From Owenia fusiformis (lineage: Eukaryota > Annelida > Polychaeta > Sabellida > Oweniidae): a DNA stretch of 64,000 bases. Below the pieces are notes generated by a model that was given only the letters and a program-made list of their open reading frames with translations, was not told where the DNA came from and did not search any database. Positions 1-64,000 of this stretch are shown here, piece by piece. The stretch lies in the NCBI GenBank assembly GCA_903813345.2, contig CAIIXF020000002.1, positions 16,006,467 through 16,070,466 on the forward strand, given 5' to 3'. The position numbers and the translations under genes were made by a program. The stretch's first letter is position 1; each line of letters starts with the position of its first letter.

Positions 1-317
1 ACTTGACTTGAGATTTATGACAACTAGGCCTCTTTATGGCCTGGAACTAGGCCTGTTTATGGCCTAGGGCTGGATGTCACTGTAAGTGTTTGTTCATATG
101 TTGAGATCTACATGGTTTGTACAGTGCTATTTTGTCCCCATGGAAACACCAATCCATGTTAGTAATAATTAGCTGCATTTTCTTCAACCTCCTTAATCAG
201 CTTACAGAACTAGCATTTCATAACTTCAATATAGACTGATGAGATAAATTCATTATTAAGACAGTTTCTAACAGTGCAGCTGAATAGTGCTTTGGGAGTC
301 AATGTGACAGTCCTGCG

Positions 318-560
318 AGAGTCACTAAGCTAGCACAGTGTGTCATGACATAGCAAGTGTCACTAAGCTAGCACAGTGTGTCATGACATAGCAAGTGTCA
401 CTAAGCTAGCACAATGTGTCATGACATTATAGCAAGTGTACTTTAGATAGCACAATGACATCCTAAGAAGTGTCACTAAGATAGTACAATGTGTCATGGC
501 ATACTAGCAAATGTCAATAACACAGTACAATTTGTCATGACATCCAAAGTGAGGCTAGCA
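318..560. repeat. 38-bp minisatellite downstream of Smad1/5
   Basis: Units built on gtcactaagctagcacagtg start at 321, 359 and 397, a 38-bp period. They degrade into diverged copies up to about 560, just beyond the Smad stop codon. The array probably lies in the 3' UTR or immediate 3' flank. Positions 1-317 hold no gene I can support, only a short duplicated ggcctnTTTATGGCCT motif near 26-67. Confidence 0.8.
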
Positions 561-575
561 CAGTTAGTGTTTAAA

Positions 576-7792
<7,217 letters not shown>

Positions 7793-8532
7793 GGGGTCAT
7801 TAACAGAAGTTTCACAAAGTTACGAATTTGTAATTCGTAACTTTATGAACTTCGTAAATATTTAAAAAGTTACGACATCTCTAACCCAGGGCTCTCGCCA
7901 GGCTTTTAGACTGTGGCGCGGCACCACACTCTATTTAGCTCCCTTCACACTCTATTGGCAAATCATGACTGTTTCCACAGTCTAAAATTGACTGAATATA
8001 CAATAATAGCATGTAAAAAGGATAAAACATAAATATGATTTATCACGATTGAACGGTTAATCTGAAGATGTAAGCACCACACCCTAAATATTTTCTGGTG
8101 AGAGCCCTGGTAACTTTAATCATTCTTTAACAAATTTCGAATTGTGACATCATCTTACATCATTATTTAGCACAAATAAAAACATAACGTCATGATTTAA
8201 TATCATTGCGCGCTGTGGTTAAACCTGTCTACCAGATCAGGAACATATCTGCTTATCATGTAAAAATAAGTGGATATTTCTGTTTGAAACTTTGCATGCA
8301 TATAAAAAACAATTTGTTTTTGACAAACTGTATACTTTACATAAGAAATGAATGAGCAATATGCCGGTCGCAAAGTTATGAAAGGGTCTGATTTGCTATT
8401 TGCTATAACTTTGCGAATCGTGAAAAAATGATGTCACATATGCTTTCGTTTGTAACTTTACGAAAGTTCAGTTAATGCACGTTTACCGTAACAGTTGATT
8501 TGCAACTTTACGAAAGTTCTGTTAATGACCCC
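7793..8532. mobile_element. 740-bp non-autonomous TIR element
   Basis: Begins ggggtcattaacagaagttt and ends in the inverse, aaagttctgttaatgacccc. Sub-terminal motifs of the type gtaactttacgaa repeat in both orientations at both ends, giving a long imperfect inverted repeat. There is no meaningful reading frame. A separate TIR element is nested at 7887-8109. The flanks do not show an unambiguous target duplication, so the superfamily is not assigned. Confidence 0.7.
7887..8109. mobile_element. 223-bp nested element with CAGGG termini
   Basis: Inserted into the 740-bp element. Its ends are cagggctctcgccag and ctggtgagagccctg, a 15-bp inverted repeat with one mismatch. CAGGG-type ends fit hAT-like MITEs, but I could not define a clean 8-bp duplication. 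It carries no open frame. Confidence 0.6.
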
Positions 8533-8644
8533 CAGACCTATAAGATTTTTTTTAGATGTATATTATCCAGAGATTATCTTCTATGAAGTTCAGGATATTG
8601 GTGATTGTCCCGTGGACAACCTGCCTTAGATACCTCAAACTCAT

Positions 8645-8760
8645 CTAAGTATGAAATAAAAAGAGGATGTCTTATGTCTTATGAAATAAAAAGAGGATGT
8701 CTTATGTCTTATGAAATAAAAAGAGGATGTCTTATGAAATAAAAGGAGGATGTCTTATGA
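8645..8760. repeat. Short tandem repeat, about 30-bp units
   Basis: Four successive copies of a unit containing atgaaataaaaagaggatgt, the last ones shortened by loss of an internal cttatgt. No gene overlaps. Confidence 0.8.
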
Positions 8761-10689
8761 CTTTTCAGAGATTTCTATCCAAAAGTAGGTATCGACCATA
8801 TCCAGGAGTGAGTGAAGTTGGGAGATGAAACTTAAGTGACAGTCCAAGAAAGTCAAAGGCTATCATATTCACCTCAATATCTTATATAGATTTCAAAATA
8901 TTTTTCCCTCATTTTAAATTAGCCCAAATATACCTTCACAGTGAAATCAATTAAAACTGAACAAATGATAACCTCATGTTTACCCTGCGCGCAGAGTCTA
9001 AGTTAAAAACTACCCCTGCCTAGTATGGACAAAATTACAGTTTAGCAGCTCCGCCCCAAAGATTGGTACCTGTGACAGCCTAGGTAATAAATAATTTCAA
9101 ATGAACCACGCTGAACCTTTCTCAACCAATCAGCAAAGTGGAAGGAACACGTGCTAAATACATGCTCATTTACTATGCTAGCTTTATTGGCATAATTCGG
9201 AAATCTCCGGACGATTCGTTCTTCTCCGTTAAATCTGCCATTTAAATTCACCTCAGACGATAAAAAAAGACTTGATCTGCACTGAGGCAGCTGTAGTCTT
9301 CCATAGTTTCACTGGAAAGGGCTACTGATGTTAGGAACATATGAAAGCCGCTGAATTCATCAGTTTTAAACGTTGTGACTACAAAGTGACCTATATCCTG
9401 CAACGAATGAGTTATATCAGATTCAGTCCCCGGGAATCAGTCTCAGCTTTTGAAATACCTTGATAGTTGACAAGTTCTCGCAACCAACATCTGCGTCAAA
9501 GAGACACAATGGCTGGATCTACCTCTAGTCTGTTGTTTATACTGTATGAGAAAACTACGTAAATAAGATTTTGTTCAGGACATGAAATACATGATATAGC
9601 TAGGTCTAGACTATCTAGATGTAAATATATGCCCAGTTTGGCCCAAGTCTAGGCTAGGATATAAAACTCATTCGATTTTGATTCACCCAAAAAAATAAAT
9701 GCAAACCGGAAGAAAAATGAAGAGTGAAATTTCACCTACTTGTACGGGTATGGATGCTGAGAAACACTCCAAAAGCAGTAAGAATGGTTTGTGTTATGTC
9801 GGGGGCATTGATTTCCTCGAAATTCTGACCATTATCAAGAGTTCAGCGAAAACGCCAAATTTCTCCAGTAAAGAAAGTGGCGACAGTCTGACGGGGACTT
9901 CTCACTAACATAGCAAGAAGGTATATTATTCCGCCAAAAGATGATAGAAAAGTCCTTGATTTTAGCCCAAAATAGCCGATTACATGATTCATATATTAAT
10001 CGACAATGTAAATATTGAATATTTGTTTCCGAATATGAATTATACAAAGAACCTGCATTATTCTACTAGGAATTACCAGTTCTTCTGCCCCAGGAAAAAG
10101 TGCTTATGAGAAAAAACTTATGAGTGAAAAGGCTAAGAGAGCACACGATTTGATGACGTCACCTTATTTGGCGACAAGTTGTCGAAGGGATGATATATCA
10201 TCAAAAGGATCGACTTGTACTTCCTTGGTACTTTATTGGTCGAGATCTGGTGAATAGTATTGAATATGACTTATAGTTGATAGAATGTGGAGCTCATGTT
10301 TGGTTTTATTCTGTATTTTTGACACATTTGCAAGAAGCTACAACTTGTTCATTCAACCAGATTTTTCTATCTTTAGATGCTATCTCCCCTATTAAAATAT
10401 TATAAACTCTTCCACCAGAGTCGTGGGGTCAAATGCGATTCAAGATGGCTGCGCCCATGTAACGTTGTTACACTCTACACTGTTCTACCGTAAAGACATT
10501 TTTCGTATTTACAGGTTTGTAGCCTTTTGGTTATGTTCGACATGTTTGACAATTTTTCCTTTTAAAACGTCTTATGTTTATTCCAAGTTCTGACCTTGTG
10601 TAAGATATACTGCATTGCTGGCAAAAAAGGGTTTGTATAATTAAAAAGCTAGAAAATTTTTAATATCTAGGCCGGTTGACCAAGGGGTA
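8761..10689. other. Intergenic stretch without a supportable gene
   Basis: No conserved protein is visible on either strand; the longest open frames are about 70 codons with no family resemblance. At 10442-10456 the sequence aagatggctgcgccc resembles a YY1-type promoter motif. It could mark the distal Smad1/5 promoter, but that is speculation. Short sense/antisense similarity to other parts of the window was not noticed. Confidence 0.4.
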
Positions 10690-12120
10690 GATCTCCCTAA
10701 TATTACCAACTTTCAAAGTTGCACATTTTTCCTACCCCATATCAAGGTGGAGATAGGTAACGCGGCGCAATTTGAGCTGTTCAAAAAACGAGGCTGCTAG
10801 GCGATACATAGAGATGGAGACCTTATCTTATCCCGTTCCCGGACTATGGTCCTGTGAACATCTCAATCTTTTGCCTGTGCGATTACAACATGGGAGAATT
10901 TTTTACTGATCTTACACTTCAGATACCTACTTCAATAGATTCCTTGGTAATTTAGCATTCTTTTCGTGTAGTTGAATCCACAATTGTCTGGGTTTATCGG
11001 CAGAACGAAGACATTTTCGTTTTTGATCGCAATATTTGCGTGTAACATTTAACTTATTTCAACCGTCAAATTCCTCCATATTGGTACTTCCGGGCTACAT
11101 CCGGGACAGCCAAACGGGGGATTCCCCTTTTAAATCCAACCGCCATTTTGAAAAGTGATGGAATCTCTCTCGATGAAAAAGAGAAAATGTTCCCGTTCTG
11201 CCGATATACCCAGACAATCGGCGGTTCCAATATATTAGAAGTTACATCTTGAGTTCTTTAATGCATTGAGGTAGGTATCTTAAGTGTAAGGGGCGTAGAT
11301 AATTCTCCCAAGTTGTAATCGTACAGGCAAATGAATGCGCTCAGTGCAGGACTATAGTCCGGGAACGGGATAAACCTTATCTGTTGCAAGACCAGTGTGC
11401 AAAATATCCCCTCGTCATTCGCCAATGCGAAGCTGAAAAAAAAATAGGTGAAGCAAACTTGAAACCTATCGCCAATTCTGGCTATACGGAATTGGCGATA
11501 CGAAACGTAATACTGGGATGCCAGCAACGGTAGTAGATACTCTAAATTGCCGGTAGTGACTCGTTCCAACTTAGAACCATTCAAATTGTCTCTCACAATC
11601 GAATCGGCAAAGTTTTGACAGATATGGCAACTAGTTGGTGATGTGAATTTCATGTCTGTTTCTATTTCCCTTGACATTCATACTAATTGTAGATGTTCAG
11701 TACAGGGACAGATTTGCTGTCTACTTGTTGCCATATTGCAGAAATGACTGTGCCCCGTTTCTGGCGAATTCAATTTTGTAAGCAGATTGTGAGAAAATAA
11801 ATAAAAGTTTTAATTTTGCCATTGAATGCCAACGTTAAATTTGCTCATGAGTGGCGAAATACTTCCTCAATTGTAATTAGAAGAAAGTTCAAGAAAATAG
11901 GACCGGGAAATCATCATTTGTGTTGACTATTTCTTTACACTGGTCAATGCCTGATCAGAGATTTCTATGGATTATTCACCAAATGTGAAGCGTGAGTTTT
12001 CTAAAACTTACCTATGTTTCGAGGAAATTGAGGACGAATTGGTCTGTAACACGTTGCAGCCTCGTTTTGAACAGCTACGCATGGCTGTTCCGCGTTACTT
12101 ATCTCCACCTTGCATATGTA
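10690..12120. mobile_element. Large imperfect inverted-repeat (foldback) structure
   Basis: The left arm, about 10700-11007, is repeated in reverse orientation between about 11194 and 12115. Paired words include ttgtctgggtttatcggcag (about 10985) with ctgccgatatacccagacaa (about 11197), cccgttcccggactatggtc with gactatagtccgggaacggg, and aggtggagataggtaacgcg with cgcgttacttatctccacct. About 600 bp in the right arm (11400-12010) has no left partner. A 139-codon frame on the minus strand (11258-11677) sits there without recognisable homology. It is probably a foldback-type transposon or a partly deleted inverted duplication. Confidence 0.65.
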
Positions 12121-14010
12121 TGGGGCTGTTTTTTCAAATCAACTTAGTTGTAAGTTCAATACAATAAGTAATAATAAATATCAGGTTAGAAAAGATCCAT
12201 GTAGAATTTCATTTCTACATGGATACTGCGCATGCGTCCCGCAATGTGATTGGTCAGAAGGCAGAGCACGGATCATTTTATGAATTTTGTAGTGCTTACA
12301 TTTGCATTGTTATCTTGTCATAATAGCAAGATTGAGGCTTGTATGTCTGCCAAATCTCAAAGATCATGATAAAGATGTATAATATCCATTTGAAAAACAT
12401 CAATATTTTTGACGAAAAAAAATCCACACTTGAAGTTTTAAATACTAATCAGTCCTGGCGGTAGGCTCAATTTTTTTGTGTGTCACATGACCCAGTTCAA
12501 TCAAAAAAGTGGGTCAAACTTGGAAAATGTGAGTCAATTATGAATTATGATAATAAAGCTCATTTTGGAAATCTAGAGTACAAAAATAAATGTGCTGCAA
12601 TGAGACTTCATGTCTTGTCAAAGTAGAACTAAGCAAATCCAGGCAACCTCCTTTTGTAGCAAAACATTGTTTTTATGATGCAAGTGACTTTTTCCATGAT
12701 TAAAGTATCGCAATAATGAAACATAAACCAAATCAATGGAAAATGACCAAATAAAAACAAAAATGTAAACCGGAAGTCATCAGTGTATGCGCTTTCAGTC
12801 TGATAACTTATTAAGTGGGCAAAGTGTGCATAATTCCCTGGAACTAGGCTTAGTATATCTGGGGATAAAAGTGCGTCAATGATACGCAATGAGTTGAAAA
12901 TTCTGCGTCAGACTTGATCAAATATGCATAAAAACTGTAAAAAACGGCATTAACGCCAGCTCTGCTAATTATGAAGGAAATTCTGTTCACTGTGTGTGCA
13001 CCCAACAACTAAGCTTCTACCAAGATTTGTAGTTTTGGTTTTGGAGGGGTACAGAACCTAGCACACATTATTTTTCAAAGTCAAAAATGCCAACCAACCA
13101 GCAAAACAAACAATCATTGATACTTAGTTATTTCATTTAAGCAATAAATCAAGCAACTAACTTATACATTGAACATTAATTGACTATGTTTAAATATACA
13201 TGTGTGCAAATCTTCCAGATTTGTTTACATAATCAATCATAAAAAATCAGTTTGGGTTTTCAAAAGGATTACATTGACAATTAGTCAATGTGTAGCCAGA
13301 GACATATGACATTTAAAATTAAATGGCTATATGTGGTACCATGGTGTGTCGGGTATGTCCTAGTATTTTAACGTTGGCTAAAAGCCACATTCGCAATGAT
13401 TTAAAAAATGCCCTCCTATTCACCTTTCCATAAAGTCAGCTCATGAATATTATAATGAGCCGCTTAAAAATCTGTGACGTCAATGATAGAAACTTTTTCC
13501 CGCGAAAAACAAATGCAATTGAGTTTACATGTAAATCCTCGGTTGATTGCTGTAAGTTTTACCTCTTCAAATGTGCAAGTAATCAGCAAATTATTGACGG
13601 ATTTTTGTTGAACGTCAAATTGACATTTATTTACGCCTTCTAAGCGATTTAAATATTAAATTTCTGTTCATAATGAGTAAATAAGTAAATAAGATAATTA
13701 CTCCCGGTCAGTTTTCAATCATGATAGGAACTGGATGTGAACAGGTGAAATTATCATAATCATTGGTTCACCAACATTATAACATGTCTCTCATGCAAAA
13801 AATATATAGATAGACAATCTATTTTAAGTTAATCTTCAGCGTCATTTGATGAATGATCAAATCAAATTACGAACATTTGCTCTTATTCATTTAATCATTG
13901 ACTTCACTACTCCCATAATTCAATCAACTTAACACGATTACTTCCTATTTATTTCTGCAAGTCATATAAGATCGTATCTTGAAAATATTATACATGAAAA
14001 CAACGGGATA
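12121..14010. other. Intergenic stretch, no gene; hairpin and NRF1-like site
   Basis: Contains a hairpin near 12196-12233 (atccatgtagaa / ttctacatggat) followed by tgcgcatgcg at 12238-12247, a good NRF1-type palindrome, and an inverted CCAAT box. This combination is promoter-like but no transcript can be assigned. The remainder is AT-rich with short open frames only. Confidence 0.35.
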
Positions 14011-14017
14011 TAGAATT

Positions 14018-16565
14018 GATATATTCACGCCCGGTGATCGTGAAAATGGGATGGAGGGGGGAACAAGCAATTTCTGGTAGAAAAATGAACAAATCTGCAA
14101 AAATTATTTTTTCAAGAAAAGGTTTATGATTAATGATTATGGTAAAATATGTCACATATTCTACGATTTTTTTTTAGCCGATTCTCTTCTTAGGTATAAG
14201 ATCTATTAAAAAAGGCGCAAACCACCAACGTGCAAAAGTCAATGTTTTTGCTTTAAATCAAGCATCAACGGTCTACACAACCTGCAATAAATATTTGTAA
14301 GTGACATTATCATCATAAAATTAATGACGTTAATGACTTTACAAAATACGTTTCCATGCGTTGTATAAAAAATAATCGAAAATAATTAAAATGGGACGGA
14401 GGGGGAGGGGACGGAGGGGGGGGGAGCAAAATGTCTATACGACATGATGAGAGATGTTACTTCACTTTATATCCAAATTTTCCCATTTTCTCCTCAATTA
14501 CAATGGGTTAGGAATTGATAACAAGTTGTATTCGTAGTTAGATTTATTTAGGATTATCAAAATCTTGGAGGAGAGCGTCTTTTATTTTTTGAAGACTTAT
14601 CATAAAAATGTAGACATCACATCATATTTCTATTTGGACATGCAAGTTTTCGAGTAAGCAGTTAAGTGTACAATTCATAACCCATGGCTAGATGGCAACC
14701 CCAAGTTTTATTTGGTATGTATATTATGATTTTATATCAAAAATTTAAAAAGTTACAGTGGCGTTTTGGCCCACCCTGTATGTATAACCTTGGATTATTT
14801 AGTACTAGGGACATGTCTGCATGCTCCCCAGGCGTTTGGAATAAATTTAATTATTGTTGGTGTATCTAAATTGTTGTTGGTGAATCTAAATAATATGTAT
14901 GCCCGAGTGCCATTGGAAGACATCTACGTGTGAACCAGTCATAAGGAAAACAAACCCAACTATCCCAAACAATAATCAAACATTGAAGGAAACAATGTAA
15001 CATACCACCACCATTCAAGTTCCATTTTCACTTTCCAGGACCATAGCACCAAGCGACAATCCATGCATATAGAAACTATATTGCTTAGATTTAAAGTTAT
15101 GTGGTCAATGAAAATATTAACATACATTGACAATGCATTTGTATTTCTTTAAAATAGAGAATCTTGAGCATGCAAAAACATTGATATCAGAACGATTTGA
15201 GCCTGTCCCAATGGAAACCGGATGAGATATGGCTTACTGATTTAATAAGCACACAAAACAATTTTCAAATAATTAACAAATGTTTATTTCATTTTCAAAA
15301 AATGACTTGTTACGTTTTTATGGTGTAATAGGGGTTGCACCCATGGCATAAATGTGGCACATTCACTGGGAACCTTCCTAGCAGACTATTAAGTGTAAAT
15401 TCTCTAGTCAGATCGGCTGATGGAACATGTTTTTTTGGCATTGCCAGTTGGCCGAGCAGTCTACAGCGCCAGAATCTCAGCTAGACAAAGATGTCATAAC
15501 CATCAGGTCGTGAGTTGGCATCCTCCAATCACAGGGCTTCAAAATCCAGAATATCTTCTTTCTTTTTACCCCCTGCTATAACCAAGTTGGACGCACCCGA
15601 TTAAACTGAATCACGTGATCTAATTATGCGCCGATGACGTATACATGATTGCTGTCGCAGTGTTGCGACAGCCAATCAAATTGCGAGTTCTTAATCGGGG
15701 AAATGCTAACTGCTTATAGCAGGGGGAAGAAGGAGGTACGGATTCTGGACACCTGCTTAGGAGGATGTGAGTTGGAGACGCGTGAGCTTCTTGTATTTAT
15801 TCAATTCTGCATAATTAAAATATATCGCATAATTAATATCAAGTAGATTGTTACTTCGCTGTGAATAACTTACATTTTCGCTGAAACTTACATGTCCAAA
15901 GTGTGATGTGCTGTGTATGATATGCCTACAAATTAGCAAGTAAAAACGTTAAGACAGGTAAACATTTATAGATAAACAGTCTCTTGGAATATTTTGCCAA
16001 CCTTAATTTGACCCCTCTAAAACCTAACAAGTACAACGTGTTATCAATTCTCGACCCTTTGTAATTGAGGAGATAATGGGAAAATCTGCATATAAAGTAT
16101 CATCTCATATCATATCTTATAGACATATTGCTCCCCCCCTCCGTCCCCTCCCCCCCTCCGTCCCCTCCCCCCCTCCGTCCCATTTTAATTATTTTCGATT
16201 ATTTTTTATACAACGTATGGAAACATATTTTGTAAAGTCATTTCGTCATTAATTTTATGATGATAATGTCACTTACAAATATTTTTTGCAGGTTGTGTAG
16301 ACCGTTGATGCTTGATTTAAAGCAAAAACATTGACTTTTGCACGTTGGTGGCGTTGCGCCTTTTTTAATAGATCTTATACCTAAGAAGAGAATCGGCTAA
16401 AAAAAATTCGTAGAATACGTGGCATATTTTACCATACCGTGCGCCTATTCGTTTAGCAATTAAATCATAAACCTTTTCTTGAAAAAATAATTTTTGCAGA
16501 TTTGTTCATTTTTCTACCAGAAATTGCTTGCTCCCCCCTCCGTCCCATTTTCACGATCACCAGGC
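14018..16565. mobile_element. Foldback element with about 540-bp inverted arms and G-rich blocks
   Basis: The left arm (about 14018-14545) is the reverse complement of the right arm (about 16015-16565) with few changes. The outer end is the ggtgatcgtgaaaatgggat block and its complement at the right. Middle segments such as aatcaagcatcaacggtcta also pair. Each arm carries G-rich tracts at both ends; the right arm has three copies of a ccctcccccccctccgt-type block where the left has about two. The 1.4-kb core (14550-16010) contains no recognised protein, an E-box cacgtg near 15613 and a small palindrome ctgtcgcagtgttgcgacag at about 15651. No target duplication was resolved. Confidence 0.75.
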
Positions 16566-17740
16566 GTGATATTCCAATTTATATTTTCCGCTGCGTATCT
16601 CCCAATCCAAATATTCCCGGGAAAATGTTTTTTATTCAGTGTAGAAACAGTCAATTTGTTAGAATATCTTGCTTAAGCAAAACTGTCAAAATAAATCCAG
16701 CAGACCGTAGAATTTTTCTTAACCAAAATGATGATGGATTTCTCGAAAATAATGAGAACGCTTAGAAAACAAACCTGAATATGCAAGGAGTCCTGAAAAC
16801 TTCACTTGTGAAACCTCACTTGTCATAGGATAAATTAGTTATGTGATGATCGGTTTTGAATAATGATCACTGGAAAGATTTCAAAGAAAGAGCGTATATC
16901 TATAATATTTATTGATGATATGTTGACATTGCTGATCGTTATTGACATCGCTGATGGCGAATTAATACCAAAAGGTAACGATATCGTATACATACAATGA
17001 ACTAATTTCATTTTGTAAATAATAAAGTAATGGTTTAAATGTAGCTTCTTGGATTGAAAATTTGGCTTCAAAGTTATCTTTTTTAATAGCCAATGGACGT
17101 TCTCCAAGTTTGGAGGATGAAATGAAGGTTATTTAATTAGGCCCAGTTACGTTTAGCGAGAAACCCGTTGTACGTTTTACTGAAATGGCAACTGGAAAAG
17201 TTCCAATTAAAAGAAAGTTAGTTTAGTCATGGGCTTTCATGATCTTGAAAGCCCATGGTTTTAGTTACCATAACATATTCATGCTTTTGAAAATATTTTG
17301 TTAATGTGTATTATGGAGATGGGATCGATCCTCAATAACAAAATGTCAAACAAATCTTGTTTCAATTTGATTGGTTTCGTTTGCGCGAATGTCACTCATG
17401 GTGAATTTCTGATGGAACTTCTTACTACGACATATAACCATTTAACAGGATATTGTATGACCACTATCAGATAATTTAACCGAGTTGTTTGTAACTTCAC
17501 AATTTACATTTTTTGTTTACAATCGCACGAGATATGTGAGCCCGGGTATGTTAAGCTGATCTCAGAAGTCTTAATAAACAATAGTTCTGTCAAAAAATGA
17601 TTAATTGAAATTACATAAGGTTCAGAATGAAAGTGCTCCGTCCATATTTCATATTTGATTAAAAATAATTAGTGCATTTGGCAAATAGAATCCTTTTTAT
17701 TGTAGTTTATTCAAAATATTCCTATGCTGGCTGTACTAAT
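16566..17740. other. Intergenic stretch upstream of LSM5
   Basis: AT-rich with no supportable gene. A perfect 12-bp hairpin lies at 17228-17257 (catgggctttca / tgaaagcccatg, 6-nt loop). Confidence 0.45.
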
Positions 17741-17760
17741 TCTTCAAAACTTTCAGTCAT

Positions 17761-17810
17761 TGACGTCATTGATTTGACTCATTTGCATACAACCAATCAG
17801 CGCGCCGGAA
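17761..17810 (+). promoter_or_regulatory. Promoter-like motif cluster upstream of LSM5
   Basis: Within 50 bp lie a perfect CRE palindrome tgacgtca (17761), an AP-1 site tgactca overlapping the octamer-like atttgcat (17775-17788), a CCAAT box ccaatcag (17793) and an ETS-like ccggaa (17805). They are 180-230 bp before the LSM5 start codon. Cluster density and position suggest the LSM5 promoter, possibly shared with GSTCD. Binding itself is inferred only from motif matches. Confidence 0.55.
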
Positions 17811-17989
17811 ATTATCGATTTTCTTTACTTTGTGGAATTTGTCTTTTGGTGACTAAACGAATGGATATTAGAAAATAGAAAATATTGAAAATCTCTGAGA
17901 TATATTGGAAGTACGTCATGTAATGTATTTATAATGCATAATAATGTATTTCCAGAGTTTCTCAAGCTGATAACTTGTAGATCATCACT

Positions 17990-18265
17990 ATGGCAAAACT
18001 AGAAACCCCATCTCAGCTCCTGCCATTTGAATTGGTTGACAAATGCATTGGCTCCAAGATCCACATCATCATGAAGAATGACATTGAAATAGTTGGCACA
18101 TTAATGGGCTTTGACGACTTTGTGAATATGGTACTTGAAGATGTGACTGAGTATGAAAGTACACCAGAAGGGAGACGTTTGACAAAACTGGACACTATCT
18201 TACTGAATGGAAATAATATAACTATGCTTGTGCCTGGAGGTGACGGCCCAGAGATGGCTGCATAG
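17990..18265 (+). CDS. LSM5: U6 snRNA-associated Sm-like protein LSm5
   Basis: 91-aa member of the heteroheptameric LSm rings: LSm2-8 binds the U6 snRNA 3' end in the nucleus and LSm1-7 acts in cytoplasmic mRNA decapping. The Sm1 motif is visible as [20 protein letters not shown] with [11 protein letters not shown] after it. Sm2 is [20 protein letters not shown] in place of the usual IRG is characteristic of LSm5. Length and the [15 protein letters not shown] start match animal LSm5. The coding region is one uninterrupted exon; an acceptor-like tttccag at about 17954 could end a 5' UTR intron. No poly(A) tail or target duplication was noticed, so a retrocopy is possible but not supported. GSTCD begins only 183 bp downstream on the same strand. 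Confidence 0.96.
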
Positions 18266-18448
18266 ATAGTTATCTTAACAAAGCCAGAAGCAAAGGAACT
18301 TTTTTCAAATATTTTTGTACATATCATAACTTTTAGTAACACTAGTAAATAGCACTTGCACTAGATCTCTTCTTAGATCAGCATATTTCTTCAAAAGAAA
18401 ACACTTCAGGATCTTCTTCTATCTAAACATTACAAACACAGAGTTAGA

Positions 18449-21400
18449 ATGGAAATCTTCATAGAAGGCACCACTAAAGAAAGCCAGGATATTCCAATCG
18501 CATCCAGAATTCTCCTATTTGTACACAAAATAATACAAAGTGAAATTCGGATTCATATGGTTGGAAAGTTCCCACAATCAAATGTGACCTCAACAAAATC
18601 GCTACATCTAGTTAGCAACACCCCACAAGCCAATGTCCCAGTTGCTGTAATGTCATGTAAATGGCCTGCTTTAATGTCTATAGATGGCAGCTTTGTTCAG
18701 TCAGGGTTATGCTGTGTGTTGAGGACAGTCGTTAAACAGAAACAGAGAGAATATCCTGAGAGTGATGTCATCAAACTATTAGTAAGTGATCAGATTAGCT
18801 TTTTGATTGATTGACTTCTCACTGGTCTCACGTCAATGTAACAAAATGGATGAACTTTCTGGTTATGAGAGTTTTTTGTTTTCTTGATTTAAACCTACAT
18901 ACGGAAGTCAAGTTGCAGATGGGAAGGCTTGAAAAGTTCTATGGTAGATCCCATGAGGGACCACAAAACATTCACTTTCAAACTTCTAAAAAGGCAGTGT
19001 GTTTTCAAATCCCAAATTTAACTGAAAATACATTGAAGTAATCAGATATGAAAATCATTCAAGATGTTGCGCAGAAACGTCCAAATTCAACAGAAATGGA
19101 GGTTGCCTACCTTTTCAAAATTATTGCCTTAATTATGGCTCTATTATATTGTAGGATGAATTTTTAATTTCAGGGCTACAGTGAGAATTGTGTTAAAGCA
19201 TGTGCTGAGGTATCTCCATGGACACGATTCTGTGAAACAGACCTCCCTGTTGCTATAGAAACAGCGCTTGATCTGACAGATGACGCAGAGATTGGCAATA
19301 TCAGAATTCCAGATGATCTCTTCAAACTTGAAAACTGCTTTAATGAGCCAGCAATTATTCGGAATATAAACAAACGGAAGCAGCAGATAAAGAAACTGAA
19401 AAGCAAAAGTTCTCAAAATAAAATGACACCTCCTAAAATTCTAAATGATATTGACCACATAGCACACAGTGTAAAAGACCTAAATCTAGATGAGGTTGAC
19501 AGAGGTATTGCAGAGATGGTGGATCCACAGAAAATGGGAGTCCAGAAGGTAGACACCTCATTCAAGGTTGAAAATGTCCCAAGTTTGGAGCACCTTTATG
19601 TACAAGGGGCAGATCTCACTATGGCTGACTACATGTTGTTCATATGTGTTCATATGTATCTGGTAAGACTCTTCAATTGACTCAAAATTGAATGTGAAAG
19701 TAGTTAGTAAAAGACAGAAATGAGAATGAGCAATCCTTAAACATAAAGAACATTTGAGGAATTCTTTCCTTCTGACCATGTTAATTTATATATACAAAAT
19801 TATAAGATGAATGAATTTTCAAATAGAACGGTATATCATTTTCTGAAACCTTTTATTTCTTACCATGGTGCATTTTTCAATGTGTGAAGGCTTAGATAAA
19901 TAGAAAATATGAAATTGAAAATTATTCTATAATTTAGGAGAAACACTATAAACAATGGCAAACATTCCAATCTGTCCTTCCCAATACGTTGCTATGGTAT
20001 CAAAGAATGGTTACTATGGGAACTACCCAAGAGGCAGCTAATATGATGGGTTTGCAGTTGATTCAGGGGACTCAAAGTTCAGAAGCTTCTACCCCAAAGG
20101 TGTTGTTCCAGGCTCCAGAAAATGCTCAAGATTTAAGGATCAGGTATTTTCTCCTAAAATAAAATATATATATAAAATATATATATTCTTATCATTGTAC
20201 ATCAGGCTCTGAAAAGGAGAATTGAATAGAGGAAATACATGTACAGTTGCAATAGCTGCTGATAAAGCTAAATGACTCCAAAAGTAGCTATCATGGTCTT
20301 GCACAATATTTTCCAATTTTTATTTTGTCCACATCTGTTCCCGTGTGAGGGTCTCAACCAAACCTTTGAATTTGTATTTTCAGCATTCTGATTGGTTATC
20401 AAAGGATTTTATCTAAACCTTGTTTTCTACTTCATACCACTATACTATACTTGTTTGTTTTACTAAGATAATAATGATACAAAAATACAGTTTACAATTT
20501 GTATTTTGTGTGTTTTACAGGGATCTGAAAGGGAAATCTAAATCTAAGCTAGCTGCTAATGTTGAGCCAGTTTTACAGAAATTACAGGTGATTAGTACAG
20601 TGTTGATACTTCTATCAAATATCTAGTGCATTGGAATCCATTGGAATATTTTTACCATTATTTGTATATGAATGTCACAATGTTTGATCATTTTTGCAGG
20701 TTTGTGGTATCAGTCCAGTATATGAATGTCACAATGTTTGATCATTTTTGCAGGTTTGTGGTATCAGTCCAGTATATGAATGTCACAATGTTTGATCATT
20801 TTTGCAGGTTTGTGGTATCAGTCCAGTATATGAGGAACATCCAGAGCCAAAGATCAGAGTTGACTGGGACAATCTTCCTAGAGAGGCACATCCCAAGCAA
20901 GGTACACATTTCACAGTTCAATGCAGTGTAGTGCAGCGCAATATGTCACATGTTGATAGAGCAACTCAGTATTGTTCCATTCTTTTTGTTAAAATTGTTT
21001 AGTTACATGTGTTGTATGGTTATACATGTAATTGTGTTGAATACTCAAAGATTGCAAGAGTTTGTTGGGATCTTTCAAGGTGACCTACCCCCTAAAAGAT
21101 GGAAGAGAAAATGTGAGCAATTGGAGAACCTTGTACATGCAGTGACATCTATAGCCAAACCTGGCCAGACAATTGTGGACTTCTGCTCTGGAGGGGTATG
21201 TTTAACTTTATTTATTTCATTTAGTTTAATTCATAAATATGGGGAAATACTATTCAAATGAAAATAGGATGGGTAATTTTCCAGCTCAGTCAATGAAAAA
21301 TTGATGAAAGTAAGATCTTGAAAAATTACTGATAGCAGTTTGAAATCATAAGACCTACCAAAAATGATTTTATGGAATGTTTTATGGGAAAAATCAGTAT

Positions 21401-24400
21401 GGTAATTAGCAATTTTTTATAAAAAAAATAAAAATGTAACAGTTCATTTTGTAAAAAGGGTTGGTTGGCAAATCTAAGCTTAACACAGTCCATCCAAACA
21501 ACTTAAAATTCAGAGACTGTTAAAACTTCATGATGTAGTGTGTTTCAGAGCCACTCGGGCATTGGGTTAGCATTGTGATATTATCTACCTGAATGTAAGG
21601 TGATCTTAGTAGAGAATAAAGATGGCTCTATTTATATTTCAGGGCCACCTGGGTATTGTGTTAGCATATTATCTAATTGAATGTAAGGTGATCTTAATAG
21701 AAAATAAAGATGGCTCTATTTATATTTCAGGGTCACCTGGGTATTGTGTTAGCATATTATCTACCTGAATGTAAGGTGATCTTAGTAGAGAATAAAGATG
21801 GCTCTATTTATATTTCAGGGCCACCTGGGTATTGTGTTAGCATATTATCTACCTGAATGTAAGGTGATCTTAGTAGAGAATAAAGAGGACTCTATTTATA
21901 TTTCGGGGCCACCTGGGTATTGTGTTAGCATATTATCTACCTGAATGTAAGGTGATCTTAGTAGAGAATAAAGATGGCTCTATTTATATTTCGGGGTCAC
22001 CTGGGTATTGTGTTAGCATATTATCTACCTGAATGTAAGGTGATCTTAGTAGAGAATAAAGGTGGCTCTATTTATATTTCATGGCCACCTGGGTATTGTG
22101 TTAGCATATTATCTACCTGAAAATCTTAGTAGAGAATAAAGATGGCTCTATTTATATTTCAGGGCCACCTGGGTATTGTGTTAGCATATTATCTACCTGA
22201 ATATAAGGTGATTTTAGTAGAGAATAAAGATGGCTTTATTTATATTTCAGGGTCACCTGGGTATTGTGTTAGCATATTATCTACCTGAATGTAAGGTGAT
22301 CTTAGTAGAGAATAAAGAGGAATCTCTTCAGAAGGGAATGGCAAGAGTGCAACAACTACAGCTAAACAATGTTTTGGTTTATCAGGTAATCATATTATGT
22401 GGAAGTGGAACACCATTACAAGATTGGTCAATAAAAAACATCTGTGTAAAATAAAAATGTATCCATTACTTTTATTGATCACCCCTCGTAGAAGTTGAAC
22501 ACTTATTAGAGTTCCAACACCAACTGACATTAAATGAACCTCTATAAGTGGAACTGGAACACCTCCCAAGTGAAATACTTTTTTAGAGGTAACAAAGGTG
22601 TTCCACTTAGACAGGTTTTACTGCATACCCTTCCTTGATTCTTAGGATTTATACTTTTTGATGGTAGTCTGAAGTCTGAACTCCTCATTATTTCAACAAG
22701 ATAGTTCGATAGAAATGTAGAAAATAAAGGTAAAAGTAGTACAAAAAATAATTGATATATTTGATGCCTTATTTGGGGAACAATGGAACACCACAATGCA
22801 CATTTTTTGTTTCCAGTGTAATCTGGACTACTTCAGTGGAAGATTTGATATAGGAGTATGTTTGCATGCCTGTGGTGGGGCTACTGACATGTTGCTGCAG
22901 CAGTGTCTTACAAACATGGCCTCATTTGTTTTATGCCCTTGTTGCTATGGATCTATACAGCCAGTGCCACCTATTGTCTACCCACAGAGTTTGGTATTTA
23001 AGCAAGCAGGGTTGCTCACAGAGGTATGTATGAGGCTGTCATTTTGGTAATATATTTTAAAAATGAAAATATTTGTTGGAGGTCTAGTGGATAATACCAT
23101 GCCTAATACAGTGTTCTTGTATTTTCAATTAAAGCAATTCAGCCTAAGCTGAATATAAGCTGGTCATAAGTACACCAATATTTAACTTGTTTGTTTTCAA
23201 GTCATATGATCACAACTAGTATAAAAGATTGTTAGTGGGCCATTTTCATATTTTAAAGAAAGATGTCTTGTGGTCTAAGTCTAAATTCCTATTGAATCAG
23301 TATTAAAAAAAGTTTGATTTACTCTTTTTAAATTTTAAAGATTAAAGCATTATGCCATAGGTTTCTCCCCTAGACAATCAGTGATGTCCTATTGTTATTG
23401 CTCATATAATATCTCACATACCATGGGTATATCTTGAGAATAACTTTTTGGTATATTATTGCTGAAATATCGGAAATAATCAACAGAACAACCAAACTCC
23501 AGAATTAAACACAATCGATTCCTCAGCTAGCGAGGGAAATCCCCATTGAGTCACACAAGCGCCCACAAGCGCCTTGAACCAGCCAGCCAATCAGGTTAAT
23601 GATAAACAAATTTAACGACCAATCAGATAACAGGAAGACTTTCCCGGTATATTCAAACTTCAGATTGAATTAATTTCTTCAAAAATAATTAGATTGGCCG
23701 GCACAATCGTAAAATTAACACTGAAAGAGGGGGATTTGGGACTTCTTATTTGTTAATTAGATGGGTATATATGTGGTGAAACTCAATATGCAAAAAAGTC
23801 CAGAGGGCTCTAGATTGTGCTATCCTATGGCATAGAGCCTCTTTAAAATGAATGAAAACAACAAGCTAAACTACTGAAAATTATGATTGCAGCTTGGAAA
23901 CAGTTGCTACATTTCACAAAATGTGTCGTTCTAAATTGTATTGTTTTTTGTCTTCAGGATATGATGAAACTTGCCCATGCAGCTGACCAGACTGAACTTA
24001 ATATAGCTTTGGCAGACCAAGGTGAGTCAGTCATTGTCATCTATTGGTTTAGTTGTAATTGAAGTATAATTGATATCGATAAAACTTTGTCCACCATCTT
24101 TGATGATAAACAGATCATGACTGAAAATAGAAATAATGCGAGGTCTTTAGTAATATAAGTAAAGGATTGTTTTCGATATGGCAAACTGAACTCAACATTG
24201 TTTTTCTCTCAAACCAATTATTGAAAACTCTCTGTAAAAAAACACTGTCCTTTATGTTGTGGTCACTGATCGAAAACTATTTAATGCAAAAAATATTTAT
24301 ATATATTTTATATTACTTTTGTGAACGATGTTTTGATTTTTAGTGCAATTGTTTTTTGTTTCTTTCTACCAATTCTTGAGAATGAAATAAAAGATCTTTC

Positions 24401-25118
24401 TGAACCTTGTTCGAATAAAATAGCCTATACAACATTATCTTAGACCTCTCAATATTATAGTTATGCAAAGGAAAGTTTGTTTCGTTTCACAAAATGTATT
24501 CGAAAAATTAAAACAAAAACCCCCAAATTAGATAAAAATTTAAGTAAACCTTTTATTTCACTAACAAGATACTTTTTTTAAATGAACCAAACTTTCCTTT
24601 GTAAAATTACAATATTGAGAGACCTAAACACATCGTGTATATGTCATTTTGTTCCAATGAGGTTCGGATAGTTCCGAACATATGATACCGAGAACAAAAG
24701 AAATGTCTGATGTCTTTTCTAAAACAATATAGAGAAAAGTATATATATTTTTTTGAATTAAATTCTTACCATTCAAAAGATGATTATTAAAATGTCGATG
24801 TGTAAAATTTTCAAAATTTTTTGATGACTGGTTTAAGAGAAATATGTGCTCAATTCAGTCCGCCATATCGGTACCCATTCTTTAATAGTAATTTTAAATG
24901 TGCAATTAATATCTATAAAATTTGATGTTATTTGAAAAAAAGGTTGAAAAGATTCTGTTATACTTTCAGGTAACCTGTGCATGGCCTTGGTGGACACTGA
25001 CCGATGTCATCTGGCCAGGGAAAGAGGCTACTCTGTATCTCTGTGTAAATTAGAGCCTGAAACTTGTACCCCAAAGAACAATATGTTGATTGGAACACCT
25101 TTAATGAAGGGCTTGTAA
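18449..25118 (+). CDS. GSTCD: Glutathione S-transferase C-terminal domain-containing protein (predicted methyltransferase), ten exons
   Basis: Exons: 18449-18781, 19174-19662, 19938-20143, 20521-20587, 20808-20901, 21080-21195, 22251-22385, 22817-23023, 23958-24021 and 24970-25118, all GT-AG, total 1860 nt or 619 aa (human GSTCD is 633). The N-terminal half carries the GST-like region, with LEHLYVQGADLTMADYMLF near residues 250-268. The C-terminal half is a Rossmann methyltransferase: motif I IVDFCSGG|GHLGIVLAYY at about 428-445 (split by an intron), the acidic VENKE that follows, LHACG near 496-500, and CPCCYG near 520-525, a signature shared with the METTL25/TRMT13-like group. Substrate and reaction are not established. 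The first ATG is used; upstream agttag could be a splice or trans-splice acceptor. Exons 5 and 7 are preceded by tandem copies of their own acceptor and 5' part, and the 3' end seeds another array. Confidence 0.95.
20665..20807 (+). repeat. 54-bp tandem duplication of the GSTCD exon 5 acceptor and start
   Basis: Exon 5 begins at 20808 after tttttgcag. The same acceptor and the first 26 nt of the exon recur upstream with exon starts at 20700 and 20754, exactly 54 bp apart. Reading from either upstream acceptor meets an in-frame TGA in the tgtttgatc part of the unit. Only the last copy therefore yields a full-length protein. Confidence 0.9.
21549..22250 (+). repeat. 88-bp array copying the GSTCD exon 7 acceptor and 5' half (eight extra copies)
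   Basis: Exon-like starts lie at 21549 (diverged), 21643, 21731, 21819, 21907, 21995, 22083 and 22163, with the functional exon at 22251. Spacing is 88 bp except for the first step (94) and one 80-bp unit that lost 8 nt. Each unit contains tttatatttcag followed by about 65 nt of the exon encoding GHLGIVLAYYLPECKVILVE. The AG acceptor survives in five of the eight extra copies and is mutated to CGG or CAT in three. Entry at any upstream copy leads to an early stop. Confidence 0.95.
24441..24633. repeat. Inverted repeat in GSTCD intron 9
   Basis: Left arm ttagacctctcaatattata with gcaaaggaaagtttg pairs with caaactttcctttg and aatattgagagacctaa about 100 bp later. It could be a small degraded MITE. 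The rest of the 948-bp intron shows nothing else. Confidence 0.5.
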
Positions 25119-25930
25119 ACTAGACTACTATATGAACAGTGTGTGTTGATTTGAAAACCTTCAATATATGTTTTGTAAACCAGACACTACGAACAATATG
25201 TTTATTGGAACAAGTTATTAAATGCCTTGGAAAACTAGACTCTTAGATAATAAGTTGATTTGGAAACCTTCAATACATATTTTGTAAAACAGACTCTTTA
25301 AACAATAAATGCCTTGTAAACTAGACTCTGAACAATGTATGTTGATTTGAAAACATTCAATATATGTTTTGTAAACCAGACTCTTCGAACAATATGTTTA
25401 TTGGAACAAGTTATTAAATGCCTTGGAAAACTAGACTCTTAGATAATAAGTTGATTTGGAAACCTTCAATACATATTTTGTAAAACAGACTCTTTAAACA
25501 ATAAATGCCTTGTAAACTAGACTCTGAACAATGTATGTTGATTTGAAAACATTCAATATATGTTTTGTAAACCAGACTCTTCGAACAATATGTTTATTTG
25601 AACAGGCTATCAAATGCCTTGAAAACTAGATTCTTGGATAATATGTTGATTTGAAACATTAAATACATGACTCCTCAAACAATATGTTGATTGAAACACA
25701 TTTAATGCATGGTTGCTTCAAACAATATGTTGATTGAAACACATTTAATGCATGTTTGCTTCAAACAATATGTTGATTGAAACACATTTAACGCATGGTT
25801 GCTTCAAACAATATGTTGATTGAAAGACATTTAATGCATGTTTTTGTCCAAACAATATGTTGATTAAAACACATTTAATGCATGGTTGCTTCAAACAATA
25901 TGTTGATTAAAACACCTTCAATACACGACT
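25119..25930. repeat. Minisatellite seeded from the GSTCD 3' coding end
   Basis: Copies of acaatatgttgattggaaca, which is also the last coding stretch of GSTCD (about 25078-25100), repeat through the 3' UTR or flank. Units vary around 45-55 bp, and a higher-order block of 196 bp is duplicated (25191 and 25387). Later units contain acatttaatgcatg. Polyadenylation-like aataaa words at about 25304 and 25500 lie inside the array. Confidence 0.85.
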
Positions 25931-26976
25931 TTTAAACTTGAGTAATAATTCACCTGCCAAATTCACCACCTCAATTAATGATAACAAAATCCTCACAAAG
26001 CTCACTCCTGATCCCACTTCCGTAAATGAAGTATTCCCTGACACAAATGTTATCACAGATGAACTAGGGCTCTGGGCCAGGCAACTCAATGCACTACACA
26101 CTAAACGACCATACATGCTTGGGAAAAATGTTAACAGATTTAAATGCTTAAAACCCAAATTCAAACAACTGCATTATCAAATGAGTTTCTCATCAGCAAG
26201 GCTAGAGAAAACATGGGACATGCTTAAAACTGCAAAACATTATAAAGGATCTAAGTTTAGGACTTGATGAAGGGATATATAATGTATATAAAGGAGCCTA
26301 AGATGCTAGTTTTGAGGCTGCCAGTCTGAAGTAAAAGACTAGCATATAATAAGCAGGTGCATTAAAACACCAACAATTCATTGTTAAAGTTAAGATAAGT
26401 ATTTAATATAGGTAAAGTAAGTGAAAAAGCTGTTTAGATTGTCATATTTTACAGAAAATATCACATAAAGATGGGTTAACCTGGAACAATGGAGGCTGAT
26501 TTTAAAAGTTTTTTTTTCTTATTTTTAGCAGAAGTGTTATAGTTACTATGGAAACAAAGTGTGCTGATATCTTGCCCATATTTCAAACTTAAATACAAGA
26601 ATGTGCAGGGGCACTAGAACTGTCCCCTGGTCGAAAATGGAATTGCAGTTTTTCACCATTTTGAGCAGTTTTCTGGTGCATTGGGGCCAAAATTGTCAAA
26701 TGTGAATTATATCAGAAAAATTACAGTTACCATGAAAATGAGCTTTTTCACAACTTTCAACCAAAATTCAAGAAAGGGTTAAAGACAGAGGAGCAAATGG
26801 TTGTTATACATGTTTAGGAAAGGGGTTAATAGGTGGATATGAAAGTATATATAGTCAGCTTTCAAATGGTACTAAGCCTATCAGTGATGTGTACATTAAA
26901 AAGTACCAGCATTAGGTCCTGTTATGCATTTCCTAACCCTGTATGGAGGATAACTCTGGCACCGGATGCCTTTATG
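25931..26976. other. Intergenic stretch; open frame of unknown status
   Basis: A plus-strand frame is open from about 25938 to 26267 (109 codons) but lacks an ATG at its start and runs in from the repeat array. Its translation (SNNSPAKFTTSINDNK at the start, KTAKHYKGSKFRT at the end) matches no family I recognise. It may be a decayed transposon fragment. I would not annotate a gene. Confidence 0.3.
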
Positions 26977-27166
26977 GAGAGGTGTCACACCGACCCGAAG
27001 TCGACCCGAATCTCGCGTCAGAAGGCTTGGGTCAGTTCACTTCTCACCAATTTCGAGTCAGGTCAAAACGAAAAATTGCTAACTTTTGTCTTGCCTATTT
27101 CTTAAATATGTATAAATTATGAATGGGGAATAACTTAGTTCTTCTTGAATGCTTTAATGCTAATTG

Positions 27167-27671
27167 CAGGGCTGTCAACTTGGGACCACCTAATATGAGT
27201 GACTTCAAAATGTTGGACACCTAAGTCCAAATCTGAACACTTTTGTCCAAATTTTGAACACCTTTAGCCAACTTTTAAACACCTTTGGCCAAAGTTTGAG
27301 CACCTTTGCCAAACTTTGAACACCTCAAATTTTTCGACCTCGCTACTCTCGCGATGTCGTCAACGGGGGGGGGGGGGGGGGGGGGGGGGGGGGTAGGTAC
27401 GAAAAATTTCCAATGAACATGCGTGACACATACGGGATTCGCGTGACAAATCCGAACAAATTGCGTTCGGTTTTTTCCGGCGTTCGTATTTTTACCGTAT
27501 CGTAAACATATTTCGAAAAAATTTCTACAGAAATATTTTTGCGTGACAATTACCAGGTAAAATGCGTATTTTGCGTGACATTTTCTGTCACGCAAAAAAA
27601 ACTGGCGTGACTTCAAATTCTTCAGCAAATGCGTGACAAATACGCAAATTGCGGGACAGTTGACAGGCCTG
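27167..27671. mobile_element. Nested 505-bp element with CAGGG/CCTG ends
   Basis: Ends cagggctgtcaact and agttgacaggcctg are inverted repeats with one mismatch. taattg lies flush on both sides (27161-27166 and 27672-27677). The 3' part, with repeated gcgtgaca words, is shared with a second copy at about 44430-44655. The apparent proline-rich reading frames on the minus strand come from the G run. Confidence 0.7.
27365..27393 (+). repeat. Homopolymer run of 29 G
   Basis: Twenty-nine consecutive G in a genome that is otherwise strongly AT-rich. It lies inside the nested element. The exact length may be uncertain because such runs are hard to sequence. Confidence 0.85.
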
Positions 27672-28369
27672 TAATTGTCTATCATTTTCCCTTTATCAAA
27701 ACATGCAAAAACGCATGCTTAAACAGCAAGTCAAATTCTATTTTCTGTTTTCTTCTGACCCGACCTGCACACTTTTTTCCTGGCCCGACCTGACCCGAAA
27801 GATATCTGACCTGTGACACCTCTACCTTTTTGCCTTTTCTCCAAACCATCTCAGGGTTCTATCAATGAGCATATAGTTCTGATTTCTAACATTTGAGAAA
27901 GGTTTGAATTGTGCATGCTCAGACATAAATTATGTGTGTGTGTGGGGGGGGGGGCTATTCTGTATATTCTAACCCAGGATGGATGATACCCACTCTCAAT
28001 GCTCTTCTGCCCCACACCTATTTTCCAAATCCCTTAATTAATTTACCAATTTATTGCATACACAACAAAAGATTCTAAAAGATAATGAAATTTGATTGAA
28101 CACCATGGACATCTATAGGAACACTTTGCATAATTTCCAAGGCTGAATCCCTCTACTGTACCTTCTAGAATATATTGATAGTTGAAAAGTAGAAACATTT
28201 GATGAGTATCAGAATGGCTTATACCAACAGTATAAGAGGCATAATCAATCATAGACTATTTTTTGGACGCAGAGAGTATGTTTGTGTGGAGATTGTGATT
28301 CGAAACAACTTTATTCCTGAGTCTGAGTCAATTATCGCTGGGATGTAAAGACCTCCTTCGGCAAAACCT

Positions 28370-28508
28370 TGGCCTACTTTCAATTACGCATGCGCAATGA
28401 GTAGCCATTGAAAAAGTGAAAAATAAGTTGCACGATAAATCTCATGTTATTTTTTCCGGATTGTTCCTTTAAACATATAATGGAGTGTTACTTATACATC
28501 TAAATGAA
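28370..28508 (+). promoter_or_regulatory. Probable promoter / 5' UTR of the bHLH-PAS gene
   Basis: A near-perfect NRF1-type palindrome cgcatgcgca at 28387-28396 lies 113 bp before the start codon. No TATA box is evident. The preceding 500 bp (27825-28370) has a gt/g-rich microsatellite near 27935-27953 and nothing else I can name. Confidence 0.45.
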
Positions 28509-31500
28509 ATGGATACACAAGTAGATTTAGGAATGATCCATGCTGGCGAGAAAAGGTACGTTTATACCGTATGGTATTTAGATTTATACAAAGTGTATTT
28601 TGTTCTGTTGTTTTGTTGAGGAAGATTTCCAGTCCAAGGACATTGTCTGACCATGAAGGTTTTTGACCTTCGATTGAAAAGTTCTAGTTTATACATTATC
28701 CTTGATTTGTTTTACATGTGTAGGTACCTTGTCAGGTTCAAATACACTGTTACTGCTCTTCAAATACTGTATTTTTCTTTTCTGAGCATTAGATTGAAGC
28801 AAAATCTATAATCCTCTAAATAAGCAATCAAAGAACCATGGTGCTACATGCTGGAAAACATTCATATTTTCGATGATGTTTAGCCTGTACTAAATCATTA
28901 ATTAACACAACTGTTGCTGCCATGAAATTGTCAGCAAGCTTTTTCAAGATCTCGAAAGCCTTTTAAAGAGTTAATGAGCAATTGATGCTGAATTATTTAT
29001 TAGATACAGAATCTTGGTTTACATGTAATCTAAAAGGTTATCACATGATTTAGATCTGATTAACATTTTTATATACTTATCTGTCAAGGCATATATCTAC
29101 AAGGCATTAACATCACAAAATGGCACCACTTTATCGTATGCTACGACCCCACTTACGTTGTGTCCTGGAATTGGATAAGTCACCTAATTGCTCACAATAT
29201 TATTTGTTCGATCTTAAGTCATGAATTTCTGAGAACTAGTAGATGATTTTGAAAAAATACCTTTTTGACTCTGAGAAGGTCATTGGAGGTGAAATCTCAA
29301 ATCTAAACTCAGATTTGAACTTCTGAGAACTTGCAGATGATTTTTTTTAAAATGGTCAATTTAAAGCAAGTTGAAAAAAGACCCTTTTGACCTTGAGAAA
29401 CGTAAGTCATATTGAAGGTCAAATCTATAGTCAGATTTGAACTTAAGAGAACTTCTAGATGATTTTGAAAATAATTGGTCAATTTGAATCAAGCTGAAAA
29501 AAGACCTTTTTGATCTTTGTTGGACCTTGAGAAGTTCAAATCTAAAGTCATATTTGAACTTGTGATAACTTGTAGATGATTTTGAAAAATATATTTGGTC
29601 AATTTGAAACAAGTTGAAAGAATACCTTTTTTACGTCAGTGGAGGTTAAATCTATACACGCGGTCCTAACTTCGACCGAAGAAAAACGGTGCAATATGAG
29701 ACTCGCAATCCTTGATTTTCAAGCATCTGGTAGGTCAAAAATTCAAATTAACGGTCAAAGTTAGGACCGCGTGCTATAGTCAGATTTGAAATTTTGAGAA
29801 CTTTAGATGATTTTGAAAAAATTGCTCAATTTGAAGCAAGTTGTAAAACGACCTTTTTGACTTTGAGAAGGTCAAATCTAAAGTCATATTTGAACTTTTG
29901 ATAACTTGTAGATGATTTTGAAAAAAAAGATTTGGTCAATTTGAAACATAACAATGACTTGTTGAATTCAATAACACTTTGCTTATTTCTGACTTTGACT
30001 GCTGGGACAGGCTCATATTGTTATATTTTATCATAACTCTCTCATATAAGATCCACCTGTCTCAGTTTTATACTCATTTAAGGCACTTTCTGATTTTCAA
30101 AGATACAAGAGCTGATTAGGTTTTGTATGCTGGGTTAATTACATAGACTGTCAAAAATCTTGTTGTTTTATAAGATAGAAGATTTATTTGTTTTCAGGCC
30201 GATGGATTATGGAAATCTCTCACCGACAGAATCGGGGGAAGGATATGGTGTCAGTAATTCACGCAAGGTTGAGAAAAAGTAAGTGTTCATTTTTGATAAA
30301 ATCATTGGTTAAAATCAAGCCTAAAGAAGCATCTGGAAATCCTCTGGGAATGGCAGTCTACAGAGGGAATGAAAAAGATATTTAGTATTTAACAAAGTTC
30401 TCAGAGATGGCATCCTCCCAATGCAGACATCATCATCCACTTTGTGGAGGGAAGGAACAGACTGGATGATCCCTGCATTCGGAGGATGAGAAATTGCTGA
30501 TAGGATACTATTTAGAGGATAGTATAAGATGCTAATGTGCAGTAAATACCTCCAAACAAGGTGTATAGACATCAGTTGAAACACTGCCAAGTATATTGAT
30601 ATAAACTTAAAACACAGATATTTCAAATGCCAAAAAAGTCAAGATGCATTCGATTGTGAAATATGTTACCTTTATGTGAGGTATGCCAGGTAAGAAATCT
30701 AACTTAATGCCAATGTTCAGCTGGACAATAACCTTTAAACAAAACCTTTAAATGACCACCTTTTATGCATGGTCAAATAAATGATTGGGGGGATTTGTGT
30801 TCCAAAAATATAAAGGTACTAGATATTTCTCGTGAATATGTCCCAGAAAATATGAACGGTTGATCAATAATTGTGTTTAGTTATGTTTCTTTTTTCTGTA
30901 CATAATATTGCGCTGTTAGTTTATGTGCCAAAAAAATAAAAGGCAAACTTAATTTAGATCATACATTTAGGCCAGTTTAATCTAATGAGAATATTGTGGG
31001 CATCATTTTCACATTTTCTGATTATTTTACTTCAAGGTTTTGTGGGGATTTTACTCACTCTGACTCAGGCTATGTCCAAGCTGTAGAGAAAGTTGTTTCA
31101 GAATATCTTTCCAATAGGGGTTTTCTAATGTCCTTTAAATAATACACCAGAATTAAAGATGTATATGTGACATGACAATACTAGTATGTGGAATTAGTGG
31201 TAATATGTATTCAATTTCGGAATATTACTGAGACTTCTTTGTAAAATGAATGAAAATATTAATGATATGTGTAGATGAAAAGATTTATATATTAATACTG
31301 TACATGACATACATGGCCTTAAATATAGACATTATAAAACCGCAATGTTAGACACATAGTTTTTGCTAGTGATTAATATATGTATGTTAAGGTCAAGGTG
31401 TTTTTTTGCATTAAGCAAATAGAAGCTTTCAGTTTGTTATCTGTTACCGTCATTAATGGCTTAGAAACATACACTTTTTATTACATATTTATTTGAAGTT

Positions 31501-34500
31501 CATGTGTATGTTATAGTGGTGGGACTCGTGTGAATTATCCTACTCGAGTAGAGGCTCTTGAACACTCGATTTATTCGCGATTAAAATGAATGATTTTGGA
31601 AAAAAGTTCAGAAAAACTTTCTTCGGAAAGTTACAAACTTTCACTTCCGGTAGCAATGTTTTCAAGTGTTCTCGGCTCAACCTACCTTGAATAACTCCAA
31701 CATACCCATCAAATTATTCAAATAGAATAACTCAATACACTTTATATGTTCTTGTTTTGCATTGAAAAGTAAATAATTTAGCAATTTACGCTAATTGGTT
31801 TGACCTCGTTAAATATTGCATTGCACATGCGCAACCGGATGTAATCAATAAATAAAAACAAACACGAGAAAGCCTATCGTATTTGATTTATTATTTCAGT
31901 TAAGGTATCAAACTACAATGCTATATATTAAGGAAGGCATCATTGTTAAACATTGTACAGAAATGTTGTACATTGGATGTGCTTTTTTTACGTAAATTGC
32001 GGTTGAAAGGTGGGTAAATCACATTTTCTTCATCATTTTTTTCATTTTTTTTTCAATTCGAGTCAGAATTTACCAATCGATGAATCGTATTTACAGGGTT
32101 TGGCGAGTAGTATTCGAGTCCACGAGTCAATCGTTGCTCCACTAGTATGTTAACTCTTTAATAGTGTGGAACAGTCCACAGGATTAAAGCCACAACCATC
32201 TTCAAAATGTGTCTAATGTATCATCATTTAATATCTATATATTATATGGGTGATATGCATTGTATTTTGCAAATATATACAGTAAGTTTGGATAGAATGA
32301 GTATTTTAACTTCAAGATTTTCTGATAGTTGTTCAGGTTATCTTTGTGAAATAGATACATCATAATGTGGAAATAAGCTCAGGTTCATGGGATTCTTAAT
32401 ATAGTGCTATTTGCATTTCAGGCTTAATATCACCTATGACCAAACGATGCCATTGTTATATGGCCGATCTGCTTTGTTCCGTTTTATTGAACTTTGGTAG
32501 AAAATTCATTGTAGAATGTAGGTTCAAATTGAATATGAGACAAAGCCATTCAACATAAGACTTCAGTACCAATAAAAGGTTTATCACAAAATATGGATTT
32601 TTCCACATTTGTTTTTATGTTACTAAACTGATACCTGTTTTCCCTTCCTCTGGCGTGTGCTTTAGTGCATTAATGATTAGGATTCAGGGAGTTGCAACAA
32701 TGATAATGTTAATCAATATCCAAGGTCTAAGTGCTCAGGACTTAAGGATTTTTTAAGTTGTAGTGCCTCACCAGAGTCTGGAAGCCCAGCAAAATTTTGA
32801 TTTGATTGTGACAAAATAACACATGTTAAAACCATGGAAATTTAGTTTGAGTAAAAAGTTAGTCAGGTATTGATGAAAATTATGTTTCTGTTTACATAGA
32901 TATTAATTTTACTATTCAAGGACATAAATTAATGTCATCACACTTCAGTCTGCACCATTAATATAGAAAACATGCTTTCAAGTAACAATCTCTTTATGAG
33001 GTGAATGAATATTGAATAGCAAATCTCTGGACTTTACACAGCTTTGTTTTTATCAAATAAAAATCAACTTTTAAAGTAGGCTTGCTGACTTATGGCATGT
33101 ACAGAATGTTACAAAGTCACGTACTGTATAACAGTAAATTGATGTGGTATGATTGTTAAAAAGATTCAATAAAATTTGAAGCAGAAATAAGAAATTCCGT
33201 GTACATATATTGGCAATGTCAAATAGAGTTTTTGTCAAGGTCAATTTGTAACCTTGAATTCATATTCTCCTCTCTCCAAACAAAATCCCCGAGGATGCAA
33301 AAACTGCGAATATTAAATCCCATTTATAACAAAATGTCATTTCAATGTATCCTTCATTAGATATCAGTAGATTAAATCCATTTACATGTAGTTGATTAAT
33401 TACTCATGTGAGTAGGTTGTTATCAGATTCGCCACCAGGTGACTAATTCGGGGGAAATAACATGGCAGGGTATCACAAAGTTCCCTTAAACTTGAATATT
33501 CATCAGTTTTAGTGGTTCACTTTTCATATTACCCTTATGTATCTGATAGTTATACAAATTAAAATATGTCTAGTAAAAGAAAATATCTGCCCAACACAAG
33601 ATGAATTCACTTTTTGTGATTTTACAACATGGGGTCTCTGGGGAATATCCCCGACCAAGAAGTCACATTTTCAAAGAAAATTAAATTTTGTTTATAAACT
33701 CTTTTCAAAACCATATTTCTAATGTAGATTCCATTTTAATGAGGTAAATCAAGAATATTTCTACTCGCATATAGACTTAGACATAGATGTAATTGATTAG
33801 AGGTGTCACGGATACCCGATTTTGTTCCGATCTGCGGAATTATGCCCTCGGAACGGAATACGGAACACAAATTGAGAATTTTGATTCAGTTCCGGAACAT
33901 GAGCATTTTTCCCCTTCATAACTTTTGGCCCTTGACTCGCCACAAAACAGCATTTTTCTTTCAATATTTTGTACCAAATGAGGTTCCTTCTTTTCACTCC
34001 TTCTCATTGAAGAGTTTTGAAGAGCTTTTCGCTCCCAAATAGACCTAGATGATCAGCTTATTTTAATCTTATGCACGCAGTCACTCTGTTCCGAACTGTT
34101 CCGAAATAGTTCCGTTCCGAAACAAAATGTTCTGAACGGAACTGTTCCGATTTTTTTTGTTCCGTGACATCTCTAGTATTGATAGCAAGAAAAAACATTC
34201 ATATTGATATATTTGCATATATGGTTTCCAATGTTACCTGACTCCATGTATTAGGTGCTTTCTGTTAATGACTGATCTATTTGTCATATTCTAATTAGGT
34301 AAGGGAAAATCAAGTGATCTCTTTAATTAAAGAGTGAAGAAGCAAAATCATACTGATAAAAATGGTAAGGGCAATATACTTCATTCTCAAGTACTATATA
34401 ATAATGTAAACAGATTTCTATACAGATAGGGTCATCGTTTTTTACTGAAATGCTCTCTTATGGTCCCTGCTTATATAAACAAATTACAACAGGACTGGAA

Positions 34501-37500
34501 AAACAAGATGTTTGTGCTCTTTAGAAGTGGAAGAGGTATTCAATGACATGTTTGTTGTTCAGTTTTAAGAACATAAATAAAATATTATTTCAGATTCAGA
34601 AAATCCTCTGTTGCATTGCAAGTTTGTAATGGCACCTGACATGGTATATTATGTTCTCCTTTTTTGACTGATTTTCTTTTCTTTTTACATCTCGGATTAC
34701 CAAGGTTGAAAATCAAACTTGTAGGGAGAATGGTATAAGCCATGTTCTGGTTTACTACAGAAAGAACAGTAAAAAGTTAGCTCACAATAATAAAACAGCC
34801 ATAGGCGTAGCGCCCGGTACGCTGGGTACGCACAGGCGTACCAGATGGTTGCAAATTCCCTCCAAATACAACCAAATTTCAAAATTTTCCTGGGGGAGAA
34901 CCCCCCTAAACGCTGTTTTTTGCTTCGCTCAACTTTTGTTCCCACGGTGGCGTACTACTTAGAAATATAGCGCTACGCCAATGACAGCATGTATATATGT
35001 ATATTCACTTTCAGCCATTGCTATGCAAAGATAATTTTTCTGATTGGTTTATACCTAAAACCAAAACATATCCAAAATGCTTACATTTTGTAATCAACCT
35101 GTAATCTGGAAATCAATGTTTATGAGAAAAAGACAGATAATCTTACTTTGAATTTAAGGAGAATTTACTCAAAATATCAATAGTGACATTTTCAGGATCA
35201 TTTTAAATCAAGGTAACACTACTACATAAGTTCTATATTATCTAAGACCTCCCCAATTAGAAAGCCTCCATATTTTGTAGCGAACCATATATGGGTGAGA
35301 GAGTCAGGGGACAAAGCCTGCATAACTACCCAACCCCAGAGGTCCAAGCTATTTTGACAGCCATTACACTGCTTTGAAAAGACATTGAATTTGTATCAAC
35401 TGTATGATCCTGTGAACCATAACCTATGTATTAAAATTCATCGACATACAACTTGGCTCAAATAAAAAATAAATCATGTCAATAAGAAATATGTTTAAAG
35501 CCTCACATAAGTCCAACTATCTATAGATTCAAGGTAATATTCTTGTGAAAAGAGACCTTGTAGAATATGTATGATAAAATACATTTGGATTTTATTCACT
35601 GGAGTTACAGGGTTCACCAATGGTTCAATGTTGGATAACTGAGAGGAGTGTGATATAAAGGTCACTTCCCTTTCCTCTATTTATACACAAGGAGATCCGT
35701 TTAATCAGAATATCAAAGTTATTTGAAAAAGAATTAAACCAAAGTGAGAAAAGATACTGAAATACTGTGTTTTGACAATGGATGTCTGCTAGTGTTATAC
35801 ATTATTCTATAATTAACTTTATTCTATACATGAGTTTCTGTATGTTCTACATGTAGTAATTTACAGTAAACCCAAGAGCCCAGGTTTTAAAGTAACATCT
35901 ACATATATTCTACCTTACAAACTCTTCATGCCCATGTGTCCCTTCCATGCCCGGATGACCAAAAAGTAAACTGGCATCTCATATTATAACTTTTTGCAAT
36001 ATTTCCATGAATGCCTCTAGTAAATAACCAGCATAGCCTAGATACAGATTACTAAATATTCTAGATTATACTTTTTAAAAGTAGGTCATTTAATTTTCTT
36101 AATTTTCATATATTGAAGAAAATTATTTACCCTTTGATAATTAGGCTAGATGAGTTATATACTTTTTGTGCAAAACTGAGAGATGTATGGAATGGGTACC
36201 TGCAAATAACATCAGACTCCAATGAGGAACCCATCCAGATTTTGAATATATGGAGCTTCCTTAATGGAACATTATTTTTTGAGGTACCAAAAGGGTTTCA
36301 CTTTAGTATTACAATTGATGATAGTAATGGTTGTGGATCCCACAATGCAATCTATTTTATATCTTTCACATATCATATCACATTCACCTGCTCGCTTATT
36401 AGTTTCATTTTATCACTTTATACTTTGGTATAGGTGTCAATCACATTCACATTCACATAGTGTATCATATTTATCTCTCAACAGACTGCCCATTTTTAAA
36501 TCATCTAACTTAAATATTTGCCTGCCAGTATTTTAAATGGCAAATGACATATATGACTTGACATACAGATGTATTGCCTTCTATATGTCATGATATGACA
36601 TCTAAAGAGTCAATAAAAGATATGTATATAGGAGGCTGATGGTTGTGTGTCATTATAATTGTCCTACTTGGAAATCATCCACATTCACATTCCACATTCT
36701 GGTGTCTCTAGTCTGTACTGGTAAGGGCAATTTAGGTGTCATGTTATAAATGAGATGATATGTCTTCATCTGCTAGTCAACTAAGGTCAGGGGAAGAAAG
36801 TTAACTATTTTAACTCCCTTCTGATCTCTGATTTTTCATAGAATTTATCAGAAGCAATAGTTCATATACTTGTTATTGCTAATCAATTGCCATTTTTGTT
36901 AATTATGCCATCAAACAGCAGCTTGGAGTCAGACCTTCTTGAAAGACCAAGTTAGTATATATGTTGCATCTCTTCATTCGGTTTTTCAGAACATTGTCAT
37001 TTTCGGAAGAATTCACTTTTGGCTCCAAGATTTATAGAGTGGGAGATTCTGGTGGATGTTTTGCTGTTTATTATACTTTCTAAAAAGTGCTAGATCAGAT
37101 AAGGTTTTTGGCATGCTGGGTAATTTGTCTGGTAACCATTTTGCTCTTCAACGTATGATATTTATTACGACACTGTGTGTTTTGGTTTCTGATTCTATCA
37201 CGCCTTCCAGGAATGAAAAACAGAGAATGTCTAGTTATTCACCCTGGCCTATCATTCATATTAGCTATAGGTATTTTCATAATAAAACCATGCTTCCTGT
37301 AGAAATCAATACTCTCTTATGCAATTTTGCATGTGTCGTCTTATAATAACTGAAATATATTCTTCTATGTTACAACTTTTTTGTATTAGAAATGTGGACA
37401 GTGAGATATTGCAAATACCTTTGGATGGAGAGTGGATTGCAACTGAAGCCGCTTGAGATAGTAGTAGTATTTCCTTGTAAAATGAGTTTACATGTATTTT

Positions 37501-40500
37501 GAATTCAAAAATGTATAGTTAACCGTATAGATAATGGAGATGACAGAAAGAAGCTTGACTACTAGATTACTCAAAATTAGCAGTTTTCAATAAAATTAAA
37601 CAAAAAATTTAATTCCCATGAAACTTGACTTGAAAGATGTTATCATAGCACTTTATAGTTTATATATTTTCATCTGCTAAATAATAACAAAAATTATCCA
37701 TAAGCTAGATGTAAATGATCATATAATCCTGATCATAGTTTCAAAATGAGCAAATGAGCAAGTTAAGAATACTATGTGGGTAGAGAAGCTTCAAACGACA
37801 TTTCCATGTGAGTAGAGGAATGTTTTGTAGTTTATTAGATCAAAACTTTTCTATATTTTGGTACAGCTTTACAAACCTCTGTTACAACATTTTGGTGAAA
37901 ATTACAACTTCATACAGTGTTCGAAATAAGCATTTTGCCTTGTACTTGTGCATTAGGCATTGTCACTCTGTAGTTATACAAGTCTAATGTGTTATGTGAC
38001 TGCATGTGGGCAGAGAGGAGGGTGAATAACGGGTCACTGGGCATACCATATAGCACTGTCCATATAGCACTCTATTGGTAACTAGCTATTCAGCTAGTGG
38101 CATCTACATGCAAATAGGAACAGGCTACTATATTCCTACGTAACATTTTATTCTCACATATTCTCCTAATTCTCATACTCATCGCATTCTCTAATGTAGT
38201 AAAACACAATAAGTTGTGATTGATTGATGTAAGGATTCTGACCATAATGCACACTGGTGTGATATACACTATTTATATTCTGCACCAGATACTTGCTAAC
38301 AGAAAGCTTATGTTGAACAGGTGGACTGTGGTGAATATTAAATCGAGGTCAGTGAATTATTCAATAAATGATGACATTACAAAGGAGGTGTTGTCCCATT
38401 AAGCACAGTTATGATCGCTTGCCCTTTATAACATTGAAACAGTCTTGTATAATTTACTTCCGACAATTTTGGAAAAGAACACATGAGTTTCAAAACTATA
38501 TCAAGATAATTATACAAAAGATTCACTGAGATGTAGATTATAGTTATTGAAGGAATTTACATAGTGTTTCATATAAAAATGATGAACAAATGATATCAAA
38601 GAAAAGAAAAACATTTTTTAGTGAATAATTACCCTTTACATTTTCATTGTATAATTATTTTACAGTCAATAATTACCCTTCACAAAAGTGATTGCTTTCA
38701 TCTTACTCTGTCTTTATTACTCTCTTAGATGTGCTGTGATTGCCTGAATAGATGCAAATACATGTAGATAGATAGAGAGTAGGGTGATATACTAACTGTC
38801 AGGGAAGTTAATCATCTAGAGGTAGATTTCTCCAAACATCGTTAAGTTGCTCTTTTTCAGATTTACATCTGTAATTGTAAAATAGACAATCGACTTGCAG
38901 ATCAATAATTTCTCAAAATTTAGTGAGTGTTATGAATACAGCAGTGATAAACCCAGTGTTTTCTACAGTTTAGGAAAAATATTTTGGTGGCATGTCATTT
39001 TTTGATTCTTCTTTAGGATGCAGTACATATGCCAGGTTATTTTAACACTCGGGAGATCATCGTGAACGCCGATATATTCCTCTTTCAAGTATTTCCCTCA
39101 AGGGGATCAACCAGTTACATGCCATTAACATGGTTTAGACACAACTGATTCTATTTCTGTGTTAGAGGGAGGGTAACCTTGAGTTTTATATGTAAGAACA
39201 TCTGTTGCTTCAGTTGTAACGTAAACAATGTATTTTTTGTTATAGGATATATCATTTAGACAGTTAAACTACACAGAGGATATTCACCAGATGAACTGAT
39301 AACATTGTTTTTGCACAAAGTCAATTATTAGAAGGTCATTGTGATTTATAATGATTAGGTGTAACTCTTGCGTCATAGCAGTGTCCTTGGGGTCCTTTGA
39401 ATAAGATACTAGTACTGGCAGTAGACAAAGGGAATAGAGAAAACTAAAGGAAACTAGTTATATAACACTTAAACATCTTTCTAGAAATAAACATTTAGAT
39501 GTCTGTGCATATTCTGATGCATGATTTATTAACATTCTAAAATAAAGTGTGAATAATTTGCGGTGGAGAATCAATACTGTTGAAGGTTATTGCAAAACAC
39601 ATTCAATATCATTTCAACCCCCTCAGTTATTACACCAAAGCCTTAGGGATAACCTTTGAATCTACTCCAGAAATACATTTGGAATCATTATTGAGATTTG
39701 TGATGTTAATGTCAGTGATAAAGCAATGCAAATCATTTGGTGAGATAAAATACATGGATACAAAAATACGAAAAACATGTTATTAAAAATTCAATTTTTC
39801 CAGACTTAAAGCATACAGCCATGGCACCCGGCAATCATGAATTCAGATTTACTTTCATCAGCTAAATCTAAAAACATTAGCTAGACATCACAGTCTAGAA
39901 ATACATGTTTCATTGTTTCTCATCCTCTATAACATTGTTATTTATGCTTCATGCACAGTCTATCATTAACTGCTTGAAACTTCTCGACTCCATGCATACG
40001 TATTGGCACTTTTCAATGTGTATTGGCACTTTTCAATGTGTATTGGCGCTTTTTAATGTGTATTGGCCATTTTCAATGTGTATTTGCGCTTTTCAATGTG
40101 TATTTGCGCTTTTCAATGCGTATTGGCACTTTTCAGTGCGTATTGGCACTTTTCAATGTGTATTTGCACTTTTCACTGTGTATTTGCGCTTTTTAATGCG
40201 TATTGGTGCTTTTCAATACATATTGGTACTTTTCAATGTGTATTGGTGCTTTTCAATGAGTATTGGCGCTTTGCTTCAAATTGTGCTCGGGAACGCCCTT
40301 CTATCATATAAGGAGATATTTGCTTTTTAATACAGCTCAGGTTTTTCATTGTCGTCTTTTAATAAGCGGTATGTTTTTAGAATCTAAAGGTTACATGCTA
40401 TGTGTCACGTAAGTTACAAATAGTAAATCAATCAATGGGGCCTTTTGGCAGAGTATAATTTGTTGTACAGTCTATGCCCTTTCTTTTATTTTTTGGTACA

Positions 40501-43500
40501 ATTATTGGTACATTGTATTTTATATGTATGACTTATTCAAATGACATGTGCTTGTTCTATATCATATTCATTTAAAAGTACACCCTTTTAAACATCTTAA
40601 AGAAATAGAATTTGTTTTCAGACAATGTATTCAGTTATAAAAAACACTTAAAACATGCTTATCTGCCTTAGACGTGGCAAGTTATCCTAACATTAGATAT
40701 ACCAAGAGAGGCTCAAGGTTATATCATGCAGTGAAAGCAACCTTGGACCAGATTATTTATAAAACAATTTACAACCTACAAAAGGTCCTTACCCAGAATG
40801 CAATTACTGTAAGGTCCTCTGTTGGAAAGCAATTAGTGCCCTCCAAGCATCTTCCCAGTTTTCTGTTGTAGAATCTTGAATTCTTACATGAACTTGTCTA
40901 AACAGACCCTCAGCGGCCATTTTTACCATAGGAAACCATGTTTTGTCAAAAATCTGAATATATTTCAAGTTGCTTGGAATTATATAGCAGTAATCTCCCC
41001 GTCATTAAAGCAAGTATATAGCAGTAATCTCCCCATCATTAAAGCAAGTATAAAGCAGTAATCTCCCCATCATTAAAGCAAGTATATAGCAGTAATCTCC
41101 CCATCATTAAAGCAAGTATAAATCAGTAATCTCCCCGTCATAAAGCAAGTATATAGCAGTTATCTCCCCGTCATTAAAGCAAATATATAGCAGTAATCTC
41201 CCCGTCATTAAAGCAAGTATATAGCAGTAATCTACCCATCATTAAAGCAAGTATATAGCAGTATCTCCCAATCATTAAAGCAAGTATATAGCAGTAATCT
41301 CCCCGTCATTAAAGCAAGTATATAGCAGTATCTCCCAATCATTAAAGCAAGTATATTGCAGTATCTCCCCATCATTAAAGCAAGTATATAGCAGTATCTC
41401 CCCATCATTAAAGCAAGTATAAAGCAGTATCTCCCCATCATTAAAGCAAGTATATAGTAGTATCTCCCCATCATTAAAGCAAGTATATAGCAGTATCTCC
41501 CCGTTATTAAAGCAAGTATATAGCAGTTTATTCTACAGTTAGCATGATATTCATAGGATAACATGTCAAAATAAAAACGGCATTTTTGTAATCAGTGGTA
41601 AAATATGATATTTTTGACAATTTTTCACTTAACCATAGCACACGGTGTTTTAGCCATGACATACGGCGCCGTATGCTATGAATTATGGATTTATGCTACT
41701 TCAGACTCAAAACGAGGCTAAGTGTCAACATCGCCAGATTGCTTGAAAAATTCGAATTAAATCACTTAATTTCCGACGTTTCTGATGATGACTTTAACTA
41801 TGGAATAAAAAGAACATCCTATGATTTACTTGTGATATGATTTTAATCCACTCATGGATATTGATATCTGCACGAGATCACTCATAGATCATAGGATATT
41901 CTCTATATCTCCCCATCATTAAAACAAGTATATAGCAGTATCTCCCCATTATTAAAGCAAGTATATAGCAGTATCTCCCCATCATTAAAGCAAGTATATA
42001 ACAGCATCTCCCCATCATTAAAGCAAGTATATAGCAGTATCTCCCCATCATTAAAGCAGTGGATGCAGCACCTACCAGAGATTTTAAAAATAGGTTTGCT
42101 CTGAAAATCGATTTTCACCCATTTGCAAATGAGAAAACCATGAAAATTGGCATATTTTTACAAATTTTGGTCTGCATCGTGAAAATGAGAATTTTGCACC
42201 TACTTCCGAAAAAGTTTTGTGGAGAACACTGTTAGGTACTAATGGTACTTAAAGGCCCCATGTAAAGTTTAAACCACTTTGGCTTATATTGTAGTCTTAC
42301 CCAATGTTATCAAAGTGTGATATGTGAAACTTTTTTTTTAATTTCAAAAAGTGGTTTTTGATAGACTTTTTGTTCCAAAATTTGTGAATTTATTTAAAAC
42401 CAACTTTTAGAGGTCACTCATATCTTCTAATTAGCCACAATTCATACCAATTCATAGCATTCATCCTCCCATGTTTTTTGCCAAAAAAATTAAGAAAATC
42501 GGTTGATAAACAAGCGAGAAGTGAACTTATCAGTGCATGAAAATGGTTCTGAGAAAAATGCATTTCAAAATTTTGGTTCTCATAGAAACCAATGGTACAA
42601 TGATATCTAAAACATAATTTATTCTTCCTTTTAACCTGGTTAGACAATCAACATTGGTTTTTTATGAAAGTCTAGCATATTTAGAAACGATTGACATCGA
42701 AAAAAAATTTTAAATTTTTTTCAAAAAGTTTTTGTTACCTTAGTGACATCACTAATGTTTCAAAATATTTTTGATATGCTAAAACATTGAAGTGGCCCAT
42801 TAAATATGGCATTTTATTATTGAAATAGTGTGTCCTTTGTTCAATCTTTGCATTGGTGTTAAAAAGATAATCTTTTTTGAAATGCATTAAGAAATATTTG
42901 ATGATTAAGAAATTTCAACTTTTTTTGAAAAATGGCGGGAAATTTGAATATTTGAGAAATGAAATGCTCACAACTTTTTTTTCAAAAAATTTTTTTTGTT
43001 CAAAAATCTCTAAAATCACTTTTTAAGTCCGGACAAATAGTAAATGAATGATAAAAAAATATTTTCAAACTTTAGACGGGGACTTTAAGGTTTACATTAG
43101 TTTAACTATAAAGTTAACTGTAATGTAAAAAATGGCAACTTGAAAAATATCACAGATTCGAACTAAAATCCTGCATCTAATGAAACTTCAGTATGTGTAC
43201 AATAACCCTTAGAGAGTTCTCTTTCTCATGGAATCTTACAATAAGGGCAGGCAGTTTGCTTCGTGACGATAGCAAACATGTTTTTTGGATGTCTAGGGTG
43301 GATTGAACTAACGTGACTCATTGGATAAGTGCTCTTTTGTTTGCTATATTCAATATGTCACTGTAATCTCAGTCAGATAATTGTTACATAGATAATGATA
43401 TCTAATGTGTCTACTGTGCTGAATTCAAAGAAAATACATATTAACTATTGTCTTTATTGTTTCCATAGGTATTTTTAGATGAGATGTGGGAACTTAAGTG

Positions 43501-46500
43501 CTTCATGGATATCCAGGCACATAATCTTGTATCATAATTCTCTACTTGATATCAAACAATGTTTTACATTGTTAGATGATGCCTCCTAGGGTCCCTAATA
43601 TACAGTTTTAATAATACACTGCCAAATAAGCCTCTGGGTGTTTGTTTCATTACCTGCTTTTGTGGAAATCACATTTTTCAAAGTGTTGCATTGACGTCAT
43701 CTTATGCTGATGGGTGTGTGTATACTGTACATGCATGCGTTCATCTGTATGTCTGCATGTATGGGCTGGTATCATACACATTTTGTCGTCACACCTGGAA
43801 AATGGCTTTCCCGTTCAACTTAAAATTGTAACAAATGCAAGAGCAGAGAAATCCCAAGATCTGATAAGATTTTGGGCATGCTGCATTTTTGATAAAAAAA
43901 GTATAGTATTTTAATCACTATGTGCAATGCACAAATTTACTGTCCTGATATACGAAGGTAATTCTCAATTGCTGGTTTCATATGTGCTTTCAGGAGGTCC
44001 AGAAATGAGAGTGAGAAGCTTCGTAGAGACAAGCTGAACATGTACATAGGAGAGCTGGCCAAGATGGTGCCCCTCGTCATGACGGCACAGAAAAAGATGG
44101 ATAAATCTAGTATACTACGGCTAACTGTCAACTATCTCAAGGTTCATAGAGGTATATATAGAAACATTTATTCTTATAAAACTGATATAAAATGGCTTCC
44201 CCAAAATATTTTTCAGGCAACTGTTCTTGGAATATGCAACCAATATGCGGTCAAGGAAAAACAAATATTCTTATTTAAAGGAACATTAGAGATGAGAGAA
44301 TAAATGTTTGACATAATTCTATAAAGCGTGGCAATGTCAACCTTATAATCTAAATTTTATTTCCTGAAAAAGATTGAGATATTCTGGTTAATATAGAAGT
44401 TATCATTGAAGATTCAAGATTGAACTTAAAATTCAGAACGAACTGCGTTTATTTTTTCAGCGTTCACTTTTCGGTGTACATTTTTTTATGTTCTGAAATA
44501 TTTTTGCTTGACAATAATCAGAAAAATGTGTATCTGTGTGACATATTCTGTCACGTAAAAACGGTTGTGAGTTCAATTTCTTCAGCAACATATATCGCAA
44601 ATACGCAAATTGTGGGACAAATATGCAAATTGCGGGACAGTTGAATGGCCTGGAACTGTTACAGAGTTTTTTTGGGAATGTTTTGGAATGATGAGAACAA
44701 AAATAATTGTGGCAATTCTTTTAAAAACCTTTCCTCAACTACCTAGTCTTCTACTTCTTTTGAAATAACATAATATGAGTATATAGTATGAGTCTCCCAT
44801 GAGTATTTTATGTCTTTAAAACTTAAAAAAAGGTTCTATAATAGCAGAATGTGGTTATCTTGTCTAAGAATGTTTTGAAAATGTAAACCTAATCTAGTTG
44901 CCAATGGCAATCATTAATCCAGATTTTTTCATGTTTGTTTTTTTAATATCTTTCTTTAGTCAGATTATATATGCCTTAGGTGAAATAAAGGGTCGTTGTT
45001 CTTTAAACATTTTTCTATTATGAAATAATAATTGAAAGTTCATTTTTATCTTGGGGAAACATTAGTTTGACATTCCATAAAATCTTTTTCACTTCTGATG
45101 TGAAATCAGATACTAAATAGTGCAAATGCCTTAGGTATAGCATGAAGGTTCATTGTCACACATTGCTATTTTTAAATGTTTTTGAATGCAATAATGATCC
45201 CGTGAGACAAAAGCATTGATTTTTCTCATATTCATTCAACAACAGATATCTGGTCTTTTGTACCATCTCATTCTTTTTCAAAGATTTCTCATTCTTTCCC
45301 CCTCTATTTTGCACATAGTGTTGACATTGTTCCATTTTATGTACATAGAGTTGGAGGAATATATCTTGCAGTGTTAATTATCCCAATGAACACATCCATC
45401 TGTCAGTGCATCCGTCTGTCTGTTAGGAAAATAATACAAATGCAAGAAAACAGATTTTATTCATGCTAAGATCATATTCAGTTGAAACATAGATAGTTTC
45501 ATGCAAAAAAATTCAAGGTGGCTTCAATTTTTAAAATGGCAGGAATTTTTCATGAAAATCCAAGATTTTCATTTCCAACCAATGTAATGAGTATTACTAT
45601 TTGAACCTTTAATAGTATATCTATGGATTATATATTTTGTGTTTTTCCCTATCCCAAGGGGCTGTATATGAGAAATACATGTACAGTGTATATATAGGTT
45701 GAGTCAAAAAAAGAAAAATTTTCATTAATTTCGACATCTATAAAAAGTATCACGTTAATATACTCAAAGAGTAGTAGTGTTTTTATGTTAAAATAACAAA
45801 TTGATTTTGTTTTGCAATATTTCGATTTATTCTGTAAATCTTTTTCAAGCATAAATATTTTTTTTTGCTTGAAAAAGATTTACAGAATAAATCGAAATAT
45901 TGCAAAACAAAATCAATTTGTTATTAACCTTCTGCATGCTAACTTAATTCAGCAAATATATCCCACGCGACTGACTTATTTTTCAAAGAGTGCAAAAATG
46001 ATATGCCTGGACTAAATAATTAATATCTCAATAACTACTGAATGAATCTGGATAAAATTTTCACAAAGAGAAGATACATTGGCCTGGCTCATGAAAAAAA
46101 TGTTCTCATGAATTTTTTACTTAAATAAACAGGACTGGGCATAAATATACCATGAATACTCCTCCGGAATCCGCCGCTTCGCCCCTGTGGAGATTCAACG
46201 TCTGGTCAGAATCCAAAACTGAATTTGCAGCGATCAAATGTTCATTTTTCAGTTCAGAAAATATTCTAGTTTCTATTTTCGATGACCATTATCGGCTTCC
46301 AAGAGCCTAAAGAGCTCGAAATCGCGATCCATTTCCTCCACATGTACGTTGTGATCGTATTTGACCGCCATTTTGTACGATTTGTTCACTAAAAACGACT
46401 TAAACACTGTTTAAATCGTTGGATTAAGAAATATTCTTCGAAACATCGCCATTTATAGGTCAACAGGAAGTCCCCACGTAAGGACTAAATAAATCGGGCA

Positions 46501-49500
46501 ATCTGATTGGATCATAAGACCGGCGGGAAAAAGTTAAGTTTTTGAAAGTTTAAATTCGACTGGAGTCGCCGGCAGTTGCCGGGGATTGTTAAGCACGGGC
46601 GACTACGCTCGCCGGTAGCATGCTAAAGGTTAATATACTCAAATGAAAGGTATTTTAGAGGGGATCGCAAATGTTGTATCATTTTTCTGAATTTTCCCTT
46701 TGGAAATCTACCTGGTGTTGGAATTCTCAACAGTTTGGAAATCTCTTCTTATATTTTATTCCGTGATAATTACATTTAGACCTTCACAGGCCAAAAATAT
46801 CATATTGATGTGTTCTTATACCATTTATATTATAAAATAAAGCTAAAAGTAGGTTTTTACAACATGGGAGGTCATTCAAAGTTTTCTATAGTATTATTGA
46901 GGAGATGTAAGATCACAATGTTGTTATATCATTATTTTGAAGATCCAAACGTCTATCTAATAATTCACGAATTCAAAATAATAAGTAGATCTCTTAAAAG
47001 TATGGCTTTATAAGTCTATAATCTAAGGATTTCTATTCATGAATAATTTGTTCATTGGGATTTGCTACTCTGTGCAGATGCCATTTTCTAGTTGTGGATC
47101 TTAATGCGGGTTATCCACCTTGGAATAACTGAACAATCGTTGCTTCCAGTGTTGTCACAATATACTATTATAAGACATCAATATGTCAGCAATTTCTTGG
47201 AGTAAACATTGAAGAAATATCTTAGCCTTTGGCATATACAAACAAATGTGGAAAGACAATTGAATCACTTGATATCTGAAAAGGAACTGAGCAATAAGAA
47301 AGGCAATACATTTGCATGAAAATGACACGAGAAAAATGATTTTTTGCAGATTTTAGTTTTTTCAAACAATTAATGGTTCTAACATATATTAATGCTATTA
47401 TAATACATAGTGATACATCGATTAATTGTTCCAACACAATTCACTACAGTAGTCACACTACTAGGTGCTTTTATATCTAGGTTACCCTTTAATGTTTTAC
47501 CTGATCAACATAATTAAGTAATCAATAGATTAAGTAAATCCACCAATCTGTCTGCCTGGGAAATAACTCATTTACTAGATTGAGGAGATGATTCTTTTGT
47601 TGGAAAGATGTATTAGTATATTGGTAGATAGTTTTACGTAATTCTTTTTTTTTCAAGATGCCTACCACTTTGAGAAAAGTTTCTCATTTCCTTCCAAATG
47701 CATATTACTGCTTGAAATTTTGTTAGTTTATCCATAAAATATATCCTTTTCACATATATTCTTTGTTTTTCTGGCTTGTCCCTAAGGAGCTATATACAGG
47801 GTGATGAAAACAAATGTCTTAATTTTTTGATAAGTGCCATGGAAATTTCAGAATGACCACCCGATGTGGGAATTCCCAGGAATTAAGAGATCTCTTGTAT
47901 CAATTGTATTTTAAAGTACACCACAATTACTCAGATACGAGTAGGTAGTTACCAGTTTCGCCACCAGGTGGCTGATTGGGGGAAATAACATGGCAGGGAA
48001 TTACAAAGTTTAACTTGAATATTCATCAGTTTTAGTGGTTCACTTTTCATATTACCCTTATGTATCTGATAGTTATACAAATTATAATATGTCCAGTACA
48101 GGAAAATTTTATCTGCCCAACACAAGAAAGGATATTTCACTTTTTGTGATTTTACAACATGGGGTCTATGGGGAATCTCCCCGACCTAGAAGTCACATTT
48201 TCAAAGAAAATTATCAAAACCACATTTCTATATGCAATTTTACATGTAGATTCAAAACATGACATCACTTTGACTGAATTTTGAATTTTTAATGACGTAA
48301 ATCAAGATTACTTCTGCTCGCACCTAGTCTATTATTCTTATTGATGCCCTTTCAGCTACCCAAACTTGATCTTTTACTGTATTGCATTATTCTCTTTCTA
48401 TTGCAGAGCTGAAGGGGAACAAGAAAGACATTGACTGGAAGCCACCTATCATCTCCAATGACAACTTGTCAGAACTTCTGCTGCAGGTAAGTCATCTATC
48501 ATATACCATGACAACTCATTACTTATGATATGTGCAAGACATCTAGCCATCAGATCACCTATGAAATTGATGATCCGAATGTCTTCTCTAAAGATAGTGA
48601 AAATGAAATATTAAATCACTCTATATCTATCATTAACAGTATTTCTCCAGGATTAAAGCACACACCTGAGATTTTGGCTTGCCCACCCACCTGACAGCCA
48701 AGATATGGGGGTCCATTTGCACCCACTTGAAAATGAGATAAATCACGAAATTTGGCATATTTTGACCATTTTTGTTCTGAATTGTGAAAATGAGAATTTT
48801 GCACCCACTTGAGAAAAAATCCTGGGGAGAAACACTGAACTACTCCATAGATCACTTACACTTATTTATCAATACTCCTGAACATTTCTAGTCTCTCTTT
48901 GCTCATTTTATCTCACATTTTGATCTGATGTTATTACAAAATTGGCAGTTTTGATTACCATTGGCAAACTCAGGCTCAATTTATAAAGGGCCTTGTGGGA
49001 TAAGACAAATAATTCAGACAGTGATATTTTGGTTGGTAATCCATTTGATCCATACATATTCTCCAAGAAAAGTGGATACAATAACAATAAATTATGATAA
49101 TGACAATGAAGGACAATCAGTTTTTTATTATTTAATAATGTTGATATTATTTTTTACCATACCAGGGCTTGCATTAACGGCGTCCTGTACATGTTAAGGA
49201 CTCAAAAAACATTTTCACACTTTTTTTAAAAAATTGGGTCCTTGGGACTCACAAATTTTCTAACCTAATGCAAGCGCTGCCATACTTTAGCTTTCTTCAA
49301 GCTCAAAAAATATGCACAATCTCAGATATCATTGATTGAAACCATTTGCCTATTTATGGGGCCTTTCTGGAAATTCGGAAAAACTTCAACTACAACAGGC
49401 TACCTTGTTTTGATTTGGTGAAGGAATCACATGAAAATGAAGAGCTCTCAGTTAGCACAGTGAATGATGAAATTTTCAGGATTATGACCTGTTAGACAGT

Positions 49501-52500
49501 TATATATTGAACATTTTGGAATATAGACCGTCATTGAATTATGTGAAGGAGTGCTAAAAAGATCAGTCTTAATAATGTTTATGATGAAAATATTGTTGCT
49601 AGATACATGTACCATCAGTATTGTGCTGATTCTGATTTACGAGTTTGTTTCATGATGTAGTGTTTACATGGGAAGAAAACCAATTTTTCAGAGGATAACT
49701 TAAAAATATCTGTCTCCATTTCTTTCGCTTTATGGATTTTTCATGTTTGAAAGTAATTTCAATTTGTTAACCATGATGGTGTTATCTTGTAATAATATTG
49801 GTTTGAGAATGAATATTCTTTGATGATATAAGTAATAACAAATCCTCATTAGAGCAAACACTTGAACTATGAAACATGATATTCTGCCCTTTTTAATAAC
49901 TCACATTAATTTTGACAATAAAATCTGGGAACTTTTGTTGTTAAAATGGTTTTAGAAAGTAATTATTCCTTTTGAAAAATAACTTTTAAAAACACTAATT
50001 TTGAGAAATACTGTAGTAATTGATGATAAAAATGCTGAAATTTAATCAAACTGGTCATGTTTCAGTCTCTGAATGGGTTCCTACTGGTGACTTCTAGGAA
50101 AGGAATGGTGATATACGCTTCAGAGGAGCTGACAACTAGCCTGGGCCACAATCTGGTAAGCACTTCATGGTTAATACAAAAATGTTCTATGTTCAGCGAT
50201 TCATGGTTGATCCAAATGTGTTCTATGTTCCGCAATTCATGTTTTTTTGTTTTTTTTATTAGTTAGCAATTCATGGTTGATACAAAAGTGTTCTGTGTTC
50301 AGCAATTCATGGTTGATACAAAAGTGTTCTATGATCAGCAATTCATGGTTGATACAAAAGTGTTCTGTGTTCAGCAATTCATGGTTGATACAAAGGTGTT
50401 CTATGTTCAGCAATTCATATTTGATACAAAGGTGTTCTATGTTCAGCAATTCATATTTGTAACAAATGTGTTCAATGTTCAGCAGTTCATATTTGATACA
50501 AAGGTGTTCTATGTTCAGCAATTCATATTTGATACAAAGGTGTTCTGTGTTCAGCAGTTCATATTTGATACAAAGCTGTTCTATGTTCAGCAATTCATGG
50601 TTGATACAAAGGTGTTCTATGTTCAGTAATTCATATTTGATACAAAGGTGTTCTGTGTTCAGCAGTTCATATTTGATACAAAGCTGTTCTATGTTCAGCA
50701 ATTCATTGTTGATACAAAGGTGTTCTATGTTCAGCAATTCATATTTGATACAAAGGTGTTCTATGTTCAGCAATTCATATTTGTAACAAATGTGTTCAAT
50801 GTTCAGCAGTTCATATTTGATACAAAGGTGTTCTATGTTCAGCAATTCATGGTTGAAGCAAAGGTGTTCTATGTTCAGCAATTCTAGGTGTTCTGTGTTC
50901 AGCAATTCATGGTTGATACAAAGGTGTTCTATGTTCAGCAATTCATATTTGATACAAAGGTGTTCAATGTTCAGCAGTTCATAGTTGAAGCAAAGGTGTT
51001 CCATGTTCAGCAATCTATGGTTGATTCAAAGGTGTTATGTGTTCAGCAATTCATATTTGATACAAAGGTGTTCTATGTTCAGCAATTCATATTTGATACA
51101 AAGGTGTTCTATGTTCAGCAATTCATAGTTGAAGCAAAGGTGTTCCATGTTCAGCTATCTATGGTTGATTCAAAGGTGTTATGTGTTCAGCAATTCATAT
51201 TTGATACAAAGGTGTTCTATGTTCAGCAATTCATATTTGATACAAAGGTGTTCAATGTTCAGCAGTTCATGGTTGATGCAAAGGTGTTATATGTACAGCA
51301 GTTCATGGTTGATGCAAAGGTGTTATATGTACAGCGATTCATGGTTGATACAAAGGTGTTCTGTGTTCAGCAATTCATGGTTGATACAAAGGTGTTATGT
51401 GTTCAGCAATTCATATTTGATACAAAGGTGTTCTATGTTCAGCAATTCATATTTGATACAAAGGTGTTCAATGTTCAGCAGTTCATGGTTGATGCAAAGG
51501 TGTTTTATGTACAGCAGTTCATGGTTGATGCAAAGGTGTTATATGTACAGTGATTCATGGTTGATACAAAGGTGTTCTATGTTCAGCAATTCATGGTTGA
51601 TACAAAAGTATTCTATGTTCAGCAATTCATGGTTGATACAAAAGTATTCTATGTTCAGCAATTCATGGTTGATACAAAAGTATTCTATGTTCAGCAATTC
51701 ATATTTGATACAAAGGTGTTCAATGTTCAGCAGTTCATGGTTGATGCAAAGGTGTTATATGTACAGCAGTTCATGGTTGATGCAAAGGTGTTATATGTAC
51801 AGCGATTCATGGTTGATACAAAGGTGTTCTATGTTCAGCAATTCATGGTTGATACAAAAGTATTCAATGTTCAGCAATTCATGGTTGATACAAAGGTGTT
51901 CAATGTTCAGCAATTCATAATTGATACAAAGGTGTTCTTTGTTCACCAAAGTAAGTATAATGAAGGCAAGCCCATTCACCAGATTTACTCCAATCTACTT
52001 GTGTATATTTCAATCATCTTCCTCAATATTTTAGGCGGATACGGTGGGAAATTCTGTGAAGAAGTTTGTCCATCAAGACGACCAGAAGTATTTTCTTAAG
52101 CAGCTAGAACTCCCCCGGGACAAATATGCTATAAGTAAGTCTGATTTATATAAATGAGCAAAAAATTAGAGGTGTCACGGTCCAAAGAAAATTCGGTACG
52201 GTATGGAACGGTAGAAATGGTCTCAGGACACTGTACTTTCGGAACGGGACAGAACATTAAAGAAAAATGATGCAATGTCTGATGATGGCAGTTTCACTTT
52301 CAGTTTCACTTTTCAAAATCATATTCAGAAATAAAAAACGTCAATTCAAATCTAATATAACGCATCTGCCGCGAATGTAATCGGCATTTCACATAGTCTG
52401 CATGGTGTACTATCACCAATTCGTTTACATTGTGATATACCAATATTTTATTCTTAATGTATGATATCATGATTTTAAATACTATAACATGTTTTAGGCG

Positions 52501-55500
52501 CGTCTATTAATTGTGCCATCATTCCAAAGATGTAGTGTCTAAATGATAGATAAATAAATAGATAAGATATAAGAGAGCCTTTTATAGATTTGACATTGTA
52601 TAGGTGTAAACCTGATTGGTATGTTAGCATTCAAATAAGAACCCTCTAATTTTGCAATTTCAGACCATGAATCCAACAGGCACAGATCATTCTATTGTCG
52701 TATGTTGAATGTGGTGAACAGACAGCAGTTAGGTCATTATGAACCGATGCACGTCGTAGGACACATCCGCATGATGACATCATTTGATACAGGTAGCTTT
52801 CAATTATATTTTTAGCTTGTCTGCTAGCCTAAAATAGGTGTCTGAGCAATTCTTCATTTTTAGCTGTTATGATTGCAATACAAACTTTGAAAATATGAGA
52901 CATGTGACATTAAAGCTTTAACTTTAAGTTCAGTTATTCGTTTTTTATCGAACAATTGTTATATTCTGGTATGATTATAGGAATGTAAAATGAAATTAGC
53001 CTGTATGTTTACCATGTATTTATCACATGATATAGGTTCGCTAATATCTTTCTCATCCATCAGCATTTTTCTCAATATTTTCTCGATCTGCATTATTTTA
53101 GTGAATGGATGTTTATGAATGGTAATTTTCCCGCAGTTATCATTCCATTAAAAAACTGAACTGAGCAATTTTTATGAACCAAATGAACCACTCGTGGCCA
53201 ATGATGGTCAGAGCTCTGCAGTTTCTTACCCGTACTTTGTACTCCACTTCCAAAGAACAATTAATTTAAACATCATATATGCCCATTATGGAATCATAAA
53301 TGTTTGCCTTGTGAAATGCATTATACATATATCCCCAGCTCATATTAAATAAAAAAGGTTTGCTTTGTTAAGTGCACACTTTCTTCACAGGTACACTATT
53401 TTCTGCATTTCACTTTTTGCAGTTTAATAATCATTTTCTATATTCTTATAGATGAAGCTGCAGACATGATGGACAGTTGTCTGATTGCAGTTGTCAGGAA
53501 GGTTCACAAGGAAAGCATCCGTGAAATCTCAATATTAGAAATGTCAAAGAATGAATGGATCACTCAGCATAACTTGGAAGGCAAAATATTCTTTAGTGAT
53601 CACAGGTCAGTGTTCATATGTGTTGTTCGTATGAAAATCATTGTTCATTGGTCATTTTCAAGTAACAATAGAACTGAATATTAACTGATTGATCTATTTA
53701 AAGCAGTATATTGATGATAAATAACTTGCATTGTTTGTTATTTTGATTAGTTTCAACTCATGAGGTCTAGTTACTTACCACACTTGTGGTTCAGTTATCA
53801 TAAAGTGGTACATGATGGATGTAATACTGTTTAGAAATTTCCATAAGAATTACTGACTGATTATATTGGCTAAGTTGCTATAGAAACTCCTTTCCCTGAA
53901 AACATAAGTAATGATATATGAACATAAGTGATGCTGCCAAGTTGATTTTCTTAATTGATTATGATTGGGAGGTGGAGGACTTTGTTGTTTGAGTCTGTTC
54001 CATTTCATGTAAATAACCCGGGGTAAATTATAGATCTTCTGTTCCCCAGTGCTTGTTATATCTAGAATATGAGTAGTCAACAATTGGACATAAATATGAC
54101 AAAGGGGTTTAACAGAACTGGATGAACATAGACTGTTGTGTTGTGCAAATAAGCATGATCTCTCTGACTATAATACTGCTTATACGTTACCTGCTAGGAA
54201 TGCTTGTGCAATATATATTAACTCTTTGCTTATTAATCTTTTTAATTTAGGTACCCACCAGCTTGCTTCCCAACTACTGCTTGACAACTGTTGCTTTGCA
54301 TTTATTACTAGGCAACTATTATTATGCAACTATAACTAGGCAACTGTTACTATGCAACTATTACTAGGCTTCTGCAGTTAAAGGTGCTTGATTATTACCA
54401 CTAATGCTTACTCTAATACTCACTTAGTTTAAAATACACTATGGATTTATTTTGTACTCATTTTCTGCATAAACCTTTTCTGTGCTCACTTAAACATAGG
54501 TCCACTCTGTAGTAATTTAGTGCATTGGTCCACTCTAATTGCACTAAGTAATAGTATAGACCCACTCTGTACTTATTTAGTGTCACATCATGGACTTTAT
54601 TTTGGAAATGTCATGGACTTCTGTTTTGAAAAAAATGCAAGGAACCCAACCTAATTTTTATAACTAGTTAACTCTAGTTTTATGCACTGCTTTAATATTT
54701 AATTTTATGTTTATTTCTCACCTCTATGGTCTATTATTACTAAACGAAATAAATGCCATCAAATTGCTCTTATTTCTTCCTCTTTGTGCTCAAGCTTAAT
54801 ATCTTCGCCATATTGCAAAAGCCTTCTATTATCTAAAAGTAACACCTATCTATCCACAGTATCTATCTGCCTCTCTTTAAAGTAATCATCCACATATTAG
54901 CTCTTTGTTGAAATTGAACAATCAAATTATTTAAGCTACTTCAGAATTCTTTTAACACACTGAACAAAATTGAAACAATTAATTTTAGAATTCATGCACC
55001 ATGTACATTTTCTTAAAGTAACACCTTTCTTACCAACCTAGGCTGTTTCTACAGTACTTTCATTTTCTAGAAGGCCAGTAGTGTTTTTTTCTTTTTTCTG
55101 CTTTTGTTTTTCTTTCTGTTTGCAAGATTATTTGCCTTTGACTACTTGACAGTCAATGGAGAAGTCCATTGGGCTCATGAACAATTTGAGATAGAAACAG
55201 TCTGAAAATATGCATAAAATATTCTAAAAATGTGTAAATCACGTATTTTCATTTAAATTTGCATAATGACACTGATTTGTTATGTCACCTGGTGACATAT
55301 TGTTAGTCTTTAACTTTTTTTGTGGATGGGGGTTGGTGTTCAGCTTCTCTCACAAATGGCAGGTGGTGACATTTTGCATGTTAATACCTTGGCCATTGCA
55401 TGACCTGTGGTCTAGATGACCAACTTAATTAATTCCAGTGAAAGAAGATATGAGTACATTTGCTTTCAAAAGTATGTTGATATGCATTACCTCCTGATTC

Positions 55501-58500
55501 CTTATGTAACTGTATGTCAGTAAATAATATATGGTTTAAAGCAAAGAGAAGGTATTGTAAGTTGGCAATTATGAACAGTAAACTACGAGTTAAGACGATG
55601 TGAAAAGGTTATAAGTTGTGCACTGTTATACCCCCGAACTGTGGAGGGAATATTGCATATGAGAAATGATCTAGTTGTGAAACTGAATGCCTTTTTATCC
55701 AAACACCTGTCCTTTAAGAAAACAATATCTTTGAACATGATCCAATTACTCCCTTATAAAATGACCTCTCTGTAAAGAACACACATACAAATGTGTTCAC
55801 CATACACTGGTTTTACTGTATATTTTAGTGGTTTAGTGATGATGTTAACTGATGTTGTGTGACTTTTAGGACATCACCACTGACAGGCTATCTGCCCTAT
55901 GAGTCCAATGGAATGCTGGCCTACCAGTTCCTGAAACCGGAGGATGTGAAATGGGTGATCAAACGGCATCACCACTGTAAGTTTATAGGCAGGCAGGCGG
56001 TGATGGAACCCAAGCTACCAAGGCTAACCTTTGCTTATATACTAACATTTGTAAATTACTTTGCATTTAGTTCAATTAATGCTGTGTATCTCACCATCTT
56101 TGAGTATGATCATGGTTAACACTTAAAACTCCCAATTAGTTGGTTATGTGAACTAACAGTACAGCTGTATGATAAATCTGATTTACTCAACACTAGGTGT
56201 TACTAGGGTGCTTTCAAAAAAAAATTAAGGAAATAAGGCCTTCATTTTTGACGAGAAAATCATGAACTGTCCAACCATGGTTTGTCTAGAAATGAGTTGT
56301 TCAATTTCTCATGCTTTAAGATGACCTCTAGCAATGACATTGTGCCTGGCTTATTAAGTCTTCATTTCCAATATTAAACCTGTTGAAACTGTAGTAGTGT
56401 AGTAAGTCATGTAAGGTGAAATCAATACTGTGCACTGTATACACTGTATAGTGAGTCCTTTATGGTATTTAGAATCATAGACGGCCATTCATCATGTCTC
56501 TGTATCATGGATGGTGAGAAAACACTTGCATTGATTACCTACAGATAAAGCCCAATATGTAATTCTGGAAAATATCATATTATCCTGTATGGGTTCCCCA
56601 GGCATAATTCTGAATTGATTGTCCATATATAGAACATCATACTGGATGAATCAGTATTATCCCATTGAATGAAGTTCAAGGGGATATAGAGAATGGCTCT
56701 GTATGTCTGGCCATCTGTCTTCCCTGGCAATAACGCAAATACTGACCCAATATTGTTTAAATTTTAATCAGTATAGTATACTAATAGGGTACTTAGTAGA
56801 TGTAAGTTTTGCTTGAAAGTCAATTTTCAAAATAGCCACTGGTTTCATAAAGATTGTCTAACAACTTGTTACTGATTAATTTGAAAATGTTATTATTTAA
56901 AAAAACTTGGTGGCCATCTTGAAAAATGGTGGCTGTTACAAAATGTTGTACGATTTTTGCCGTAGCAGGAAAAGTAGTGGCGCGATATTTGATATGTGAT
57001 ATATACATATGATCTTATGACCCTTTGGTTAATAGATGGTCATTTTCAACAATTGGCCGCCATTTTTAGGTTTTTATATGTGACTATTAAGAAGCATATT
57101 CCAATTTCTTATGAGAATTTGGCTCATAGGCAGCCATTTTGATAAATGATGGCTATTTTCAATAATATGATTTTACATTTTGCTATAAGGCCAATGGACG
57201 AAAACTGGAAAAGTAGTGGAGCAATTTTATTTATATTTTTACTTATTTTTTACTATTGTTTTTGTATTGTAAATATGTAAAAGCATCATACACTGTTTAA
57301 TGATAATTTGGCATGGCAGCTAGCAATGGCTGTTCAATGGGATTTGCTACGCCTTGGCGTTACTGTTATCTAGTTCATATAGGGGAACTCATATACCAAA
57401 CTATATAAGCCCCGTACTAAATTTCGAATAAATGAGTCACATATTGGGCTCCAATAAATTGCTCATCTACAGTATTGCCCCAACTCAAATCTTTAAAGAT
57501 GTATTCCCAGTAGCACATGTAAGGGACATTGACTAAGTACATCTTTAAAGATTGATTGCTTAAGCAAATATGCTAATGTCAATTGCTTGCATGCATTTAC
57601 TAACACAAGGCTTCCAGTGATGTCTTCTACACAGATGCGCTGCTCGCTGCATGTTTTTTTTCTTTATGTTCTCTTCTGCCATATGCTACAAACTTGGCCT
57701 CACTTGGAGAGTAGGACAGGGGTGTAGCTCTTGATAATTTTACATATAATGTGTTAGACAATTATCTGGTACAATTACTTGGTATATTGAGTGCCAAGTT
57801 GGGTTATAAAATCATTAAATAACACTGCATGGTAATATTGCGCTATTATCCCACCCTAAGTGCTTATATCATTGTATAATAGCACCGTATAACTGCAATA
57901 TAAAACCAACACTCATCGTATACAACTCTTGAGAACAATATACAACTCCTGGATAGCATATACAACTCCCGGCAGTGTATACAACTCTTCGTCTTGATAT
58001 ACAACTGCTCAAATAGGGTGGGATAATAAGATCATATAATGGTTGATTCTGTATATCGTTATTCTCTCGTGAGTATATGTATATGATATAGTCACTTGTT
58101 CCGTTCGGTCACTTGTGAATATATCATATGATCACTTGAGTATAAACATGATATACAAAATCAACCATTTTATAACCTCATATTATACAATGGTATACCA
58201 TATGAATAGTCAATTTGCAGTGTAATATAACACAGGAATAGGCTTTGTATAATTGTTATACAGTAGAATAACAAAGGAATTTGGGATTGTGCACTGTTAC
58301 ACAGTAGTAATCAATGGGCTATACTTGTATTGCACTGTTATGCAGTAATATAGCCAACCAATGGGGAATGTTATACTGTTATGCAGTAAGACAACAAATC
58401 AATGGGCTATAATGCACTATTATGCAGTAATGCAGCTTATTAATGGGGAATGTTATACTGTTATGCAGTAAAACAACAAATCAATGGGCTATAATGCACT

Positions 58501-61500
58501 ATTATGCAGTAATGTAGCTTATTAATGGGGAATGTTGTACTGCGTACAACAAATCAATGGGCTATAATGCACTATTATGCAGTAATGTAGCTTATTAATG
58601 GGGAATGTTGTACTGCAGTAAAACAACAAATCAATGGGCTATAATGCACTATTATGCAGTAATGTAGCTTATTAATGGGGAATGTTGTACTGCGTACAAC
58701 AAATCAATGGGCTATAATGCACTATTATGCAGTAATGTAGCTTATTAATGGGGAATGTTGTACTGTGTACAACAAATCAATGGGCTATAATGCACTGTTA
58801 TGCAGTTATGTAGCTTATTAACCTCTTGACTACCTGGAGTGACAAGATTTCTCGTCACCTCAGAAATGACCTTTAAACCCAGAGTGACGAGAAAATCCAT
58901 CATAAAAATTTTCACTCAAATTATTCTTATTTGAACATTTTCATCCAATTTACACGAAAATTGTTTTAAAATGTGTAGAAATGATCTCTGAAATGATCTC
59001 TGCCGTCTAATTTTACTTAATTGAGCATCTCAGGTTGTAAAGGTTAGTAGTAAAATGCCAAAAGATGGCAAAAATGAAAAATTCTCTGGTTTCAACCGAT
59101 TTTAGAGCCTTGGATTAAGGAGGTTAATGGAGAATCTTGTACTGTTACACAGTAGTACTGCAGTAGTACAACAAATCAATGGGCTATATTGCACTGTTAT
59201 GCAGTAATGTAGCTTATTGATGGAGAATGTTGTACTGTTACACAGTAGCACTGCAGTAGTACAACAAATCAATGGGCTATATTGCACTGTTATGTAGTAA
59301 TATAGCTTATCAATGGGAAATGTTGGTAAGATTTAGCTTGACTCACTTGTCTTGAAATCAATAGATATTTTCCAAGCCCTCTTATAGTTTAAACTTACAA
59401 AAATTATCAATATTAAATAGGTTTTCATTGAGCATCCTATTTGAATTATTAAAGGCCAAATAAAATAGATCTTCTATTGGCAAAGTTAGATTATATCCCC
59501 TATAGCCATGGATGTAATTAAATACAGAAGTGCTTAATGGCTGAGAAAAATATTTGTTTTTGTTTTGTCAACTGGAGCTGACCACATTGTGCCCAGTGTG
59601 TAACCAAGCATAGCTTAATATACATATATCAATACCATTAAACTGTGCATTATGGCTTGGTATACCAATGAGTCATCACACTGTATGCAATAATAACAAT
59701 ATTAACCTAATATAAACAAACTAAGGACTTAATATACAACTCAAAAATATACTGTGTCATATTAGAAAAAAATGTCTGATGAATTAAATATTGAAGATAA
59801 GGTAAACATAGAGAAGAGTATGAATATGCTTGCTATTAAAATCAAAAAAAAGAAATTTATAAAGCGGACGTCAAGTAAATTGGAAGAATCTTATAAGTGG
59901 GAATGAGGGGAAACTTAGATTATTTAAACAACTTAAAACACACTTTGGATTTGAACAATACCTTTCAGAAACAACATTTTCAAATGCTAAACATCTCACT
60001 AGATTACGTATAAGCGCCCACAATCTAGAAATAGAGAGAGGCCAATATACAAGACCCATTACTGATTTAAATATTCGATTTTGTAAAATATTTAAGGACT
60101 TGGTTAAAGAAGATGAACCACACTTTTTATTCAAATGTAAACAATTGGAGTATATTAGAAAATCTCATATTGAAAAACTTGAAAACCTGTATAGTAACTC
60201 TAAAAACATGAATGACCATCAAAAGACAATTTTTCTACGAGTGAGGGGAACATATTAAAAGAATCTGCTGACATGATAAATTATCTAATGATTGGTAGAG
60301 CCAGGATTTTCATATCAAAGTAATATTTGTTATGTCATTTGAAGCATGTAATCATATTTTCTTTACTTTATTGCTATTTTTACTATTAATGAAAATTGTA
60401 TGTTGGATGTACGTTTGGCCCTAAAAGGGGCATCAGTACAAATAAATCCTATTATATACAAATACCAATGACATTACACTGTATCCATTTTTGCCTTAAT
60501 ATGGTCTTTCTTTTAATCTACCCTGGATAGCAATAATATCTAAAGTATGTGAAATGTATTATATGAAAAAGATGTTACAGTCAGTTTTACCAGACTGGAT
60601 TCCCTGTCATGGATGAAACCTGACCCGTATCATGGATTTGATCACAACTGACAACCCCATGACATACGTATTTCATAAGACCTTTATTTTTCTCTCAGAA
60701 TTAGCCAGTCTGGCTACATGCCTGTGGATGTGGTTGGAACTGATGTATATAACTGGATTAGCCCCATAGACAAGGAATGGGTTCTCAGAGCTCACATTAA
60801 AAGTAAATTTGGTTGTATATGTGTTCTAATTGGACTCTCGTTTGAAGTTATATTGTAATCAAGATGTATCTCTAACATAGTGGGTTGTTGTCAGTGAAAA
60901 CTATACAGACCCTTGTTGTATTGAGAAGTAATTTCACAGGCCTCCTCTGTACATGAACTTGTATCATTTGAGAACTATTTCCCCATGCTCTATCTACATA
61001 TCTACATGTGAACCCCAGCTCCCCCTTGGAAAAAGCTGGCCAGGGCCTGTGTTGTGTTTCAGAACTGTATTCCTCATGCTCCTGCTTTACTTGTTGTATT
61101 TGAAAATTAGGTTCACATGTCCCATCTGTACTTTAAGAAGTAATTTCACTGGCCTCTTATGTGTTGGTTGTATTTTAGAAGTACTTTTCCAGGATCATGG
61201 GTTGATGACCACTCAACAATCCCATGAAAAAGTTCATTATGTGAATGACTGAAAAAACAACAAAAATACGACATCAACAACTGAACATAAATGATTATCA
61301 TTAACGAGATAAGGACACACCAATTTTTACATGATGTGACATACCATTATTAATCAACCCATCTCTTTAAAATTAAAATACTCTGATTGAGAAATTAATT
61401 GAGATGTCACTGAAGATCTCTTTAAAAAGAACTTGAGTATATCAATTTTTCTCATCTTGAGACGGACAAAAGTTAAACAGGGTTGACATTAGTTTGAAAT

Positions 61501-63377
61501 AGAGATGGCCATTTACCAGAGTTTGTTCAGAACTATTCAGGAGTGAAGCTCTTGTTAATTTTACAAATAATGTGTTAGACAAATATATTGAGTGTCAAGT
61601 TGGGTCATAAAATAACACTGCGTGGTCATATTGCACTATTATACAATAGTATACCTTATGAATAGTCAATTTGCAGTGTAATATAACACAGAAATAGGCT
61701 ATTTGTATAATTGTTATACAGTAGAATAACATAGGAATGGGGGATTGTGCACTGTCACACAGTGGTATAACAAATCAATGGGCTATACTTGTATTGCACT
61801 GTTATGCAGTAATATACCCTTTCAATGGGGAATGTTATACTGTAACACAGTAGTAAAACAAATACATGGGCTATAATGCACTGTTATACAGTAATATACC
61901 CTATCAATGGACAATGTAGTACTGTTACACAGTAGTATAACAAATCAATGGGCTATAATGCACTGTTATGCAGCAATATACTCTATCAATGGGGAATGTA
62001 GTACTGTTACACAGAAGTAAAACAAATCAATGGGCTATAATGTACTGTTATGCAGTAATATAGCCAACCAATGGGGAATGTTGTACTGTTATGCAGTAGT
62101 ACAACAAATCAATGGGCTATAATGCACTGTTATGCAGTAATATACCCTATCAATGGGGAATGTAGTACTGTAACACAGAAGTTAAACAAATCAATGGGCT
62201 ATAATATACTGTTATGCAGTAATATAGCCTATTAATGAGGAATGTTGTACTGTTATGCAGTAATATACCCTATCAATGGACAATGTAGTACTGTTACACA
62301 GTAGTACAACAAATCAATGGGCTATAATGTACTGTTATACAGTAATATACTCTATCAATGGGTAATGTAGTACTGTTACACAGTAGTAAAACAAATCCAT
62401 GGTCTATAATATACAGTTATGCTGTAAAATAGCCTGTTAATGGGGAATGTTATACTGTTATGCAGTTGTACAACAAATCAATGGGCTATAATGCACTGGT
62501 ATGCAGTAATGCAGCTTATTAATGGGGAATGTTGTACTGTTATGCAGTTGTACAACAAATCAATGGGCTATAATGCACTGTTATGCAGTAATATAGCTTA
62601 TCAATGGGGAATGTTGGTTAGATTTAGTTTGACTTCATTGTACTTTGGTCTTGAAATCAATATATATTTTCCAAGCTCTCTTATAGTTTATACTTAAAAA
62701 GATAATCAATATTTAATAGGCATTATGTGTGAATTATTAAAGGCCAAATGAAATAGATCTTCACTTGACACTATAAGTTATATTAGATCCCACATAGTCT
62801 TTGATGTAGTTTAAATACAGAACTGCTTAACCACTGATTGTTCCTGGAATGACAGAAAAAGATCATTTCATTGTTAAGGAACATTGTTTTTTAACTGTAG
62901 CAGATCGCGTGGGACCCAGTGTGCATGCAAACATAGATTAATATACATATATCAATGACATCACATAGTGTGCAATTATGGCCTAATATAAAATACTGTA
63001 CCACAATGAGATGAAGCCAAACAGCTTTCATTTCTAATAAGATAATATAATCAAATACATATTACTATGTTATTTATTTCATATGACATTTGAACAAACT
63101 AGATCTGTTGTGAGATATGGTATTCTGTAACTTCTTAATGGATAGCAATGTTACAGCAACTGGATTCCCAGTAATGGAAGAAACCTGATCAGGATCATGG
63201 CTTGATCATAACTGAAACCCCATTAAACCTTTCATAGAACTATAAGTATAAATCATATCAGTTTTTCTCTCAGAATTAGCCAGTCTGGCTACATGCCTGC
63301 GGATGTGGTTGGAACTGAAGTATATAACTGGATTGAACCCATGGACAAGGGATGGGCTCTCAGAGCTCGCTTCAAAA
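28509..63377 (+). CDS. Met: Methoprene-tolerant-like bHLH-PAS transcription factor, 5' part of the gene (continues past the window)
   Basis: Exons: 28509-28555, 30198-30278, 43994-44151, 48407-48486, 50066-50155, 52035-52134, 52664-52792, 53452-53605, then one of 55870-55976, 60699-60802 or 63274-63377; every junction keeps frame and about 315 aa are encoded. The bHLH (about residues 42-95) has the basic region RSRNESEKLRRDKLN, helix 1 MYIGELAKMVPLV and helix 2 KKMDKSSILRLTVNYLKVHR. This is closer to Met/germ-cell-expressed (juvenile hormone receptor) than to CLOCK or BMAL. PAS-A runs from about 123 (NGFLLVTSRKGMVIYASEEL) through FVHQDDQKYF to MHVVGHIRMM. PAS-B begins near 238 with CLIAVVRKVHKESIREISIL and NEWITQHNLEGKIFFSDHR. 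As a family, such proteins dimerise and bind E-box-like DNA; Met PAS-B binds juvenile hormone in insects, but a ligand in this lineage is unknown. A CLOCK/NPAS2-like identity is the main alternative. Confidence 0.72.
29222..29990. repeat. About 115-bp tandem repeat in intron 1 of the Met-like gene
   Basis: Five or six diverged units containing gaacttntgagaacttgtagatgattttgaaaaa, ttggtcaatttgaagcaag and gacctttttgac. One unit is interrupted by the small element at 29657-29773. The apparent 83-codon frame here is repeat translation. Confidence 0.8.
29657..29773. mobile_element. 117-bp MITE inserted in the tandem repeat
   Basis: Ends cacgcggtcctaactt and aagttaggaccgcgtg are perfect 16-bp inverted repeats. 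The flanking ctata (29652-29656 and 29774-29778) is a candidate 5-bp target duplication. The interruption of a repeat unit supports recent insertion. Confidence 0.75.
31514..32144. mobile_element. 631-bp hAT-type non-autonomous element with perfect 8-bp target duplication
   Basis: Ends tagtggtgggactcgtg and cacgagtcaatcgttgctccacta are imperfect inverted repeats. gtatgtta flanks it exactly on both sides (31506-31513 and 32145-32152). It contains cgagta words near each end. No transposase is present. Confidence 0.85.
33410..33760. repeat. Dispersed repeat, copy 1
   Basis: About 300 bp, including ttcgccaccaggtgac, ggttcacttttcatattacc and gattttacaacatggggtct, recurs at 47930-48320 in the same orientation with few changes. 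Transposon class unknown; both copies are in introns of the same gene. Confidence 0.85.
33798..34175. mobile_element. 378-bp hAT-type element
   Basis: Ends tagaggtgtcacgga and tccgtgacatctcta are inverted repeats. Flanks taattgat (33790-33797) and gtattgat (34176-34183) match at six of eight positions. Internal gttccga words recur. A related left end occurs at 52167. Confidence 0.75.
34804..34979. mobile_element. 176-bp TIR element
   Basis: Perfect 10-bp inverted ends ggcgtagcgc and gcgctacgcc, with further cgtacc/ggtacg complementarity inside. No open frame of significance. Probably a MITE of unknown superfamily. Confidence 0.6.
40001..40275. repeat. 20-bp minisatellite, 14 units
   Basis: Fourteen units of tattggcacttttcaatgtg in strict 20-bp register without indels, varying mainly at c/t and g/a positions. 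In intron 2 of the Met-like gene. The apparent 82- and 141-codon frames are repeat translation. Confidence 0.9.
40980..41535. repeat. 33-34-bp minisatellite
   Basis: About 16 units of tatagcagtaatctccccat plus cattaaagcaagta. A shorter block of the same repeat follows at about 41905-42060. The 370 bp between them are unrelated and hold a 16-bp palindrome catacggcgccgtatg (41660-41675). Confidence 0.9.
42070..42225. repeat. Dispersed repeat sharing sequence with 48625-48845
   Basis: Shared words include gtgaaaatgagaattttgca and ttggcatatttt in the same order. The related copy lies in intron 4. It probably represents an unclassified transposon fragment. Confidence 0.65.
42248..43089. mobile_element. 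842-bp TIR element
   Basis: Begins cttaaaggccccatgtaaag and ends in the inverse, ctttagacggggactttaag; the terminal repeats pair with three mismatches. The interior is rich in t/a runs with no coding potential. The target duplication was not resolved. Confidence 0.6.
44430..44655. repeat. Partial second copy of the element at 27167-27671
   Basis: Shares the run of gtgacatattctgtcacg, caaatacgcaaattg and gcgggacagttga words and the terminal ggcctg. It lacks the 5' half and the G run. Confidence 0.75.
45792..45925. repeat. Perfect 60-bp inverted repeat with 14-bp loop
   Basis: The left arm 45792-45851 (starts aataacaaattgattttg) is the exact reverse complement of the right arm 45866-45925. 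The loop is t-rich. The right arm ends at the TTAA that bounds the neighbouring element. Apparent frames on both strands are arm translations. Confidence 0.95.
45928..46629. mobile_element. 702-bp TTAA-flanked element (piggyBac-like MITE)
   Basis: TTAA at 45924-45927 and 46630-46633 bounds ends ccttctgcatgctaa and the inverse tagcatgctaaagg. TTAA duplication and CC-starting ends fit piggyBac. The interior is less AT-rich and has no transposase. gttaatatactcaaa occurs both at 45754 and at 46629. Confidence 0.65.
47930..48320. repeat. Dispersed repeat, copy 2
   Basis: Second copy of the repeat described at 33410-33760, with a few small deletions. It ends about 90 bp before the exon at 48407. 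Confidence 0.85.
48625..48845. repeat. Dispersed repeat, copy related to 42070-42225
   Basis: Same order of the aatgagaattttgcacccac and ttggcatattttgac words as at 42.1 kb, extended on its left by gcccacccacctgacagc. In intron 4 of the Met-like gene. The rest of this intron (48846-50065) shows nothing notable. Confidence 0.6.
50158..51945. repeat. 36-bp minisatellite, about 49 units, in the PAS-A intron
   Basis: Units of gttgatacaaaggtgttcta plus tgttcagcaattcatg in 36-bp register, starting two or three bases after the splice donor at 50156. Variants (atatttg / atggttg; ttctatg / ttatatg) recur in blocks, so higher-order duplication occurred. Because 36 is a multiple of three, several frames on both strands stay open for up to 263 codons. 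None has other coding features. Confidence 0.95.
52167..52260. mobile_element. Partial hAT-like left end
   Basis: tagaggtgtcacggtcc followed by ggtacggtatggaacgg resembles the left end and interior of the element at 33798-34175. A matching right end was not found. It lies in the intron after exon 52035-52134. Confidence 0.45.
53606..55869 (+). other. Intron before PAS-B exon A
   Basis: Contains a short 16-17-bp repeat of gcaactattactagg type at 54270-54370. No other PAS-B-like exon or transposon was recognised in it. Confidence 0.5.
55870..55976 (+). CDS. PAS-B variable exon A of the Met-like gene
   Basis: 107 nt after acceptor gacttttag and before donor gtaagttt. It completes the split Arg codon of the preceding exon (AG|G) and ends one nucleotide into a codon (T). 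It encodes TSPLTGYLPYESNGMLAYQF then LKPEDVKWVIKRHHH. GYLP...G and the following PEDV are the usual PAS-B GY.P.E..G / HPDD region. This is the most canonical of the three alternatives. Confidence 0.75.
57842..58190. mobile_element. Foldback insertion in duplication unit 1
   Basis: Two nested inverted pairs are visible: ctattatcccaccctaag with agggtgggataataag, and tataatggttgattctgtat with atacaaaatcaaccatttta. Between the first pair is a short atacaactc repeat. The corresponding place in unit 2 (about 61630) lacks it. Confidence 0.65.
58200..59330. repeat. Satellite array 1 between exons A and B
   Basis: About 80-120-bp units containing caatgggctataatgcacta, ttatgcagtaatgtagctta and tggggaatgttgtactg. 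The array is interrupted by the TTAA element at 58822-59123. The minus-strand 61-codon frame at 59102-59287 is repeat translation. Confidence 0.9.
58822..59123. mobile_element. 302-bp TTAA-flanked insertion in the satellite
   Basis: TTAA at 58818-58821 and 59124-59127 brackets a segment starting cctcttgactacc and ending ggattaaggagg that is unlike the satellite on either side. The interior has two gtgac...gag words. Short, weak terminal inverted repeats; piggyBac-like by target site only. Confidence 0.55.
59750..60475 (+). pseudogene. LINE (non-LTR retrotransposon) 3' fragment
   Basis: A plus-strand frame from about 59919 reads LRLFKQLKTHFGFEQYL, then HLTRLRISAHNLEIERGQYT and EDEPHFLFKCKQL. 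This is the C-terminal zinc-knuckle-like tail typical of invertebrate LINE ORF2 proteins. It ends at TAA after FLRVRGTY, and a +1 shifted frame continues as KESADMINYLMIGRARI. The 3' tail has ggccctaaaaggggcatc and an aaataaat end. The reverse transcriptase is missing, so the copy is dead and 5'-truncated. Confidence 0.7.
60699..60802 (+). CDS. PAS-B variable exon B of the Met-like gene
   Basis: 104 nt after acceptor ttttctctcag and before donor gtaaattt. It has the same phases as exon A: it completes AG|A (Arg) and ends one nucleotide into a codon. It encodes ISQSGYMPVDVVGTDVYNWI then SPIDKEWVLRAHIK. It aligns to exon A over GY.P....G....Y....P.D..WV, one residue shorter overall. There is no stop codon, and the splice sites match those of exon C almost exactly. 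Confidence 0.7.
61650..62620. repeat. Satellite array 2 between exons B and C
   Basis: Same family as array 1, here mostly as units of about 100 bp with tatgcagtaatataccctat, caatggggaatgtagtactg and ttacacagtagtaaaacaaa. Units differ more from each other than in array 1, where blocks near 58430-58760 are almost identical and so more recently expanded. Confidence 0.9.
63274..63377 (+). CDS. PAS-B variable exon C of the Met-like gene
   Basis: 104 nt after acceptor tttttctctcag and before donor gtaaattt. It encodes ISQSGYMPADVVGTEVYNWI then EPMDKGWALRARFK, differing from exon B at 8 of 34 residues with no stop or frameshift. It lies in the second copy of a tandem segmental duplication (exon starts 2575 bp apart). 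Further copies may exist beyond the window end. Confidence 0.68.
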
Positions 63378-63489
63378 GTAAATTTGGTTGTATCTGTCTT
63401 ACAACTGGACTCTTCAAGTTATATTGTAATCAAGGTGTATCTCTACTACAGTGGGTAGTTGTTGTCCATCTGAAGCTTAAAAACCTTTG

Positions 63490-64000
63490 TAGTATTTGAA
63501 AAGTAATTTAACAGGTCCCTCTATACATGTTGCATTTGAGAACCAATTTAATAGCCCTCTTCTGTACTGTTGTATTTGAGAAGTAATTTCACAGGTCCCA
63601 TCTGTACTTGTTGTATTTGAGAAGTAATTTCACAGTTCCCATCTATACTTGTTGTATTTGAGAAGTAATCTCACAGGTCCCATCTGTACTTGTTGTATTT
63701 GAGAAGTAATTTCAGAGTTCCCATCTGTACTTGTTGTATTTGAGAAGTAATTTCACAGGTCCCATCTGTACTTGTTGTATTTGAGAAGTAATTTCACAGG
63801 TCCCATCTGTACTTGTTGTATTTGAAAAGTAATTTCACAGGTCCCATCTGTACTTGTTGTATTTGAGAAGTAATTTCACAGGTCCCACCTGTACTTGTTG
63901 TATTTGAGAAGTAATCTCACGGGTCCCATCTGTACTTGTTGAATTTGAGAAGTAATCTCACAGGTTCCATCTGTACTTGTTGTATTTGAGAAGTAATTTC
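63490..64000. repeat. 41-bp minisatellite running off the window end
   Basis: At least 12 units of tgtatttgagaagtaatttc plus acaggtcccatctgtacttgt. It starts about 110 bp after exon C. Degenerate copies of the same unit follow exon B at 60920-61170, so the seed sequence was present before the duplication and expanded only in this copy. Confidence 0.92.

Follow-up and report, generated by a model that had tools for sequence, protein, structure and literature searches.

A candidate mutually exclusive exon cluster in the PAS-B domain of a Met-like bHLH-PAS gene of the annelid Owenia fusiformis

In the available excerpt of an atlas of human mutually exclusive exon clusters (PMC5740500), such clusters are made of neighboring homologous exons that have similar lengths, the same reading frame, GT-AG borders and no stop codon, and breakage of the frame by joint inclusion is accepted as one of the mechanisms that enforce the choice of a single exon. 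Exons of this kind also give coding variety to a receptor, insect nicotinic receptor alpha6, as the consulted part of PMC5111602 describes. For Methoprene-tolerant (Met), the accessible part of PMC9392760 describes isoforms that differ in the first exon (D. maxima) or the third exon (R. prolixus) and mentions no PAS-B cassette, and a crustacean survey, in its consulted portion, reports no sign of isoforms from alternative splicing in Multicrustacea, subject to confirmation (PMC12897451). According to the excerpt of PMC4498814, the response to JH III rose in Daphnia when one Thr, at the site known as V297, was replaced by Val. We searched open-licence PubMed Central (most subscription papers lie outside this collection) and judged the matches listed by their titles and the starts of abstracts; none describes exons of this kind for PAS-B, either in Met or in another bHLH-PAS gene, and the sole listed match that pairs ‘mutually exclusive exons’ with ‘PAS-B’ is a hypoxia review.

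Here we describe three versions (cassettes A, B and C) of one exon in a Met-like bHLH-PAS gene of O. fusiformis; we think it likely that they form a mutually exclusive exon cluster within PAS-B, the putative ligand domain of the encoded receptor. The window, that is, the whole stretch of DNA that was analysed, contains 64,000 nucleotides (contig CAIIXF020000002.1 of assembly GCA_903813345.2, forward-strand positions 16,006,467 to 16,070,466); exons past position 64000 were read from 50 kb that were added to it. A preliminary description of the window had delimited the cassettes and exon N that precedes them, and its coordinates, AG/GT borders, split Arg codon, phases and residue counts were all reproduced when the sequence was read again. 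The exons of the gene are:

43994-44151, plus strand: bHLH exon (Pfam HLH, 48.2 bits)
48407-48486, plus strand: predicted exon between bHLH and PAS-A, from a splice/phase scan (tttctattgcag/gtaagt)
50066-50155, plus strand: PAS-A exon 1, from splice borders and phase
52035-52134, plus strand: PAS-A exon 2, from splice borders and phase
52664-52792, plus strand: PAS-A exon 3, from splice borders and phase
53452-53605, plus strand: exon N, common first part of PAS-B, ending in the first two bases (AG) of a split Arg codon
55870-55976, plus strand: cassette A, 107 nt; encodes 35 residues and parts of two split codons; donor gtaagt
60699-60802, plus strand: cassette B, 104 nt; encodes 34 residues and parts of two split codons; donor gtaaat
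63274-63377, plus strand: cassette C, 104 nt, 34 residues, donor gtaaat
65276-65423, plus strand: exon D, common PAS-B exon 3' of the cassettes, past the window end (window numbering extended)
65693-66429, plus strand: exon 3' of D, beyond the window
67638-67939, plus strand: exon 3' of D, beyond the window
69239-70189, plus strand: exon 3' of D with the stop codon, beyond the window

The exon at 48407-48486 is the sole candidate that survived the splice/phase scan, which also required the motif expected at this place. The joined protein scores 24.5 bits with Pfam PAS (cut-off 22.6), and the matches to Pfam HLH, PAS, PAS_11 and PAS_3 together give the layout bHLH, PAS-A, PAS-B. The genome contains a single full match to each of exons N, D and bHLH (for the bHLH exon, the runner-up by score is 44% identical), so the gene is single-copy and duplication of the whole gene is ruled out. 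The PAS-A intron contains a long minisatellite (50240-51917) with overlapping open frames of more than 200 codons on both strands.

Each cassette supplies the third base of the Arg codon at its start and one base of the next codon at its end, and exon D opens with the two bases that are required after any of them; all three have AG/GT borders and a length of 2 mod 3. Of the eight ordered combinations of A, B and C between N and D, the three single choices are open (841, 840 and 840 aa when the count begins at PAS-A exon 3). The remaining five (none, three doubles and the triple) stop early; the A-B and A-C joins create a stop codon (T/AA), which ends the frame of A+B, A+C and A+B+C at that join. 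The claim that these are phase-matched alternatives for one segment of PAS-B was therefore borne out: the frame permits exactly one of them per mRNA. The cassettes have the features by which mutually exclusive clusters are recognized, that is, they are adjacent and homologous, similar in length, identical in phase, bordered by GT-AG and without stops, and skipping or joint inclusion yields no full protein in 5/5 combinations. We infer that for each mRNA the spliceosome picks a single cassette (A, B or C) and places it between N and D; mRNAs with no cassette or with more than one would be spoiled by the frame and probably lost through nonsense-mediated decay. The resulting isoforms would share their DNA-binding, PAS-A and C-terminal parts and the strands of PAS-B, and would differ in the helical wall of that domain's pocket, probably giving them different preferences for ligand or partner.

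The cassettes also carry the signal of the PAS fold. With Pfam PAS_11, the protein scores 60.4 bits with A, 47.9 with B and 44.8 with C; seven controls score 24.1-26.8 bits (N+D alone, 24.6; six shuffled cassettes, 24.1-26.8, of which two are at or above the cut-off of 25). Each cassette thus completes the PAS fold above the controls; the preliminary description had noticed a PAS-B pattern in all three. We also searched the six-frame ORFs of at least 15 aa in 113,933 bases with a PAS-B profile made from five segments of solved structures and four paralogue exons, none from the Met-like gene. The top three matches are B (15.6 bits, E 0.0025), A (15.5, 0.0027) and C (13.3, 0.013), and the fourth (8.9 bits) is inside a PAS-A exon; the E-values are modest, as befits a length of 35 residues, and judged from the sequence the three cassettes are more than chance. 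With B as the query, only B, C and A are found up to E 10 among the best-scoring candidates, a search in which weak ones may be missed.

Residues of Met that affect JH binding by mutation, or are predicted to, are listed in the consulted part of PMC9392760. We placed these sites by spacing, counted from T254, which was matched to WI(T)QH in exon N. By this placement, the exchanged segment overlaps published pocket positions: the cassette spans 5/14 of the positions listed for mosquito Met, two of the five mutation-tested (Aedes I418, V429, F437, V446 and L450, of which V429 and V446 are Tribolium V280 and V297). At these five sites, A has T, S, F, V, H, B has I, V, W, V, H and C has I, V, W, A, R, compared with I, V, F, V, L in the mosquito, the one-residue gap in B and C being placed from the alignment; thus, the V297-equivalent residue is Val in A and B and Ala in C, and the V280-equivalent residue is Val in B and C only. 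In exon N the sites T254 and I262, both mutation-shown, and H405 fit, and T and I are kept. In exon D, read with a shift of one that we chose to align the strand, the mutation-shown sites L318, T330 and C347 are changed from L to M, T to S and C to S. If all three cassettes are spliced, the receptors made from a single gene would have Val, Val and Ala at the V297 site, and other pocket positions would change along with it.

To place the cassette among its relatives, we motif-scanned the seven PAS_11 places in the genome, and the upstream exon equivalent to the cassette was displayed in four, in genes that we take to be CLOCK, BMAL, PER and ARNT (these names, and SIM below, come from our reading of the translations). 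In all four of the exons that were delimited the length is 107 nt and the phase and borders are the same, which marks the cassette as an exon of long standing in bHLH-PAS genes. In the other three scanned loci (L006, L008 and L012) it was not displayed, perhaps because it lies outside the stretch or was missed. One of these, L012, is the SIM-like gene; its match continues through the 3' border of the cassette in one open frame, so this border is not universal.

Cassettes A and B are identical at 11/34 aligned residues (32%), and 8 of those 11 use a different codon; to judge from these codons, silent change is saturated and the residues are retained. Borrowing of the cassette from another gene was rejected on a comparison with the four paralogue exons, to which B is no closer (18-29% identical) than it is to A (32%). 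B and C share 76% of their residues and lie in a duplicated segment of several kb that includes intron (about 57.7-61.2 kb and 61.5-63.8 kb); a haplotype artefact is ruled out because the five intron stretches that were compared differ by 14%. The three versions of the exon that had been announced are thus present, but B and C are recent copies, so the old versions number two. The DNA shows the order of the duplications: an ancestral PAS-B helix exon was duplicated long ago to give A and B, and B was duplicated again recently, intron included, to give C. Minisatellite arrays with a period of ~41 bp (58330-58821, 61712-62609 and 63487-64000) are located within and around the B and C copies and may have helped this second duplication. 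The B copy also contains a 131-aa ORF (59863-60255), presumably a retroelement remnant from the way it reads, for which there is no counterpart among the blastn pieces of the C copy.

The comparison of B and C bears on whether C is a working exon. They differ at 11/104 nucleotides, in 8/34 codons, and all eight are nonsynonymous; in the 26 codons with the same residue there is no difference (NG86: dN 0.132, dS 0.058, the latter stemming from multi-step codons). The introns differ at 101/712 positions in five stretches that we picked outside the arrays (3.9 to 20.4% per stretch; vs the exon, Fisher p 0.36), and the probability of zero silent changes among 11 is 0.08, of at most one 0.31. Because substitution in the exon is not significantly below the intron rate and 8/8 codons are nonsynonymous, purifying selection on C is unsupported. 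The exon has 0 indels vs 4.4 expected from 30 in 712 intron columns (P about 0.01; alignment-dependent), and this, with the nonsynonymous changes, implies that the frame has been kept as the residues drift or diversify. There is slightly less than an even chance that A and B are the real mutually exclusive pair and C is a by-product of recent tandem duplication that is drifting toward a dead exon: its changes accumulate at about the intron rate, it is without the V297-equivalent valine, and the arrays that flank the copies perhaps aided their duplication; against this, C has no stop and no indel, its splice sites and phase are intact, it still scores 44.8 bits with PAS_11, and the nonsynonymous excess fits diversification too. 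On this record, C may be drifting or diversifying, and decay is possible.

The preliminary description called the gene a Met-like receptor, and the domain layout agrees; by its pocket residues it cannot be told apart from HIF2a or NPAS3, so we dropped these residues as proof of Met (of the 14 Aedes pocket positions, A matches 6, B 7 and C 6, and HIF2a matches 7, NPAS3 6 and mouse CLOCK 5). It is unlikely, but worth keeping in mind, that the gene is some other CLOCK/ARNT-like bHLH-PAS factor in which the cassette alters the choice of partner and not hormone binding; besides the indiscriminate pocket, the best solved-structure match for PAS-B is CLOCK (3.4e-24 with A, 3.2e-20 with B) and for bHLH it is BMAL1. 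The gene is not the CLOCK orthologue of this genome, since C2:16210671-16211921 (minus strand) is far closer to mouse CLOCK, its cassette exon being identical to the mouse at 27/35 residues, counted by hand. Besides this CLOCK, the genome has genes that we read as BMAL, ARNT, PER and SIM, which also speaks against that reading. Met orthologues have been reported from an annelid and two molluscs, as the consulted part of PMC5127642 states. By elimination among these families, the gene is quite likely to be Met.

That only A is used, B and C being unspliced relics of exon duplication, is improbable. The donors of B and C appear by eye to be weaker than that of A, and the change between B and C looks neutral; against this, B has kept its frame, both splice sites, its phase and its PAS signature across a distance at which silent change is saturated. 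We simulated neutral decay by substitutions only, starting from A and not from the ancestor. At the full A-B distance, 82/4000 runs stayed stop-free with AG/GT and 0/4000 retained a profile score of at least 13 bits; at half that distance the counts were 370/4000 and 14/4000. These simulations suggest that B has been under constraint for most of its history. Finally, B and C could be poison exons that, after A, give an immediate stop (T/AA) and lower the receptor level via decay, as the stops at the A+B, A+C and A+B+C junctions would allow, but this is very improbable because such exons need no PAS fold in frame after N, and B keeps one. Returning to the mutually exclusive cluster, we consider it very likely that A and B matter and possible that C does.

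Other loci in the genome are also of note. In the ARNT-like gene, the bHLH exon is present as two tandem versions (L013 8410-8550 and 9058-9198; G000:C10:1093686-1093826 and 1094334-1094474, minus strand) that are 158 and 161 nt as delimited, both 2 mod 3, with AG/GT borders and donors gtttgt and gtaaca. They are identical at 39/50 residues (dN 0.17; dS saturated and not computable), and their joint inclusion stops early; from these features they look like another mutually exclusive pair in a bHLH-PAS gene, under better constraint than the first and located in the DNA-binding domain. The same gene contains, from L007 3618 to L013 3525 (G000:C10), a tandem array of a 92-bp unit with 66 core matches, including the true exon; the unit (96-97% match) contains the 3' splice site and the first part of the ARNT PAS-B exon, and the array, which precedes the true exon, possibly provides dozens of decoy acceptors. 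Elsewhere, G000:C6:27033687-27048438 contains three over-cut-off matches to the erythrocruorin linker family of annelids, of which one is interrupted by a stop; mollusc haemocyanin, tried as a marker of phylum, gave no match, which is uninformative. A wider reading is conceivable, although we regard it as doubtful: one Met gene might yield several hormone receptors through spliced alternative pocket walls, so that the response to the same sesquiterpenoid, or to different ones, would vary between tissues or stages, and the splicing of domain exons might be a wider habit of the bHLH-PAS genes of this animal, as in the constrained, phase-matched ARNT bHLH pair.

Compared with the described systems, the O. 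fusiformis cluster differs from those in the human atlas in its place, the PAS-B domain of a bHLH-PAS receptor, and in being known here from DNA; insect alpha6 differs from it in being a nicotinic acetylcholine receptor and not a transcription factor. CLOCK resembles it in being the best solved-structure match for PAS-B and in having the same exon borders; it differs in being a separate gene of this genome with one cassette within the 6 kb examined. Methoprene-tolerant/Gce shares the bHLH, PAS-A and PAS-B layout, and the T254, I262 and V297 sites are present with A or B. The cassette would offer a testable natural experiment on the evolution of ligand choice and suggests a layer of splicing in sesquiterpenoid signaling outside arthropods. 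What we describe is a real and well-formed candidate: its kind of exon cluster is known, and its place is new and functionally pointed.
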